Below, piece by piece: positions 1 through 64,000 of a DNA stretch of 64,000 bases. The position numbers were made by a program, and so were the translations under genes. The notes below the pieces were generated by a model that searched no databases, was not told the DNA's origin, and saw only the letters and a program-made list of their open reading frames with translations. Within the stretch, counting starts at the first letter, position 1. The number at the start of each line of letters is the position of its first letter. This DNA comes from Candidatus Zixiibacteriota bacterium (GTDB lineage Bacteria > Zixibacteria > MSB-5A5 > GN15 > FEB-12): NCBI GenBank assembly GCA_040756055.1, contig JBFLZR010000008.1:1-64000 (forward strand), given 5' to 3'.

Positions 1-60
1 TACGACGAAAGGAAGAAAATGCTTATAAAACCAAAAGTCACGAGAAGGAAACAACATTGA
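1..60 (+). CDS. C-terminal end of a truncated CDS, possibly a transposase
   Basis: An open frame runs from the window edge to a TGA at 58-60 and gives 19 basic residues ending in TRRKQH. Nothing in so short a tail identifies a family. The reason to suspect a transposase is the DNA just downstream. It carries two copies of a TGTTACC box 25 bp apart, an arrangement typical of insertion-element ends. The rest of the gene lies outside the window, so this is an inference from context. Confidence 0.3.
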   Translation, partial: YDERKKMLIKPKVTRRKQH

Positions 61-70
61 TCTTTAACCC

Positions 71-125
71 AAAAAGTGTTACCCATGTGGTGAGTCTATT
101 CTGTTACCTATCTAGTGAAACGTTC
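71..125. mobile_element. Probable right end of an insertion element
   Basis: Two direct repeats of TGTTACC(C/T)AT start at 77 and 102, exactly 25 bp apart, a few bases after the stop of the truncated frame at 1-60. Closely spaced repeats of this kind often form the transposase-binding end of an insertion sequence. No target-site duplication can be checked because the left end is outside the window. The call rests on pattern recognition and position only. Confidence 0.35.
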
Positions 126-127
126 AT

Positions 128-235
128 GATTCGAAATAAACCCACCTGTTAGGTGGGGTACCGGAGTTTGATTGATCAAACGCGACATCACGCCTCTTTC
201 TCCCTCGCCCTCCGGGAGAGGGCCGGGGTGAGGGG
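128..235. repeat. Dispersed repeat, copy 1 (108 bp)
   Basis: This 108-bp block matches 647-754 at all but a few positions. It contains three ordered inverted repeats: CCCACCT-GTT-AGGTGGG at about 141-157, GTTTGAT-TG-ATCAAAC just after it, and a GC-rich palindrome built on CCCTC..GAGGG at about 201-235. Such stacked hairpins are typical of REP/MITE-like intergenic repeats. It codes for nothing recognisable. Confidence 0.8.
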
Positions 236-646
236 GGGATGGGTAGATGTCGAGGGAGAGCTCTCTCGTAGGGCGGGTCCGTCTTCGAACCCGCCATGGA
301 CAGCGGTATCGACAATTTGTCATTTCTGGGCTTCCGAGAAATCTTTGAAGACAACCATAAGATTTCTCCCTTCGGTCGAAATGACATTGCTCACTGGATT
401 CCGTTTTTCAACGGAATGACTAAACGGAATGACTAAGAAGGGGTGGAATGACTAAGAGGGGTTGGAATGGCCAAAGAGGACTGGAATGACATCGTCCGGG
501 TGGCAGGCTCAAACTTGTTTGGGCCTGACATCAAAAAATACACCTGGCGCATCCGTAGGCGTTTGATTGATCAAACGCAACGTCACGCAAAAATGAAGAA
601 ACGAACAAAGGTACCCCACCTAAAGCGTCAGCGGCAGGTGGGAGAT
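236..646. other. Gene-free spacer made of hairpins and short repeats
   Basis: No credible gene is seen here. The stretch holds inverted repeats at 272-295 (GGCGGGT/ACCCGCC), 398-417 (ATTCCGTT/AACGGAAT) and 504-527 (an 11-bp stem with a 2-nt loop and one G-U pair). It also holds four or five spaced copies of GGAATGAC/GGAATGGC between 413 and 490. A GATTTCTCCCTTCGG..CGAAATGAC block near 360-385 resembles a dispersed repeat common in intergenic DNA of many bacteria. A partial copy of the GTTTGAT hairpin recurs near 560-587. The whole stretch looks like a landing zone for small non-coding repeats. Confidence 0.6.
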
Positions 647-754
647 GATTCGAGAAAAACCCACCTGTTAGGTGGGGTACCGGAGTTTGATTGATCAAAC
701 GCAACATCACGCCTCTTTCTCCCTCGCCCTCCGGGAGAGGGCCGGGGTGAGGGG
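647..754. repeat. Dispersed repeat, copy 2 (108 bp)
   Basis: This is the second, same-orientation copy of the 108-bp block at 128-235, with the same three hairpins in the same order and only a few substitutions. The two copies have identical length and boundaries, so they are a discrete repeat unit and not chance similarity. Downstream DNA to about 900 contains no gene. A weak promoter-like pair (TTGGCA at 806, 17-bp spacer, GATAGC) may serve the lipoprotein gene that follows. Confidence 0.8.
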
Positions 755-904
755 TCCTAAAAATGATGAAACGAACCCAAACCGATTTGAGAACGACCCA
801 AACCGTTGGCACAAAGAAATTCGGTTGCGATAGCAAAGCGCATGTGTTACCTTCCCGCGTACGAAGGCGTAAGCAAAAGAAAATCAATAGAATCGAGGGA
901 AAAA

Positions 905-1504
905 GTGAAAAAGCATGCCAGGAATCTGTCGCTCGTTGTCGGACTAATAATCATCGCCGCCATTGCCATAATAGCGGGATGCGGCGGTCAGTCCGACAAA
1001 ACATACGATGACGCTGTCGCGGTGGTCGATCAGGGAAACAAGGCGCTCGAGGACCTCAATTTCAAAGTTTATGCCGATTTGGTCGATCCGACGGATCTGG
1101 CGCGGTTCAAGACGATGATATTCACCGAGATCGAGGCTATGGCGGCGCGCACCAAGGCCGACTCTATCAAGCTGTTCGACCGCGATTTCGATCTGGACGA
1201 TATGCGTCAGTCGGACCCGCGCGATTTCTTCGCCAATCTCATGGAGACAATCTTCGCGATATCGCCGGAACTCGGCCGAAGTTTCTCCGGCATGCAGACC
1301 CGCCGGGTGGGCATTGTGGCGGAGAACGACTCGACCATTCACGTTGTGGTGGCGACGCACATGGAAGTCGGGCAGAAGTATGTCGATGAAATGAATGTAT
1401 CGACGGCGCGTTTGGTGGATGGTCAGTGGAAGGCGGCAATGTCGCCGAAGATCGAGGGCGTGGGGATGATGCTCCAGCAGAGCCTTCAGATGCAAACCCG
1501 ATAA
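905..1504 (+). CDS. Lipoprotein of unknown function
   Basis: This 199-residue protein has a lipoprotein signal: a basic start (KKHARN), a hydrophobic core rich in Ile and Ala, and a lipobox AGC with the lipidated Cys at residue 26. The GTG at 905 is chosen because GAGGGA sits just upstream and it gives a normal signal peptide. A longer in-frame TTG start at 806 would put 33 odd residues in front. The mature part is alpha+beta and resembles small periplasmic proteins that follow growth or stress responses, but no family is recognised. It is followed 25 bp later by a second small lipoprotein, so the two may be co-transcribed and act together at the envelope. Confidence 0.8.
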   Translation: MKKHARNLSLVVGLIIIAAIAIIAGCGGQSDKTYDDAVAVVDQGNKALEDLNFKVYADLVDPTDLARFKTMIFTEIEAMAARTKADSIKLFDRDFDLDDMRQSDPRDFFANLMETIFAISPELGRSFSGMQTRRVGIVAENDSTIHVVVATHMEVGQKYVDEMNVSTARLVDGQWKAAMSPKIEGVGMMLQQSLQMQTR

Positions 1505-1529
1505 GACCGCACAAGGGGGATTTCGGGCG

Positions 1530-2099
1530 ATGAGTGTCAGATATAAAATCGGCGTGATGGCGGCGATACTCTCTGTGGTCGCGCTTATGGCGGGGTGCGG
1601 CGGGGCGCCGGATGGGATTATATCCGAGGCGGATGAGACCGCGACAGCCGAGCGGGCGGAGAAGGCCAATTTCAAGTATTGTAAGATCGAGTCGGACAGG
1701 ATGTGTCAGTCGCCAGATGGGTCGGTGGTGTTTCGTTTGCCGCTGGATCTTTTGGTAAGTGCATCGGACAGAATTGTCGAGGCCACAATCAAGGTCAAAA
1801 ACGAGAGTCTCGATTCGGTGGTGATCGATAATTACTATATCATGATGATTGACAACAAGGGCAACTCGTATAATCCCAATTTCCGCGGGCCGAACAATTA
1901 CGACGCGTTTTCGAAGAAGACTCCGGCGATGACGCTCAGGCCGGGTGACGAAGAGGATGTCTATTTTTCGCAGCAGCTTGACCGGTTGTCCGAGAGCGTG
2001 AAGGCGGTGACGATTTTCTATCGCCTGGAGGGGGATGAGGAATTCACGCAGGTGATGGTGTCGTACCGTCCGCAAAACATCTATCAGTTACAAAAGTAA
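1530..2099 (+). CDS. Lipoprotein, immunoglobulin-like (DUF4352-type?)
   Basis: This 189-residue product starts with a clear lipoprotein signal ending in MAGC, with Cys at residue 23. After a Glu/Ala-rich linker, the mature part (about 45-185) has the alternating beta pattern of an extracellular Ig-like fold, including a segment on differences in conserved 'intrinsic' strands (RIVEATIKVKNES). That pattern resembles DUF4352-type telokin-like domains, but the match is weak. AGGGGGA lies upstream of the ATG. It lies between another lipoprotein gene and an asparaginase gene 14 bp downstream, which suggests one transcription unit without explaining the function. Confidence 0.75.
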   Translation: MSVRYKIGVMAAILSVVALMAGCGGAPDGIISEADETATAERAEKANFKYCKIESDRMCQSPDGSVVFRLPLDLLVSASDRIVEATIKVKNESLDSVVIDNYYIMMIDNKGNSYNPNFRGPNNYDAFSKKTPAMTLRPGDEEDVYFSQQLDRLSESVKAVTIFYRLEGDEEFTQVMVSYRPQNIYQLQK

Positions 2100-2113
2100 G
2101 CAAGAAGACATCG

Positions 2114-3121
2114 ATGGAACCAGCAGTAAAAGTGTACAGGGGCAGAGCGCTTGAGGCGGTGCATTATGCCTCGGTGGCGGTGGTCGATAAAGACGGCAAC
2201 CTGACGCATTATCTGGGTGACCCGGATGTTGTGTTCATGACGCGATCATCGATCAAGCCGTTTCAATTGATCGCCCTGGTGCGATCGGGTGGGGCCGATA
2301 AGTTCGGGTTTTCGCCGGAGCAGCTTTCGATCATGTGCGGATCGCACGCCGGCACGGATAAGCACCGGGAGGTGGTGCTTTCGAATCTCGCGAAGGCGGG
2401 CAACAGTGTGGAGAATCTTCAGTGTGGGACGCATCGGCCGATCTGGATGGAGGTTGACAATGTCTATCCGCAAGGCGGAGAGGACAAAGACCCGGCGCGG
2501 CACAATTGTTCGGGGAAGCATTCGGGGTTTCTGGCGCTGGCGCGTTTTGTTGGCGACCCGATCGAGGATTACCTGAAGCCCGACAGCAAAACGCAACAGT
2601 TGGTGCGCGAGGCGCTGGTAGAGTACTGCGAGTATGACGCTCAGCCGTTGCCGTGCGGGGTTGATGGATGTTCGGCGCCGAATTATCCGCTTCCGCTGAA
2701 GAACCTCGCGCTGGGATTCAAAAAGCTGGCCAACGGTGAGGGCAAAGATGAGAAGACACGAGCGGCGATGAAGCGGATCAAGGAGGCGATGACGGTTTTT
2801 CCGTTCATGGTGTCCGGGGAGAAACGGTTCGACTATGATATCAAGCGGAGTTTTCCGGGCAACGCGGTGTCGAAGATCGGCGCGGAAGCGATTCAGGGAG
2901 TGGGATTTTCGGAGCCGGCGATGGGGATTGCGGTGAAGGTGTCGGATGGGAATTTCCGGGCGCTGGAACCAATCATGATCGAGGTCTTCAAGCAGCTTGG
3001 GATTTTACGAGATGTTGCCGAGAAGCCGTTTTTGAAGCGGTATGAACATCCGGAAATCCGCAACCAACGGGATATTTTGACCGGGTATATCGAGGTTGAG
3101 TTTAAGTTGAAAAAATGTTGA
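2114..3121 (+). CDS. L-asparaginase, Rhizobium AnsA (asparaginase II) type
   Basis: This 335-residue protein should hydrolyse L-asparagine to aspartate and ammonia. It matches the PF06089 family (the Rhizobium etli inducible asparaginase), which is unrelated to the E. coli type I/II enzymes. The visible signatures are an SxxK pair at Ser45-Lys48 within RSSIKPFQ, followed by the CGSHAGTDKH motif, NCSGKHSGFL, and a C-terminal GIAVKVSDG block. These correspond to the Ser/Lys catalytic set known for this family. There is no signal peptide, so it is cytoplasmic. It sits 14 bp after a lipoprotein gene and 137 bp before tryptophanase, giving a small amino-acid-degradation island that would release ammonia from Asn and Trp. 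Confidence 0.88.
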   Translation: MEPAVKVYRGRALEAVHYASVAVVDKDGNLTHYLGDPDVVFMTRSSIKPFQLIALVRSGGADKFGFSPEQLSIMCGSHAGTDKHREVVLSNLAKAGNSVENLQCGTHRPIWMEVDNVYPQGGEDKDPARHNCSGKHSGFLALARFVGDPIEDYLKPDSKTQQLVREALVEYCEYDAQPLPCGVDGCSAPNYPLPLKNLALGFKKLANGEGKDEKTRAAMKRIKEAMTVFPFMVSGEKRFDYDIKRSFPGNAVSKIGAEAIQGVGFSEPAMGIAVKVSDGNFRALEPIMIEVFKQLGILRDVAEKPFLKRYEHPEIRNQRDILTGYIEVEFKLKKC

Positions 3122-3245
3122 AATGTTTTATATTAACGGCATGGAAAGCGCCCATCATTTAGGATTGGATTATCATCGTCGGAGAATCAAAAACGTGATA
3201 TAGTCGTGCCTTCTTTGTTTGATGTTGTAACCGTTTAACAGAAAA

Positions 3246-3253
3246 CAAGGAGG
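3246..3253 (+). promoter_or_regulatory. Strong ribosome binding site of tryptophanase
   Basis: AAGGAGG(T) lies 5-6 bases upstream of a GTG codon at 3259. This near-perfect Shine-Dalgarno fixes the GTG as the start, since no ATG occurs nearby in frame. Confidence 0.75.
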
Positions 3254-3258
3254 TACGG

Positions 3259-4665
3259 GTGAAAGACCGTCGCCAACCCACCGAACCATATCGTATTAAA
3301 TCCGTAGAGCCGATTAAGCTACTCGGCCGCACCGAGCGCGAGCGCAAGATCGCCGGGGCGCATTACAATATTTTCAAGATAGACGCCGAGGATATTTATA
3401 TCGACCTGTTGACCGACTCCGGGACAGCCGCGATGTCCAACAAGCAGTGGGCCGCCCTGATGATGGGGGATGAGTCTTACGCCGGGGCGCGGTCGTTTCG
3501 CAGGTTCGAGGAAGTGGTAAAAAGCATATTCCGCAAGAAATTCGTTATTCCCTGCCATCAGGGGAGATCGGCTGAGAATCTGATGTTCAGTACGATCCTC
3601 AAGCCGGGCCAGTTCGTGCTCAATAACACCCATTTCGATACCACCCGCGGCAATACCGAGCACAAGGGGGGAGTGGCGGTGGATCTTCCTTGTCCGGAGG
3701 CGGACGCGCCGGTGCCAATGCCTTTCAAGGGGGACATGGACACGGAGAAGCTTGAGGCTTTTATCCGTGAGCACGGGGTGGAGAATATCCCGATGGTGCT
3801 GATGACGATCACCAATAATTCGGTGGGTGGTCAGCCGGTGTCGATGAAAAATATCAAAGCGGTATCATCTATTTGTAAAAAGTATAAGCTGCCGTTTTTC
3901 TTCGATTGCGCGCGTTTCGCCGAGAATTGCTATTTCATTCGCCGGGATGAGCCGGGGTATGAGGATAAGTCGATCGAAGAGATTGCGCACGAGATGTTCG
4001 AGCAGTGCGACGGGGTGATGATGTCGGCCAAGAAAGACGCGCTGGCGAATATTGGCGGGTTTATCGCGCTCAATGATGAGGATCTCTATCGCAGGGTGAC
4101 GGATCTGATGATCCTGGTGGAAGGTTTTCCGACTTACGGCGGTCTGGCCGGCCGGGACCTCGAGGTACTGGCGGTGGGTCTTCAGGAAGTTCTGGGGTTG
4201 GATTATCTTCATCATCGTGTCGAGCAGGTGCGGTATTTCGGCGAGTGCCTTAAAGAGGCGGGTATGCCGATTGTGGAGCCGACCGGCGGGCATGCGGTGT
4301 TTGTCGATGCCGGGCGGCTTTTGAAGCATATACCGGCGGGTCAGTTTCCGGGGCAGTCGCTGACGGTTGCTTTTTATGTCGAGGGGGGGATCAGAGCCGT
4401 TGAGATCGGATCACTAATGTTTGGCGGAGTCGATCCGGAGACGGGAAAGGAAATGAAAGCTCCTCGCGAGCTGGTGAGGATGGCGCTTCCGCGCCGGGTG
4501 TACACCAATTCGCATCTTGATTATATAGCCGAAATCGCCGAACGCATTGTGGCGGGCAAGGACACTCTGACGGGATACAGGATCAGTTATCAGTCGAGGT
4601 TCCTGCGTCATTTTACATGTGAGCTCGAGGCGATTACTTCGGAAAATGTCGAGGTTAATTCCTGA
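3259..4665 (+). CDS. tnaA: Tryptophanase (beta-eliminating lyase, PLP)
   Basis: This 468-residue PLP enzyme should split L-tryptophan to indole, pyruvate and ammonia. It aligns from end to end with TnaA and with tyrosine phenol-lyase. The N-terminus carries FRI/YRIKSVEP and IDLLTDSGT, and the PLP lysine is Lys259 in SAKKDA. Three spots favour tryptophanase: TITNNSVGGQPVS, ARFAEN (TPL has TRCVEN), and GIRAVEIGS (TPL has GVRSMERG). It is cytoplasmic. No tnaC-like leader with a Trp codon is seen in the 137-bp upstream gap and no tryptophan permease gene is adjacent, so regulation must differ from E. coli. The start is GTG with a strong ribosome site. Confidence 0.9.
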   Translation: MKDRRQPTEPYRIKSVEPIKLLGRTERERKIAGAHYNIFKIDAEDIYIDLLTDSGTAAMSNKQWAALMMGDESYAGARSFRRFEEVVKSIFRKKFVIPCHQGRSAENLMFSTILKPGQFVLNNTHFDTTRGNTEHKGGVAVDLPCPEADAPVPMPFKGDMDTEKLEAFIREHGVENIPMVLMTITNNSVGGQPVSMKNIKAVSSICKKYKLPFFFDCARFAENCYFIRRDEPGYEDKSIEEIAHEMFEQCDGVMMSAKKDALANIGGFIALNDEDLYRRVTDLMILVEGFPTYGGLAGRDLEVLAVGLQEVLGLDYLHHRVEQVRYFGECLKEAGMPIVEPTGGHAVFVDAGRLLKHIPAGQFPGQSLTVAFYVEGGIRAVEIGSLMFGGVDPETGKEMKAPRELVRMALPRRVYTNSHLDYIAEIAERIVAGKDTLTGYRISYQSRFLRHFTCELEAITSENVEVNS

Positions 4666-4697
4666 TTTTTGACAGGCTGAAAAGACCGGTTATCCGG

Positions 4698-5258
4698 ATG
4701 TTGCCGCTATTGGCGGCAGTCTGGGCGAGCGGGTGTGTGAAGATTGAGACCGGTGCGTCGCCCGAAAGAGCCGCCGAGATATCGGAGGAGACGGCCGGGA
4801 GGATTCGGCGGGAGTGGGCGGCTCAGGTCAAGCAGGCTACACCGTATCAAGTCGCCGGTCTTCTGGTTGAGCATTTTGACCGGGTGACGGCGGTCTATTT
4901 CCATTTTGGACGGGAGCTGGTCGAGAAATGGCGTGAGGGAGAGCAAGGGCGCGGCCAGGTGATCCCGGGGTCGGAAATGCGGGAGATGGTTGACCGTTGG
5001 ACGGAGACTCAGCAGCCGGTCCTGACGGCTTATGACGATAATCTCGAATTGGCTTACCGGGAATTGACTACCTCAGGGATTTTCGCTGATGATTTCAGGC
5101 GGATTCTCAAGCGACTGGTGGATGAGTATTACGGGGTTTACTCGGCGGTATTTCTGCCGATGGGGACGTTAGGCGAGTATGAACACCGGTTGGAGCAAGT
5201 CGAATATGAGGCTGAGGCGATTTCTCAGGAATACCGCGATTATCTTGAGAGATTCTGA
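4698..5258 (+). CDS. Small lipoprotein of unknown function, helical
   Basis: This 186-residue protein begins with a very short signal whose lipobox-like ASGC puts the Cys at residue 13. The codons just upstream (from about 4665, overlapping the tnaA stop) are open and would give a more normal basic n-region, DRLKRPVIR. The true start may therefore be a rare codon upstream of the ATG used here. The mature part is rich in Glu, Arg and Tyr and looks entirely helical, with possible coiled coil near the C-terminus. No family is recognised. Confidence 0.7.
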   Translation: MLPLLAAVWASGCVKIETGASPERAAEISEETAGRIRREWAAQVKQATPYQVAGLLVEHFDRVTAVYFHFGRELVEKWREGEQGRGQVIPGSEMREMVDRWTETQQPVLTAYDDNLELAYRELTTSGIFADDFRRILKRLVDEYYGVYSAVFLPMGTLGEYEHRLEQVEYEAEAISQEYRDYLERF

Positions 5259-5276
5259 TTCTGATGTTCGTCAGAA
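5259..5276 (+). terminator. Possible weak terminator
   Basis: TTCTGA-tgttcg-TCAGAA forms a 6-bp stem immediately after the lipoprotein stop. A T-rich stretch (TTTTGTTTTTATTTTG) begins only about 16 bases later, so intrinsic termination is possible but not typical. Confidence 0.3.
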
Positions 5277-5627
5277 CCGTAGATAAGAGGATTTTGTTTT
5301 TATTTTGTGAAGTGTTTTTCAGCTAAGTGCTGAAATTGGCATACAGATGGAGCTATATGTTGTTTCCGGTACCGGCCTCGCACGTGCGTACTGTGCTGTT
5401 TGACAACAACATAGGATGTTTTCAAGCCGTTGGAGCCAATTTGGCTGCTAAATTGCAGTATCGGGTGTCAGGCAACACCCGGCCGGTATTGAGGTAAGTT
5501 GTTTCTGCTCTTGACATTTTAGGGGGAACTTCTTACCTATTGAAGTTTAGAAAAGCAGAGGAGATAATATATAGCTCATTGGTTAACGATTTTGCTGCAC
5601 GTAAGTTAAGAGGCTGATACAAGGTCG
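5277..5627 (+). promoter_or_regulatory. Long leader upstream of the porU operon
   Basis: No gene is seen in this stretch. It holds small inverted repeats: TTTCAGC/GCTGAAA near 5318, AGCC/GGCT near 5434, and CGGGTGT/ACACCCG near 5461-5481. A TTGACA at 5511-5516 with a poor -10 match (TTACCT, 16 bp on) is a candidate promoter. The 13-mer GATGGAGCTATAT occurs near 5346 and again across the porU start at 5627. The first copy opens an 18-codon frame. The leader could be regulatory, but no known riboswitch class was recognised. Confidence 0.35.
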
Positions 5628-8600
5628 ATGGAGCTATATATTACTGACTTTCTCCGGAGGATTGTTCCTCTGCGCGCCGGGGCCGGCTTTTTCCCGGCTA
5701 TCGCAGCCTTGATATTTCTTTGTCTTTCCACCGCAATTTCTTTCGCTGCCACGAAATCCGAGGTAAGAACTATTTCATCGACATCATCCGGTTTTCATTT
5801 CGAACTGCCAATCGAATCGGAGAAGCTCAGTTGGTTTGTTGATGGCGATTCGCTGGTGAATGGATATGTGTCGGTGGTAATTGGGTTGCCTTATGGGGCG
5901 AGTCCGCAGGTGAGTCTGGTGAGTACCGGTCAGGCGATTCCTTTCAGGAGCCAGAGGGTTGCGGCCGGGGATCTGTCGCGGGTCGTTCACCAGGTTGTTG
6001 AGATATCGGATCCTCGCACTTTTAGGGGAAGGCAGTTGGTTACGGTCAGGATCTTTCCGCTGAGTCAGGGCAACTACTTCGACAGGGTGGAGGTTCGGGT
6101 TGATTTCACAGGCGGTTCGGTTGCGGGAGTCGCTCCATCCGATGATCCCGTTTTCGATAAGATGTTCAGGGCGGTGGTGGTCAATTATGATGAGTTCAGG
6201 ACATGGCCAACAGCGCCTCTACCGGTGGCCAAGCCGTCAGCCGCTCTGGCAGGTCCGTTCGGCCAGGATGGGCAGTGGTTGAAGATAGCGGTGAACCAGA
6301 CAGGGCTTTACAAGATAACGGCCGCACAACTTCAAGCCGCGGGGGTTTCTCTAACAAATCTTGCTTCGAGCGATATTCATCTGTACACCGGCGGCGGTTT
6401 GCCTTTGCCAGTTGAGAATGAGATTGACCGCCCCGTACTGACGGAAATTCGGGTCGATATGTATGATGGGGGAGACGGTGAGTTCGGCTCCAGCGATTTC
6501 TTTCTGTTTTTTGGAGAGGGGCAGGACAGGTGGGTTTATTCCGCCGGGGATGCAGCCGAGTTCGTTCACAATCCCTATACCGACAGGAATATTTACTGGT
6601 TGCATCTAACCTCGAGCAGTATTGGCAAGAGGATGGCCGCGCAGACAGCGGCTCTGAGCGGAGAAGCGATAGATACGCATCGAAGGTACGTTCATGTCGA
6701 ACAGAGCAATTATTTACGTCGCTATGATGACGGTCATATCAATGATTATTATAACTGGTACTGGTCTAATCTCGAGGATGTTTCGCTGTATGTGTCAACG
6801 CCGGACATTGTATCCGGCGACACGGCCGAGGTAAGAGTGGCGGCGCTGACGGCATCGCCGTATGTTGACCTGACTGTAAACGGCACGCCGGCAGCGTTGG
6901 ACTACGCGTCTTCGGTTGAATGCAGATTTTCCACGATGGCGTTTTACAGCGGTTCGAATCAATTGAATCTTCATCTCTATCCTCCGAGCAATGCTCCGTC
7001 ATACCTTGACTACGTGGAGGTATCCTATACCAGCGCCAATGCCCCGGCCGCCGACCGTCTCGACTTGACCCTCGGTGTTTATGACGGTTCGTATCAGGTG
7101 GAAGTATTGAATGAGTTTTCGGACTGGCCGGAGATTCTCGATGTGACAGATCCGTATAATCCGCAGCGGGTGGCCGCGACCGCTTCAGGGGGAATGCTCA
7201 GATTTGGTTTAGAGGGCAACGGTGTCGATTTCAGGAGGTTTTACCTGACGCCCATCGGTGCCGCTCTGGCGCCGCTTTCAATCGAGGCGGCGGACCCGGC
7301 GGATCTTTATGTCACAGACCGGCAAGTAGACTTGTTTGTCGTGGCGCCCAGAGTGTTTGCCGGGGCGTTGGAAGATTACGTGCAGTATCGTGAAGAGGAC
7401 GGTTATTCGATCAGTCTCGCGAGCGTTGAGGACATTATGGACAATTTCGCATACGGGTTGTATGATCCGATAGCCATTCGTGATTTCCTCAAGTTTGCCT
7501 ATGAGAACTATCCGTCGCCGGCTCCATCGGCGGTACTTTTTGTCGGCGACGGCAATTATGATTTTATGGACTATTTGTCCACCGGAGTGCCGAATTTTGT
7601 TCCACCCTGTCTGCATCGTCTGGACCAGTCGGCATCGGATGACAACTACGTTTATTTCGGCGCGTATGGGATTCTGGATAGTGATACATCGTACGCGCTC
7701 GACGGTATAGGTTTTGATATGATAACGGCGCGCTGGCCGGTGAAGTCGATCAGTGAATTATCATCGGTAGTGGATAAAATTCGCAGCTACGAGTCGTCAT
7801 CGCATTTCGGAATCTGGCGCAACAATATAACGCTGGTAGCCGATGATGAGTACAGTGGAGGAGGGGTCACGACCGAGACAATTCACACGATCCAGGCTGA
7901 GGAGTTGGCCGACTATCACATTCCTCGTCAGTTTAATTGCGACAAAGTCTATTTGTGGGATTATCCGTTTGTCGGCAACCGGAAACCAGAGGTTAACGCG
8001 GCGATTGTAAAGGCGATCAACGATGGAACGCTGATCGTGAACTATATCGGGCACGGCAATCCGGATGTCTGGTCGCACGAGGCGGTGTTCACCCGCACGG
8101 ATGATTTGCCGCGTTTGTCGAACCCGGAGAATTTGCCGCTGGTATTCGCGGCGTCGTGCGCGATCGGTTTCTTCGATGATCCTGAGCGCGAGGGCATGGC
8201 GGAGGATTTTCTTGCTCTTGCGGGGCGTGGCGCGATCGGGGTGATTTCGGCCACGCGGCTGGTGTACTCCAGCGCCAATGCCGACTTTAATCAAACGGTC
8301 TATGACGTGCTTCTGAATAATGACTCGCTGTCGATTTGCGAAGCGATGTACGCTGCCAAGCTTATTCGTCAGTATAGCAGTGCGGTGCCGACACCGGTGA
8401 CCAATGATCGCAAATACCTGTTTTTCGGCGGTCCATTCGTGAAGTTGGCGGTGCCGCGGCTGGAAGTAGAGTTTGCGGAGGTTCCGGATAGCCTGACCGC
8501 CCTGGGGTTGACGCGCATCACCGGCAGGGTGGTAGATATTGATGATTCCACTTATGCCCGGGATGGAGTTCTGAGCGTGAACGTATACGACTCGGAGCGG

Positions 8601-9512
8601 GAGATGGTTCACCGGATAGTGAATTCGAGCGGCGTGGTAACTCAGACAGTTGAGTACAGCGTTACCGGGCCAACGATCTATCGCGGCTCGGCGACGATAG
8701 CGCAGGGGGAATTCGAGTTCAGCTTTTTGCCGCCGCTGGATATCGGATATGGCGGCGAGGGGGCGAAGATTTCGGTTTATGCCCGGTTTGACGGTATTGA
8801 CGCGGCGGGAATTGCCGATTCGATCGCGGTTTCGGATACCATTGCTTCCCTTGTGGATTCAGCCGGTCCGGTCATAGAAGTCGCTTTCGTGGGGCGCAGC
8901 AATTTCGCCAGCGGGGATTACATAAGGGCCGATGATCGGATGCAGGTCACGATAACGGATTCATCCGGTATTAATCTGACCGGGGCTCTCGGGCACGGGA
9001 TTACTCTGGAGGTTGACTATCGTTCGGAGAATGTGGTAAATTTAACATCGATGTTCGAGGCGAATCAGGATGATTATACGACTGGTTCTTTGATATATCA
9101 ATTGGACGAACTTTCCTCCGGGGATCATCATTTCAAAATAAAGGCATGGGATAACGCCAATAACTCGTCGAATTATGAATTTGACGCCGAGGTGTACGCC
9201 GTTGAGGAGCTGGCCATACGGGATTTGTTGAATTACCCGAACCCTATGAGAGAATCGACGAGATTTTCATTTTACCTTACCGAAGCGGTGGAGAGGTTTT
9301 CTCTTGAGATATTCACTCTGTCGGGCCGCAGAATCAAGAGTTTTGAGAGATATTCTCTGACCCCGGGCTATTATGACGATATAGAATGGTATGGACAAGA
9401 TAATGATGGCAGTCGCGTGGCGACTGAGGTATATATATACAAGGCGACGGCTCATCCCGCCAATGGCGGCGAGAAGGTCGAGACATTTGGGAAATTAGTG
9501 GTAGTGAATTAA
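5628..9512 (+). CDS. porU: Type IX secretion sortase PorU (C25 gingipain-like protease)
   Basis: This 1,294-residue protein is the signal peptidase/sortase of T9SS. It cuts off the C-terminal signal of cargo and joins the cargo to the surface. After a signal peptide (about 17-45) come beta-rich pro-domains. A C25 caspase-like domain follows at about 570-930, with catalytic His809 in IGHGNPD and Cys844 in AASCAIGFF. Ig-like domains come next, and a C-terminal sorting-type domain begins at NYPNPM (about 1205). The His-Cys spacing matches gingipains and PorU. The next gene, 18 bp on, encodes PorV, its known outer-membrane partner. A secreted gingipain cargo is the alternative reading, but the gene pairing with porV favours PorU. 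Confidence 0.85.
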   Translation: MELYITDFLRRIVPLRAGAGFFPAIAALIFLCLSTAISFAATKSEVRTISSTSSGFHFELPIESEKLSWFVDGDSLVNGYVSVVIGLPYGASPQVSLVSTGQAIPFRSQRVAAGDLSRVVHQVVEISDPRTFRGRQLVTVRIFPLSQGNYFDRVEVRVDFTGGSVAGVAPSDDPVFDKMFRAVVVNYDEFRTWPTAPLPVAKPSAALAGPFGQDGQWLKIAVNQTGLYKITAAQLQAAGVSLTNLASSDIHLYTGGGLPLPVENEIDRPVLTEIRVDMYDGGDGEFGSSDFFLFFGEGQDRWVYSAGDAAEFVHNPYTDRNIYWLHLTSSSIGKRMAAQTAALSGEAIDTHRRYVHVEQSNYLRRYDDGHINDYYNWYWSNLEDVSLYVSTPDIVSGDTAEVRVAALTASPYVDLTVNGTPAALDYASSVECRFSTMAFYSGSNQLNLHLYPPSNAPSYLDYVEVSYTSANAPAADRLDLTLGVYDGSYQVEVLNEFSDWPEILDVTDPYNPQRVAATASGGMLRFGLEGNGVDFRRFYLTPIGAALAPLSIEAADPADLYVTDRQVDLFVVAPRVFAGALEDYVQYREEDGYSISLASVEDIMDNFAYGLYDPIAIRDFLKFAYENYPSPAPSAVLFVGDGNYDFMDYLSTGVPNFVPPCLHRLDQSASDDNYVYFGAYGILDSDTSYALDGIGFDMITARWPVKSISELSSVVDKIRSYESSSHFGIWRNNITLVADDEYSGGGVTTETIHTIQAEELADYHIPRQFNCDKVYLWDYPFVGNRKPEVNAAIVKAINDGTLIVNYIGHGNPDVWSHEAVFTRTDDLPRLSNPENLPLVFAASCAIGFFDDPEREGMAEDFLALAGRGAIGVISATRLVYSSANADFNQTVYDVLLNNDSLSICEAMYAAKLIRQYSSAVPTPVTNDRKYLFFGGPFVKLAVPRLEVEFAEVPDSLTALGLTRITGRVVDIDDSTYARDGVLSVNVYDSEREMVHRIVNSSGVVTQTVEYSVTGPTIYRGSATIAQGEFEFSFLPPLDIGYGGEGAKISVYARFDGIDAAGIADSIAVSDTIASLVDSAGPVIEVAFVGRSNFASGDYIRADDRMQVTITDSSGINLTGALGHGITLEVDYRSENVVNLTSMFEANQDDYTTGSLIYQLDELSSGDHHFKIKAWDNANNSSNYEFDAEVYAVEELAIRDLLNYPNPMRESTRFSFYLTEAVERFSLEIFTLSGRRIKSFERYSLTPGYYDDIEWYGQDNDGSRVATEVYIYKATAHPANGGEKVETFGKLVVVN

Positions 9513-9530
9513 TAAATCAGGAGAAACTGT

Positions 9531-12137
9531 ATGAAACCGTCCAAACTTCTTACCGGTTTAATCGCCCTGCTGATGGTCATGGCGATGGTTTCAGAGACGT
9601 ATGCTGACATATCGAATGCGGCCGTGCTCTATCTGCGAATAGCTCCGGGAGCCCGGGCGGCTGCCATGGGTGAGGCTTATGTGGCGATAGCCGATGACGC
9701 CACCGCGACTCACTGGAATCCGGCCGGTCTGGGATCGTATCCGTTGTCGCCGAGCTGGAAGGAGGCCGACATTCCGGCGAGCTTTCAGCCGATTACGGCA
9801 GTAGCCGCGCTCAAGACCCGCGGCGGCAACAACTATGCCGCGTACGATGTGTGGGCAATCACGGCCAAGGGTCTGGCTCGTTATGACAACAAGAAGTGGT
9901 ATGAATACGAGTTGTTCGAAACGCGCACCGATCAGACGGTCGAGAAGATAGTGGGTTCGTATTTTAATATAACCGATCAAACGCGAATCGAGGCTGTGGC
10001 CAAAAGGGTCGCGGTCGCCAACAACAAGAAAGATTATGCCTGGCTGGAGGAGTTGATCGGCAAGATAAATGCGGGCATACCTGAAAATTATGGTCTTAAG
10101 AAGTCTTTGGCGGAATCGCTCGACACGCTTCTCGCCGGCTACGATCGTTGCCTGATTAACTGGGACGCCGTTTTCGATGCCGAGAAGAAGTACAACGAGG
10201 GTATGGAAGACGGCAGCATAAGTGAAGGGGAGATGGACAAGATCACCTTCGCGATCGACAAGGCACGTACGCGGTTTATTCCCGAAGAACTGGTCATAAT
10301 GTATTCGGCGTATTTCGACGGGGAGCCTACGGCGCTGGCATCGGCGGGTGGCAACCTTCTGGTCGGTACCGACAAAGGGCTGTATTCATTCAATGGGCGT
10401 GATTGGATCAGGTTCAACGAGCAGAACGGGCTGCCATCGCTCAACATTACTGCCATTAGCGCTTCGGGGAGCGATTTCTATATCGGAACCGATAAAGGTG
10501 TTGTCAAGAGCGACGGTTTTGAAATTATGTCTCTCGGTGAAGGGGAAGGGCTTCCGGAGGGACCGGTCAGCGCGCTCTCCTTTGCGGGTAACGGGGAAAT
10601 CTGGGCGGTCGTGAAGAGCCATCTTTATCATTTCAACGGAACAAACTGGTCCGGAACTCGCGATTATACCGTTGTGCTCGATGACAGTGTGGAGAAGATT
10701 GCCAGGAAGCTTGCCCTTTATGGTTCGGACAAGGAAAAGGAGAGACTTGTTAATCTCATTCAGAGCCTGAACCGTCCGGCGGCCGATGCGACCGACAGCG
10801 CCGGGACCCCCGCCGAATTGTTACTTGAACCCGGTCAGACCATCAGGGTGCCGTTTTCGGCCGGTTTTAAGGGGCAGGTGAACGATATCTATGTTGAGCC
10901 TTCCGGCCGCGTCTGGTTTGCCACCACGTACGGCGTCATATATTACGAAAATTCTGAGTGGGTTATGCCCGGATATCGGGAATACACCGTTTCCGAGCTG
11001 GGGCAGAATCTCGCCGATATACTGTCGTCCGGCGGTTCGGTTCCGATGGATGCCGAAGGCTACAAAGCGACCGTCATGGATATCAACGATCTCGAAAGCG
11101 AGTCGCTCAGAGCGGGTAAGACAATAAGGCTGTATCGCAATCCGACGGCCGCCCCGGTCAGGAGCATATCCGCTCGCGGCGGGCACACCTATTTCGCGAC
11201 GAGTCTCGGTCTGGTTGAGTATGATGGTGTGTCGTGGAGCAAGGTGGATCTTGAGAGTCTCGACAAAGCCAGCATGGTTAAGGTTGAGACCCAGGATGAC
11301 GAGCTCTGGTTTGCCGGAAGCTCAAGGATAGTGAGTAAGGCGAATGCCCGCACGGATATTTCCGCCATGTACGTCAAGTGGTTGCCGGAACTGGCTGATG
11401 ATTTGTATTATACCTTTTTCTCGGCCGTGTCTCACAAGGAAGGGTGGGGTACATTTGGCGGCAATTTCACGCTGATTTCCTATGGTACCATAACGCGTAC
11501 CGGCGAGCAGGGACAGGACCTCGGAACATTTGACTCGTATGATATGGCCCTGACCGGTTCGTATGGAACGTCGTTGACCAAGAAGCTCAAGGGCGGAATC
11601 TCGGCCAAGTTTCTCTATTCGCGGTTGGCCGACCAGGGAGCGGGTACGGAGCAGGGCGAGGGTACGGCATCGGGATTTGCCATAGATATGGGACTGCTTT
11701 ATCACTGGTCATCCCGTCTGTCGCTGGGTCTGGCGGTTACGAACCTTGGCCCGGATATGGCCTATATCGACGCCGCCCAGTCTGACCCCCTGCCGCGCAA
11801 CTTCGCCGTTGGAGTTGCTTACAAGCTGCTGGAGTCGGACTATTACCATCTGCTGTTGACATCAGAGGTGAATAAGTCGTTGGTTGGCGTGGACGACAGT
11901 TTCCGCGAGGAGTTGAAGCAGCTGGTGCTTAACGGAGGCGCCGAATTTTTGTATGCCAACCTGCTTGCCCTGAGAGGCGGATATATCTTCGACGAGGAAG
12001 GTGATATCAAGACCGCCACGGTTGGTGTCGGTCTGGGACCGGTGGGCATATTCAAGTTCGATTTCTCGTATATTCCGAGCAACAGCGATGTGGCTCTCGC
12101 GAACACGCTGAGGGTATCGCTGGCCATACAACCATAG
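9531..12137 (+). CDS. porV: PorV-like outer-membrane barrel with inserted beta-propeller
   Basis: Residues 26-75 are a classic PorV/PorQ opening (signal peptide, then PGARAAAMGEAYVAIADD and NPAGLG). Residues about 618-868 are the rest of the barrel, including GGNFTLISYG and the closing strands. Between them lie some 530 extra residues. The inserted stretch has repeats of the two-component-propeller type (GTDKGLYSFNGRDW, GTDKGVVKS, ATTYGVIYYENSEW, ATSLGLVEYDGVSW) and a helical part at about 110-250. Ordinary PorV is about 380-400 residues, so this one is more than twice the usual length. PorV shuttles cargo from SprA to PorU. The propeller may be a surface or periplasmic docking platform. AGGAGA precedes the ATG. 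Confidence 0.8.
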   Translation: MKPSKLLTGLIALLMVMAMVSETYADISNAAVLYLRIAPGARAAAMGEAYVAIADDATATHWNPAGLGSYPLSPSWKEADIPASFQPITAVAALKTRGGNNYAAYDVWAITAKGLARYDNKKWYEYELFETRTDQTVEKIVGSYFNITDQTRIEAVAKRVAVANNKKDYAWLEELIGKINAGIPENYGLKKSLAESLDTLLAGYDRCLINWDAVFDAEKKYNEGMEDGSISEGEMDKITFAIDKARTRFIPEELVIMYSAYFDGEPTALASAGGNLLVGTDKGLYSFNGRDWIRFNEQNGLPSLNITAISASGSDFYIGTDKGVVKSDGFEIMSLGEGEGLPEGPVSALSFAGNGEIWAVVKSHLYHFNGTNWSGTRDYTVVLDDSVEKIARKLALYGSDKEKERLVNLIQSLNRPAADATDSAGTPAELLLEPGQTIRVPFSAGFKGQVNDIYVEPSGRVWFATTYGVIYYENSEWVMPGYREYTVSELGQNLADILSSGGSVPMDAEGYKATVMDINDLESESLRAGKTIRLYRNPTAAPVRSISARGGHTYFATSLGLVEYDGVSWSKVDLESLDKASMVKVETQDDELWFAGSSRIVSKANARTDISAMYVKWLPELADDLYYTFFSAVSHKEGWGTFGGNFTLISYGTITRTGEQGQDLGTFDSYDMALTGSYGTSLTKKLKGGISAKFLYSRLADQGAGTEQGEGTASGFAIDMGLLYHWSSRLSLGLAVTNLGPDMAYIDAAQSDPLPRNFAVGVAYKLLESDYYHLLLTSEVNKSLVGVDDSFREELKQLVLNGGAEFLYANLLALRGGYIFDEEGDIKTATVGVGLGPVGIFKFDFSYIPSNSDVALANTLRVSLAIQP

Positions 12138-12151
12138 GATGGGTTACGATA

Positions 12152-15100
12152 TTGACTATCGCGCGACTGAAGAAACTTGCTAGAACCACAGCGCTTTTTG
12201 TAATTCTCGCGGCGGCCGGAGTGGTCGCCGCGGAGAACGTTATTCCACTCGGGGAGAAGCGTCCTGTTGAGACGTCCGAAGGGGACAATCAGGTTCTGAG
12301 GCGTTGTCTGACTCCGCAGATTCTGGAACGGGAGAGTTCAGAACTGGTTCGTGACAATCAGTGGAGTCTTCCGAAGATGGCGCTGGCGGCGGATTTCGCC
12401 GACACTATCAACATCGTTGTTCTCCGGTACAATTTCCAGTATGAGCAGACCGATGACCCGAACACGACGGGCCTGGGACATATGGATGTTACGACGACAG
12501 TTGAAGAGTTTTATGATTCGGCGGGGCATTTTATCGACCCGCCGCCACACGATTCGATTTATTTCGATGCCCACATGAAGGCTCTGCGGACGTACTATGA
12601 GTTCGTTTCGGATGGAAAGCTGACTCTCACGTGGGACATCTATCCATCGGGCATCGACTCGGTCTGGGAATTGCCCTATCCGATGAGCCACTACGGCAAA
12701 TGTGATTTCAGCGAGGTGGTGGCGGGGCTGGAGCAGTATTTTATTGATTGCATTCAACTGGCCGATACAGTTGCCCCAGAGATTGATTTCGGTCGGTATG
12801 AATCGATATTTTTGTTTCATGCCGGCAGTGACGGACAGAATGATATCGGATTTCCGCCGACGTGTAATGATCTGTTTACCGGGTTTATTCGTTTTGGCGA
12901 TTCTTTGGCGGTCGATCACGATTCCAATTTTGTTCGCACGGCTCTTTTGATGCCTGAGACCACCAACCAGGATAATCGCGCCACGGCGATGAACGCTGTT
13001 ATCGCTCACGAGTTCGGCCACCAGCTCGGGTTGGTAGACTTGTACAGCACGAGCACTTTCATGAGCATGCTGGGTGATTTCGCGCTGATGGATAACAACG
13101 GGTTCGGCAGCGGGATTGATTTCGGGTTCGAGGTGGGGAGTGTGTTTGGAGCCATACCGCTGTATCCGATGGCATGGTCGCGTGCTTACCTGGGTTTTGT
13201 CGATGTTGTTGACTACCGTGAAAAGACGGATGTTCGGCTCGTAGCGGCAGAAATGGTGTCGGATGGCATTAAGGTGGCGCGGGTACCGATTACCGAGTAC
13301 GAGTATTATCTGCTGGAGAATCGATTGGTCGATATCGACGGCGAGCCGCCGGCCGCCAAGCAGGACACGCTAAGCTATGTGCTTCTCGGGCCGACGGACA
13401 CGACGCACGGCGAGCTGAACGGGGAATACGATTTTCTTATGCCCGGTTCGGGGGTGCTGGTATATCATGTTGATGAACGGGTGGCAGCGCTTGATTATGA
13501 TTACGACGGTGTGAATAATTTTCAGGATAATCAGCTTCAGTGGGCGCGGGATATCTATGGCAACGATGTCGATCAGTTCATTACGCTGGTGGAGGCTGAC
13601 GGTTTTGTCAATTTTGGCGGTTATTACCGGCTGGGTTATGGCAGCGAGGAGGATATGTTCCGCGACGACCGAAACCATTCTTTCACGCCCAATACGAATC
13701 CGGCTTCTATAGATAACTCCGGCAACAACACCCACATATTTATAACGGATATAACGCGAGCAACGGACTCTTCCACCGGTAGTCTTATGGATTCGGTGGT
13801 GTTTTTCGATGTCGCCACCGATATGATGTCATCGGGTTTCCCGGTTCGTGCCGGTCTGCCAGTGGCGGGAATTTCGCCGATCGCTGACGATCTTGACGGT
13901 GACGGCAATCCGGAGATAATAGCGGCGTCCGGCAATCTTCTGTCGGTGATATCGGCGGATGGTGGGCATTTTCTCGCGCAGTATACCGGTTGTGATACGT
14001 GCCCGGTTTATTTTGATATTGCCTATGCTTCGGTCAATAGTGGCGTACTCCACGCGCTGCATCTTTATGCCATAGCTGAGAATTTCATCAGCGCCGGTCC
14101 CGTTACGGGACGGTTTTCCGATGGTTCGTCCGATTACAGGCTGGTGGCGGTAGGATATCCAACGGGCGAGGGGGCCACCGGTCGAGTGGATTTGTATAGC
14201 CTGATGGACGAAGATTTCAACGGTCTGGCCGATCTCGAATCCGGTATCGATACGAGCTTTTTCAATACGATCGGTATGCCGCTGATTCTTTCGTTTGGAG
14301 ATGTTCTCTATGCGGTGACGGACAGCGGGGTAGTGTATTTCAAGGAAACATTCGAAAGCGCACCGGTAGAGTCGTTTCTCGTCAGCGACGACGAGTTGTT
14401 CGGCGCGTGCCGTGTCGGAAACGCGCTGATACTGGCCGGCGGCAGCGATGAGTCCACGAGTCTGTACTATTTCAATAGTTCCGATAGCGTATCGGTTACT
14501 ATTGACGGTCGCTATTCGCTTGGTCCGGTGGTAGGCGATCTTGATCTGGACGATACGCCCGAGATAGTGATGTGCAGCGAAGATGGCAACGTTGTTGTGG
14601 TCAAGTTTGACACAAATTCGTTGAGTACGCCGTTCTCAGTTGCGGACTTGAGAGAAACGGGTTATGAGTTCACGGCAAATCCGATTGTGGGTGACGTTGA
14701 TATGGATGGTTATCCCGATATAGTGGTTGGTGGCGTGAACGCTGTCTGCGCTTTCAATTATCAGTTGACGCTTAAGACCGATTTCCCGATTGAGATAAAT
14801 GATCGTTTCCCTATGGACCGGGTGTCATCATCGCCCGTCATTGCTGACCTTCAGGAGGGCGGTCTGGCGGAGATAGTGATGCCAACCGAGGCCGGTAATA
14901 TTTATTCGTACGGTCCGGACAGGTCATTTGGGTTCCCTCTCTCGGCCGGAGAGCATGCTTCGGGGTCGCCGGTTCTATTCACCGACTCGGTCAGCGGTCG
15001 GCTGGGGTATCTTGGCGCCGACGGGTGGTTCTATCTGTGGGATGTCGATGATGATGAGACTTCTGACATGTGGCCGATGTACGGGGCGGATCCCGAGGGG

Positions 15101-15436
15101 ACGTTCGCGTTCGATGCCGCCAAGCTCCCGGGAGTAAAACAGTACGCTACCTCGTTGCCGAAAGAGCGGTTCTACAATTATCCCAATCCCGTCGTTGATG
15201 GCAGTACGACGATACGGTATTTTCTCGGGGATGAGGCCAGCAGCGTTATGTTGACAATCTTCGATATGTCGGGGCGCGAGATAACGAAGCTGAGCGGTCC
15301 GACAACCGGCATGGTCGATAATGAACTGGTTTGGGATTGCGGCGATGTTACCCCGGGTGTTTACCGGTGCCGGATAGAGGTTGAATTCGGCGGGAACAGT
15401 GAAACGGCGTTTACGGATATCGCTATTATACGGTAG
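12152..15436 (+). CDS. Secreted M6-family metalloprotease, T9SS cargo
   Basis: This 1,094-residue protein has a signal peptide (1-29) and a zinc-protease core with HEFGH at 286-290 followed by QLGLVD, the M6 (immune inhibitor A) signature. A beta-propeller-like region about 555-990 contains FG-GAP/calcium motifs such as DLDGDGNPE, DLDLDDTPE and DVDMDGYPD. A C-terminal sorting domain starts at FYNYPNP (about 1008). It should be exported by T9SS and cleaved at the C-terminus by PorU. The start is a TTG 14 bp after porV, because an ATG at 12139 is out of frame. It is the only clear non-PorU cargo in the cluster and may be a dedicated substrate. Confidence 0.85.
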   Translation: MTIARLKKLARTTALFVILAAAGVVAAENVIPLGEKRPVETSEGDNQVLRRCLTPQILERESSELVRDNQWSLPKMALAADFADTINIVVLRYNFQYEQTDDPNTTGLGHMDVTTTVEEFYDSAGHFIDPPPHDSIYFDAHMKALRTYYEFVSDGKLTLTWDIYPSGIDSVWELPYPMSHYGKCDFSEVVAGLEQYFIDCIQLADTVAPEIDFGRYESIFLFHAGSDGQNDIGFPPTCNDLFTGFIRFGDSLAVDHDSNFVRTALLMPETTNQDNRATAMNAVIAHEFGHQLGLVDLYSTSTFMSMLGDFALMDNNGFGSGIDFGFEVGSVFGAIPLYPMAWSRAYLGFVDVVDYREKTDVRLVAAEMVSDGIKVARVPITEYEYYLLENRLVDIDGEPPAAKQDTLSYVLLGPTDTTHGELNGEYDFLMPGSGVLVYHVDERVAALDYDYDGVNNFQDNQLQWARDIYGNDVDQFITLVEADGFVNFGGYYRLGYGSEEDMFRDDRNHSFTPNTNPASIDNSGNNTHIFITDITRATDSSTGSLMDSVVFFDVATDMMSSGFPVRAGLPVAGISPIADDLDGDGNPEIIAASGNLLSVISADGGHFLAQYTGCDTCPVYFDIAYASVNSGVLHALHLYAIAENFISAGPVTGRFSDGSSDYRLVAVGYPTGEGATGRVDLYSLMDEDFNGLADLESGIDTSFFNTIGMPLILSFGDVLYAVTDSGVVYFKETFESAPVESFLVSDDELFGACRVGNALILAGGSDESTSLYYFNSSDSVSVTIDGRYSLGPVVGDLDLDDTPEIVMCSEDGNVVVVKFDTNSLSTPFSVADLRETGYEFTANPIVGDVDMDGYPDIVVGGVNAVCAFNYQLTLKTDFPIEINDRFPMDRVSSSPVIADLQEGGLAEIVMPTEAGNIYSYGPDRSFGFPLSAGEHASGSPVLFTDSVSGRLGYLGADGWFYLWDVDDDETSDMWPMYGADPEGTFAFDAAKLPGVKQYATSLPKERFYNYPNPVVDGSTTIRYFLGDEASSVMLTIFDMSGREITKLSGPTTGMVDNELVWDCGDVTPGVYRCRIEVEFGGNSETAFTDIAIIR

Positions 15437-15442
15437 GAGGGT

Positions 15443-16375
15443 ATGGTGAGGATAAAGTCGGTTTCTTTGATTATAGTGTTTGTGTTTGCCTGTATCGCGA
15501 TGAGTGTCGTATCGGGTTTTTGCGCGGTTGACCGTTCGACGGGAAGCGCTCTGTCGAATGACCTGTTGAAGGTGCGGTATAATCTTGTCAACGCGGATAT
15601 ACATGAGTCGCCGGTGTTTGAATTATCGGATGATTTCGCGGCTGAGGATCCGTCGGGGTCTAAGTCCGGATCGGGATACAAATCGCCGGCGAAGGCTTTT
15701 ATCCTTTCGCTGGCCGTTCCGGGGTTGGGACAGTACTATTATGGCAGCAAGATTAAGCCGCTGGTTTTTCTGGGGGTTGAGGTTACTTCGTGGGTGTTGT
15801 ATTTCAAGTGGAACAGTGAGGGGGATGACATAACCGCCGAGTTCGAGGCGTTCAACCGGCTTCACTGGTCATCTGAGAGCTATGGGGATTACCTGTATGA
15901 GATATATGGCGTTCGAGATGATGACAGTATACCGGCGGGAGTCTCGGCCGTGACACATCATCTGCCCGATACCTACACGCAGCAATACTACGAGATGACG
16001 GGCAAATATGACCAGTTCGCCTGGGGATGGGATGACGCTGTTTTTGGAGGCAGTAATCTGGAGACTCTTATCGCGAACGGGACGCTTCAGGAAATAATAA
16101 CCGGCGAAACCGTACCGTACTCGGCCAATAGAGTTTTTTATGAGACACGTCGCAACGACGCCAATTCAGCTTATGACAGGGCGACGCGCATGGTTTACAT
16201 GGCTCTGGCTAATCGTCTGGTAAGCGCTTTCGAAGCGTTGTTTGCCACGAAATCGCGCAATGCCGCTATTAAAGAGGATGATGAGACGTTTGGTCGACTT
16301 GACGTGAAGCCGTCGTTAAAATCGCTGAACAGCTTGAAAGACACACCTTATTTGACGTTAACGTACAGGTTTTAA
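15443..16375 (+). CDS. DUF5683 family membrane protein (copy 1)
   Basis: This 310-residue protein has an N-terminal signal-like segment (8-28) and the DUF5683 hallmark, PAKAFILSLAVPGLGQYYYG, at about 81-100. A second hydrophobic helix follows (about 104-120). A soluble middle comes next, then a shorter helix-rich part with a Tyr-Arg-Phe end typical of outer-membrane-associated proteins. DUF5683 proteins are common in the FCB group, often near envelope genes, and their role is unknown. AGGAGG overlaps the upstream stop. The ATG at 15443 or the GTG at 15446 is the start, and the GTG has better spacing. A paralogue follows 6 bp on. Confidence 0.78.
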   Translation: MVRIKSVSLIIVFVFACIAMSVVSGFCAVDRSTGSALSNDLLKVRYNLVNADIHESPVFELSDDFAAEDPSGSKSGSGYKSPAKAFILSLAVPGLGQYYYGSKIKPLVFLGVEVTSWVLYFKWNSEGDDITAEFEAFNRLHWSSESYGDYLYEIYGVRDDDSIPAGVSAVTHHLPDTYTQQYYEMTGKYDQFAWGWDDAVFGGSNLETLIANGTLQEIITGETVPYSANRVFYETRRNDANSAYDRATRMVYMALANRLVSAFEALFATKSRNAAIKEDDETFGRLDVKPSLKSLNSLKDTPYLTLTYRF

Positions 16376-16381
16376 AACAGT

Positions 16382-17173
16382 ATGCGAAGTTTGTTACTCT
16401 CCATAATAATAGCCACGCTTCTGTGCGGGCGGGTGGTGGCCGTAGAGTTTGCACCGACGCCGGTGCAGGACCAGTTTAAGACCAACCTTTCGATACTCGC
16501 GCAGTCCGACGATGATGAGTTTGGCGATCTTGACCGGGAGGGACGGGCGCATACGGATTCTTTTGAAGACGGGGTGAAGAAACCGTCGGTTCTGAAGGCG
16601 GCGGCTTTATCGGCGTTGTTGCCGGGGCTGGGTGAGTACTATGTGGGGAATAAGGGGAAGGCCAAGTATTTCTTCGCGGCCGAGGCGGCCACCTGGATAG
16701 GTTTTTTCGCGTTTCGCACCTATGGCGCGTGGAAAGAAGACGATTATGTTCGTTTCGCCTCGGAAAAGGCGAACGCATCGCTGGAAGACAAGGATGATGA
16801 ATTCAGGGACTGGGTAGGGTTTTACGAAGATATTTATCAGTTCAATACACTCGGGCGGGTATCGGACCCGGATCGGCCATATCTGGAGGACACACCCGAG
16901 AATCACTGGCTGTGGTTGAGCGAAGCCGACCAGGAGACTTACCGGGACCTTAAGAACCAGAGCCGCGACGCTTTCCGGAAGTCCGAATTCATGATCGGAG
17001 TGGCGATCGTGAGCCGGGTTGTATCAATCATAGACGCAGTTCGGGACGCCCGCAGGGCGCGCAGGAGTCTTGATGATTCTTTCGGCAACGAACAGCAACC
17101 GCGCTATCGTTTCAGTTTCGATCCGTTAAACAGTCGGCAGATGGTGAGCCTGACGGTTTACACTCCGTTTTAA
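16382..17173 (+). CDS. DUF5683-like membrane protein (copy 2)
   Basis: This 263-residue paralogue of the preceding gene repeats its plan. It has a signal-like start (1-22), an acidic linker, then LKAAALSALLPGLGEYYVG at about 62-80 in place of copy 1's PGLGQYYYG, and a hydrophobic helix after it. It also ends in a beta-type LTVYTPF, resembling copy 1's LTLTYRF. The shared block places both in DUF5683. Tandem divergence suggests they form a hetero-complex or serve different partners. The operon position inside a secretion cluster implies an envelope role, but nothing in the sequence gives the activity. Confidence 0.72.
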   Translation: MRSLLLSIIIATLLCGRVVAVEFAPTPVQDQFKTNLSILAQSDDDEFGDLDREGRAHTDSFEDGVKKPSVLKAAALSALLPGLGEYYVGNKGKAKYFFAAEAATWIGFFAFRTYGAWKEDDYVRFASEKANASLEDKDDEFRDWVGFYEDIYQFNTLGRVSDPDRPYLEDTPENHWLWLSEADQETYRDLKNQSRDAFRKSEFMIGVAIVSRVVSIIDAVRDARRARRSLDDSFGNEQQPRYRFSFDPLNSRQMVSLTVYTPF

Positions 17174-17176
17174 TCG

Positions 17177-18139
17177 ATGAGTATTGTCAGACATATCATA
17201 TGGATTTTGGTAGTTTTGCCTGCTCTGGTTTCGTGTACGAAGCCGGATAAGGGTGTTCTGCAGCAGGATGGGTCGGATCCGCTACCGGTGGCGCTGCTGG
17301 TCGAAAGAGAAATCACGGGCCCAATCCTCAACAGCGACTTACGACGTCCTTTCGGTTTGGCCAGGGACGCACGGGGGAATATATATCTCAATGATTCAGG
17401 AAATGACCGTTTGTTGAGACTCAAGGCCGACCTGACCGCAGACCGTGAGATCGGCGGGTACGGGGCGCAGACGGGACTTCTAAACCGTCCGACCTTTGTG
17501 GCGGTGGATAATAGTCTGAATCTGATGGTGTCCGATGAGGGTAATCGCAGGGTCTCCCGTTACAATTCGCAGCTTGCTTTCGTGGATGCTTTGTCGTTTT
17601 ACGATGAGGATGATCCGTTGAAATTCGGGTATCCATCGGGGATCGCCTTCACCGACTACGGCGAGGTGTGGGTGGCTGATCGCGACAACAATCAGATAGC
17701 AATCTTCAACAACGTCGGCAAGTTCGATCGATTTCTCGGCGACTATGGTTATTCCGGAGGGCAGCTTTCCAGTCCCGAAAAGATTGCCAGAGACGAGCGG
17801 GGTAATTTTATCGTCTGTGACGCCGGGAACGCGCGGGTAGCAGTTTATGACAGCTACGGCAATTTCGCCTATGAGACAGGTCTTGATGGCGACAGCTACC
17901 CGATAGCGGCGACAGCCGACAAGACGCTTTTATGGGTGCTGGACAGGCGCAACAGTAAGGTGCTGTGTTTTGACCGGGAGGGTTACCTGGTTTTCGAGGT
18001 GGGACCGGCTTTGCCGGGGGGGGAATCGTCGCTTAAGAATCCTTCGGATCTGATTATTCTTTCGTCGGGGATGCTCCTGATTTCGGATACCGGGAATAAC
18101 CGTCTGGTCCTTTGTCGAATCGTATACGAAGACAAGTAG
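17177..18139 (+). CDS. NHL-repeat beta-propeller lipoprotein
   Basis: This 320-residue protein has a lipoprotein signal with the lipobox LVSC (Cys20). The mature part is a six-bladed NHL propeller. It shows the recurring pattern of DxxGNxYLxDSGNDRxxR-like blades, for example at FGLARDARGNIYLND, LMVSDEGNRRVSRY, EVWVADRDNNQIAIF, FIVCDAGNARVAVY and LLISDTGNNRLVLC. NHL propellers bind proteins or peptidoglycan-like ligands and rarely have enzyme activity. Sitting 3 bp after DUF5683 copy 2 and 8 bp before the mini-SprA gene, it is most likely a lipid-anchored periplasmic scaffold of the export machine. Confidence 0.82.
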   Translation: MSIVRHIIWILVVLPALVSCTKPDKGVLQQDGSDPLPVALLVEREITGPILNSDLRRPFGLARDARGNIYLNDSGNDRLLRLKADLTADREIGGYGAQTGLLNRPTFVAVDNSLNLMVSDEGNRRVSRYNSQLAFVDALSFYDEDDPLKFGYPSGIAFTDYGEVWVADRDNNQIAIFNNVGKFDRFLGDYGYSGGQLSSPEKIARDERGNFIVCDAGNARVAVYDSYGNFAYETGLDGDSYPIAATADKTLLWVLDRRNSKVLCFDREGYLVFEVGPALPGGESSLKNPSDLIILSSGMLLISDTGNNRLVLCRIVYEDK

Positions 18140-18147
18140 GATAGCCT

Positions 18148-21100
18148 ATGCGAGGCGCGCCTGTCAGGTCAGCGCTGCTGGCTGGTATCATCTCGATTTT
18201 TCTTATATCATCAATCACCGCCAGGACCAATATTACGCTGGTAGGGGAAAAGATCCCGTCGCGCTATTTCATTGGCAGCGTGCTCATATTCGATCAGTCC
18301 GATTCGCTCTATCTGAACGCTGAATTGCTCGTCAGAGAGGTAGATTACCGATTCGACTCGCGTCGCGGCGCCTTCGATCTGTCGGGTTTAGAACACGGGA
18401 CGCAGGACACGCTTCGAATCGTGTACACCGCCGTTCCATCGTGGCTGCGAGCTTCGTATGGCACAACTTTACCGGAAGCTACATCGTCGAGTTCAACACC
18501 GGCCGCCATACCGTCTAATATAGTCAATGAAGGCAGTCGTAGCGGGCAGAGTGATATCAGTATCAGCGGGGCGAAGACATTCCGATTTACGACGCGATCG
18601 GAGGGAGCATCGGATTTCAGTCAATCGCTTGATATGAAGATTTCAGGAAGACTGAGTCCGGGGCTGGAGTTGAGCGGCAATATCTCCGATCGCGGATACG
18701 ACCCTTCCTATGGCACGGCCAACAGCCGGTTGAGTGAACTGGACAAACTCAACCTGAAACTCTCCTCAGATCTATTTGTGGCGCAAGTTGGGGATATTGT
18801 GGTTGGTGATGCCTATTTCGGGGCACCGTCCAAACAAGTGTCGGGGGCGTCATTTGACCTTCGCGGGCGGGCCGGACATTTCAACGCGGCGGCGGCCAGA
18901 CCCAAGGGACGCTTTGAGACAGTCAGCTTTTTCGGCCGTGACGGAACCCAGGGACCATATCAAATCAGCTCCGGCACGGCCGGGTTGCCCATCGTGCCGG
19001 GTTCCGAGACGGTGTGGCTTGATGGAGAGCTTCTGGAGAGGGGCGCCAACAAAGATTACATCGTGGATTATCCCACCGGTCGGATAACGTTCAATGTGAA
19101 TCATCCGATTGACGAACGCTCTCGCATAGAGTGCGACTATGAGCCGCTGCTGTCGGATTTCAAGGGGGAGTTATATTCTACCGGCGGCGGGGTGTCTGCG
19201 GCGGATTCATCGGTAAATGTCAGTGTGGGTTGGTTGCGAGAGGGGGACGACAAAAATGAACCGCTGATCGGAGAGTTGTCGCAGAGTGATCTGAGTATTC
19301 TGGAGATGATGGGAGACAACCTGGGTGACGCTGTTCGTTCGGGAGTGATAGCGGACAGTCTGGGTGATTATGTCATTGTGCCCGACAGCCTGCCCGATAC
19401 CGTTTATCAGTATGTCGGGGATGGCGAGGGGGATTATTCGGTCGGGTTCAGTTATTTCGGGCAGGGGCAAGGGGATTATGTTTTTCTGGGCGGTTCGCAA
19501 TATCGCTTCGTGGGTGAGGGCAACGGGGAGTACCGGCCGCTGGTGAAAATTCCGGCGCCGCAACGAACGGATTATTACCAGTCGAAGATTGAATTGCGGG
19601 ATATCTTGTTCTCCAGTTTCATGGCGAAGATTCAGCAGTCGAAGCTTGACAGGAATCTTTTGTCGGATCGTAATGATGGGGACAACGAGGGATTGTATTA
19701 TTTGGTCGAGGCACGAAGGGATTGGCGCATCAACAATGCCGTGAGTGATGTCAGTCTCACGACGAGTCGGAAAGAGGCGAATTTCAGTACAAGGGAACGT
19801 TTGTACGCCGCGGATTTCAGACGAGAGTACATGTTGCCGGAGGGGTTCGTAGGGGTAACCGATGAAGTGTGGCATGACGCCAGGAGTACTCTGCGGCCCT
19901 CGAAGAAGCTGGTTGTTTCGCCGTTTTACTCGCGGTTGGACTATGAGGACAGTCTGACATCCAGGCGGGGCGGAGTGTCACTGGGTTATGAGCTGTCCGA
20001 TAGAGAGCACGTCAGCGCCGGTTGGAAAACGGTGCGCAGTGACCTTGAGGGCGTATCGCCGGCGAGCGGAGAAGGGGATGTATACAATATCGGGTTGGCC
20101 GCACGGCTGGCGCGTTCGTGGAATTTGAGCGCCGACTTTGAGAATGACAGGCGAAGGAACAGTTATTCGGGCGAGATGCGAGGGACGCGCTATTCGGCTG
20201 TTCGCACGACCGTATCGGGGCAGCACGAGCGGTTGACACATGAGTATTTCGTTGAAGACAGTCTTTCCGAATCTTGGCAGAGGCAGCTTGAGCGCAATCG
20301 TCTATCGGGGTCATCGAACAGGCGGCTGGGCGATCTAAGCTATGGCGCCATGGTCACCTATCAGTGGCTGAGTCGGCCGCTATCAGACGAGAACAGTCTT
20401 CTAAGCAGAGTAAGCTTCAATTATAGCAGTTCCCGCCGTCAACTCGGCTTCGGGGCGTCGTACGCCATTTCCGAAGAGACTCGCAACTCTCGTGGTATTA
20501 CCTATCTCGAGGTACAGGCGGGTGAGGGTGACTATGTTCTCGAGAACGGCGAGTATGTTCCCGACCCGGATGGAAACTATATCCGCGTTGAAGAGACGTT
20601 GTCACAACAGGCCCGGGTGAGGCGCGGCGAGAAATCATTTCACTTCAATAAGGTCTGGTCGGCGGCATTACTGCGATTGAACTCAGGTATCGAAGAGGAG
20701 CTGCTTGCGGATGGCTCGCGCAATGCGTGGTGGGTGGTTCCTTTCTGGTCGGACCGCACACAGCCGTATTTGTTTTATATTCGCAGGTGGGATGCGGACT
20801 TTCGGATAATTCCCATCAAATCGGGCCACGCGGTTAATTTCAGCTATAACGAGGATCGCGAGATTCGCGACATCGCGGGGGCGGCGCGCGAGCGTAACGA
20901 CTTCAAGGGAGCAGTCACGCTCAAGCAGACAACCGGGAAGAGCTATTTTGAACAAGCCGTCGAAATGTTCAGAAATGATCGTGACAGCTATTACAGCGGC
21001 GGAGGGGTGATAGAGGGATACCGGCTATCGGCAGGACTTCGTCAACAGGTCGAATCCAACGAGCTATCGGGGGCGGTGAGTTATCGCCGTGCCGATGCTG

Positions 21101-21399
21101 AGTCGGGAGAGCGGTCGAAGATATATTCCGCCTCGGCATCGTCGCGAATTCAGGTAGTCCAGCGGGGGGAACTTCGTTCCTCGGTGGAGGTCTATCATCA
21201 GACGCTCGATAATTTGAGCGGCGAGCCATCGTTTCTGCTGACAGATAACCGTCCGGGAAAGGACGGAGCGATCTGGTCGGTATCGCTTCGGTATGGTATC
21301 AAGGGGGGAATGAGGGTCAATTTCTCTCTATCGGGCAGACACTCGGACGACAGAACAGCCCGCGTCACCGGGCGCGGCGAATTCGTGGCGGGGTTTTAA
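18148..21399 (+). CDS. Compact SprA-like outer-membrane barrel (mini-SprA)
   Basis: This 1,083-residue protein has a signal peptide (about 8-26) and a long beta-strand-rich body. A module at about 285-335 (GSETVWLDGELLERG, then DYPTGRITF and IECDYEPLL) matches the SprA block at 55366-61281 (GSETITLNGRQLARG, NYDFGQIEL, IDYEYAPFF). The preceding stretch also aligns in pattern (FRFTTRSEGASDF / FDITGNIG; AQVGDIVVG / SIEAGNTTL). It lacks the VDDFE block and the DPSGDN region of true SprA and is about half as long. Three copies of a G-x-G-x-G-[DE]-Y motif occur near 425-455. An Omp85 gene follows 1 bp later. It is probably an outer-membrane channel or surface assembly protein of unknown role. Confidence 0.7.
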   Translation: MRGAPVRSALLAGIISIFLISSITARTNITLVGEKIPSRYFIGSVLIFDQSDSLYLNAELLVREVDYRFDSRRGAFDLSGLEHGTQDTLRIVYTAVPSWLRASYGTTLPEATSSSSTPAAIPSNIVNEGSRSGQSDISISGAKTFRFTTRSEGASDFSQSLDMKISGRLSPGLELSGNISDRGYDPSYGTANSRLSELDKLNLKLSSDLFVAQVGDIVVGDAYFGAPSKQVSGASFDLRGRAGHFNAAAARPKGRFETVSFFGRDGTQGPYQISSGTAGLPIVPGSETVWLDGELLERGANKDYIVDYPTGRITFNVNHPIDERSRIECDYEPLLSDFKGELYSTGGGVSAADSSVNVSVGWLREGDDKNEPLIGELSQSDLSILEMMGDNLGDAVRSGVIADSLGDYVIVPDSLPDTVYQYVGDGEGDYSVGFSYFGQGQGDYVFLGGSQYRFVGEGNGEYRPLVKIPAPQRTDYYQSKIELRDILFSSFMAKIQQSKLDRNLLSDRNDGDNEGLYYLVEARRDWRINNAVSDVSLTTSRKEANFSTRERLYAADFRREYMLPEGFVGVTDEVWHDARSTLRPSKKLVVSPFYSRLDYEDSLTSRRGGVSLGYELSDREHVSAGWKTVRSDLEGVSPASGEGDVYNIGLAARLARSWNLSADFENDRRRNSYSGEMRGTRYSAVRTTVSGQHERLTHEYFVEDSLSESWQRQLERNRLSGSSNRRLGDLSYGAMVTYQWLSRPLSDENSLLSRVSFNYSSSRRQLGFGASYAISEETRNSRGITYLEVQAGEGDYVLENGEYVPDPDGNYIRVEETLSQQARVRRGEKSFHFNKVWSAALLRLNSGIEEELLADGSRNAWWVVPFWSDRTQPYLFYIRRWDADFRIIPIKSGHAVNFSYNEDREIRDIAGAARERNDFKGAVTLKQTTGKSYFEQAVEMFRNDRDSYYSGGGVIEGYRLSAGLRQQVESNELSGAVSYRRADAESGERSKIYSASASSRIQVVQRGELRSSVEVYHQTLDNLSGEPSFLLTDNRPGKDGAIWSVSLRYGIKGGMRVNFSLSGRHSDDRTARVTGRGEFVAGF

Positions 21400-21400
21400 G

Positions 21401-23023
21401 ATGAGACGGTGGTATCTTTCATGCTTGACAGTGCTTCTGTGCTGCCCGATTTCCATCAGGGCCGAGGTTAATTTCACCGGCGAGCCACCATCGAACCGAA
21501 AAGCTGTCGAGCGGCTGGCCGAGCAGGGCGAGGTCGGCATCGACTCTCTCAGAGCACTTCTTGTTAACGAAGGGTATCTGGATGCCGCGGTTTCGGTTGA
21601 GCAGGGACGATTTGTTATTGATGCCGGCAGGCAGAACAGGATTGAGAGCATCATTTGGCTCGATGACGTTGTTGACACGGTGGATGTCGATGTCGTCTTC
21701 GCGAGGGAGGAAGTCGAAAGGCTCATCGAGCGGAAACTGCATAGCTATCGTCGTGAGGGGTATTTTTATGCTTCGGCGATTGTATCGCGGGTTGATCGGC
21801 GCGGTGAAAAGGTAACGATTGAGGCGAGGCTTAATCCGGGACCGGTGCTTGCGCTCGATGGTGTGATATATACGGGTTTGGTGAGGACGAGGCCGGAGAT
21901 GGTGGAGAGGTATATTCCTCCGCTGGACAGTGCGCCGCTTACGGACGAGAAGCTTGGCGATCTGGAGAGGGCGGCAGGCTCGATACCGTTTTTGGATTTC
22001 AGGCCACCTTTGAACATACGACCCAAGCCGGGCTATACGGGGGCCGATATTGAGTTCGTTTTTGCCGAGAAGCGTCAGGCGCTTTTCAGCGGCGGCGCGG
22101 GGTACGTGCCGAACAATGCTACCAGTTTCGTGTGGGATTTGAATCTCCGTTTTGAGAATCTCTTTGGCGGTGGTCGTCGGATTGATATCAAATCCGAGCG
22201 CAGAGAAGAGGATCGTCAGATACTCGATATCGGTTACAATCAGCCGCTTTTTGTTGTGGGGGTTGGCGAGTTTGACTTAAGAGTCGCGACGCGCGACTAT
22301 CGTGACAGGTTTTATGAGTTCGCTTTGAGCGGCGGATATACGGCAAGGCTCAGTTCGGATTTCTCAGCCGGGTTGTCTCTGGGATGGAGGAGCGTGGAAC
22401 CGTCGGATAATACGCCATCGTACTCGAGTTTTTCCGGCGGTTTCACGATAGAGCGGGACAATATCGATAACAAGCTCAACCCAGGTTCCGGGCTTGGCGT
22501 AAGCTGGACAGTGATATATTCCTACCGAAGATACTCGGAGGATAGTCTTCTCGAAGTCGGTCAGAGGACCAGCTTTAATGAGACCCGCAATCGGATTGGT
22601 ATAGATGCTTATCAAAAGATCGGCGGATATCTGGTGGGACATGCGGCTTTTGGATATGTCGGGTTGGAGACGAATGAGTCTTTGCCGCCGCCGGCGGAGT
22701 TGTATTATATCGGAGGGCCGGGAACGATTCGCGGTTATCGCAACGAGCAGTTTGCCGCGATTAGATCGGCATACGCGACTCTGGAGCCGCGGCTGCGGTT
22801 CGATTCGGGATATCTGTTTGTTTTCTACGAGGGGGCTTATATCAACAACCGTGTCGCCGCAGGTGATGGGGGTACTAGGGCGGATGAGTTTTATCGATCG
22901 AGTTACGGGGTCGGCGGGGCGGTAATTGACGGTTCGCGTTCGGTTAGGATTTCGCTGGGGTGGAACCCGGAGGCAAGTTTTGACCAACCGCGGCTATCGC
23001 TGGAATTCTCTTCCGAGATATAA
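21401..23023 (+). CDS. Omp85/BamA-TamA family outer-membrane protein
   Basis: This 540-residue protein has a signal peptide (1-22), two or three POTRA-like domains (about 23-215) and a 16-strand barrel (about 220-540). The loop-6 motif IRGY is seen with Arg444-Gly445-Tyr446 in GGPGTIRGYRN, which is diagnostic for the family. It ends in a beta-signal-like LSLEFSSEI. Omp85 proteins insert or export outer-membrane proteins. With fewer POTRAs than BamA and a dedicated neighbour 1 bp upstream, it is more likely a specialised assembly factor (TamA/Sam50-like) than BamA. Its natural client would be the mini-SprA barrel. Confidence 0.85.
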   Translation: MRRWYLSCLTVLLCCPISIRAEVNFTGEPPSNRKAVERLAEQGEVGIDSLRALLVNEGYLDAAVSVEQGRFVIDAGRQNRIESIIWLDDVVDTVDVDVVFAREEVERLIERKLHSYRREGYFYASAIVSRVDRRGEKVTIEARLNPGPVLALDGVIYTGLVRTRPEMVERYIPPLDSAPLTDEKLGDLERAAGSIPFLDFRPPLNIRPKPGYTGADIEFVFAEKRQALFSGGAGYVPNNATSFVWDLNLRFENLFGGGRRIDIKSERREEDRQILDIGYNQPLFVVGVGEFDLRVATRDYRDRFYEFALSGGYTARLSSDFSAGLSLGWRSVEPSDNTPSYSSFSGGFTIERDNIDNKLNPGSGLGVSWTVIYSYRRYSEDSLLEVGQRTSFNETRNRIGIDAYQKIGGYLVGHAAFGYVGLETNESLPPPAELYYIGGPGTIRGYRNEQFAAIRSAYATLEPRLRFDSGYLFVFYEGAYINNRVAAGDGGTRADEFYRSSYGVGGAVIDGSRSVRISLGWNPEASFDQPRLSLEFSSEI

Positions 23024-23061
23024 AAGTTGACCTTGCGGCTCGTTCGGCATATCGTCATGGT

Positions 23062-23907
23062 GTGTTCAAACTATTAGAGACGCTCAAGCTCATTCGCGCG
23101 GTAAACTGCCTGATCGCCATGGCAGGTGTATGGGTCGGCGCGTATATGACATGGCTTCGCCCGGTTTACTACGCGCCGGCGGCCGCCGGCCTGGCCGCTT
23201 TTCTGATCTGCGCGGCGGGGAATATCATAAACGATCTGCTCGATATCGAAATCGACCGGGTGAGTCATCCGGGGCGCGTGCTTGTCAAGGGAACGGTGTC
23301 GACCCGCTATGCTCTGATTCTTTCGATCTGTTTCAATGTCGTGGCAATCGGACTGGCGCTAACTGTCAGTCTTCCCCTGACAGGGTTGGCGGTAATAGTG
23401 ATATGTTTGCTTTACCTTTATAATTACAGACTGAAGAAGATACCGCTGGCGGGGAATGTGGTTATTTCCCTTTTAGCAGGACTGACTTTTCTCACCGGTG
23501 GGTTCGCCGTCGACTACCGTATGGCGTTGTACCTTCCCGGACCTCTTATAGCGGCCGTTTTCGCGTTTTTTATGAATCTGGTGCGGGAGATTATAAAGGA
23601 CGTGCATGATGTTGAGGGCGATCGGGCGCTTGGTGTGAAGACGCTACCTCAGGTGATTGGCGAGCAGAAAGCCATTATGGTGGCTCTTTCGCTGTTTTTT
23701 GCCCTGGTACTTTTGACGCTGGCGCCGATTCTTTCCGGCTGGTTTGGCAAATGGTATAAAATCATCACGGTGTATATCGTTGACCTTCCGATTCTGGGTT
23801 TTCTCATATTTTTGTGGGGGGATCCCAACCGTCGTATGCTGGCTATCGGCGCGGCGCTGATAAAGGTTGGTATGGCTTTGGGAGTGTTGGCCTTAGTGCT
23901 GGCTTGA
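23062..23907 (+). CDS. UbiA-family prenyltransferase
   Basis: This 281-residue integral membrane protein has about eight helices and two Asp-rich motifs: NIINDLLDIEID (55-65; N57, D58, D61, D65) and REIIKDVHDVEGDR near 175-188. It matches UbiA transferases, especially the archaeal-type geranylgeranylglyceryl phosphate branch that makes ether lipids, by its LIRAVNC start. The GTG start at 23062 leaves no extra N-terminus. The acceptor is unproven. It could be a quinone precursor, a bacteriochlorophyll or a glycerol phosphate. It begins 38 bp after the Omp85 gene, so it may be only by chance part of that operon. Confidence 0.85.
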   Translation: MFKLLETLKLIRAVNCLIAMAGVWVGAYMTWLRPVYYAPAAAGLAAFLICAAGNIINDLLDIEIDRVSHPGRVLVKGTVSTRYALILSICFNVVAIGLALTVSLPLTGLAVIVICLLYLYNYRLKKIPLAGNVVISLLAGLTFLTGGFAVDYRMALYLPGPLIAAVFAFFMNLVREIIKDVHDVEGDRALGVKTLPQVIGEQKAIMVALSLFFALVLLTLAPILSGWFGKWYKIITVYIVDLPILGFLIFLWGDPNRRMLAIGAALIKVGMALGVLALVLA

Positions 23908-23912
23908 TTTTT

Positions 23913-23943
23913 TTGAAACAATTCGTATTTTTCGCGGTATAAT
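23913..23943 (+). promoter_or_regulatory. Promoter of the Bat operon (predicted)
   Basis: TTGAAA at 23913-23918 and a perfect TATAAT at 23938-23943 are separated by 19 bp, which is a long spacer. It lies in the 136-bp gap before the ten-gene Bat operon, after a run of seven T following the UbiA stop. It is the clearest -10 box in this part of the window. Confidence 0.5.
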
Positions 23944-24043
23944 TGCTGTTGTATGCCATAAGCTGTTATATAGCAGAGCGTTAAACGGCGGCCCGAGAGG
24001 GACCAGGAATTTGAGTCTGTAGTTAGATAACGTAATTTTGACC

Positions 24044-24901
24044 ATGACAAAGCTCTTATCGGGATTGATTTTTCTCTTATTGTTGGCGACGCCGCTGTGG
24101 GCTCAGAGTATCAGCGTGTCGCAATCGCTGGATAAGTCCAGCATGGGGTTCGATGATTCGGTCAGATTTGAAATAGTCCTGAAGTGGGAAGGCTCGCAGA
24201 CCGCGTATTTGTTTACCAAGCCGCTTGATCCTTCGTTCGATAACCTCAAAATTCGTAGCTACAGTTCATCGGTGGGATCATCGATTACCGATGGCAAAGA
24301 AATTACGACGCGGAAGTTCGATTTTATTCTCGAGCCGACCTCGGCCGGAGTCGGCCGGATCGAACCGGTCGACATCGGTTATATCAGTTGGCCGGACAGT
24401 CTGCCGGGGCAGTTAGTGACAGAGGTCGTGACAGTGAATATATCATCGCCGAGAGTCGTTGAACCGCCGGGCAGGCCGGCGTGGTGGATTTGGCTGATTA
24501 TAGTTGTAGTGGCCGTGGGAGCATTTTTCGCGGCGATATTTTTCGCTCGCAGGAGGTCCCGTGCAGTCGAGGAGCCGGTTAAGACGGCCCGCGAGGAGTT
24601 TTTGGACAAATTGAAATCAGTAAAGAACGCGGCCGGGTCGGATATGAAGGTATTTCAGACGGAGCTTCACCGGAGTCTGGTGCAGTTTCTGCGAGGTCAG
24701 TATAATTTTGATCCGGTGAATCTTTCTGAAGATAGCTTGATAGAAGAGTTAAAGACGGCCGGTCTGGATGATTTTAAAGCGCGCAAGATAGGCGGCTGGC
24801 TGGTCAGAGCTGGGAAAGATAAGTACAGCCCGATTTCATCGGGGCCCGGAGAGACTATCCGGCTGGAGTCGGAGATAAGAGATTTTTTTGAAAAGTTGTA
24901 A
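24044..24901 (+). CDS. BatD-like membrane protein (short form 1)
   Basis: This 285-residue protein has a cleavable signal (about 2-21, LLLLATPLWAQ), a periplasmic beta-sandwich like the N-terminus of BatD (SQSLDKSSMGFDDSVRFEI), one transmembrane helix (about 145-167) and a charged helical cytoplasmic tail. It thus resembles BatD but is half the length. The ATG at 24044 was preferred to a TTG at 24038. It is the first gene of the Bat operon and is followed 29 bp later by moxR. It may give the MoxR/Bat complex an extra periplasmic sensor arm. Exact function is unknown. Confidence 0.7.
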   Translation: MTKLLSGLIFLLLLATPLWAQSISVSQSLDKSSMGFDDSVRFEIVLKWEGSQTAYLFTKPLDPSFDNLKIRSYSSSVGSSITDGKEITTRKFDFILEPTSAGVGRIEPVDIGYISWPDSLPGQLVTEVVTVNISSPRVVEPPGRPAWWIWLIIVVVAVGAFFAAIFFARRRSRAVEEPVKTAREEFLDKLKSVKNAAGSDMKVFQTELHRSLVQFLRGQYNFDPVNLSEDSLIEELKTAGLDDFKARKIGGWLVRAGKDKYSPISSGPGETIRLESEIRDFFEKL

Positions 24902-24930
24902 TGTGATTATAAACGGAGGACAGTGAGTTA

Positions 24931-25920
24931 ATGGACACTGACATTCAGCAAATTCAGGCGAAGGTTGAGAAAGAATCGGCATTCGTCGAGAAATTGATGG
25001 GCCAGATCAGCAGTGTTATTGTGGGCCAGAATTATCTGGTGGAACGTCTGCTGGTCGGTATCCTGGCGGACGGCCACATATTAATAGAAGGTGTGCCGGG
25101 GCTGGCCAAGACGCTTTCGGTGAACACTCTCAGCGCCGCTTTGGAGGCGAAGTTTCAGCGTATTCAATTTACCCCGGATCTTCTCCCGGCGGACCTGATC
25201 GGTACGATGATATACAATCCCCAGACGGCGGCGTTCTCGGTCAAGAAGGGGCCGGTGTTCGCCAATATTATTCTCGCCGATGAGATCAACCGCGCTCCCG
25301 CCAAAGTGCAGTCGGCTCTTTTGGAGGCCATGCAGGAGAGGCAGGTGACAATCGGGGAGAACACCTATAAGCTGGACGAGCCTTTCCTTGTCCTGGCGAC
25401 TCAGAATCCGATTGAGCAGGAGGGCACGTATCCACTGCCGGAGGCGCAGATTGACAGGTTCATGTTGATGCTCAAGATCACGTATCCATCGCCTGCCGAA
25501 GAGCGGATAATCATGGATCGCAACACGGCTACGGAGAAGATTGCGGTTTCGAAGGTGGTGAGTCCTAAGGATATTATCAAAGCGCGCGAGGTGGTGCGTT
25601 CGATATACGTTGATGATAAGGTTAAGGACTATATCGTCAATATCGTCTTCGCGTCGCGTGAGCCGGAGAAATACGGCTTGGCCGAACTCAAGGATTTGAT
25701 CGCTTATGGTGCGTCGCCGAGAGCCACGATATATCTCAATCTGGCGGCGAAGGCGCACGCTTTCTTGAAAGGACGCGGGTATATCACGCCGGAGGATGTG
25801 AAGGCGATAGGCCATGATGTAATGCGTCACCGCATTCTGATTACCTATGAGGCAGAGGCGGAAGAGATCACCAGTGACGACATTGTAACGAAGATATTCG
25901 ACGCCGTAGAGGTTCCGTAA
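24931..25920 (+). CDS. MoxR-family AAA+ ATPase
   Basis: This 329-residue cytoplasmic ATPase has Walker A GVPGLAKT (54-61), Walker B IILADE (Asp117-Glu118) and the family's NRAPAKVQSALLEAMQERQV stretch with sensor 1 at ATQNPIEQEGTYPLPEAQ. MoxR proteins act as chaperones that help VWA-domain proteins assemble or mature. Here the VWA clients are encoded just downstream (DUF58, BatA, BatB). It is the second gene of the operon, 10 bp before the DUF58 gene. Confidence 0.95.
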   Translation: MDTDIQQIQAKVEKESAFVEKLMGQISSVIVGQNYLVERLLVGILADGHILIEGVPGLAKTLSVNTLSAALEAKFQRIQFTPDLLPADLIGTMIYNPQTAAFSVKKGPVFANIILADEINRAPAKVQSALLEAMQERQVTIGENTYKLDEPFLVLATQNPIEQEGTYPLPEAQIDRFMLMLKITYPSPAEERIIMDRNTATEKIAVSKVVSPKDIIKAREVVRSIYVDDKVKDYIVNIVFASREPEKYGLAELKDLIAYGASPRATIYLNLAAKAHAFLKGRGYITPEDVKAIGHDVMRHRILITYEAEAEEITSDDIVTKIFDAVEVP

Positions 25921-25929
25921 TAGTCGGCT

Positions 25930-26805
25930 ATGATACCGAAAGAGATACTGAAAAAGATTCGACGGATAGAGATCCGGACCAAGAAGCTGGTCAATGACCT
26001 TTTCTCGGGAGAGTACCATTCCACGTTCAAGGGGCATGGGATGGAGTTCGAGGAGGTGCGCCAGTATGAGCCGGGTGACGATATCCGGTTGATTGACTGG
26101 AACGTCACGGCTCGCACCGGGTATCCGTATATCAAGAAATTCAAGGAGGAGCGTGAGCTGTCGGTGGTGATGCTGGTGGACGCGTCGTCATCGGGCAAGT
26201 TCGGTACGCGCGACCGTTTCAAGAGCGAGACGGCCGCGGAGTTGTGCGCTCTTCTGGCTTTTTCGGCAATCAAGAACAATGATAAGGTCGGCTTGATTAT
26301 TTTCACGGATAAGATCGAGAAATTCATCCCGCCGCAGAAGGGGCGCGGACACGTGCTCAGGTTGATTCGTGAGATACTTTATTTCAAGCCGCAGGGAGTA
26401 GGGACAGATATCGGCGGTGCGCTTGAGTATTTCAATAAAGTAATCAAGCGCAAGTCGGTGGTGTTTTTGGTGTCGGATTTTCTTTCGGAGCAGTATATCA
26501 AGCCGCTTCAGATCGCGAATAACAAGCATGATCTGGTGGCGGTGAAGATATCGGATCCCAGGGAGACGAGGTTCGACAGTCTTGGATTGATCGAGTTGGA
26601 GGATGCCGAGACGGGTGAGGTGATAATGGTCGATACGAGTTCGAAGGAATTTCGCAAGGAGTTTTCGGCCAGGGCGGAGGAAGATAACCTGGCGCTTAAA
26701 AAGGCGTTTCAGCTTATCAATGTGGATTTTGTCAATATCAGGACGGATGAGTCATACATCGTGCCGCTGATTAATTTCTTCAAGATGAGGGAGAGGCGTT
26801 TGTGA
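25930..26805 (+). CDS. DUF58 protein with VWA-like fold
   Basis: This 291-residue protein has the DUF58 core PGDDIRLIDWNVTAR (48-62) and a MIDAS-type DxSxS (Asp84, Ser86, Ser88 in VDASSSGKF). It is cytoplasmic. DUF58 proteins are constant partners of MoxR ATPases, presumably being remodelled by them. The gene follows moxR by 9 bp and overlaps the next gene's start at TGATG. Confidence 0.93.
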   Translation: MIPKEILKKIRRIEIRTKKLVNDLFSGEYHSTFKGHGMEFEEVRQYEPGDDIRLIDWNVTARTGYPYIKKFKEERELSVVMLVDASSSGKFGTRDRFKSETAAELCALLAFSAIKNNDKVGLIIFTDKIEKFIPPQKGRGHVLRLIREILYFKPQGVGTDIGGALEYFNKVIKRKSVVFLVSDFLSEQYIKPLQIANNKHDLVAVKISDPRETRFDSLGLIELEDAETGEVIMVDTSSKEFRKEFSARAEEDNLALKKAFQLINVDFVNIRTDESYIVPLINFFKMRERRL

Positions 26806-27713
26806 TGAGCAGGTCATGGATTTTCGCGATGGGCTTTCTCGGGCTGATAGGGTCGGCCAACTTCTTGTCGTGCGGATCAAAAGCTGACTATGCGGATTCG
26901 ATCGAGCAGCGCAAAAGGCTCGCGGGTGAGCTTCGTGACGCCAAACTCTACAGCGCGGCTATCGAGGAGTACGGTAAGATACTTGATTATCCCTCGCTTG
27001 ATGTCAAGACGCAAGCGAACATCAATTATTTAATCGGCAAGATATACTTTGAGAATTTGTCCGATTATGAGGACGCGGCGGCATATTACATCCGTGCCCG
27101 CTCGCTGGATCCGGAGGGGTCTTTTGCCGGGGAAGCAACAAAGAACCTCGTGACTTCGCTCGAGCGCATGGGTCGCATGGTTGACGCCAGCCGGGAATTA
27201 AAGGCGGCGGTGGATATAGATTATTCCCCGAAGGATGACCAGGATGTCGTCGTCGCTAAAATCGGCGATGAGCCCGTGTGGTTGTCGGCCGTGGAAAAAG
27301 AGATGCAGAGTCTTCCGCCTAACGTGCAGCGTGATCTTATGGCGCCTGAAAAGAAGGCGGAGTTCGTAAGGCAGTTTGTGGGGATGGAGTTGATGTACCG
27401 CGCGGCCATAAGAGAAGGTTTTGATGATGACCCGGAGATAGCAGAGCAAATTCAGCAGTATCACCGGGACCTTCTGATCAATAAGTATGTAATCGACAAA
27501 GTGATGCCATCGGTGAAGATTGACAGTATGGATGTGCGCAATTTCTATCAGGCGAATAAGGATGGCCGATACCGGGGCTCGCCGTATGATTCGGTAAAGG
27601 CGCAGGTCTTCCTCGATTATCAGGGACAAAAGACGCAACAGGCGTTCTCGGATTATGTTGCGAAACTGGCCGAAGCAGAGAAGGTGCAGTTTATCGAGGA
27701 AAACATAAAATAG
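26805..27713 (+). CDS. Lipoprotein with TPR and SurA-like regions but no parvulin domain
   Basis: This 302-residue protein has a lipoprotein signal (lipobox LSC, Cys23). Residues about 30-140 hold TPR-like helical repeats (AAIEEYGKILDYP, DAAAYYIRARSLDPEG). Residues about 150-302 resemble the N-terminal chaperone helices of SurA/PrsA (VAKIGDEPVW, QFVGMELMYRAAIREG, DVRNFYQANKDGRY). The PPIase domain that should follow in PpiC/SurA is absent. It would be a periplasmic, lipid-anchored chaperone or scaffold. The ATG at 26805 overlaps the DUF58 stop; a GTG is 3 bp upstream. Confidence 0.75.
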   Translation: MSRSWIFAMGFLGLIGSANFLSCGSKADYADSIEQRKRLAGELRDAKLYSAAIEEYGKILDYPSLDVKTQANINYLIGKIYFENLSDYEDAAAYYIRARSLDPEGSFAGEATKNLVTSLERMGRMVDASRELKAAVDIDYSPKDDQDVVVAKIGDEPVWLSAVEKEMQSLPPNVQRDLMAPEKKAEFVRQFVGMELMYRAAIREGFDDDPEIAEQIQQYHRDLLINKYVIDKVMPSVKIDSMDVRNFYQANKDGRYRGSPYDSVKAQVFLDYQGQKTQQAFSDYVAKLAEAEKVQFIEENIK

Positions 27714-27720
27714 AGCGATT

Positions 27721-28752
27721 ATGGCAAGACGATTCACATATATGCTCCCAACTCTGATAGTGCTGGTGTTGTCCGCGATGGTGTCGGCGCAGCAGGCAGA
27801 TCAGCAGCCGGCGGATACCGTTGGTTCGATGGCCGGCGTATCGATAACGACATCGGTGGATAGGGCAGAGGTCTATATTGGGGATTTGATTACCTACAAG
27901 GTGACCATTCAGTATGATTCGACGCTGGAGCTTGTGCCGCCGCCGCTCGGGGCGAATCTGGGAGCGTTTGATGTTAAGGATTATCAGTCGGATATTCTGA
28001 CGCGTCTCGATGACGGCCGGTTTCAGAGCGAGAATATATTTGTCCTGAGCACGTTCACGACCGGTGACTATGTGATTCCGCCGATTCCGGCGGTGTTCAA
28101 TCTGCCGGATGGTAGCAGGAAGGTGCTGTTGTCGGATGTGGTGCCGATAAAGGTTTTGTCGCTCCTGGGCGACGCGAACGATTCGACTGATATAAAACCC
28201 CTCAAAGCACAGTATGAGTTTAAGCGTGACCTGATCAAATACTATATCTATGGCGGGTTGGGACTGCTGGTTTTGTTGGTAGCAGGTCTATTGATTTGGC
28301 TTAAGCTGCGAAAGAAGAAAGTAGCGGCCGAGTCGGTGGATCTTCGTCCTGCGTGGGAGATAGCCTTTGAGAAGCTGGCGATGTTAAAGCAAAAGAACCT
28401 CTCCGCCGAGGGACGGTTCAAGCAGTTCTATATCGAATTGACGGAAATAATCAGATCTTATTATGAGAAGATGTATGGCATCAATGTAATGGATATGACC
28501 ACGGGTGAGTTTTTGACGGCGTTTCGGGGTCTGGAGTTGCCGTCTGGACATTTCGAGCGCACGGAGAAGTTTTTTGCTCATGCCGACCTGGTGAAGTTCG
28601 CCAAGTATGTACCGGAGCTGCAGCGGACGGAAAAGGATTTCGAAGAGGTGCATCAGGCGATTGAGACAGTCCGGGTGGAATATGAGCGCAGACTCACCGC
28701 TCAGGTAAGTATCAACGGGAAGGCGCGTCAGGCAACAGAGGTGACGTCATGA
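27721..28752 (+). CDS. BatD-like membrane protein (short form 2)
   Basis: This 343-residue protein has a signal peptide (4-24), a beta-sandwich domain (about 38-150; SITTSVDRAEVYIGDLITY) like the N-terminus of BatD, a transmembrane helix (about 180-200) and a helical cytoplasmic tail with an Arg-Lys-rich start. It resembles the first BatD-like gene of the operon in layout, so the cluster has two short BatD-like genes and one long BatD. It overlaps batA by four bases (ATGA), which suggests translational coupling. Confidence 0.72.
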   Translation: MARRFTYMLPTLIVLVLSAMVSAQQADQQPADTVGSMAGVSITTSVDRAEVYIGDLITYKVTIQYDSTLELVPPPLGANLGAFDVKDYQSDILTRLDDGRFQSENIFVLSTFTTGDYVIPPIPAVFNLPDGSRKVLLSDVVPIKVLSLLGDANDSTDIKPLKAQYEFKRDLIKYYIYGGLGLLVLLVAGLLIWLKLRKKKVAAESVDLRPAWEIAFEKLAMLKQKNLSAEGRFKQFYIELTEIIRSYYEKMYGINVMDMTTGEFLTAFRGLELPSGHFERTEKFFAHADLVKFAKYVPELQRTEKDFEEVHQAIETVRVEYERRLTAQVSINGKARQATEVTS

Positions 28753-29792
28753 TTCTGGAGTTTGCCGGTCTGAGCCTCAGTGTCTTTGATGTGATAGACA
28801 CGACCATCCCGGCTATCGCCATATTTATCATCGGCGGTTTAGTAGTCGCGGCCATGGTTTACCACCATTTCAGACGGAAGCGGTTCAAGTCGGCGACGAT
28901 AAAGTATTCGGACGTGAGGATTGTAAAGAGGGCGGCACGGTCGAGTCGTCAACGGTACCGGTTTCTTTTGAGTGTTTTTCGTGTTCTGGCGGTGATTTTG
29001 TTCGTGATCGCCTTCGCTCGTCCGCGATCGGGAACGGAGTACCAGGAGATAACTTCGGAGGGCGTGGATATCATGATGGCGCTCGACGTGTCTTCATCGA
29101 TGCAGGCCGAGGATTTCAAGCCCAATAATCGATTGTATGTGGCCAAAGAGGAGATGAAGAAATTCATCAACCGTCGCGTGAATGACCGTATTGGTCTGGT
29201 TGTGTTTGCTCGTTATTCGTTTACGCAGTGTCCGTTAACGACTGATTACGGGGTGCTGTTGAATTTCGTCGATCAGGTTGATTTCGGTTTGGTTGAGGAC
29301 GGTACGGCGATAGGCATGGCAATCGCGAACGCGGTGAACCGTTTGAGGGAATCGGAGTCGAAGTCGAAGATTATCGTTCTGCTTACCGATGGTGACAACA
29401 ACGCCGGGGAGATTGATCCGCTTACGGCGGCCAATCTGGCCGAGGCCATGGGTATAAAGATATATACGATTGGAGCGGGTAAGCCGGGCAATGCCATGTA
29501 TCCTTATCAGGATCCGGTATTCGGAAAGAGATATATCTACCAGCCGACGAAAATCGATGAAAAGACGTTGAAAGAGATTGCCGACAGGACGGGGGGGAAG
29601 TACTTCCGGGCCAGGTCGGGTGAGGAGCTGGAGGAAATTTACGGGATTATCGATAACATGGAAAAAACCGAGGTCAAGGTTGCGGCGCATATACAATACA
29701 AAGAGTTGTTCCATTACTTTGCCTACGCCGGACTGATACTTCTGGTCCTCGAGATGATTCTGGCCAATACGTTTTTCAGGAAGCTGCCATAG
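28749..29792 (+). CDS. batA: BatA: membrane VWA-domain protein
   Basis: This 347-residue protein has two N-terminal transmembrane helices (about 19-38 and 72-92), a VWA domain with MIDAS motif Asp113-x-Ser115-x-Ser117 (MALDVSSSM), and a C-terminal helix (about 315-340). BatA and BatB form a membrane complex linked to oxygen tolerance and envelope stress. It overlaps the previous gene by ATGA and lies 11 bp before batB. Confidence 0.92.
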   Translation: MILEFAGLSLSVFDVIDTTIPAIAIFIIGGLVVAAMVYHHFRRKRFKSATIKYSDVRIVKRAARSSRQRYRFLLSVFRVLAVILFVIAFARPRSGTEYQEITSEGVDIMMALDVSSSMQAEDFKPNNRLYVAKEEMKKFINRRVNDRIGLVVFARYSFTQCPLTTDYGVLLNFVDQVDFGLVEDGTAIGMAIANAVNRLRESESKSKIIVLLTDGDNNAGEIDPLTAANLAEAMGIKIYTIGAGKPGNAMYPYQDPVFGKRYIYQPTKIDEKTLKEIADRTGGKYFRARSGEELEEIYGIIDNMEKTEVKVAAHIQYKELFHYFAYAGLILLVLEMILANTFFRKLP

Positions 29793-29803
29793 GGGTGATT
29801 TAG

Positions 29804-30826
29804 ATGCGATTCGCGGAGCCGATAAATTTTCTTTTGATAGGCGTGGTGATACTCATCGCAGTATTCGTATTCTGGGCGATCGCGCGCAAGAAAAGGCTGC
29901 TTCGGCAGTTTGGTGACCTTCCTCTGATAATGAAGAACGCTCCATACATATCATTTGCCCGTCAGCGGACAAAGGCGTTATTGCTTCTGGTGGGGTTGGT
30001 GTTTGTGTCGCTGGCTCTGGCGCGCCTGCAGTTCGGTACGCATCTGGAGGTATTAAAGCGCGAGGGTATCGACATCGTGGTGGCCCTTGATGTATCGAAC
30101 TCCATGCTCGCCCGCGATATGAAGCCAGACCGCTTGACCAAGGCCAAACAGGAGATAAACGGCATTATAGAGAGGCTCAAGGGGGATCGTGTCGGGTTGG
30201 TGGCTTTTGCCGGGCAGGCTTTTGTGCAGTGCCCGTTGACGCTGGATTATTCGGCGGCGCGTTTTCTTCTGGGGGCAATGGACCAGACATCGGTATCCCT
30301 TCAGGGGACATCGTTGACAACCGCGATAGAAACCTCGGCGAAGATGTTTGACCAGCAGCAGCGCAAGCACAAGGTTCTTTTGCTGTTGACCGATGGTGAG
30401 GATCATGAGCCGGGAGCGATACAGGCCGCGGAAAATGCCCGCAAAGAGGGTATAAAGATATACACCGTAGGAATTGGCGGCGCCGCGGGGGAACCTATAC
30501 CGGTGATTGACCGTAATGGTAAACAGGTCGGGTTCAAAAAGGATGAAAACGGCGAAGTGGTCGTGACAAAGCTCGATGAGGATATCCTCAGGAAGATCTC
30601 GCTGGCGACCGGCGGCGATTACTACCATGCCACGGCCGGTGAGATGGAGCTTGACCGCATCTTTGATGAGATATATAAGATGGAAAAGAAGGAACTCGAG
30701 GGTACGCTGGTGACCCGGTATGACGACCGTTTTCAGTGGCCGCTTTTAATTGCCTTGTTTTTTATTGTCGGGGAGTTTTTCTTTTCCGAGCGTAAGAAAG
30801 TGAAAAGGAATTCGGTTGATGCTTAG
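29804..30826 (+). CDS. batB: BatB: membrane VWA-domain protein
   Basis: This 340-residue VWA protein has an N-terminal helix (10-26), a second helix (about 57-74), MIDAS Asp96-x-Ser98-x-Ser100 (VALDVSNSM), and a C-terminal hydrophobic helix (about 308-326). It has the usual BatB layout and is homologous to BatA next door. Its end overlaps the start of batC by 8 bp. Confidence 0.92.
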   Translation: MRFAEPINFLLIGVVILIAVFVFWAIARKKRLLRQFGDLPLIMKNAPYISFARQRTKALLLLVGLVFVSLALARLQFGTHLEVLKREGIDIVVALDVSNSMLARDMKPDRLTKAKQEINGIIERLKGDRVGLVAFAGQAFVQCPLTLDYSAARFLLGAMDQTSVSLQGTSLTTAIETSAKMFDQQQRKHKVLLLLTDGEDHEPGAIQAAENARKEGIKIYTVGIGGAAGEPIPVIDRNGKQVGFKKDENGEVVVTKLDEDILRKISLATGGDYYHATAGEMELDRIFDEIYKMEKKELEGTLVTRYDDRFQWPLLIALFFIVGEFFFSERKKVKRNSVDA

Positions 30827-31547
30827 AGCGGTACTGATATTGGCTTTGCTGTTGCCCCCGGCGGGTGTTTTCGCGGCGGATTATGTCGATCTGGTTAAGC
30901 AGGGCAACGAAGCATATAGAAAGCAGGATTACAAACAGGCGCTTGAGTATTACCACAGCGCGGAAACGGATTTGCCGGAGTCGCCGCAGTTGGAATACAA
31001 TATCGCCGGCGCTTTGTATCAGCAGGGCAACTACGAGGAAACCGTTGAGCGTTACACCAGGGCCCTTAACGCCAGCGATTCGGCGCTGGAAGAGCAGGCT
31101 CATTATAATCTGGGTAATACCTATTTTCGCATGGCAGATTACGAAAAGGCCATTTCGGCATACCAGGAAGCGCTCACTCTGAACCCTGAGGATGTTGACG
31201 CGAAGTTCAATCTTGAGCTGGCGCGAAAGCGCCTGAAAGAGCAGATTAAGCCCGAGCAGCAGCAACAACAGGACGAGCAGCAACAACAGAAGCAGCAGGA
31301 CCAGCAGCAACAGCAAGATCAGCAAAACCAGGATGAGCAGCAACAGCAGCAGGATCAACAGCAGCAGGATCAGCAGGAAAGCAAACCTGAAGAGCAACAG
31401 CAAAAGCAGGATTCCCAGCAGGACACGGAGATGTCGCGCGAGGATGCGGAGCGAATATTGAACGCTCTGCGCGATGACGAACAGGACCTTCAAAAGAAGA
31501 TCAAGCGGGAAGATAGTGCCCGGGATTACCAGGGTAAGGACTGGTAG
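30819..31547 (+). CDS. batC: BatC: TPR protein with long poly-Gln tract
   Basis: This 242-residue protein has a signal peptide (1-20) and three TPR units (about 25-135; LEYNIAGALYQQGNYEETV, YNLGNTYFRMADYEKAI). A low-complexity tract of about 60 residues, mostly Gln with some Asp/Glu, covers about 31250-31425. A short charged tail follows. TPR proteins of the Bat operon are periplasmic scaffolds for BatA/BatB. The ATG at 30819 is used; a TTG is 3 bp before. The tract is made of CAG/CAA codons, so slippage there could change protein length. Confidence 0.88.
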   Translation: MLRAVLILALLLPPAGVFAADYVDLVKQGNEAYRKQDYKQALEYYHSAETDLPESPQLEYNIAGALYQQGNYEETVERYTRALNASDSALEEQAHYNLGNTYFRMADYEKAISAYQEALTLNPEDVDAKFNLELARKRLKEQIKPEQQQQQDEQQQQKQQDQQQQQDQQNQDEQQQQQDQQQQDQQESKPEEQQQKQDSQQDTEMSREDAERILNALRDDEQDLQKKIKREDSARDYQGKDW

Positions 31548-31557
31548 AAAGAGAACG

Positions 31558-33378
31558 ATGAGAGCGGATCTGTTGAGATATATAGGATTGGCCGCCGCGG
31601 TGTTGACGGTACTCTTCACCGGCGCCGGTGTATCGGCTCAGGATATATCGGTCAGTGTTGCGCTGGACCGTGATAGTATCGGTCTGGATGAGCAGGCGGT
31701 TCTTCAGGTGGAGGTTTCGGGTAGCGTGCAGAATCTCCCGGATCCTCAGATGCCGACACTGTCGATGTTTGAGATTTATTCTCAGGGACGTTCGAGCAGT
31801 ATTTCAATCGTTAATGGGCAGGTGAGTTCATCGGTTACGTATCGGTACGTGATGATTCCCACGAAGGCCGGGACTTTTCCGATAGATCGAATAGCAGTGG
31901 TGTATCAGAACAAACGATACAAAGGCAATCCGGTAGAGTTGACTGTTCTGGATAAGGGAGTAGCTACTTCTCCTCAGCTCAGCGAACAGGCCCAGGACAC
32001 CAGCGGCACGACGAAGGATTATTTCCTTGAGGCGGTGGTAGACAATCGCAACCCGTATGTCAACCAGCAGGTGACTCTCACGCTAAAGTTCTATATCGCC
32101 GTTCAATACTACGGCAGCCCGGAGTTGACAGAGCCTACGACGACCGGTTTCTGGACCGAGGTGCTCGGTAACAAGGCGCCTTACTATCAGAGAATAAATG
32201 GGCGCAACTATCGGGTGATTGAGCGCAAGTACGCCCTGTTTCCCACTCAGACGGGGGAGTTGACGATAGGCAGGGCGATGATAACGACCACGGTTCCATC
32301 GAAGAGCCGCGCCCACAGGGATCCATTCGATGTATTCGGTGATGTGTTCGGTCGCGGGGAAGAGGTGGTGCTGCGGAGCAAGCCGATAATCATTGATGTT
32401 AAGCCGCTGCCGACTCTCGGGCGTCCCGATGATTTTAGCGGGACGATCGGTGATTTCAGTATTACCGCCACGGCGAGCAAGTCGGAGGTTGAAGTAAATC
32501 AGCCGGTGTCGGTTACGATCAAGATCAGCGGGACGGGGAATATAAAATCGGTGGCGCAGCCTGAAATTGGTGAGCTAATCGATTTCCGGGTGAGGCATGC
32601 TTCGAGCAGCGAGAACATATCCAAGGTCAATGACAGAATTGGCGGCACAAAAATTTACGAAGAGGTTTTTATTCCTAATCGACCCGGGGATCTTGAAATA
32701 CCGCCGATATCGTTCAACTATTTCGATCCACAGCTCGGCAAGTATGAGTCTCTATCTACGAGACCGATCAGGCTGAAGGTGACCAAGCCCGAAGGTTACG
32801 TAGCATCGCCGGAGGTGCCCTATGCGCCGCCCGGTCACACTATCGGCAGCGAGGCGCGGGATATTCGTTTTATCAAGACTGATATCGGGGATTTGAGTTC
32901 GACGGGGAAGATGGTGATTGCCACGCCGGTCTTCGTAGTGGTCAACGGTTTGCCTGTTCTGGCATTCCTTGGGATCCTCGTCTGGCGAATTCGTCGCGAA
33001 AAGATGGCCGGGGATATCGGTTATGCCAGGTCCCGGGCGGCCTCGAAAGCGGCCCGCAAGCGTCTGGCGAAAGCACGGTCTCTGGCACAAACTGACACGG
33101 TGGGACAATTCTATGCCGAGATATACACGGCGCTGATATCGTACGTGGCTGACAAGCTGAATATTTCACCACATGGTTTGACCAGTGAGAAAGTCAGTCA
33201 GTTGTTATCTGACCGGGGCGCTGGTGAAGAGTTGATAGGGCAATTCGTAGAAATCATGGGGAAGTGTGATTTTGCCAGATACGCGCCATCTTCGATAACA
33301 GACCAGGATATTCAGGCCACACTCAGCCAGGCCGAGGCGGTTATGGTAGCGCTTGGGGGGGTGCGTTTTGAGCGGTAA
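31558..33378 (+). CDS. batD: BatD: long periplasmic membrane protein
   Basis: This 606-residue protein has a signal peptide (about 5-27), then three beta-sandwich domains (SVALDRDSIGLDEQAVLQVEV near 32 and further Ig-like repeats), a transmembrane helix (about 460-480) and a cytoplasmic helical tail. This is the usual BatD layout and length. The ATG at 31558 is chosen because an earlier in-frame start (31474) would overlap batC heavily and precede the signal. It is the only full-length BatD of the operon's three BatD-like genes. Confidence 0.9.
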   Translation: MRADLLRYIGLAAAVLTVLFTGAGVSAQDISVSVALDRDSIGLDEQAVLQVEVSGSVQNLPDPQMPTLSMFEIYSQGRSSSISIVNGQVSSSVTYRYVMIPTKAGTFPIDRIAVVYQNKRYKGNPVELTVLDKGVATSPQLSEQAQDTSGTTKDYFLEAVVDNRNPYVNQQVTLTLKFYIAVQYYGSPELTEPTTTGFWTEVLGNKAPYYQRINGRNYRVIERKYALFPTQTGELTIGRAMITTTVPSKSRAHRDPFDVFGDVFGRGEEVVLRSKPIIIDVKPLPTLGRPDDFSGTIGDFSITATASKSEVEVNQPVSVTIKISGTGNIKSVAQPEIGELIDFRVRHASSSENISKVNDRIGGTKIYEEVFIPNRPGDLEIPPISFNYFDPQLGKYESLSTRPIRLKVTKPEGYVASPEVPYAPPGHTIGSEARDIRFIKTDIGDLSSTGKMVIATPVFVVVNGLPVLAFLGILVWRIRREKMAGDIGYARSRAASKAARKRLAKARSLAQTDTVGQFYAEIYTALISYVADKLNISPHGLTSEKVSQLLSDRGAGEELIGQFVEIMGKCDFARYAPSSITDQDIQATLSQAEAVMVALGGVRFER

Positions 33379-34129
33379 AAGGCTTATTCTTTGCGCCCTG
33401 ATTCTATTCGGTATGGCCGGTCAGGTGATTGGGGCCGGGGATATCGATGATGAGTTCAAGATGGCCAGCGGCTTTTATGAGAAGAAGGATTACCAGAGCG
33501 CTATCCGCTTATATGAAAGTATTCTCAGTCAGGGTAAGGAGTCGGACGCGATCTATTTTAATCTTGGCAATGCCTATTTTAAGACTGGTGACCTTGGACA
33601 CGCCATATTGAATTACCTCAAGGCGAAACGCCTGAATCCCGGCGATGAGGATATAAGACATAACCTTGAGTTCGCCCGGCGGTATTCGAGAGTCCAGATG
33701 GAGGGAGTGGAGTTGAACCCCGTTAACTCATTTTTCAGTTCGCTGGTTGACAATTACGGGTTTGGGACACTGGTCTGGCTATCATCGGCGTTCTTTGTTT
33801 TGTTAATGCTGGTTTTGATAGTCCGGTACGGTATAGGAATTAACAGCTTGTTGGTGCGGGTTGCCATCGCTGTGCTTCTGATTTTTCTGATGGTGTCGGC
33901 CGGTCTGACCAGCTTCAAGTACCGTGAGGATTATGCTACTTCCCGGGCCGTAATTGTCGCCGAGGAAAGCCCGGTTTATACGGGTCCATCGGAGCAGTCC
34001 GGTATTGAACTTGAGGGCGCTCCGGGATTGATTGTCGAGATACTCGATGAGAGTGGCGGGTATTATGACGTGCTGTTCGAGAACAAGCGGCGCGGATGGA
34101 TCCAAAAAGAATTAGTTGCTGTATTGTAA
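33368..34129 (+). CDS. batE: BatE: TPR and SH3-like domain membrane protein
   Basis: This 253-residue protein has a signal peptide (1-22), TPR units (about 30-100), two transmembrane helices (about 123-145 and 155-172) and a C-terminal SH3-like domain (about 190-250) typical of bacterial SH3 domains that bind peptide or peptidoglycan. The TTG at 33368 follows a GGGGGG ribosome site and gives a clean signal peptide, whereas an earlier TTG would add a poor leader. It overlaps batD by 11 bp and is the last gene of the operon. Confidence 0.85.
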   Translation: MSGKRLILCALILFGMAGQVIGAGDIDDEFKMASGFYEKKDYQSAIRLYESILSQGKESDAIYFNLGNAYFKTGDLGHAILNYLKAKRLNPGDEDIRHNLEFARRYSRVQMEGVELNPVNSFFSSLVDNYGFGTLVWLSSAFFVLLMLVLIVRYGIGINSLLVRVAIAVLLIFLMVSAGLTSFKYREDYATSRAVIVAEESPVYTGPSEQSGIELEGAPGLIVEILDESGGYYDVLFENKRRGWIQKELVAVL

Positions 34130-34161
34130 CGATTTAGCCCACCGGACCATCTTTTATTTAA

Positions 34162-34190
34162 TTGACACCCTTCCGGCAAACATCTATCTT
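34162..34190 (+). promoter_or_regulatory. Sigma-70-type promoter
   Basis: TTGACA (34162-34167) and TATCTT (34185-34190) are separated by 17 bp, an ideal spacing. It lies in the gap after the Bat operon and drives the flippase-like gene that starts at 34229. Confidence 0.75.
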
Positions 34191-34228
34191 TTAGGCCAAT
34201 TACAGTAGCGTTTATCTGCCAAGGTTTT

Positions 34229-35269
34229 ATGATTTTTAAGAAGAAACAGTTCTGGGGCATCATCATAGCGATTGCATTTCTGGGCTACTGTCTGTGGGGC
34301 GTGCGGCTGGAAGAAATAAAGGCATTGTCTGAGAAGCTCGATTTGGCCTTTTTGGTTCCCGCGATTCTGTGTACGTTCGCTTTTATCATAACGAAGGCGT
34401 TGCGGTGGCGGCTGATGGTGGCGCAGCAGAAAGAGATTCCCCGGGGCCGGGCGATTACGCTGTATTCAGCCGGTCAGATGCTGAATATCGTTATGCCGGC
34501 CTTGACCGGGCAGGTGGGACGTCTGTTTCTTTTCGCCCGCAGTGAGGGGTTGCGCAAGACCTTCGTTTTTTCCACCATAGTGCTCGAGATACTCTTTGAC
34601 GCCATCAGTCTGATATTGGTTCTGGTGGTAACCTCGCTGGCGTTTGTGCTCCCCGACAAGTATCGTCCGGCGGGATATATCATCTCAGCCATAGTGGTTG
34701 TCGTTCTTATTCTGTTGTATTTGATCCTGCACTATCAGCAGTCGTTGGAAAACATGGGGCGCGACAAGCTCAGGGACCGCTGGCCGGGGGCTTATATCGG
34801 CATGAAGAAATTCATTCGATCATTCACCCAGGGTATAAACCTGCTTCGAAGCAGCCAGCATTTTCTGGGGAGTCTCGCTTATTCGCTGGGGTCGTGGATA
34901 ACGCATACGCTGGTGGTGTATTTTCTGCTTCGTTCTTTCGGTTTCGATTTGCCGGAGGCGGCTTTAACGGTGATGATCATCAACACGCTGGCTTTGATGA
35001 TTCCGATCACGCCGGGGAATGCGGGGACTTTCGAGTTTGCCGTGAGTACTTCTCTGGCGGCTTTTCCGGAGGTGGGACGCAGCGATGCTGTCTTATTTGC
35101 TTTGGCGCTGCACCTGCTTGACCTTCTGCCGATATCGGCGTTGGGCTTTATCTTTCTGAGGTCGGAGAAAGTCTCCATCCAGAAATTGAAATCCGAGCAT
35201 GAGCACCAGGATATATTTGACAAAGTGTCGGAAGAGGGTACTTTAGTGGAGGATGAGGAAACAGTATGA
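34229..35269 (+). CDS. Flippase-like membrane protein (LPG synthase TM/UPF0104 family)
   Basis: This 346-residue protein has about eight transmembrane helices and the family signature near PITPGNAGTFEFAV (about 252-265). The family covers the membrane part of MprF and related lipid flippases or transferases. The synthase domain of MprF is absent, so it may move a lipid-linked substrate and not aminoacylate it. A strong promoter precedes it and corA overlaps its stop by 4 bp, so the two are coupled. Confidence 0.8.
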   Translation: MIFKKKQFWGIIIAIAFLGYCLWGVRLEEIKALSEKLDLAFLVPAILCTFAFIITKALRWRLMVAQQKEIPRGRAITLYSAGQMLNIVMPALTGQVGRLFLFARSEGLRKTFVFSTIVLEILFDAISLILVLVVTSLAFVLPDKYRPAGYIISAIVVVVLILLYLILHYQQSLENMGRDKLRDRWPGAYIGMKKFIRSFTQGINLLRSSQHFLGSLAYSLGSWITHTLVVYFLLRSFGFDLPEAALTVMIINTLALMIPITPGNAGTFEFAVSTSLAAFPEVGRSDAVLFALALHLLDLLPISALGFIFLRSEKVSIQKLKSEHEHQDIFDKVSEEGTLVEDEETV

Positions 35270-36234
35270 TCAAATCTTTCCACTATGTGCCCGGTGACGG
35301 GGTCAAGATTTATGACGGGATCGCGGATTTCGACAGTCTGATCGCGGTCGACAACTCGCATCTGTGGGTGGACCTTTGCAAACCGACAGATGAGGAGTCG
35401 TATATCCTGACGCACGACTTCAAGTTTCACCCGCTGGCAATCGAGGACGTTATTTCGGAAAAGCCGCGGACGAAGCTCGATGTTTACGACCGGTATATCT
35501 TTTTAGTGTTTCAGATAGTGGATTACATAGGCAGGGAGGAGGGGCTGAAGGTCGGGGAAATTGACTTGTTTCTGACGGCCAACGCGCTGGTGACAGTGCA
35601 CTACGACGAACACCGCATATTCGACTATTTGTATCACCGGGCAGAGCGGGATGAGCGTCTCATCGGACGGGGTGCGGATTTTCTGTTCCATGCCGTTCTG
35701 GACACGGTAGTGGACAATTATAATACCACGCTTGACATTCTCGAGTATGAGGTCGATGAGGTGGAGGATGATGTTCTGGGTGAGCCGGACGAGGACACGA
35801 TCAAGTCAATCTTCACGTTACGTCGCGATATAGTGCACCTCAAACGGATCGTTCTGCCTCAAAAAGAGATTCTCCATCGATTCAGCCGGGAGCAGTTCAA
35901 GCAGATTACGTCGGTGGCGGGCGTCTACTTTGCCGATATTCATGACCATCTTATGCGGATTAACGATATAACGGATGTTCACCGCGAGATTCTGAATTCC
36001 TCGCTGGAAGTGTACTATTCTTCGGTTTCGACCAAGACCAACGAGATTATCAAGGTTTTGACTATTTTTACCGTTCTGTTCATTCCCCCTACTTTCCTGG
36101 TGGGTTTGTGGGGTATGAATTTCAATTTCATGCCGGAGCTTGACTGGGAGTACGGCTATTTTGTGGCTCTGGGGTTTATGCTGCTGGTAGTGGCCGGCCT
36201 GGTCATTTTCTTCCGTAAGAAAAAGTGGCTCTGA
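35266..36234 (+). CDS. corA: CorA-type magnesium/divalent cation channel
   Basis: This 322-residue protein has the CorA plan: a soluble alpha/beta N-terminal domain, a long helix, and two C-terminal membrane helices with the signature Gly283-Met284-Asn285 (GMN) in LWGMNFNF. It makes a pentameric channel for Mg2+ (also Co2+ or Ni2+). It overlaps the upstream flippase-like gene by ATGA. Codon use resembles neighbours. Confidence 0.93.
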   Translation: MIKSFHYVPGDGVKIYDGIADFDSLIAVDNSHLWVDLCKPTDEESYILTHDFKFHPLAIEDVISEKPRTKLDVYDRYIFLVFQIVDYIGREEGLKVGEIDLFLTANALVTVHYDEHRIFDYLYHRAERDERLIGRGADFLFHAVLDTVVDNYNTTLDILEYEVDEVEDDVLGEPDEDTIKSIFTLRRDIVHLKRIVLPQKEILHRFSREQFKQITSVAGVYFADIHDHLMRINDITDVHREILNSSLEVYYSSVSTKTNEIIKVLTIFTVLFIPPTFLVGLWGMNFNFMPELDWEYGYFVALGFMLLVVAGLVIFFRKKKWL

Positions 36235-36286
36235 ACGCAATTCTAACATAATCGCAACTTTTTTCAGGCAATTCGTATAAATGTTA

Positions 36287-36337
36287 TTGACAGGCGGAAT
36301 CGAAGCGGTAGATTAGATACCTACCGGTTAGTATCTA
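36287..36337 (+). promoter_or_regulatory. Promoter overlapping a palindromic TetR operator
   Basis: TTGACA at 36287-36292 is followed by a -10-like TAGATT or TTAGAT at about 36309-36318. Over and after it lies the inverted repeat TAGATAC-n10-GTATCTA at 36314-36337, a typical TetR-family operator. It lies 45 bp before the TetR gene, so the regulator most likely represses its own transcript and the pump genes that follow. Confidence 0.65.
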
Positions 36338-36381
36338 AACCGGTTTTTTGATGGATTTACTTTTTATACGGGTTTTTCTTA

Positions 36382-36981
36382 ATGAGCAAGATAAAGCAGA
36401 GTCCGAAAATGCCGGCTGAAGAGAGACGAGATCAGCTTTTGCTTTCGGCCTGGGATCTGTTTTTGAAGCAGGGTTACAGGGATACGACTACCGAGCAGAT
36501 AGCCCGCCGGGCCGGGCTTACCAAGGGCGCCCTTTACCACCACTTCAAGTGCAAAGAGGATCTTTTGTACGGTCTGATAAAGCGGACCACCGATGAGCGT
36601 CTGGAGCGGATGCGGGAGGCCCTGGGCCAGTCGAAAACGCCGGCTGATATGCTGGAGATTTTGATCTCGACCGACAAGGCGTGGGTCCGTCATGATTCGG
36701 AGAATCATTTCGATATTTGGATTCAAGCCATGAGGGTGCCAAAAGTGCGTAAGCTGTTGAACCGTCAGTTTGACCGGTATCTTGACACTTTCGTGGCGGC
36801 TATGGGGAGTCGGTTCGGGAGTAAAAGTCGTCGTCGGGAGTTGGCCGTGCTTATAATGTCGCTTTTTCACGGTCTTCAGATTCGCAAGACGGTTTACCCG
36901 GCCTGTGTTAATATCCCGGCGCAAATAAGGCTTTTTGACAAGCTTGTGGCGGAGGGTATAACGAGGAACTCGGATGGGTAG
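36382..36981 (+). CDS. TetR-family transcriptional repressor
   Basis: This 199-residue protein has an N-terminal HTH (TEQIARRAGLTKGALYHHF at about 36-54) and a helical ligand-binding C-terminus. The operator palindrome upstream suggests autoregulation. The TolC-adaptor-RND genes follow on the same strand, so the regulator likely senses a toxic compound or bile-like detergent that the pump removes. Confidence 0.92.
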   Translation: MSKIKQSPKMPAEERRDQLLLSAWDLFLKQGYRDTTTEQIARRAGLTKGALYHHFKCKEDLLYGLIKRTTDERLERMREALGQSKTPADMLEILISTDKAWVRHDSENHFDIWIQAMRVPKVRKLLNRQFDRYLDTFVAAMGSRFGSKSRRRELAVLIMSLFHGLQIRKTVYPACVNIPAQIRLFDKLVAEGITRNSDG

Positions 36982-37020
36982 ACAGGTAGATTGAAAGAAT
37001 ATATCATGATAAGGATAACC

Positions 37021-38376
37021 ATGGGGATTCAATTGGACAGTTTTGTCAAACGGATATGGGCGCGATGGGCGGCTGCCCTGCTGGCTGTGACCTTGACTTT
37101 CGCGGCCGGAGTCAGGGCCGCGACGCCCTTGACGATTGACGATGTGCGGCGGATGGCGCTTGAGTTCAACCGGACGTATCTGGCTGCGCAGGAGGATGTG
37201 ATCAAGGCGGAGACCGAGATTACGACTGCCCGGGCGGACGCTTTGCCGGACATCACAGCCTCGAGCCATTACAATCGTAACCTGAAACTGGGTTCGTTTT
37301 TTCTCAACCCGGAGGGAGCCGAGACAATCGAGTTCAAGACGGGGTTCAAAAACGAATTTGGGGCCTCGCTATCGCTTCGCCAGTCAATCTGGAAAGGTGG
37401 CAAGGTGTTTAAGGCCCTCAAAATAGCCAAGCTTTACAAGGCCTATGCCGAGCAGATCAGCCAGGAGGTCAGGGCGTCGGTTATATACAACGCCGAGTTG
37501 TTGTTTTATCAGGCCATACTAGAGCAGTCAAACCTTCAGGTTTTGGAGAAGGCATTTGAGGCCAACAGCTATAATCTGGAGATGGTAGAGAAGTCGTATT
37601 CACAGGGGATGGTCAGTGAGTATGAGGTACTCAGGGCGAGGGTAGAGAAATCGAATTTAATGCCGCAAATTCTGGCGTCGCAGTCCAATCTGCGCTTATC
37701 GCAAAAACGCCTCAAGTCGTTTTTGGGTATAGACTTAAATGAGGATATCGTGCTGGTTGAAGCGGACGATGATACTTCGATTGTCACTTTGCCGGCGCTT
37801 GCCACGCTGACGGACACGGCGCTTGCGGTGCGTCCGGAGGTGAGGCAGGCGGAGAGCCTTACGGAGATAGCAGAGAAGGCGATCGGTGTTGCCCGGGGGG
37901 ATTATTTCCCCAGTCTGGAAGCGGTTTCGACTTACAGTTGGTCGGCGCAGTCGGATGATCTGACGCTGAGCGAGAACCAAGCGACGGCGTGGACGGCCGG
38001 TTTGAACCTGAGCATACCGCTCTTCAAGGGTGGGGCGACGCGCGGCGCCGTGAGGGCTTCACGCGCCGATTACGAGCAGGCTAAACTGGCGGCCCAGGAG
38101 ACGCGTGACGCGGTCAAGCTTGAGGTGGAAGAGGCTTATGATCTTTTGCTTCAGGCTAAAAAGTCTCTCGATGTGCAGGAGATTACGATTGCGCAGGCGG
38201 AGGAGGGGCTGAAGATCGCCAATCTGCGTTATGAGTCGGGTGTGGGAACACAGCTTGAGGTATTATCGGCGCAGACGGCCCTGACGCAGGCGAGAAACGC
38301 GCTCGCTCTTGCGAAGTTTTCCTTCCGTCAGGCGAAGGCGCAGCTAAAAAAGGCTACAACTCTTGAAACAATATAA
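37021..38376 (+). CDS. TolC-family outer-membrane efflux channel
   Basis: This 451-residue protein has a signal peptide (about 12-34) and the two-fold repeat of the outer-membrane efflux protein family, with coiled-coil blocks about 65-215 and 255-450. The start used here is ATG 37021, which has AAGGAT close upstream; ATG 37006 and TTG 36991 are alternatives. It is followed by an adaptor gene and an RND pump gene and should be the outer-membrane channel of a tripartite efflux system. Confidence 0.9.
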   Translation: MGIQLDSFVKRIWARWAAALLAVTLTFAAGVRAATPLTIDDVRRMALEFNRTYLAAQEDVIKAETEITTARADALPDITASSHYNRNLKLGSFFLNPEGAETIEFKTGFKNEFGASLSLRQSIWKGGKVFKALKIAKLYKAYAEQISQEVRASVIYNAELLFYQAILEQSNLQVLEKAFEANSYNLEMVEKSYSQGMVSEYEVLRARVEKSNLMPQILASQSNLRLSQKRLKSFLGIDLNEDIVLVEADDDTSIVTLPALATLTDTALAVRPEVRQAESLTEIAEKAIGVARGDYFPSLEAVSTYSWSAQSDDLTLSENQATAWTAGLNLSIPLFKGGATRGAVRASRADYEQAKLAAQETRDAVKLEVEEAYDLLLQAKKSLDVQEITIAQAEEGLKIANLRYESGVGTQLEVLSAQTALTQARNALALAKFSFRQAKAQLKKATTLETI

Positions 38377-38395
38377 TTGGTGGGAATGTTATCCG

Positions 38396-39436
38396 ATGAA
38401 ACAATACTTTATGAGATTGGCACTTCTTGCTCTGGTGGCGCTCACGATTAATTCGTGCGGCCAGAATGAAACTTCCAAAGGAGAGGAGAATCGCGCGATT
38501 TCGGTGAAGGCCGAGATATTGAATCCGCGTGATGTCGAGGTCACGAGAACGTTTACCGGTTCGCTTGAGGGTGAACGTCAGGCGGTAATTTACGCCAAGA
38601 TTGCCGAGGCCGTTGAGAAGGTTAATGTCAGTGAAGGTGAAAGCGTAGCCGCCAATACGATTCTGGTTTCTCTGGATAAGACCGGTCCCAGCTCAAATTA
38701 TCTTCAGACCAAATCGTTTTATGCCAACGCTGAAAAGAACTACAAAAAGATGGAGTATCTGTTTGCGGAAGGAGCCGTGAGTGAGACACAGTATGACGCG
38801 GCCAGGACCGACTACGAGGTGCAGAAGGCGTCGTTCGATGCTGTCTCGCAGCTGGTGGATATTCCCACGCCGATAGCAGGACTGGTTACATCGGTTGATG
38901 TTACCCAGGGTGATTTTGTTCGGGTGGGCCAGAAGCTTGCGACGGTAGCATCGACAGGCAAGCTTCGGGTGAAGTTCGGGGTAAATCCCAACGATATCGG
39001 TTACTTCAGGGTTGGTGTGCCGGTCGTGGTTTCATCGGAGACCGCCAGGGGTTCGGCTTTTGGAAAGGTTATCACGGTGGCTAAATCGGCTGATCCGGTT
39101 ACCCGTGCTTTTGAGGTACAGGCTTTAATTGACAACAGTGACGGCAGCTACAGGCCGGGAATGTTTGTTCGTATAAGCATTGTTCTTGAAGATTTGAAGG
39201 GTGTTTTGGCGGTGCCACGCCGTTCGGTAGTGATTTTGGAGGATAAGCCGACACTTTTCACTATTGTTGGCGGACAGGCGGTCAAGAAAGTGGTTGAGCT
39301 TGGTCCGGATATTGACGGCCACGTGGTGGTTATATCGGGGGTGTCTGCTGGTGACACGGTTGTCACGCTCGGGCAGGACTATCTCGATGATGGATTCGAC
39401 GTCAAAATCGCTTCTCTGAGTGAAGGTGAGAGATGA
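38396..39436 (+). CDS. RND efflux periplasmic adaptor (lipoprotein)
   Basis: This 346-residue protein has a lipobox INSC (Cys21), then the HlyD/MFP barrel-sandwich (AKIAEAVEKVNVSEGESV), a coiled-coil hairpin (about 95-145), and the lipoyl and beta-barrel domains up to LDDGFDVKI. The ATG at 38396 is chosen over a TTG at 38363 that overlaps the TolC stop. It links the inner-membrane RND pump to TolC. Confidence 0.9.
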   Translation: MKQYFMRLALLALVALTINSCGQNETSKGEENRAISVKAEILNPRDVEVTRTFTGSLEGERQAVIYAKIAEAVEKVNVSEGESVAANTILVSLDKTGPSSNYLQTKSFYANAEKNYKKMEYLFAEGAVSETQYDAARTDYEVQKASFDAVSQLVDIPTPIAGLVTSVDVTQGDFVRVGQKLATVASTGKLRVKFGVNPNDIGYFRVGVPVVVSSETARGSAFGKVITVAKSADPVTRAFEVQALIDNSDGSYRPGMFVRISIVLEDLKGVLAVPRRSVVILEDKPTLFTIVGGQAVKKVVELGPDIDGHVVVISGVSAGDTVVTLGQDYLDDGFDVKIASLSEGER

Positions 39437-42400
39437 AATTATCTGATATATCAATAAGGCGTCCCGTATTCGCCACGATGATGATTGGCGCCCTTCTCGT
39501 GGTGGGGGCATTTTCTTACACTCAGCTTCCGGTGGAGTTGATGCCGGATGTGGATTTCCCGTTCGTCATCGTCAATACCGTTTACCCGGGAGCATCGGCC
39601 GAGGCGGTGGAAACCGATGTAACGGAGACTATTGAAGAGGCGGTTAACACGATATCGGGGGTGCGACATATCCAATCCCGGTCGAGAGAGGGTTTCTCGA
39701 ATGTTGTGGTCGAGTTTGAGCTGGACGTCGATGGCGCCCAGGCGGCTCAGGATGTGCGCGAAAAGGTGGCCACTATTCGCGGTGATCTCCCTGAGGATAT
39801 TGAAGAGCCGCTGATCATCCAGTATGACAATGACGCTTTTCCGATTTTGTCGCTGGCGATAACCGGCAGTCGTCCGCCGCGCGACATTACCCAGTTGATC
39901 AAGGACAGGATCAAGCCGAGGCTGGAGGTAATATCCGGCGTGGGCAATGTCGAGATCGTGGGTGGTTTCGAACGTGAGATTCTGGTCTCGCTCAATCCGC
40001 AGAGGATGGAATCATACGGGGTTTCGATCAATGACGTACAGGGGGCGATCGCGGCGGCCAATATGGAGCTGCCGGGCGGCCGTATCGATGAGTCGTCGCG
40101 GGAGTACATCGTCAGGGTGATGGGTCGTCTGGATCGGGTAGCCGCTTTCAGCGATATTATCGTTAAGAACGTCGAAGGTATGCCCGTATATCTGCGCAAC
40201 ATTGCCTCGGTGGCGGATACGATTGCCGAGCAGCGGTCGATGTCGCGGTTTAACGGGGAGACATCGATAGGTCTTAATATCGTCAAGCAATCCGGCTCAA
40301 ACGTGGTTGCGATGGCTGAAAAAGCCAGGCAGACCATCGAGCAGGTCAAAGCGGAACTCCCGCCCGATATCCAGATACACGTCGTGAATGACAACTCGAC
40401 TTTTATTACGGACTCGATTCACGAGATCAATTTCAACATCTTGATCGGAACCCTGCTGGCCGTGTTTGTGATTTTCCTGTTCTTGCTGGATTTCCGTCCG
40501 ACGATCATTACCGGTCTGTCTATTCCGATATCGATCATAGCGACTTTTAGTCTGCTGAAGATGCTTGGTTTCACGATCAACGTGATGACTCTGCTGGGGT
40601 TGTCATTGTCAGTGGGTATTCTTATTGACGATGCGATTGTGGTGATCGAGAATATTTACCGGCATTTAAGTGAGGGCAAGTCGCCGTTCAAGGCGGCATT
40701 TGAGGGTACCAAAGAGATCGGGCTTGCCGTAATGGCGACGACATTCACTATTGTGGTGGTGTTTTTGCCGGTGGCTTTCATGGAGGGGATTGTCGGGCGG
40801 TTTTTCTATCAGTTCGGTATGACGGTGGCGTTCGCGGTGATGATATCGCTGTTTGTTGCTTTCTCTCTGACGCCGATGTTGTCGTCGCGGTTTTTGAAAG
40901 AGTCACACGGCAGTCCGGAGCATGCGCCGGATCTGGCCGGCAAAAAAGGCGGGATATGGACCTCAATACTGGGCGTGTTGAACTACTGGAACAAGGGGTT
41001 TGACGCGATTGTCCCGCGCTACAAGAGCTTGTTGGCCTATTCGCTGAGGATGCGCTGGCTGGTGATGGTGGTTGCGACCCTGGCGTTTATTGCAGCCATC
41101 GTGATGGTTCCTTTTGTCGGGGCGGAGTTTTTCCCGCGTACCGACGAAGGGAAAATGGTTGTGACGGTTCAGACGCCTCCCGGTACCACCATTGAAGAAA
41201 CCGCGGCGCGAATGACCCAGATTGAGAAAGTCGTTAAAACGAACATACCCGAGGTGACGGCATCGCTGGTCACGATCGGCGCCGGTAACAGTCCGGTCAC
41301 GGAAGGAAACGTTCTGTTTCTGTTGACTGACGCCTCGGTGCGGGAGTTGGGCGCTCTGCAGGCTATTGACTCGACTCGTAAGCTTCTGAAGTCCATAGCG
41401 GGTATAAAGTATTCGATCGGCACCGAGGAGCATCGTGGTGGCGGAGGTAAAGCGATTGAGATTTCGATTCGCGGTGATGACCGTGATGATCTCGCGCGGC
41501 TGGCCCACCAGGTGCAGCGAGTTCTGGCAAATCAGCCGGGAGCGGTGGATGTCGACAATACGCTTGAAGAGGGGAAACCCGAGATTCAGATTGAGGTTAA
41601 CCGCAATATTGCCGATGACCTCGGACTTTCTCTGGCGGCCATACCGATGACGGTTAAAGCGCTGGTCGAGGGAGATGTTGTCACCCGCTATAAGGAAGGT
41701 AACGACGAATATGACGTCCGCGTGAAACTTGGTGACAGGTTCAGGGAGTCACTTGATCAGGTCGGACGTATTCTTGTCGAGAGCGACAAAAAAATCCCGG
41801 GTCAGGAGGTATTCCTGGTGCCGCTTGACAGGGTGGCAAAGCTCAAGAAGGAAACATCGATTGGCGAGTTCCGTCGCTATGACAGGCAGAGCGAAGTTCG
41901 TGTCAACGGGAACGTGGCGGCGGGAGCTTTCGCGGGCTCGGTGACGCAGGCGATTATGGCCGAGGTCTCGAATATTGCTTTACCTCCGGGCTACAAGATT
42001 CTGGCCGGCGGGGAAGAGGAGATCCGGCAGGAATCCAACAAGAACATCTACAGCGCCCTGATTCTGGCGGTTATCTTCATATATCTCGTGCTGGCGTCGC
42101 AATATGAGTCATTCTGGGATCCTCTTTCAATCATGTTCTCGTTGCCGCTGTCGCTGGTCGGAGCCATCTTCGCGCTCTGGGCTACCGGGACTGCGTTATC
42201 GATTATGTCGCTGATTGGAATTGTTATGCTCATGGGTCTGGTGACGAAGAACGCCATTCTGCTTATTGATTTTGTTAAACAGCAGCGGGCAAAGGGCGTT
42301 TCCCGAACTGATGCTGTCCTGGTGGCCGGTCCAATCAGGTTACGTCCGATTCTGATGACGACCTTTGCGACCGTTTTCGGAATGCTTCCTCTGGCACTGG

Positions 42401-42618
42401 GGCTTGGTCCCGGGGCGGAGTTGAGGGCGCCGATGGCACGAGCGGCTATAGGTGGTATGATATCATCGACGCTTCTTACGCTGGTGGTCGTACCGATCGT
42501 GTATACTCTTATTGATGATTTTGTCGGACTGTTCAGAAGCAAGAAGAAAGAACCTTCCGCCCAATCTGAGGCGGTAACGTCAGAACAAATGGATGAGCAA
42601 TATAATCGCGCCAAGTAA
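39433..42618 (+). CDS. RND multidrug efflux permease (AcrB/MdtC type)
   Basis: This 1,061-residue permease has the 12-helix RND plan and proton-relay residues Asp399-Asp400 in DDAIVVIEN (TM4) and Lys939 in [13 protein letters not shown] (TM10). It pumps hydrophobic compounds out using the proton gradient. It overlaps the adaptor gene by ATGA and its end overlaps bshC by 26 bp. The set TetR-TolC-adaptor-RND is a standard efflux unit. Confidence 0.94.
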
Positions 42619-44215
42619 AACACTGGGCTACACGAGCATCTTTCTTGACTTTCTGACGGGCTCCGGGCCCGCCAGAAGTTTTTTCCATGCGTCGGGTCCT
42701 CAGGAGGTAGCGGCCGGGCTGGACGGTCTGGATTATGACCGATCCGCCTTGGTGGATATTCTCGTTGCCCAGAATCAGCTTTATAGGGCTTCAGGCAAGA
42801 CATTCGAGAACATCAACAAGCTTCGCAAGGATGACGCGGTGTGTGTTTTTGCCGGTCAGCAGGCCGGCTTATTCGGCGGACCGCTTCTGGTGATGTACAA
42901 GGCTCTGGCCGTAGTGAAGGCGGCCGCGGAGTATGAGCGGCAGTTGGGGCGACCGGTGGTTCCGATGTTCTGGATCGCCGGAGATGATCACGATTTTGAG
43001 GAAGTCAATCACACTTTCGTTATCAACCGAGCATCGGAGGTGGCGCGGATATCCTACGATACCCCGCCGGATGTGGCCGTTTCGGTGTCGAAGGTCGTGT
43101 TTGTCGACGAGAACGCTCTTGCGAAAGCCAAGGACTCTTTGAAGCAGTCACTCGGGGAAACCGATTTCACTGGCGAGCTTTACGATCTGATTGATCGGTC
43201 ATATACCGGCAGCGAGACGTTTGTCAGCGCCTTCGGTAAGATGATGGCTGAATTGACCGCCGATTTTGGATTGGTGTTTTTCTCACCGGGGGATAAGCGG
43301 GCAAAACAGCGGGCCGCGAGGCTGTTTAAGGCTATCGTTGAAAACGAGAAAGAGATCGGTGCGTTGTTCAGCGCCACGAATGAGCAGTTGCGCGGTTACG
43401 GGTATCATCTGCAGGTCCAAAAGGATGAGACCGCTACCCATCTGTTTTATGAGCACGATGGGCGCAAGGCGATACATCGCAGTAGCGACGGCTATATGGT
43501 TGGGGAAATGAAGATGACCAGGGAGCAATTGATTTCTGAAATAGATGCTCATTCGGAGAGATTCTCCCCGGATGTGATGACTCGACCGGTTCTTCAATCG
43601 TATCTCTTCCCGGTGGTGAGCCAGAAGGGCGGGGGGGCTGAAATAGCTTATCTGGCTCAGATAAACGGAATATTCGAGATTTTTGACCTGACGGCCCCGT
43701 ATTATCGGGCGCGGCCTAGCATAACGGTTATCGAGAAGCGTTTCGAGAAGATGATGAAGGAGCACGGGATCGGCTTCGAAGAACTGGCGGGCGATATCGA
43801 GCAGGTGATTAACAGGGTGCTGGCCCGGTCTTTCCCCGATGATATCGAGAGCAGGTTCGATGAATTTCGCGGTCGCCTGGGTGAACATTTTCAGCAGTTT
43901 GTTGACGAGGCTTTGCAGTTTGATCCCGCGCTCAGAAAAGTCGCGGAACAGACTATGGGCAAAATCGATTATAATGTTAAGGCGTTTGAGGCCAAAGTGT
44001 TTTCATCGCACAAGAAGAAGTCCCAGGAGACCAGGGAGAGAATTTATCGGCTGCACGATGCCCTGCGGCCCGGCCGCAACTTTCAGGAAAGAGCCGTCAA
44101 TATTAGCTATTTTCTTTCCAAATACGGTAGGGGTTTCGTAGATTTTATTTACGACAGGATGGAGTCTGAAGAGATGGCGCACCAACTTGTTTATTTGTCG
44201 GAGATGCAAGATTAG
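42593..44215 (+). CDS. bshC: Bacillithiol synthesis cysteine-adding enzyme BshC
   Basis: This 540-residue protein matches BshC over its full length, with VFAGQQAGLFGGPLL (about 84-98) and VPMFWIAGDDHDFEEVNH (about 120-137). BshC adds cysteine to GlcN-malate, the last step of bacillithiol synthesis. It is cytoplasmic. The start overlaps the RND gene by 26 bp, and the stop abuts bshA. A ribosome site is not obvious, so translation may be coupled to the upstream gene. Confidence 0.94.
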   Translation: MSNIIAPSKTLGYTSIFLDFLTGSGPARSFFHASGPQEVAAGLDGLDYDRSALVDILVAQNQLYRASGKTFENINKLRKDDAVCVFAGQQAGLFGGPLLVMYKALAVVKAAAEYERQLGRPVVPMFWIAGDDHDFEEVNHTFVINRASEVARISYDTPPDVAVSVSKVVFVDENALAKAKDSLKQSLGETDFTGELYDLIDRSYTGSETFVSAFGKMMAELTADFGLVFFSPGDKRAKQRAARLFKAIVENEKEIGALFSATNEQLRGYGYHLQVQKDETATHLFYEHDGRKAIHRSSDGYMVGEMKMTREQLISEIDAHSERFSPDVMTRPVLQSYLFPVVSQKGGGAEIAYLAQINGIFEIFDLTAPYYRARPSITVIEKRFEKMMKEHGIGFEELAGDIEQVINRVLARSFPDDIESRFDEFRGRLGEHFQQFVDEALQFDPALRKVAEQTMGKIDYNVKAFEAKVFSSHKKKSQETRERIYRLHDALRPGRNFQERAVNISYFLSKYGRGFVDFIYDRMESEEMAHQLVYLSEMQD

Positions 44216-45346
44216 ATGGTAATAGGCATAACGTGCTATCCCGTGGCCGGGGGGTCAGGCATAGTCGCCACCGAGCTTGGCCAGCAGCTTGCGGTGCGGG
44301 GGCATCAAGTTCATTTTATTTCATATGCTTTGCCGTTTCGCCTTGATCGCTATCAGGCCAATCTGATGTATCACGGTGTTGAGACGACGGCGTATCCGCT
44401 ATTCAAGTATCCTCCCTATACGCTGACACTGGCGGCCAAGATGGCCGAGGTTGCCCGCAACACCAAAATCGATGTCTGGCATGTACACTATGCGATTCCG
44501 CACGCGGCTTGTGCTTTCCTGGCTAAACAACTGCTGATGGCTGCCGGCACACCCGCCCCCAAGATAATTACGACACTCCATGGTACCGACATCACGCTGG
44601 TGGGTTCGGACCCGTCGTATTATGACATCACCCGCTTTTCGATTCTGGCTTCCGATGGTATCACGGCGGTGTCAAAATATCTCGCGGATGAAACCAGGGA
44701 GGTTTTCGCGATCGATAAAGAGATCAGGGTGATTCACAATTTCATAGACAATCATCGGTTCCGGCCGGTGGAGAAGCAGTGTGATCGCAGCGAATTTGCC
44801 GAGGACAATGAGTTTCTGCTGGCGCACGTATCCAATTTCCGTCCGGTGAAGCGCACGCTCGACGTAATAGACATTTTTGACAGGATATCCCAACAGGTTC
44901 CGGCCAAACTTCTTCTCATAGGTGAAGGTCCCGATACGGTTCTCGCCCGGCGACAGATAAACAAGAGACGTCTTACCGATAAGGTGCATTTTCTCGGTAA
45001 CCAGAGCCGGGTAGAGGCAATACTGCCTTGCGCTGATCTATTTTTACTGCCGTCGGAGGAGGAATCTTTCGGATTGGCGGCGCTGGAAGCGTTAGCGTGC
45101 GGAGTTCCGGTAATCGGCACGACCGGAACGGGCCTGGTTGAGGTTGTCGATGATTACCGCAACGGATTTTTGTTGCCGATCGGTGATACGGCGTCGATGG
45201 CGCGGGCGGGCGTATCTCTTCTGAAGGACAAGAAGCGTCTTGACGAGTTCAAGCGAAATGCAGCATCGGTGGCCCTGGAAAAGTTCGGAGCCGACAAGAT
45301 TGTTTCTGAATACGAAAATTACTACAAAGAGGTGCTTGGTGGCTGA
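44216..45346 (+). CDS. bshA: Bacillithiol synthesis glycosyltransferase BshA
   Basis: This 376-residue GT4-family enzyme joins GlcNAc from UDP-GlcNAc to L-malate. It shows the N-terminal GITCYPVAGGSGIVATELG, the HVHYAIPHA segment, the SNFRPVKR motif, and the donor-binding EEESFGLAALEALACGVPV near 283. BshA is the first step of bacillithiol synthesis. It starts directly after bshC with no gap and overlaps bshB by a few bases, so the three genes form one operon. Confidence 0.95.
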   Translation: MVIGITCYPVAGGSGIVATELGQQLAVRGHQVHFISYALPFRLDRYQANLMYHGVETTAYPLFKYPPYTLTLAAKMAEVARNTKIDVWHVHYAIPHAACAFLAKQLLMAAGTPAPKIITTLHGTDITLVGSDPSYYDITRFSILASDGITAVSKYLADETREVFAIDKEIRVIHNFIDNHRFRPVEKQCDRSEFAEDNEFLLAHVSNFRPVKRTLDVIDIFDRISQQVPAKLLLIGEGPDTVLARRQINKRRLTDKVHFLGNQSRVEAILPCADLFLLPSEEESFGLAALEALACGVPVIGTTGTGLVEVVDDYRNGFLLPIGDTASMARAGVSLLKDKKRLDEFKRNAASVALEKFGADKIVSEYENYYKEVLGG

Positions 45347-46061
45347 GTCTGGAAAGCTTGATATACTGGCCATCGCGGCGCATCCTGACGATGTGGAGAT
45401 TACGTGCGGTGGTTTGTTGATTAAGATGTCGCTTCTGGGACGCACGACCGGCGTGCTGGATCTCACGCAGGGGGAGATGGGCAGTTACGGCGACGAAGGC
45501 GATCGCCTAAAGGAAGCTGCTATCGCCGCGAAGGTGATGGGGCTGGTTTATCGAGAGAATCTTCGCCTCAATGATTCCGCCGTGGAGGTCAACCAGGAGA
45601 CTAAGCTTAAGGTGGCACAGATAATTCGCGACACCCGACCGGAACTGGTCGTTCTACCGCACTGGACTCAGCGCCACCCGGATCATGCCGCCTGCCATCA
45701 GGTCGGTTACGATGGTTGCTTTCTGGCCGGCTTAAAGAAGGCCAACCTGACGGGGGAGCCGTTTCGACCTCGAAAGATAATTTACGTCTCGTATTTCAGA
45801 AATACAGACTACTCTTTTCTTTTTGATATCTCTGATGTTTTCGAGAAAAAGTGTGAGGCCGTGGCAGCCTACGGTTCGCAATTCGATAACCCGGATAACG
45901 CGAGAAGGATTTTTCAGCCCGGGGTTGATATCTACGAGTTTATGCGTGCCCGCGCCCGCCAGTTGGGGTTATTGGTGGGTGTCCAATATGCTGAGGCCTA
46001 TACTGTTAGAGAAAACATCCTGATTGATGACCCGCAGAAAATGCCGGTATCTTCGATTTAA
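45339..46061 (+). CDS. bshB1: Bacillithiol synthesis deacetylase BshB1
   Basis: This 240-residue LmbE-like deacetylase has the zinc motif AHPDDVE (His15-Asp17-Asp18) and a later HPDH (RHPDHAACH). It removes the acetyl group from GlcNAc-malate between BshA and BshC. The start is GTG 45339, 6 bases after AGAGG and overlapping the bshA stop; a TTG 3 bp earlier is less well placed. All three core genes of bacillithiol synthesis are thus in one operon, in the order C, A, B. Confidence 0.93.
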   Translation: MAESGKLDILAIAAHPDDVEITCGGLLIKMSLLGRTTGVLDLTQGEMGSYGDEGDRLKEAAIAAKVMGLVYRENLRLNDSAVEVNQETKLKVAQIIRDTRPELVVLPHWTQRHPDHAACHQVGYDGCFLAGLKKANLTGEPFRPRKIIYVSYFRNTDYSFLFDISDVFEKKCEAVAAYGSQFDNPDNARRIFQPGVDIYEFMRARARQLGLLVGVQYAEAYTVRENILIDDPQKMPVSSI

Positions 46062-46088
46062 CGCGGGGAAAATTAGCTTGCTCGCCAT

Positions 46089-46115
46089 GTCGGTTTTCAT
46101 ATATTGAAAACCGAC
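46089..46115. repeat. Perfect 11-bp inverted repeat before the CDF gene
   Basis: GTCGGTTTTCA and TGAAAACCGAC are perfectly complementary around a TATAT loop, giving an 11-bp stem. No T-run follows, so an intrinsic terminator is unlikely. It lies 28 bp after bshB1 and 33 bp before the likely start of the cation-transporter gene. It could be a metal-regulator operator or an mRNA hairpin. Confidence 0.7.
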
Positions 46116-46148
46116 CATTCAATTGATGGTCGCACCAGGGAGAGCAGT

Positions 46149-47087
46149 TTGGGAGATAACAATCAACACATACCAGCAGCCGGTACCCCCGACCATGAGG
46201 CCCTGATGCGCCGTGAGCTCACTTCGGGTCTCAGGGTGACATGGGCGGGGATGGTGATCAATGTGGTGCTGGTGGTGGTCAAGATAGCGGTCGGTGTTAC
46301 AGCCCGCAGCCAGGCTCTTATAGCCGATGGTGTTCATTCGCTGTCCGATTTGTTCAGTGATTTTGTTGTATTGATAGGGCTTAAGCTGGGTCGCCGGGAG
46401 GAAGACGAAAACCATCCGTTTGGTCACGCCCGCATCGAGACTATATCCAGCATGATTGTCGGCGTCACGTTATTTGTCGTCGGTCTGGGCATCGCTTACA
46501 ACGCGGTTACATCTATCTACGAACATCGCGAATCAACGCCGGGACTGCTGGCGATCATTGTGGCTTTCGCGAGTATAGTCCTCAAGGAAGCATTGTACTG
46601 GTACACGGTAAGAGTGGGCCGGAAAATCAGAAGTCTTGCTCTGATTGGCAACGCGTGGCATCATCGTTCCGATGCTTTTACTTCGGTGGCGGTGCTGATT
46701 GGCCTGACGGCCGCTTACTGGAATCCGGATTGGTACCTTGCCGATGCTTATGCGGCGCTGATAGTCACGATTTTCATTCTGAAAGTCGGTATTGACCTGA
46801 CCTGGGGAGCGATGAAGCAGGTTGTGGACACGGCCCCGGATCGCGAGGTCTTGAATCAACTCGTCGAGATTGCGTGCAAAGTAGACGGCGTATGGCAGGT
46901 GCATGATGTGCGGGCGCGCTATTCGGGAAGCCAGATATTCGTCGAGATGCACATAGTAGTTGACCCGGAATTGACCGTGCGAGAGGGGCACCGCATAGCG
47001 GCGACAGTAAAATATTACCTTATCAATGAGATTTCCGACGTTACCAGGGTTATTATTCACGTTGACCCGGAGATCAAGAGCGAATAG
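46149..47087 (+). CDS. Cation diffusion facilitator (Zn/Fe/Mn efflux)
   Basis: This 312-residue transporter has six membrane helices and the two HxxxD metal sites (HSLSD in ADGVHSLSDLFSD, and HRSD in HHRSDAFTS) of the CDF family, plus a C-terminal ferredoxin-like domain (about 220-310). It exports a divalent metal such as zinc or manganese in exchange for protons. The start is uncertain: TTG 46104 would lie inside a perfect hairpin, so TTG 46149 is used, and ATG 46206 is also possible. It follows bshB1, and bacillithiol is known to buffer zinc, which could link the two. Confidence 0.9.
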   Translation: MGDNNQHIPAAGTPDHEALMRRELTSGLRVTWAGMVINVVLVVVKIAVGVTARSQALIADGVHSLSDLFSDFVVLIGLKLGRREEDENHPFGHARIETISSMIVGVTLFVVGLGIAYNAVTSIYEHRESTPGLLAIIVAFASIVLKEALYWYTVRVGRKIRSLALIGNAWHHRSDAFTSVAVLIGLTAAYWNPDWYLADAYAALIVTIFILKVGIDLTWGAMKQVVDTAPDREVLNQLVEIACKVDGVWQVHDVRARYSGSQIFVEMHIVVDPELTVREGHRIAATVKYYLINEISDVTRVIIHVDPEIKSE

Positions 47088-47160
47088 CTCCCTCGATGCA
47101 AAAATGAAGGCCGGAATCCCTGCGTGAATCCCGGCCGAATCTGCTGACGGCAACACCCCA

Positions 47161-47427
47161 CTATTTCACCAGAGTCTCCTGCGCGGATTCCAGACAAGTG
47201 TCAGTCATGATACGATACGGGGCAATGCCGTCCGAGGAGGCATTGTACCGAGTGTCTCTGCCGTCCCACATGACAGAGTGCTCGTCAGCAGTGAAGGGCT
47301 TTTCCAAGGGCGAGAGGCCCTGAGGTGTAGAGTATATCTTGATCATCTTTAAATCACACATTTCCGACGATTTTACAGCAACTTGTTTGCCAGCAGGGGC
47401 CTGCACCTTTTGTTGTTGATATGACAT
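47161..47427 (-). pseudogene. Fossil of a FlgD/T9SS-type C-terminal sorting domain
   Basis: A minus-strand frame of 88 residues (ATG at 47427, stop TAG at 47161) has the pattern of a FlgD-like/T9SS sorting domain. It reads IKIYSTPQG, then VMWDGRD, then SSDGIAPYRI, against the usual 'IYD..G', 'WDGRD..G' and 'SGVYFYRI'. The usual YFYR core has become APYR, no clear ribosome site precedes it, and the N-terminal cargo part is missing. It is most likely a decayed 3' end of a surface-protein gene, cut off by DNA that brought or rearranged the tRNA-Sec side. A short functional protein cannot be excluded. Confidence 0.5.
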
Positions 47428-47563
47428 TGCTTACGGAATCGATCTGGCCCTGCTATGGGAAGGCCGTTGCATAGATAATGATGGTTGTGGAAGTTTTGTG
47501 TGCGCTGATTCACATGGAAAACTCTATTTGCCAGTGAGTTCGGCTGTTCATATATTGAACACG

Positions 47564-47659
47564 GAAGCGGATGTCGTCTGGTGGCGATCCCGGCCTTCAA
47601 AGCCGTGTGGGGGGCAAAGGTCTTGTCCCCGGTGGGTTCGATTCCCACCCCTTCCGCCA
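47564..47659 (+). tRNA. selC: tRNA-Sec (anticodon TCA)
   Basis: This 96-nt gene begins with GGAAGCGG and ends with an encoded CCA. The anticodon loop CTTCAAA (47595-47601) carries TCA at 47597-47599, which reads UGA. A long D stem (GTCGTC/GGCGAT) and a long variable arm (GGGGGGCAAAGGTCTTGTCCCC) are typical of selenocysteine tRNA. The T-arm GTGGG-TTCGATT-CCCAC is intact. The acceptor stem has one C-C mismatch (GGAAGCGG against CCCCTTCC), and the 3' side looks one base short of the usual 8/5 fold. selA and selB lie 14.6 kb downstream. It overlaps no real gene. Confidence 0.92.
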
Positions 47660-47676
47660 AATTCCACGGGGTTAAG

Positions 47677-50600
47677 GTGACAGTTAAGACACTCGCGTTC
47701 GTGAGATCATCGTTTTTGCTGCTTCTTATCGCGGCAGCTCTGCTGGTAATTTTCAAGCCAAGCCTGCCGGCGGGGGGGTTGCTTGTTATAGTTGCGGTTC
47801 TGATGTGGTTAACGGTCAGGTGGCATGCGCGCAAAACAGTTTATCTGTGTCAAAGGTGTCAGCACAAGTTTCAAATTACGCCCTGGACGGATTTCACCAG
47901 CCCTCACACCGGCAACAGCAAGTGGCTGAGGTGTCCGTCATGTGACAATCTCTCGTGGTGCGAGTCCAGTGAGACTAGTAGCGTTGAGGGGGTGCCGAGG
48001 AAACCTGCGCGGTTCGAAGAACTAATGAAACTAGTGGCCGAATTCAACCGGGAAGAGTTGTTTCTTTGGGCGCAGATAACCTCAATTCATCCCAACAATC
48101 AGCGTTATCAGTTGAGGTTGGAGTACCTAACAGCACTCCTCCTGTCTCTGCGCAACGAGACTTATGAGAATCGCCGCCTGCTGCGCGAAGACTTCGTGAG
48201 GGTCGTTGACCTTCTTGACTGTGCAGTAGAACACTTGCTGTCTCCCGTTGAGGATTGGCACCCTTTTGATCAACTAAAGACGATACCATTTGTGCTCAGG
48301 GGAAGACGTTACTATTTCTTCTATGGTATTTATGAAAAGCCTTATGAATTACTTTGTAAATTTCGAGATTTAATATTTAACGAAGGAACAGACGGAAACG
48401 CGGACGCCCTTGAGTATGAATTCCTTGGCAGTCTAAACTTTCAGACATTGTTGATTGAAAAGCTTATTGCGGACGGGGAATCAAAAGAGAAGAGTGAGGC
48501 CGTTTACGTACCCTCGCAAAAGTTCTATGAGTCCTTCAGGGGCGATTTCGAGTCGGCAAGTTACAGCCAGCGGGAAGGAGAGGTGTACGAGCTAACCGAT
48601 TTTGACGTGACGCCAGAGCAAGTGCTTGCGAGGTTGCAGACTTTCTCGCTGTTCGAGAAAACAAAGGTGCGGTTCGATGATAAGTGTTACTTTCTCCTGC
48701 CTCAGGTTCATCTCCAGAGCTTTTATCGCTCAGCTAATGAATTTCTGGCGGGCGACGACGCTGTTGGGCTGCGCGCGGCGGAAAACCTGAGAAAACGTTT
48801 TCACGCTTCGGGGCTTAGGCACTTTGGCTTGAGAGGATACGTTAAGTCAGTCGAGAATCAGAAAGGTCAAAACCTTGCTACGGATGTCGACTTTATCGCG
48901 CATTTCGATGGGAACATACTCTATCTCTTCAAGATTGTGCTTGTCTTGGGAAAGACGGATTGCGTGCATGTAGTTAAGCAAACAGCTGATGAGCTTTATG
49001 GTAGAATCAAGGGTGTAAAACGCGAAGCGACGATCGGTCTAATAAAGTGGCCTGAATCGATTGGAGTGCCACCGGCGGAGCTGGAGATCCACGGTTTTGT
49101 CGTGTATGCCATCGCTGGACTGGATTTTCATGGAACCGTGCCGATGCCGGACGAAACAACTATTCTCAGTTGGGAAGACATCCTGCGTTTATTCGAGGTC
49201 TTTGATTCGCCGGTTTCGCTCCACAAGTTCCTCAGAGATAACAGGAATTTGGAGTTACGGTCGCGGGTAATCGCGATGGATTATCTCGATAAAGTGCCCT
49301 ATTACGTCCAGAACAACTGCTCGTTCCCTGCGACAGGTGTGTCGCCAACGCACGTGCTCTTTCAACCTCATGATTGGCAGGCTTTTTACTATTCGAAAGA
49401 ATATCGTCGGCTCCAAGATCCCGGTATTATCTGGCTGTTGTGCCGCTATGGCGAAAAATTCAATAGGTTTGAGGAAAGTGCCGACGGCATTTACAGCTTC
49501 GTCGATACGGCTTATTTGGACGGCGGTCTTCTCGTCAAGAATACCTTCTGCGAGTGGGCGATAATCGTATATCCTCTGAACGGCTTCTTGATTGATGGCG
49601 ATGTTGTCAGTTCATATTGCAAGTTATTGGGTCCGCTGTATGCGGACTACCTCCAAAGATTGAAGCCGAGCCTCCACGGTTTGTTCGAGGAACGAGGGAA
49701 GGACTACACCAACTTTACCCTAGCACTGTATCCGAAAGAGATTGTGGTGAAAGAAGATGGTTTGAGACACTTTGTTCCTTGTCTTGAGCGACTCAACTCC
49801 GATGACCCAATTTATGTCTGGACCGGCAGCGGCGGCCCAAATGTTTTGAAATCTTGTGTTTTCTACGATCCCGAGAAATTATTAGCTAAGTTCGATTCGC
49901 CCAACAACGATGGCGAGAGATATTGTATTCTGAAGCTCTATGAGAGTTTTCTAAGTCACTTAGCACCTCTTGTGCCAGAAGCCCAAAGGCAGACGCAGTC
50001 TCGCGCTTTTATCAATAAGGAAGTCAGGCAGGCCACTAAGGGCTATTCTTTTGATGCGGTATCTGTCAGGAACCCTAAGCTCAGGGATTACGGTGTACCG
50101 ATAAGTCAGTACAATTCCGAGATCATGATGGTGAATAGATCAATTGCTAAGTTCCTGAGGGAGGAAGGCGTCCCTCCCGGTATATACAAGGGAAAGGGGG
50201 CAGTTGACATCAATGAGCGCATATTTAAGTTTGTCGGACAGACCATTTTACTGGAGTTGAAAGATTATGCAGCGGAAATTCTTCCATTCGCTTATTACCA
50301 GGCAGAATGTGTCGAGGGTCAAAGGGAGACGAACTATATCCAGAGAGATATAGACTCCACTAAACTTGTGCAGTATGACTTCGTTAATGAGTATCTCAAA
50401 AAGCAAGAGGGGATTAGCGAGTTGGCTCTCTGCTCGAAATTGCTTGTGCAGCTCATTGCTAAGATAAGTCCAAGTGGAACTAGAGCGATTACGTCCATTG
50501 GCTGGAACTATTTACAGGCGCTTGCGATTGTCTATTACGACAGTAGCTTGATATTTGACTACATAAATTTCGGCCTTGAGGAACATGTCATAGAGATCAC

Positions 50601-51657
50601 CGATGCCTATGAGCTGCGCGACCATAGGGAGAATTTGGTTTATAGCTACCAGAACTTTATGTTGGCAGAGGCTGACCTACAGGTGCGCGCACGTCGCGGG
50701 CGCAAGGTTTCCCCTATTGATTTAGATCAATTATTCTTGAATTCGATCGATGCCATCAACGCCGCGTTCACGAAGCGCTTTGGATTCCCCCTTGAGCATA
50801 TACCGAGAATTTTGAGACTACTGGGGCAATCGGACATCGAAACCCCAAGAGCTCCATTAACCTATATTTCTAGCGATAAACTAGTCCAGTACCTTTGCAC
50901 CCACGTCAGCGGCCTTGACAGCGCTATTGCCAGAAAAGTCATTGATTTCGTGTCTCTACCTACAGACTCTTCTGAGCCGGCGAACCTACCAATTGTGAGT
51001 CGAATGAATACCAAGAAGGAAAGATTGAATGTGTCACCGTTGATTGTGACCGACGGGAATATCTTATTCGGGAACCAACTTTGTTTGCTTGCGTCCGACC
51101 TGTGGCTCGATAAATTGACGAAGGGGGATTTTCCGTACACCGTTGAGGACAAGGTGATTCAGTCCGAAATTGACAAATACCGAGCATTAATAGAAGCTGA
51201 GCTGGAGAGGAGTGCGATCGAAGTAACACGAGCGGCCCTTGGCCCTACGAATGTTCTTGCTAATCTAAGAAAATACAGGACGTTGGGTGTTGAGCGAGAT
51301 GGCAGTATTGAATGTGGAGAAATAGACATCTTGGCCGCAAATCGCAAGATTAAGCACCTATTCATACTTGAGGTAAAACACAGGCTGAAAAGGAGTTCGC
51401 CTTACGACAATAACATGGAGTTTCAGAAGTTCTTTTATGCTAGTAGGTCCTATTTGTCCAAGCTGCTCAAAAAGGAAAAATTTGTTGAACAGTATAGGGA
51501 GTCGATACTCGAATACTTTCGGGTATCAGACAAGTCTGGTTGGCAGGTCAAGAGGGGGTTTGTGACGCTTTACAATTATCCGTCAGCTCACCACGAGGCC
51601 TTCAAAGCAGAATTCATTGTTCTGCAGGAACTTGACGAGTGGTTGAGAGAACCGTAG
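47677..51657 (+). CDS. Large orphan protein: membrane hairpin, zinc ribbon and two PD-(D/E)XK-like regions
   Basis: This 1,326-residue protein is not recognised as a whole. Residues about 12-26 and 33-47 are two membrane helices. Residues 58-89 form a zinc ribbon (CQRC..CPSC). The large middle has a nuclease-like stretch at about 403-421 (TDVDFIAHFDG..LYLFKIV) in which the catalytic Glu and Lys are replaced by Lys and Val, hence inactive. Near the end, residues 1213-1236 read GEIDILAANRK..LFILEVKHR. That is an intact PD-(D/E)XK set (Asp1217, Glu1232, Lys1234). The start at GTG 47677 avoids the tRNA, as an earlier GTG at 47581 lies inside it. Codon use and base composition look less GC-rich than neighbours by eye. 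It may be a nuclease-based defence or genome-maintenance protein. Confidence 0.75.
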   Translation: MTVKTLAFVRSSFLLLLIAAALLVIFKPSLPAGGLLVIVAVLMWLTVRWHARKTVYLCQRCQHKFQITPWTDFTSPHTGNSKWLRCPSCDNLSWCESSETSSVEGVPRKPARFEELMKLVAEFNREELFLWAQITSIHPNNQRYQLRLEYLTALLLSLRNETYENRRLLREDFVRVVDLLDCAVEHLLSPVEDWHPFDQLKTIPFVLRGRRYYFFYGIYEKPYELLCKFRDLIFNEGTDGNADALEYEFLGSLNFQTLLIEKLIADGESKEKSEAVYVPSQKFYESFRGDFESASYSQREGEVYELTDFDVTPEQVLARLQTFSLFEKTKVRFDDKCYFLLPQVHLQSFYRSANEFLAGDDAVGLRAAENLRKRFHASGLRHFGLRGYVKSVENQKGQNLATDVDFIAHFDGNILYLFKIVLVLGKTDCVHVVKQTADELYGRIKGVKREATIGLIKWPESIGVPPAELEIHGFVVYAIAGLDFHGTVPMPDETTILSWEDILRLFEVFDSPVSLHKFLRDNRNLELRSRVIAMDYLDKVPYYVQNNCSFPATGVSPTHVLFQPHDWQAFYYSKEYRRLQDPGIIWLLCRYGEKFNRFEESADGIYSFVDTAYLDGGLLVKNTFCEWAIIVYPLNGFLIDGDVVSSYCKLLGPLYADYLQRLKPSLHGLFEERGKDYTNFTLALYPKEIVVKEDGLRHFVPCLERLNSDDPIYVWTGSGGPNVLKSCVFYDPEKLLAKFDSPNNDGERYCILKLYESFLSHLAPLVPEAQRQTQSRAFINKEVRQATKGYSFDAVSVRNPKLRDYGVPISQYNSEIMMVNRSIAKFLREEGVPPGIYKGKGAVDINERIFKFVGQTILLELKDYAAEILPFAYYQAECVEGQRETNYIQRDIDSTKLVQYDFVNEYLKKQEGISELALCSKLLVQLIAKISPSGTRAITSIGWNYLQALAIVYYDSSLIFDYINFGLEEHVIEITDAYELRDHRENLVYSYQNFMLAEADLQVRARRGRKVSPIDLDQLFLNSIDAINAAFTKRFGFPLEHIPRILRLLGQSDIETPRAPLTYISSDKLVQYLCTHVSGLDSAIARKVIDFVSLPTDSSEPANLPIVSRMNTKKERLNVSPLIVTDGNILFGNQLCLLASDLWLDKLTKGDFPYTVEDKVIQSEIDKYRALIEAELERSAIEVTRAALGPTNVLANLRKYRTLGVERDGSIECGEIDILAANRKIKHLFILEVKHRLKRSSPYDNNMEFQKFFYASRSYLSKLLKKEKFVEQYRESILEYFRVSDKSGWQVKRGFVTLYNYPSAHHEAFKAEFIVLQELDEWLREP

Positions 51658-51732
51658 AAAGAAATCCCTAGGGGCTTGTATCTGCTGGCACTTTGTAATT
51701 GACATCCGGGCCAAAAGAAGACAGACTTAGGC

Positions 51733-53820
51733 GTGGCAGAAATAAGACTCGATTCCCCGCTTCAATATATAAAAGGTGTTGGACCACGTCGGGCGCAGGC
51801 AATGGCCAGTCATGGCATGCACAGTGTGCGCGACCTTCTCCATTACCTTCCCAGGCACTACCTCGATCGAAGCAATATTGTTCCAATTGTGAAACTCCGC
51901 CAGAACGAATCGGCCACGATCGTCGGAACGGTGGTAGCCCATGGCATTCTTCACGGAAAGAGACGGCGTTACGAGGTAATTCTGCAGGATGATACCGGCA
52001 GGATAAGCCTGATGTGGTTTCAGGGGGTGCGTTATTGGGAAAAGGTGTTCGAGAAGGGTCAGAAGTTCGCGGCTACCGGTATGGTGAGTTATTTCATGGG
52101 GCTGCAGATGATTCACCCGGACCTTGAGAGACTTGAGGATGACACGGACAAAATGATACATGCGGGTAGAATCATCCCGGTATACCCGCAGACATCGGAG
52201 TTGTCAAAGGCCGGCCTGAACAGTAAGGGGATGCGTCGTCTGACCACTTTTGTGTTCGATAATTTAAGCGAGGCGCTGCCGGATTATCTGCCGCGCATCG
52301 AGTGTGAAAAACAGGGTTTGCCGACTCTTGACCGGGCGATACGCAAGATCCATTATCCGGAACATCGCGATGAAATTGAGGTCAGCCGCCGCAGGCTGGC
52401 TTTCGATGAACTTCTGAATTTTCAGTTTCTGGTGTTTCAAAATCGCAACCGGAAAGAGCGCACGGTCAAAAGCCGTGACTATAAGGCGCCGGGTGAGGTG
52501 ACGAAGCGGTTTGTCAAGAACCTCCCGTTCGCACTTACCGAGAGCCAAAAGAGTGTATCAAAGGAGATTATCGGAGATCTTCGTTCGGACCACCCGATGT
52601 CCCGCCTTCTTCAGGGTGATGTCGGTTGCGGAAAGACGGTTGTGGCGGTAATGGCCGCTTTGTATGTGGCTGAGAACGGGCTTCAGACGGCCTTCATGGC
52701 TCCCACCGAAATTCTGGCCGAGCAGCACTATCGCGTCTGGAAAGAGCCTCTGGCGGCGGTGGGGGTGACATCGGCGCTGCTTACATCGAGCCTCAAACCG
52801 GCCGAGAAGAAAGCGACAGCGCAAAGGTGCGCCGAGGGCGAGGTTAAGATTCTGTTCGGGACGCATGCTTTGATTTATGATTATGTCTCTTTCGACAATC
52901 TTGGGCTGGTAATAATAGACGAGCAGCATCGGTTTGGCGTTGAACAACGGGGTAAGCTTTATGAGAAAGGGGATAATCCGGATTTACTTGTTATGACCGC
53001 CACGCCGATTCCGCGTACCCTGGCTCTGACACTTTATGGCGACCTGGAGATTTCTACCATCAAGGATATGCCCGCCGGCAGAAAGACGGTGCGCACGGTG
53101 TGGCGGACGAAAGATGTACGCGATAAGGTGTATCAGTTTGTGGCGGAGGAGGCCGCCAAAAAGGGGCAGACATTCATCGTTTATCCGCTGATAGAGAAAT
53201 CCGAGCAGATGGAACTCGAGAATGTTGAGGATGCCTACAGGGAGTTGTCGGACGGGGCGTTGAAGGAATTGCGGGTCGGGATGGTTCACGGGAGGGTGAA
53301 AGCCGCGGAGCGAGACAAGACATTGAAGGAATTTCGGGACGGCGAACTGGATGTTTTGATGGCGACGACAGTGATTGAAGTGGGTCTGGATAATCCGAAC
53401 GCGACGATTATGATTATTGAGCATGCCGAGCGATTCGGCCTGGCGCAGCTTCATCAATTGCGGGGCCGTATCGGACGCGGGTCGAGACAGGCTACGCTGG
53501 TGGCGATAGCTCACCCGCCGATATCCGATATTGGACGTCAGAGACTCGAGTATTTTACGTCGACGACTGACGGATTTGCCATCGCGGAGGCCGACTTGAT
53601 ACTCCGGGGGCCGGGGGAGATGTTCGGCGTGAGACAATCGGGGCTGCCGGAGTTGAGGACGGCGCGAATCACTCAGGATCGCGACCTGATTGAGTCGTCT
53701 CGTCAGCTGCTCGAGAAGCTGTTCTCCAATCAGTCTGGTCTTGACACGGAATACCGCAGACTTTATAACTATCTCGAAAGTAATGTCTCTTCCCGCGATG
53801 TCAGTCTTGGCGGGGGGTAA
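51733..53820 (+). CDS. recG: ATP-dependent DNA helicase RecG
   Basis: This 695-residue protein unwinds and reverses stalled replication forks. It has an N-terminal wedge/OB domain, Walker A GDVGCGKT (295-302), motif II DEQH (396-399), and helicase motifs through QLRGRIGRG. The length is normal. The start is GTG with no clear ribosome site. It sits 75 bp after the large orphan gene; co-occurrence with a nuclease gene could be chance or could reflect DNA repair. Confidence 0.95.
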   Translation: MAEIRLDSPLQYIKGVGPRRAQAMASHGMHSVRDLLHYLPRHYLDRSNIVPIVKLRQNESATIVGTVVAHGILHGKRRRYEVILQDDTGRISLMWFQGVRYWEKVFEKGQKFAATGMVSYFMGLQMIHPDLERLEDDTDKMIHAGRIIPVYPQTSELSKAGLNSKGMRRLTTFVFDNLSEALPDYLPRIECEKQGLPTLDRAIRKIHYPEHRDEIEVSRRRLAFDELLNFQFLVFQNRNRKERTVKSRDYKAPGEVTKRFVKNLPFALTESQKSVSKEIIGDLRSDHPMSRLLQGDVGCGKTVVAVMAALYVAENGLQTAFMAPTEILAEQHYRVWKEPLAAVGVTSALLTSSLKPAEKKATAQRCAEGEVKILFGTHALIYDYVSFDNLGLVIIDEQHRFGVEQRGKLYEKGDNPDLLVMTATPIPRTLALTLYGDLEISTIKDMPAGRKTVRTVWRTKDVRDKVYQFVAEEAAKKGQTFIVYPLIEKSEQMELENVEDAYRELSDGALKELRVGMVHGRVKAAERDKTLKEFRDGELDVLMATTVIEVGLDNPNATIMIIEHAERFGLAQLHQLRGRIGRGSRQATLVAIAHPPISDIGRQRLEYFTSTTDGFAIAEADLILRGPGEMFGVRQSGLPELRTARITQDRDLIESSRQLLEKLFSNQSGLDTEYRRLYNYLESNVSSRDVSLGGG

Positions 53821-53864
53821 CGGTTGGTCAATAACGCAGTTAAAATAAGAACTGGATGCTGTGT

Positions 53865-54227
53865 ATGAGTGAAGAATCGTTTGACAAGATTGATGCTTAT
53901 CTTTTTCAGCTGATTTTATCGCTTCAGGCGGGAGCGATGCAGCAGATGGGTAAGATAGTCTCACCCATAACCGGCAAGGTCGAACGCGACCTCACGATGG
54001 CTCGCAATTCAATCGACATGCTGGATATGCTTCAGAAGAAGACGGCAGGAAATCTTACGGAAGAAGAGGGCAAATTGCTTACGCATGTGCTCTATGAGCT
54101 TCGTCTAAACTACGTGGACGAAGCCAAGAAAGGCGATGGCAAGCGGGAATCCCCGAAGGCATCGGAGGAGAAGGCTAAAGAGTCCGGCGAAAACGCGCCC
54201 GAATCGGGTGCGGACGAAGAAAAATAG
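53865..54227 (+). CDS. DUF1844 protein
   Basis: This 120-residue protein has the DUF1844 core FDKIDAYLFQLILSLQAGAMQQMGKI (shown in part) followed by helices and a C-terminal Lys/Glu/Ser-rich tail. The family is small, cytoplasmic and of unknown function. The start is ATG 53865; an ATG 9 bp earlier is possible. It lies 44 bp after recG. Confidence 0.85.
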   Translation: MSEESFDKIDAYLFQLILSLQAGAMQQMGKIVSPITGKVERDLTMARNSIDMLDMLQKKTAGNLTEEEGKLLTHVLYELRLNYVDEAKKGDGKRESPKASEEKAKESGENAPESGADEEK

Positions 54228-54311
54228 TGAACCTGATGGCAAGATTGGGGCGTAGCGGTGTATAACCTTGCGAAGAGGAACGCCCTGCCGCCAATAACAA
54301 AACAAAATTGC

Positions 54312-54340
54312 TTGCGTTTTGAAACGTCGGATGGTATATA
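54312..54340 (+). promoter_or_regulatory. Promoter upstream of murB, possibly giving a leaderless mRNA
   Basis: TTGCGT (54312-54317) and TATATA (54335-54340) are 17 bp apart. The expected start of transcription, about 7 bp after the -10 box, falls at or beside the murB ATG (54347). The mRNA may therefore lack a 5' leader, or a second ATG at 54353 is used. Confidence 0.5.
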
Positions 54341-54346
54341 GGACCG

Positions 54347-55300
54347 ATGAAAATGACTGAACAGGTTAGAGTTAGCCCCAATATACCAAGGTCGGCCGTT
54401 AAGGAGGCTTTCGGCGATATGGTCGAGTTTGACCGTCCACTGGCTCCCCTGTCGACTTACCGGACCGGTGGTTCGGCAAAGTATTTTATCTGCGCCAAAA
54501 CCGCGGATTTACTGTCGGGTACGGTCAAGGCCGCGCGCAGGTTGAAAATGCCGTATTTTGTTATCGGTGGCGGCTCGAACATCCTGGTATCCGACCGGGG
54601 GTATGACGGCTTGATTGTGAAGGTTGACATCCGGGGTCTTGGGCTTGTTGAGGTTTCGACGGTGAACTGCGGCGCAGGTGAAGATCTGAAATCGCTGGTG
54701 GATTTTGCCACGGAGAAATCTCTGACCGGGATGGAGTTCGCCGCCGGCATCTGGGGGACAGTTGGCGGAGCTATTTACGGTAACGCCGGGGCCTACGGTG
54801 GCGAGATGAAAGACGTTGTTTCGGAGGTCGAGTACGTTGACACTGCCGGTGATTTGCGGAAGGCGGGCGCTGACCACTGCCGCTTTGGTTATCGTGATTC
54901 ATATTTCAAACGCAGCGGCGAGATTATCGCTTCGGCGGTGATAAGGTTGAAAGAGGGAACGAAAACGGCCATCGAGGGTAAGGTCAAGGAAATTCTTCGC
55001 GACAGAATGACGAAACATCCCGCGGTGGAAAAAACAGCCGGCTGTTTCTTTAAGAATGTTTTGGATTCTCGGGAAAAATACGGGAAATTGCCGGCGGGGA
55101 AACTCCTGGACGAGATTGGAGCGAAACAGATGAGAGTTGGCGGCGCGGTTGTTTTTGAAAAACATGCCAACATGATAGTAAATACGGGCAACGCCACTTC
55201 AAAAGATATCCGCCAGTTGGCCGATATACTGAAGAAGAAGGTCTATGATAGGTTCGGCATCACCTTAGAGGAAGAGGTAATACAGATAGGTGAGTTTTAG
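54347..55300 (+). CDS. murB: UDP-N-acetylenolpyruvoylglucosamine reductase MurB
   Basis: This 317-residue FAD enzyme reduces UDP-GlcNAc-enolpyruvate to UDP-MurNAc in peptidoglycan synthesis. It shows YRTGGSAKYF, GGGSNILVSDRG, and GTVGGAIYGNAGAYGGEM. The catalytic serine of most MurB enzymes is a cysteine here (Cys233 in TAGCFFKN), a known variant in some lineages. It stands alone, not in an mra/dcw cluster, 66 bp before sprA. Confidence 0.93.
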   Translation: MKMTEQVRVSPNIPRSAVKEAFGDMVEFDRPLAPLSTYRTGGSAKYFICAKTADLLSGTVKAARRLKMPYFVIGGGSNILVSDRGYDGLIVKVDIRGLGLVEVSTVNCGAGEDLKSLVDFATEKSLTGMEFAAGIWGTVGGAIYGNAGAYGGEMKDVVSEVEYVDTAGDLRKAGADHCRFGYRDSYFKRSGEIIASAVIRLKEGTKTAIEGKVKEILRDRMTKHPAVEKTAGCFFKNVLDSREKYGKLPAGKLLDEIGAKQMRVGGAVVFEKHANMIVNTGNATSKDIRQLADILKKKVYDRFGITLEEEVIQIGEF

Positions 55301-55365
55301 AAAAGAGAGGAGCGGTTATCGTATAATTTCTAAAGAGTTAAGATGTACGTCGAGTTGAGTCTATT

Positions 55366-58300
55366 GTGAACTCTTTGTTGTTAAGAGCATTTTTTACCCC
55401 CCTTCTGCTGTTGTTGACAGCAGTTGCCAGTCAAGCCGGTACAATCGGTTTCCAGGCGAATTTCACCAATCCGCCGTTGATGATATCTCCATACCATGAG
55501 GAAGTCTCGGAATTTTCGGCCGCGCTCGTGCCGAAGCACCGGATATTGATTTCTGACCGCCTGCGTTATGTTCCCCGCGTTACGTCTTCCGACTGGGATG
55601 ACCGCACTCTTCGTCTGGAGGTGGAGGTTTTCAATGTTCGTGACGTTAAATCCGCTCTGACGCCCGTGTCGGTGGACGCGCCCACTTATATGCAGGCGCG
55701 GGTGGCCGCCAATGTCGAGCGGGGCTTTGTTGAGTCGGGGGCTTTGTTCGCCAAAGACCGTGAACGGGAGGGAGCCCGGGGGCTTGGTATCTCGGTGGCT
55801 CTTCCCAAACGGCTGGACAAGATATTCGGTGAGGGAGGCGCCGGCCTGAAGGTGGCGGGATTCCGGAGAATCACTTTCGCGGGCCGGTCGCAGTGGACCG
55901 ATGCCGCCGAGACAGAGACCTTTCGGCAGAGTAAGTTTCCATCGCTTCGGATGGAGCAGATATCACGTTTCGATATCACGGGCAATATCGGCTCGAAGAT
56001 AACCGTCAAGGTGTCGCAGGATAGCCAGACCGATATTCCACTTTCCAACCGGATACAGATTCGGTACAAGGGTGATGATGATGACATCCTGAAATCAATC
56101 GAAGCTGGCAATACTACGCTATCGCTTCCGAACACCAAGTTCGTAGGGTATTCGTCGCGCATCCAGGGGCTGTTTGGTTTAAAGGCGGAAGCTCAGGTCG
56201 GGCAACTGAAGTTCACGGCCATAGCTTCTCAGGAGAAGGGGACGACAGAAAGCGCTTCGTACACGGCGACCGGTGAAGCGACGGCCAGTTTTATTCGCGA
56301 TGCCGCGTATGTTGATCGTCGGGTATTCGACCTTGCCAGAGATGGCGAACTGGCGCCGGGTGATAAGGTAGTCAAGTTGCGTGTTTTTGAGTCGGTAGTC
56401 ACGGTGGGTAGTGAGGATCTTACGGCGACCCCCGCAAAATTCTATGTTAATCCGTTCTATCCGGATTCTTTCCCGGATGAGAGTATAACGACCGAGGGTG
56501 TGAAGGTGCTGGAGTTGGAGGTGGAAGCGTTTGAGTTGGTGACCACCGATCGGGATCACCCACAGCCTCATGTGATTTTCAGTCGTTCACGAGACAAAAC
56601 GCGCATTCTGGGATACTATCTGGAGGTCATAAGAGCAGACAGCACGACGTATGTAGTTGGCGATATCAGCGGTGAGGAATACCAGCTCAAGCTTTTGGCG
56701 CCGCTTGCCGCCAACGCGCTGCCGGAGCACGAGACCTGGGATTTGATGTGGCGCAACTGCTACAGCATTCCGGTCAATTCCAAAGTTGAGGAGCTGGGGC
56801 TGAAGATATATAAGGGCTTGCCAAACACCGAGCAGACATCTGATAACCTCGAGTATCAGTCGGCGGGCGGACGAAGCGCCACTTATCTTCAGATTTTGGG
56901 CCTGGATCAGTACGATGGAACGGACAAACGTTTTCCTGACGGTGTTCTGGATGATCGTCAGGCGGTGTTCCGTCCGGATGACGGTCTTTTAATATTCCCG
57001 AGCCGGACGCCATTTGCGTCGGACACGACTTATCCGGCCAGAGAAGGTCTCAGCGAGCCGATGCCGGAACTGGAGGTGAAGGTCCCGAGCCTTTACTACT
57101 ACACGAATGAGAGTGAAGAGCGGTATAAGGCCAGTCAGTATTACCTGCAGCTTACCGAGACAACGCGTAGCGCTATGATAAAGCTCAATCGCGCCAATAT
57201 AATCGAAGGTTCTGAGACAATAACGCTCAACGGAAGACAACTGGCAAGGGGTACCGACTACAAGATCAACTATGACTTCGGGCAAATCGAGTTGATGACC
57301 GATGAGGCTCTGGACCCGAACGCGAATTTGAATATCGACTATGAATACGCGCCGTTCTTCGCGATACAGAAAAAGACACTTCTGGGGGCACGGGCCGAAT
57401 ACGAATGGAGCAAAGATTTCTCGTTCGGCTCAACGATCCTATACAAGTCCGACAAGACGCAGGAGAGAAAGCCGCGGGTGGGGCAGGAGACGGCCCGGAC
57501 GGTCGTTCTCGATGGGGATATGAGCATCAAGCTACACCCGAACTTCATGACTTCGATGGCTAACGCCATACCGCTGGTGGAAGCTGATGCGCCGTCGAAT
57601 ATAGCCATCTCCGGCGAAGTGGCGCGTTCGTATCCGAATCCGAACGTTGATGATGTGGCTTATGTGGATGATTTCGAGTCAGCTCTTGAGCAGCTGTCGT
57701 TGGGCACCACACGCACCCAGTGGACAATCGCGTCGGAGCCGGCTCAACTCGAGGGGCAGGGTTACGTGAGGGGCAAGATGCTCTGGCACACTCCGGATTC
57801 GACGGTGTATGTCGAGGATGTGTATGATCGTGAGTCGGCGCAGGGAGAGGGTACTCTCAGAATTCTCCGACTGATTTATCGGCCGTACAACCACTCGCAT
57901 CCCACAGAAGCCGCGGTGCCGTCGTGGGCGGGCATCATGCGTTACTTCGGATCTCGCGTTGACGCCGCCCGGGCGCAGTTGTTTGAGGTGCGCGCTCAGG
58001 GCAAGCATGGCCGGTTGCATTTCGATTTTGGCAAGATTAGCGAGGACGTTATTCCCAATGGCGGCCCCGACACGGAGGACAGAATTCTTGTCAATGGTGC
58101 GGTCGATGAGGACGAGGACACCGGATTGGATTACTTGATGGACGAGGAAGAGGAAGGATACGGTCCGAGTAATCCGGATCCCAGCGGTGATAATTGGTTT
58201 TTCAGGGGAAATGGTAAGTGTCCGGTGCCGGGAGGATGTGACGACTGGGAGTACTGGGATGATTCCCTTTACTATGAATTTCTTAATGGCACGGAAGGAA

Positions 58301-61281
58301 ATCGGCTCGATGGCGCGGTGACGGGACTTCCCGACGAGGAGATTCTCTCCAACGGGATGAACCTGAACACCCTGAACGCTTATTATTCCTTCGTGGTAGA
58401 TTTCGCGTCCGACTCATTCCTCGTTGAGAACTCCGAGCGGAACGGTTGGGTTACTTACCGCATACCCATTCGCGACCCGCTGGCAATTGAAGATTCGGTG
58501 GGACGGCCTTTGTGGAACCAGGTTACTCACGTCCGGGTATGGTTCGAGTCCGATCCCGGAGTCACACAAACTGACACGATAAAGATAGCCGACTGGTATT
58601 TTGTTCAGTCGAACTGGCAGGATTCCCTGGTGCTGGGTCCCAACTCCGATTCGATTACCACGAAATTTGTCGTAGCGGAGATGAGCGATGACCGCGACAA
58701 GGATTTCGTGCCGCCGCCCGGAGTGGAGTCGTACAAAGATCCCACTACGAACGTAACAGAGGCTCAGCGGGCGCTGCTTTTACAGTTCGAGAATATCAAG
58801 CCGGGGGACACCTGTTTTGCCACCAAGGACCTGCTTAGCGTTGAACAGTATTCGGGATACCGCCGTATGGAAATGTTTGTTTACGGTGATTTTCTGGATT
58901 CGGCCGATGTAGGCGGGATGGAGTTGTTTTTCAGAATCGGTCAGGATGAAGAAAATTACTACGAGTATTACACGCGGGTGTATAACGGCTGGGATGAGCG
59001 AAATTATATCAATATTGACTTCAATGAGATAACGGCGATCAAGGATAGTGTAATCAGGGCACGGAAGGATGATGAGATCTCATTTGATGATGGCGGGAAA
59101 TACCGAATCGGAGGCGCTCCCGATATCAACAAGGTGAGATATTTCGCGGCGGGTCTGGCAAACACCGACAGCATCGCCACCAATGGCATGACGGGGCAGA
59201 TCTGGCTCGATGAGCTTCGGGTGACAGAGGTGCGCAAGGATGTTGGCACGGCCGGACGTGTGACGGTGCAGGGCAATATATCTGACCTGATCAATTATAA
59301 TTTCTCGCTGGAATCGCAGGATCCGTATTTCCGTAACATATCCTCGACCACGCGTGGTGGTTCGACGAACAATTTGGGTAGTGGACGCACGAGGACGACC
59401 TACAACTACGGGGTTACTCTAAACGTTAACAAGTTCCTGCCGCGTTCGTGGGGTGCGCGGTTACCGGTGACGTTCTCGTATGACAAGTCTATTGAAACAC
59501 CGTTGCTCCGCACGGGGACAGATATTCTCTTGCCTGAGGATGTTCGTCAGCAGGAGCGCTCGATTCGAGAGACGAGGCGAGTGTCGGTGACGAGTTCGTT
59601 CAATAAGAAGGGGCGCAACCCGCTTTTCAGTTTGCTGTTGAACCGGCTGAATACGAGTTTCTCGTACTCGCGCTTTTATCAGCAGACAGTGATCACACCG
59701 TACAACTTCGGCGAGACATACAATGTGCGATCGAATTTCGATCTCACGGTGACCAAGCCGCCGGCGGTGCCGCTGTTTGAGTGGATGAAAAATATTCCGA
59801 TCGCGAAAAAGCTGGCCACGACGAGATTATGGCTGTATCCGGAGAAATGGACAACGAGCGCGACCTTTGCCCGCAATCTGTCGCTTAAGGATGATATCAA
59901 TTACAATCGCACTTCATCGAACAGTCGGACTTTTACCGGTAACATGAACATCAGTTACCGTATTTTCAACACGCTGATGGCCAACTACACATATACGACC
60001 AATCGAGATCTGACGGATCCCGATCTTGTCAATATTTCGTTCAAGGACCCGAAACTCGGTTTGGAGACGCATTTCGGGCAGACGCTTACTGCCAGTTACG
60101 ACCCTAAGCTGTTCAGTTTTCTCAAGATGAGTTTCAGCCTCAAGGCCAACTACACCGATGACTGGCAGCGTTCGTACGACGCCCGGAAGTCGGTTCTGGC
60201 GCGGACGCGGAGTGTGGGCGGTACTTTTGATCACACCAAGCTCCTGGGAGCCGAGAAGAGTGGCGGGCGCAAGCAGGTGAGGCGTCGCCGTGACGTCAAG
60301 GAACCCGGCAAGCCGATCTACGTGTTGGCGCTAGATGGTTTGAGGAAGTTAACCGGATGGATTGATCCGTTTGACTACGGGTACGATGAAACCTACAACA
60401 ATACTCTACCGGCCATGTCGGGGCGGCCGAGCTGGCAGTACCGATTTGGTTTCAAGGATGAGGCCGAGGTCGGCGAGGTTGAGGGGGCGGCCGGAGTGCG
60501 GACTACGACCGAGGGCCGCAAGTACAATCTTGGCTCCGGGTTCACGTTCCTTGGAGGTATGGTTACCAAAGTTAAATATGCCCAGTCGGTCAGCGAAGAC
60601 ATTTACAAGCAAGGCAGCCGGTATCGCACCACATCGACCAGCTGGCCGGACCTTACCATTCGGATTCAGAAATTCAAGAGCTTCCCGCTGATCAAAGACT
60701 ATTTGAACAAGTTTATTGATGTTTTCGCTCCACGCACCGGGTATTCGCGGCAGGTGAGAGAAGCGGAGGATATCGATGCCGGATTCCCTACTTCCCGGAC
60801 GACATCGAAAAATTACAAACCGCTTTTATCTATCAGCTTCAAGGTGTTCCGGGCGCTGTCACTTTCGGCTTCATATTCATTGACTGAAGAGACGAAGGAG
60901 ATTTTCAACCCGACCACCGGTGATGAGCAGACAACGACCAACGGTACCAAGGAATCCATCGCGGCAACGACCAAGTATTCGTTTTCGTCGCCCAAGGGAA
61001 TTACCCTGCCGATTTTCGGCAGCGTGAAGTTCAAGTCGACTGTTGATATCGAGGTGACGGTGCGCATCAATAGTGAAGTGTCGGAAACGAAGAGGCCGGG
61101 TGAGTCGTTTGTGCCATCGGTGGACAAGTCGGACTTTCTGCTTACACCGGTAATCTCGTATACGTTCAGTCAACAGATGAAAGGCGGGTTGACACTGCGG
61201 TGGCAGGATTCCAATGATAATTATCGCGGAAAGAAGAGCCACACGCGCGAGGTGCAGATCTGGACTGAGATCAGTTTCTGA
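55366..61281 (+). CDS. sprA: SprA/Sov: type IX secretion outer-membrane translocon
   Basis: This 1,971-residue protein forms the large barrel of T9SS. After a signal peptide (1-25) it shows the SprA landmarks in order. These are the FDITGNIGSKITVKVSQDSQ region (about 205-225), IRYKGDDDD, the GSETITLNGRQLARG module (about 618-640), YVDDFESALEQ (about 766), the acidic TGLDYLMDEEEEG..DPSGDNWF (about 920-950) and a long Tyr/Arg-rich barrel. SprA of Flavobacterium is about 2,400 residues, so this one is somewhat short. The GTG start follows a 65-bp gap after murB. It lies 32 kb from the porU cluster, which contains its compact paralogue. Confidence 0.93.
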   Translation: MNSLLLRAFFTPLLLLLTAVASQAGTIGFQANFTNPPLMISPYHEEVSEFSAALVPKHRILISDRLRYVPRVTSSDWDDRTLRLEVEVFNVRDVKSALTPVSVDAPTYMQARVAANVERGFVESGALFAKDREREGARGLGISVALPKRLDKIFGEGGAGLKVAGFRRITFAGRSQWTDAAETETFRQSKFPSLRMEQISRFDITGNIGSKITVKVSQDSQTDIPLSNRIQIRYKGDDDDILKSIEAGNTTLSLPNTKFVGYSSRIQGLFGLKAEAQVGQLKFTAIASQEKGTTESASYTATGEATASFIRDAAYVDRRVFDLARDGELAPGDKVVKLRVFESVVTVGSEDLTATPAKFYVNPFYPDSFPDESITTEGVKVLELEVEAFELVTTDRDHPQPHVIFSRSRDKTRILGYYLEVIRADSTTYVVGDISGEEYQLKLLAPLAANALPEHETWDLMWRNCYSIPVNSKVEELGLKIYKGLPNTEQTSDNLEYQSAGGRSATYLQILGLDQYDGTDKRFPDGVLDDRQAVFRPDDGLLIFPSRTPFASDTTYPAREGLSEPMPELEVKVPSLYYYTNESEERYKASQYYLQLTETTRSAMIKLNRANIIEGSETITLNGRQLARGTDYKINYDFGQIELMTDEALDPNANLNIDYEYAPFFAIQKKTLLGARAEYEWSKDFSFGSTILYKSDKTQERKPRVGQETARTVVLDGDMSIKLHPNFMTSMANAIPLVEADAPSNIAISGEVARSYPNPNVDDVAYVDDFESALEQLSLGTTRTQWTIASEPAQLEGQGYVRGKMLWHTPDSTVYVEDVYDRESAQGEGTLRILRLIYRPYNHSHPTEAAVPSWAGIMRYFGSRVDAARAQLFEVRAQGKHGRLHFDFGKISEDVIPNGGPDTEDRILVNGAVDEDEDTGLDYLMDEEEEGYGPSNPDPSGDNWFFRGNGKCPVPGGCDDWEYWDDSLYYEFLNGTEGNRLDGAVTGLPDEEILSNGMNLNTLNAYYSFVVDFASDSFLVENSERNGWVTYRIPIRDPLAIEDSVGRPLWNQVTHVRVWFESDPGVTQTDTIKIADWYFVQSNWQDSLVLGPNSDSITTKFVVAEMSDDRDKDFVPPPGVESYKDPTTNVTEAQRALLLQFENIKPGDTCFATKDLLSVEQYSGYRRMEMFVYGDFLDSADVGGMELFFRIGQDEENYYEYYTRVYNGWDERNYINIDFNEITAIKDSVIRARKDDEISFDDGGKYRIGGAPDINKVRYFAAGLANTDSIATNGMTGQIWLDELRVTEVRKDVGTAGRVTVQGNISDLINYNFSLESQDPYFRNISSTTRGGSTNNLGSGRTRTTYNYGVTLNVNKFLPRSWGARLPVTFSYDKSIETPLLRTGTDILLPEDVRQQERSIRETRRVSVTSSFNKKGRNPLFSLLLNRLNTSFSYSRFYQQTVITPYNFGETYNVRSNFDLTVTKPPAVPLFEWMKNIPIAKKLATTRLWLYPEKWTTSATFARNLSLKDDINYNRTSSNSRTFTGNMNISYRIFNTLMANYTYTTNRDLTDPDLVNISFKDPKLGLETHFGQTLTASYDPKLFSFLKMSFSLKANYTDDWQRSYDARKSVLARTRSVGGTFDHTKLLGAEKSGGRKQVRRRRDVKEPGKPIYVLALDGLRKLTGWIDPFDYGYDETYNNTLPAMSGRPSWQYRFGFKDEAEVGEVEGAAGVRTTTEGRKYNLGSGFTFLGGMVTKVKYAQSVSEDIYKQGSRYRTTSTSWPDLTIRIQKFKSFPLIKDYLNKFIDVFAPRTGYSRQVREAEDIDAGFPTSRTTSKNYKPLLSISFKVFRALSLSASYSLTEETKEIFNPTTGDEQTTTNGTKESIAATTKYSFSSPKGITLPIFGSVKFKSTVDIEVTVRINSEVSETKRPGESFVPSVDKSDFLLTPVISYTFSQQMKGGLTLRWQDSNDNYRGKKSHTREVQIWTEISF

Positions 61282-61325
61282 TAATTTCAATTGACTTAAT
61301 TCTCCATTTCATTGACATTACTCTC

Positions 61326-62261
61326 ATGACTCTTTCGCAAGGGCTTGCCACGACGTTTGTTAGCTCACTTTTGGTCCTCTCGTGCGGCCAAGGTGTGTTC
61401 GAGCCGCCGGTTTTCGACGGGCAGCGGGCCTTTGGGTACCTCGAAAAACAGGTTGAGTTCGGTCCCCGGGTACCCGGCAGTGAGGCTTCCGCAAGCTGTC
61501 GTGACTACTATTACCGACATTTCTCAGAGCTTGGACTTGAAGTTGATTCGCAGAAATTCGTCTTTTTCGATCCTTACTCGCAGAGTGACATACCCATGGT
61601 TAATGTGATCGCGTCTTTCAAGGTAACGCCGGATGACAAATCGCCGGGGATGGTGTTGATGGCGCACTACGATAGTCGTCCCCGCACCGACTTTGCGGAG
61701 AATCCCCAACTTCGCGCTCAGCCGATTCAAGGCGCCAACGATGGCGCCTCCGGTGTGGCTGTTTTAATGGAATTGGCGAATCTTTTCGCGCAGACGCCGC
61801 CGGAAGGCAATATTGATCTGGTGCTGGTTGACGGTGAGGACTGGGGGAAAGCGGGCGACCACCATCTGTATATGATTGGTTCCAAGGAATTCGCCAAAAG
61901 AGGGATACGTGACAAGTATCGATTTGGAATCGTTGTTGATATGGTGGGTGAATCCGATCAGCAGATATATAGAGAAGGTTTCTCCGAAAGGTACGCCAAA
62001 GACCTCAATGACATGGTATTCAGCACCGCCCGGGATCTCGGTTTGATGACTTTCATAGACAGCGTCAGGTACCCGATAATGGATGATCACCTTTCGTTGA
62101 ATATAGCCGGGGTGCCGGCAATAGACATCATTGATTTCGACTACCCTTACTGGCACACGGAGTATGACACTCCCGATAAATGTTCGGCCGAGTCGCTGGC
62201 GAATGTAGGGCGTCTTCTGGCGTATGTGGTCTATAACAAATCTTTATGGCTAAAAAAGTAA
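61326..62261 (+). CDS. M28-family lipoprotein, probable glutaminyl-peptide cyclotransferase
   Basis: This 311-residue protein has a lipobox LSC (Cys20) and an M28 zinc core: AHYDSRP, GANDGASGVAVLMELA, LVDGEDWG and a late HTEYDTPDKC. The spacing and the GANDGASGV motif fit glutaminyl cyclase more than aminopeptidases. Glutaminyl cyclases turn N-terminal Gln into pyroglutamate, a step common for periplasmic and surface proteins in FCB bacteria. It follows sprA by 44 bp and overlaps selA by 16 bp. A lipid-anchored periplasmic or outer-membrane location is likely. Confidence 0.85.
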   Translation: MTLSQGLATTFVSSLLVLSCGQGVFEPPVFDGQRAFGYLEKQVEFGPRVPGSEASASCRDYYYRHFSELGLEVDSQKFVFFDPYSQSDIPMVNVIASFKVTPDDKSPGMVLMAHYDSRPRTDFAENPQLRAQPIQGANDGASGVAVLMELANLFAQTPPEGNIDLVLVDGEDWGKAGDHHLYMIGSKEFAKRGIRDKYRFGIVVDMVGESDQQIYREGFSERYAKDLNDMVFSTARDLGLMTFIDSVRYPIMDDHLSLNIAGVPAIDIIDFDYPYWHTEYDTPDKCSAESLANVGRLLAYVVYNKSLWLKK

Positions 62262-63619
62262 TCAAACAGCTGCGTGATTTCCCCGCCGTCGAACAGTTGC
62301 TGCAAAGCTCCAGACTGAGATCGTCCGTGGCTTCGTTGCCGAGACCGGTCGCGGCGGATATTATCAAAGAAGTGGTCGCAGGGATGAAGGAGAGTTTCAA
62401 AAAGGGCGACGAACCGGCTGAAGGTGATATCATCCGTGAGATAGAACGCAGGATCGGGGCGCAACGGCGTTTTGAGATTACGAAGGTTATCAATGCCACC
62501 GGTATCGTAGTGCACACTAATCTGGGAAGAGCGCCGCTTTCGGAGGCTATTTTCGAGGCCGTCAAGAAGACGGTTGTCGGGTATGGCAATATCGAGTTTG
62601 ATCTCCAGAAGGGGGAGCGGGGGAGTCGTGGTGTGGCGTGCGAGCAATATTTGGCCCAGCTATCCGGCGCCGAAAGCGCCACAGTCGTGAATAATTGCGC
62701 TGCCGCTTTGCTGTTGACGCTCAACTCCCTCTCGGACCGCAAACAGGTGATTATTTCACGGGGAGAACTGGTGCAGATTGGAGGCGGGTTCAGGATTCCC
62801 GATATCCTTCGCAAGTCGGGGGCCAGGCTGTGTGAGGTGGGGACGACAAATATTACATCGCTCGATGATTACGAAAGCGCCATCAACGATAAGACGGGTT
62901 TGATACTCCGCGTGCACCAGAGCAATTTCGTCCAGAAGGGATTCACCGAGCAGCTGGCTCTCAAGCCGCTGGTGAAACTCGGCAGGAAACATAATCTTCC
63001 GGTCGTGAACGATCTTGGCAGCGGGGTTTTCATTCCGACCCGGGAAGTTCTCGGGTACGCCGAGCCAACGGTTCAGCAGTCTGTCCGCGACGGCGCCGAT
63101 ATCACCTGTTTCTCCGGCGACAAGATGCTCGGTGGATGCCAGGCCGGTCTCATAGTGGGGAAACGGGATTTCGTTCACAAGATCAAGCGCAACCCTCTTT
63201 ATCGGACGGTGCGTGTGGATAAAATTGTCTTTTCCATGCTGGAGAAGATGCTGGCGTATTATCTCAACAACGAGTGGCAAACGGAAATCAAACTGTGGTC
63301 GTTGCTTTCGGTGAGTGAGTCTGAGTTGTACAGTCGAGGCAAGCAACTTCTGAAGAAGCTTGGTAACCCTTCGGGAGTCTCAGTAGAGGCGACCAAAGCA
63401 TTTATCGGTGGCGGGGCGCTTCCGGAAGCCAATATTCCATCGGTAGGGTTGATATTTTCGACAGAATTCAAGGCGTCAGACCTTTTGAGAAAGTTGCGCG
63501 AGCTGCCGGTGCCGGTCATCGGGCGAATCGACAGCGACCGCCTTATCCTCGATCTGAAGGCTGTCGACGAGGCCGACCTTGCCTATCTCGAGACGGCCAT
63601 AAAACAAGTCCTCAAGTAA
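62246..63619 (+). CDS. selA: L-seryl-tRNA(Sec) selenium transferase SelA
   Basis: This 457-residue PLP enzyme converts Ser-tRNA(Sec) to Sec-tRNA(Sec) using selenophosphate. It has N-terminal tRNA-binding helices, [19 protein letters not shown] (about 90-108), and the PLP lysine Lys293 in [13 protein letters not shown]. The length is normal. It overlaps the M28 gene by 16 bp and precedes selB by 15 bp. With tRNA-Sec at 47564, it shows a working selenocysteine pathway. Confidence 0.95.
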
Positions 63620-63634
63620 GGGTGGTCCGAAGAA

Positions 63635-64000
63635 ATGCTGATAATTGGAACAGCAGGCCACATAGACCACGGTAAATCATCAATCGTAAGAATTCTCACC
63701 GGTACCGATCCTGACCGTCTCCCGGAAGAGAAGGCGCGGGGAATGACGATCGATCTGGGGTTCGCGTTCTACCGGACTGCGGACGAAGATACGATTGCAT
63801 TTGTGGATGTTCCCGGACATGAACGGTTCGTAAAGAATATGGTGGCGGGGGTTGGGGCTATTGACGCTGTCATGCTGGTGATCGCGGCCGATGACGGCTG
63901 GATGCCGCAGAGTGAAGAGCATTTTCAAATTGTCAGACTGCTCGCTGTGCATCGCGGACTTGTTGTCCTAAACAAGATCGACCTGGTTGATGCCGAATGG
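63635..64000 (+). CDS. selB: Selenocysteine-specific elongation factor SelB, N-terminal part
   Basis: The first 122 residues are inside the window. They contain the GTPase motifs GHIDHGKS (G1), a region ending in MTIDLGFAF (G2), DVPGHERF (G3) and NKIDL (G4). SelB brings Sec-tRNA to UGA codons at SECIS elements. It starts 15 bp after selA with GTGGTCCGAAGAA before the ATG and runs off the window end, so domains 2-4 cannot be seen. Confidence 0.93.

Follow-up and report, generated by a model that had tools for sequence, protein, structure and literature searches.

Introduction

Upx, which reportedly stems from Gao et al. 2020, the source behind Table 1 of PMC10855318, is a single protein of about 1,210-1,270 aa that is rare and is encountered on plasmids and in defence islands. 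Both PADLOC and PMC10855318 (Table 1) list it among anti-phage systems, and its C-terminus carries a G(D/E)IDxL...ExK site. By sequence, the solved PDB chain 9WUF_A (deposition name 'Restriction endonuclease') belongs to Upx, scoring 1,088 bits against the Upx alignment, and the Upx set reaches 9WUF at full length in a profile search of the PDB. No open paper on the 9WUF structure was found, and no description of how Upx discriminates phage from host DNA was found in the literature.

A second point of comparison is SNIPE, a membrane-bound GIY-YIG nuclease with DUF4041 that cleaves phage DNA during injection. SNIPE lacking its membrane segment is toxic, and the N-terminal membrane parts of its homologues vary and resemble host inner-membrane proteins (PMC13190303). 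Here, both systems are compared with a 1,326-aa protein, labelled P0001, from the window, a 64,000-nucleotide stretch of a Candidatus Zixiibacteriota genome. The features of the locus are collected in Table 1.

Table 1. Features at the P0001 locus, in window coordinates.
Feature	Position	Strand	Basis or remarks
Promoter-like site TTGCCA-17-TATATT, 6 nt before tRNA-Sec	47528..47556	+	Only one in 47080-48100; 0.6 expected by chance
tRNA-Sec (anticodon TCA)	47563..47659	+	ARAGORN; Rfam RF01852, 69.4 bits
Inserted one-gene segment	47660..51689	+	Absent from three same-genus genomes
Gene for P0001, Upx-like nuclease with predicted membrane anchor	47677..51657	+	1326 aa, GTG start, TAG stop, 0 internal stops
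Two predicted transmembrane helices, residues ~9-28 and 31-49	47701..47823	+	Kyte-Doolittle windows 1.6-2.3
Zinc ribbon C58xxC61 ... SPH ... C86xxC89 ... WC95	47848..47961	+	Aligned with the order's stand-alone small membrane proteins
Upx-like core, residues 117-1326	48025..51654	+	Aligned end to end with the proteins of L019 and L073; hhalign to Upx set
Residues ~362-480 (covers 403-421), possibly an inactive PD-(D/E)XK-like fold	48760..49116	+	Weak: low-confidence model and Foldseek
Putative C-terminal PD-(D/E)XK nuclease domain, residues ~1159-1300	51151..51576	+	Invariant residues; weak UPF0102/YraN matches; low-confidence model
Catalytic motif GEIDIL-x(9)-ILEVK, residues 1213-1236	51313..51384	+	Alignment of ten homologues
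Conserved recG upstream region, right edge of insert	51690..51732	+	Flank resumes at ACTTTGTAATTGAC, 51690

P0001 is a fusion of two modules

A first-pass annotation of the window had described a 1,326-residue protein directly 3' of tRNA-Sec, with two N-terminal membrane helices and a zinc ribbon at residues 58-89, and each of these elements was recovered. The reading frame is intact and its GTG codon lies 17 nt beyond the end of the tRNA, which is called by both ARAGORN and Rfam; hydrophobic stretches are found at residues ~9-28 and 31-49, and cysteines occupy positions 58, 61, 86 and 89. Positive residues on both outer flanks of the helices suggest a hairpin with its N- and C-terminal ends both predicted to be cytoplasmic, and the membrane location of P0001 is likewise a prediction.

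P0001 consists of two fused modules, an anchor and ribbon (residues 1 to ~112) and an Upx-like core (~117-1326). When the whole protein was searched against 98 related genomes, almost only residues ~10-110 were matched, in about 15 genomes, and the matching proteins are small and stand-alone, with RWH, CxxC, SPH, RCPxC and WC motifs. These two-helix zinc-ribbon proteins of Zixibacteria share ~35-52% identity with residues 1-112 of P0001, have open frames of ~84-236 aa, in some cases with additional C-terminal helices, and match no Pfam family at threshold. None of them is fused to a nuclease, an arrangement seen in P0001 only, and no small protein of this kind was found in the same-genus genomes by the related-genome search. 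Since residues 1-112 match stand-alone proteins, while the homologous cores begin at ~117 without an anchor, the two parts have been joined by fusion. Examples of the small family, with the motif RWH...CxxC...SPH...RCPxC...WC, lie at L002:1471-1803 and L003:1198-1842 and in L009, L010 and L011.

The core is a divergent relative of Upx

A single match in the 98-genome search spans the core, an anchorless 1,251-aa protein in genome G043 that starts at about residue 117. A profile of P0001 and the G043 protein retrieved a third homologue, of 1,242 aa, from G101 (L073), a Candidatus Zixiibacteriota genome of the same class as the source genome. The G101 protein is called Upx by PADLOC (1.7e-39), as are relatives in Deinococcus, Bosea, Sinorhizobium and Salmonella records, and relatives on viral contigs are collinear with it. 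In alignment with the L019 and L073 proteins, Met117 of P0001 coincides with the start of the stand-alone cores.

Comparison by hhalign of P0001 alone with a six-member Upx alignment, whose members are called Upx by PADLOC at E from 1.6e-29 to 0, gave Prob 97.2 and E 2.8e-11 over residues 511-1305, and the P0001 core together with its nearest relative, L019, gave Prob 99.4 and E 2.1e-21 against the Upx set. These alignments extend over ~740-750 columns, with the catalytic motifs aligned. By sequence comparison the family link is solid: P0001 can be regarded as a full-length, very divergent Upx relative, collinear with Upx over its C-terminal two thirds and sharing the C-terminal site, at an identity (~16-20%) below the reach of the PADLOC model. 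The PADLOC Upx profile PDLC02221 gave no match to P0001 at E up to 10, a search of its own genome with the Upx family did not reach it, and Pfam, NCBIfam and PADLOC scans of the protein returned nothing above threshold. Zero relatives were retrieved by word-based scans of genome contigs and viral contigs with P0001 or by tblastn against plasmids and phages. Because the PADLOC model fails to reach it, P0001 is a distant relative of Upx rather than a member by the PADLOC test, and it widens the family to include a sequence that today's defence-gene profile misses.

In a tree, P0001 and L019 form a separate long-branched clade apart from Upx, although this pairing of two long branches is possibly artefactual. 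An alignment that includes the P0001 C-terminus also reaches 9WUF, but Upx-type proteins make up three of the four rows, so this is not independent evidence; the two-row profile A1 did not reach 9WUF in an hmmsearch against the PDB. The N-terminal helix pair and zinc ribbon distinguish P0001 from the other Upx-like homologues aligned, all of which lack them. No second membrane-anchored Upx was found, and the anchor of P0001, as the sole case found, could be a one-off. A further Upx homologue, of 1,229 aa, is encoded at L089:227-3916 in a same-family genome; the gene just upstream, as read from its translation, specifies a Fic-like protein.

The putative nuclease regions

The catalytic triad is intact. 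The residues to which the first-pass annotation had drawn attention near the C-terminus, Asp1217, Glu1232 and Lys1234, lie at exactly those positions, and together with Gly1214 they are identical in ten of ten aligned homologues. As these residues are among only about ten invariant columns in the whole protein, the motif is not a chance match. Over the same motif, P0001 weakly matches the restriction-endonuclease-like UPF0102/YraN family (E 0.013-0.017, far below curated cut-offs), the members of which, unlike P0001, are small and stand-alone. A structure prediction had been proposed as a check on this region, and the AlphaFold2 model does place an alpha-beta-beta-beta-alpha-beta order at the motif, albeit in a model of low confidence (mean pLDDT 39.6, with values of about 44-69 around the motif) for which Foldseek gave no significant match.

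A degenerate PD-(D/E)XK region had also been described at residues 403-421. While the residues in question are present, they are not conserved as a motif in the homologues, and a catalytic role for them was rejected on this ground. The model of the surrounding region (~362-480) has a strand-strand-strand-helix-strand order at a mean pLDDT of ~34, and Foldseek on it returned mostly cap-snatching endonucleases, whose fold is of the PD-(D/E)XK type, with E values of 0.006-1 or higher, none of them significant. Both models were built from four-row alignments and are of low confidence (mean pLDDT 40 and 34). An inactive nuclease fold at this position is possible and is offered as a lead only; the pairing of an active with an inactive nuclease, as had been envisaged, is tentative: the low-confidence fold model weakly favours it, and the lack of motif conservation at 403-421 speaks against it.

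The gene occupies a site that is empty in close relatives

Three genomes of the same genus (L050-L052) keep the gene order bshA-bshB-cation efflux-tRNA-Sec-recG and carry no large gene between tRNA-Sec and recG, the gap measuring 129, 148 and 80 bp as against about 4.1 kb in the source genome. The sequence ACTTTGTAATTGACwTC, which lies upstream of recG, stands undamaged at 51690, and this block and the junction in the empty relatives together delimit an insert of ~47660-51689 with one gene. Like Upx, P0001 is thus one large protein without obligatory partners, a single gene between tRNA-Sec and recG. The upstream neighbours are bshC, bshA, bshB and a cation-efflux gene, and the downstream neighbours are recG, murB and an SprA-like gene; the names of recG and the cation-efflux gene were checked by Pfam, and the others were read from translations.

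Composition and distribution accord with the empty site. The core has a GC3 of 0.538, as against 0.589-0.644 in nine neighbours, and is AT-richer than its flanks; the GC3 of residues 1-112 is 0.625, a value from 112 codons only. The base-composition and codon scan that had been called for therefore sets the core apart from its neighbours in both GC and GC3. Upx-like genes are patchily distributed, occurring in 4 of 132 genomes of the phylum. Horizontal acquisition of the gene, which the first-pass annotation had proposed, is supported by these observations. Insertion into the tRNA gene by an integrase is not supported: the locus holds neither an integrase nor a repeated tRNA end (att), and att-type tRNA-targeted integration was rejected for want of both. 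The locus also has no defence neighbour.

Some relatives elsewhere lie beside defence genes

The earlier expectation of a defence neighbourhood, which the P0001 locus itself does not bear out, does hold for some relatives of P0001 in other genomes. The copy in Deinococcus QL22 lies right after an Avs2 homologue (E 1.5e-94), and the Bosea copy has a Hachiman-type helicase gene and a gene for a ThsB-like TIR protein in its vicinity. The G101 copy (L073:1177-7636) is beside a tyrosine integrase with a C-terminal zinc ribbon, a Cdc6/Orc1-type AAA ATPase, a DUF6094 methyltransferase and an SNF2-type helicase, an element-like cluster on a Zixibacteria contig, and some Upx relatives are plasmid-borne. 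Guilt by association supports a defence role for the family, and the single-gene defence system that had been suggested for P0001 finds support in both the Upx homology and these neighbours.

Expression

The promoter-like site before tRNA-Sec contains a TATATTG column block that is invariant in the three same-genus relatives. No promoter-like site belonging to the Upx-like gene itself was seen in 47080-48100, and a T-rich stretch that follows tRNA-Sec in the relatives is missing in the source genome. As the sole nearby promoter-like site precedes tRNA-Sec, and as the T-rich stretch is gone, this putative promoter likely drives tRNA-Sec and, via read-through, the nuclease gene.

Proposed mechanism and alternatives

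Taken together, P0001 is probably an Upx-type single-protein anti-phage nuclease that was gained horizontally, is tethered to the membrane by a lineage-specific anchor and cuts DNA as it enters. The hairpin would fix the protein to the inner membrane, leaving the ribbon and core on the cytoplasmic side. Within the core, the extensive N-terminal and central regions may recognise or bind phage DNA as it arrives, or else a protein delivered along with it. The C-terminal domain would then cleave the entering DNA at the entry site, while the tether would keep the nuclease away from the chromosome; the gene itself would be transcribed by read-through from the tRNA-Sec promoter.

Cleavage at the entry site is suggested by analogy with SNIPE. 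SNIPE has an N-terminal transmembrane part, a large middle and a C-terminal nuclease, and the predicted layout of P0001 is the same. However, P0001 has a putative PD-(D/E)XK instead of a GIY-YIG domain, pairs its two helices with a zinc ribbon and is far larger, and neither GIY-YIG nor DUF4041 gave a Pfam match in P0001 at E up to 10. The likeness is one of layout, by analogy, and not of homology. A bolder reading, which we regard as possible but doubtful, is that P0001 represents a second, independent invention of the entry-site strategy, in which an Upx-type nuclease captured an anchor from its own phylum, converged on SNIPE and came to be expressed from the tRNA-Sec promoter. The existence of a natural Upx variant that is predicted to be membrane-tethered suggests that self could be told from non-self by location, as has been shown for SNIPE.

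The membrane tether could instead be incidental. P0001 might be a Upx-like defence nuclease of the cytoplasm, where other Upx proteins presumably work too. Its N-terminal module would then be a chance by-product of the insertion, neutral or stabilising in effect, or a soluble form might be made from the internal start Met117. The homologous cores in L019, L073 and the plasmid copies are indeed anchorless, and Met117 is the very point at which stand-alone homologues start. Yet the residues conserved among the stand-alone proteins are retained in the anchor and ribbon, whereas a fusion that arose by accident should shed them with time, and Met117 is preceded by at best a weak ribosome-binding site, so we consider this reading rather unlikely. 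The target, too, could be other than phage DNA: P0001 might serve in maintenance or against plasmids, as a nuclease for DNA that enters by conjugation or by natural uptake. That Upx relatives occur on plasmids, and that a membrane nuclease would meet all entering DNA, fits such a role; it is nonetheless improbable, given that Upx is catalogued as anti-phage (see Introduction) and that its relatives adjoin anti-phage genes.

The two remaining readings deny P0001 a present defence function and are very improbable. The flanking genes (bshC/bshA/bshB, recG and murB), with no defence gene among them, are the company that a lineage housekeeping protein for membrane-bound DNA or RNA processing might keep. 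However, three same-genus genomes have an empty site, 128 of 132 phylum genomes lack the gene and the composition of the core is foreign; a conserved housekeeping gene, the finding that the first-pass annotation had named as fatal to its proposal, was rejected, as the empty sites already go most of the way to refuting it. If P0001 were instead what is left of a mobile element, decaying or inactive, this would account for the absence of any integrase or other element genes and for the extreme divergence of the protein. Against this, the frame is intact over 4 kb, the catalytic residues are invariant and the zinc ribbon is whole. The anti-phage nuclease at the membrane is therefore preferred.

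The tRNA-Sec and recG neighbourhood across the family

Across the family (L050-L069), tRNA-Sec adjoins recG, lying between it and the bsh/cation-efflux genes, with their relative orientation flipped between genera: the two are on the same strand in the genus of the window and in L059, L060 and L068, and on opposite strands in most other genera. A conserved, secreted-looking protein of ~200 aa ending in EIPEL...WF is encoded near tRNA-Sec in several genera (L059:3096-3695, L060:3005-3595 and L067:7488-8093), and in two of these genera it lies within the gap between tRNA-Sec and recG.
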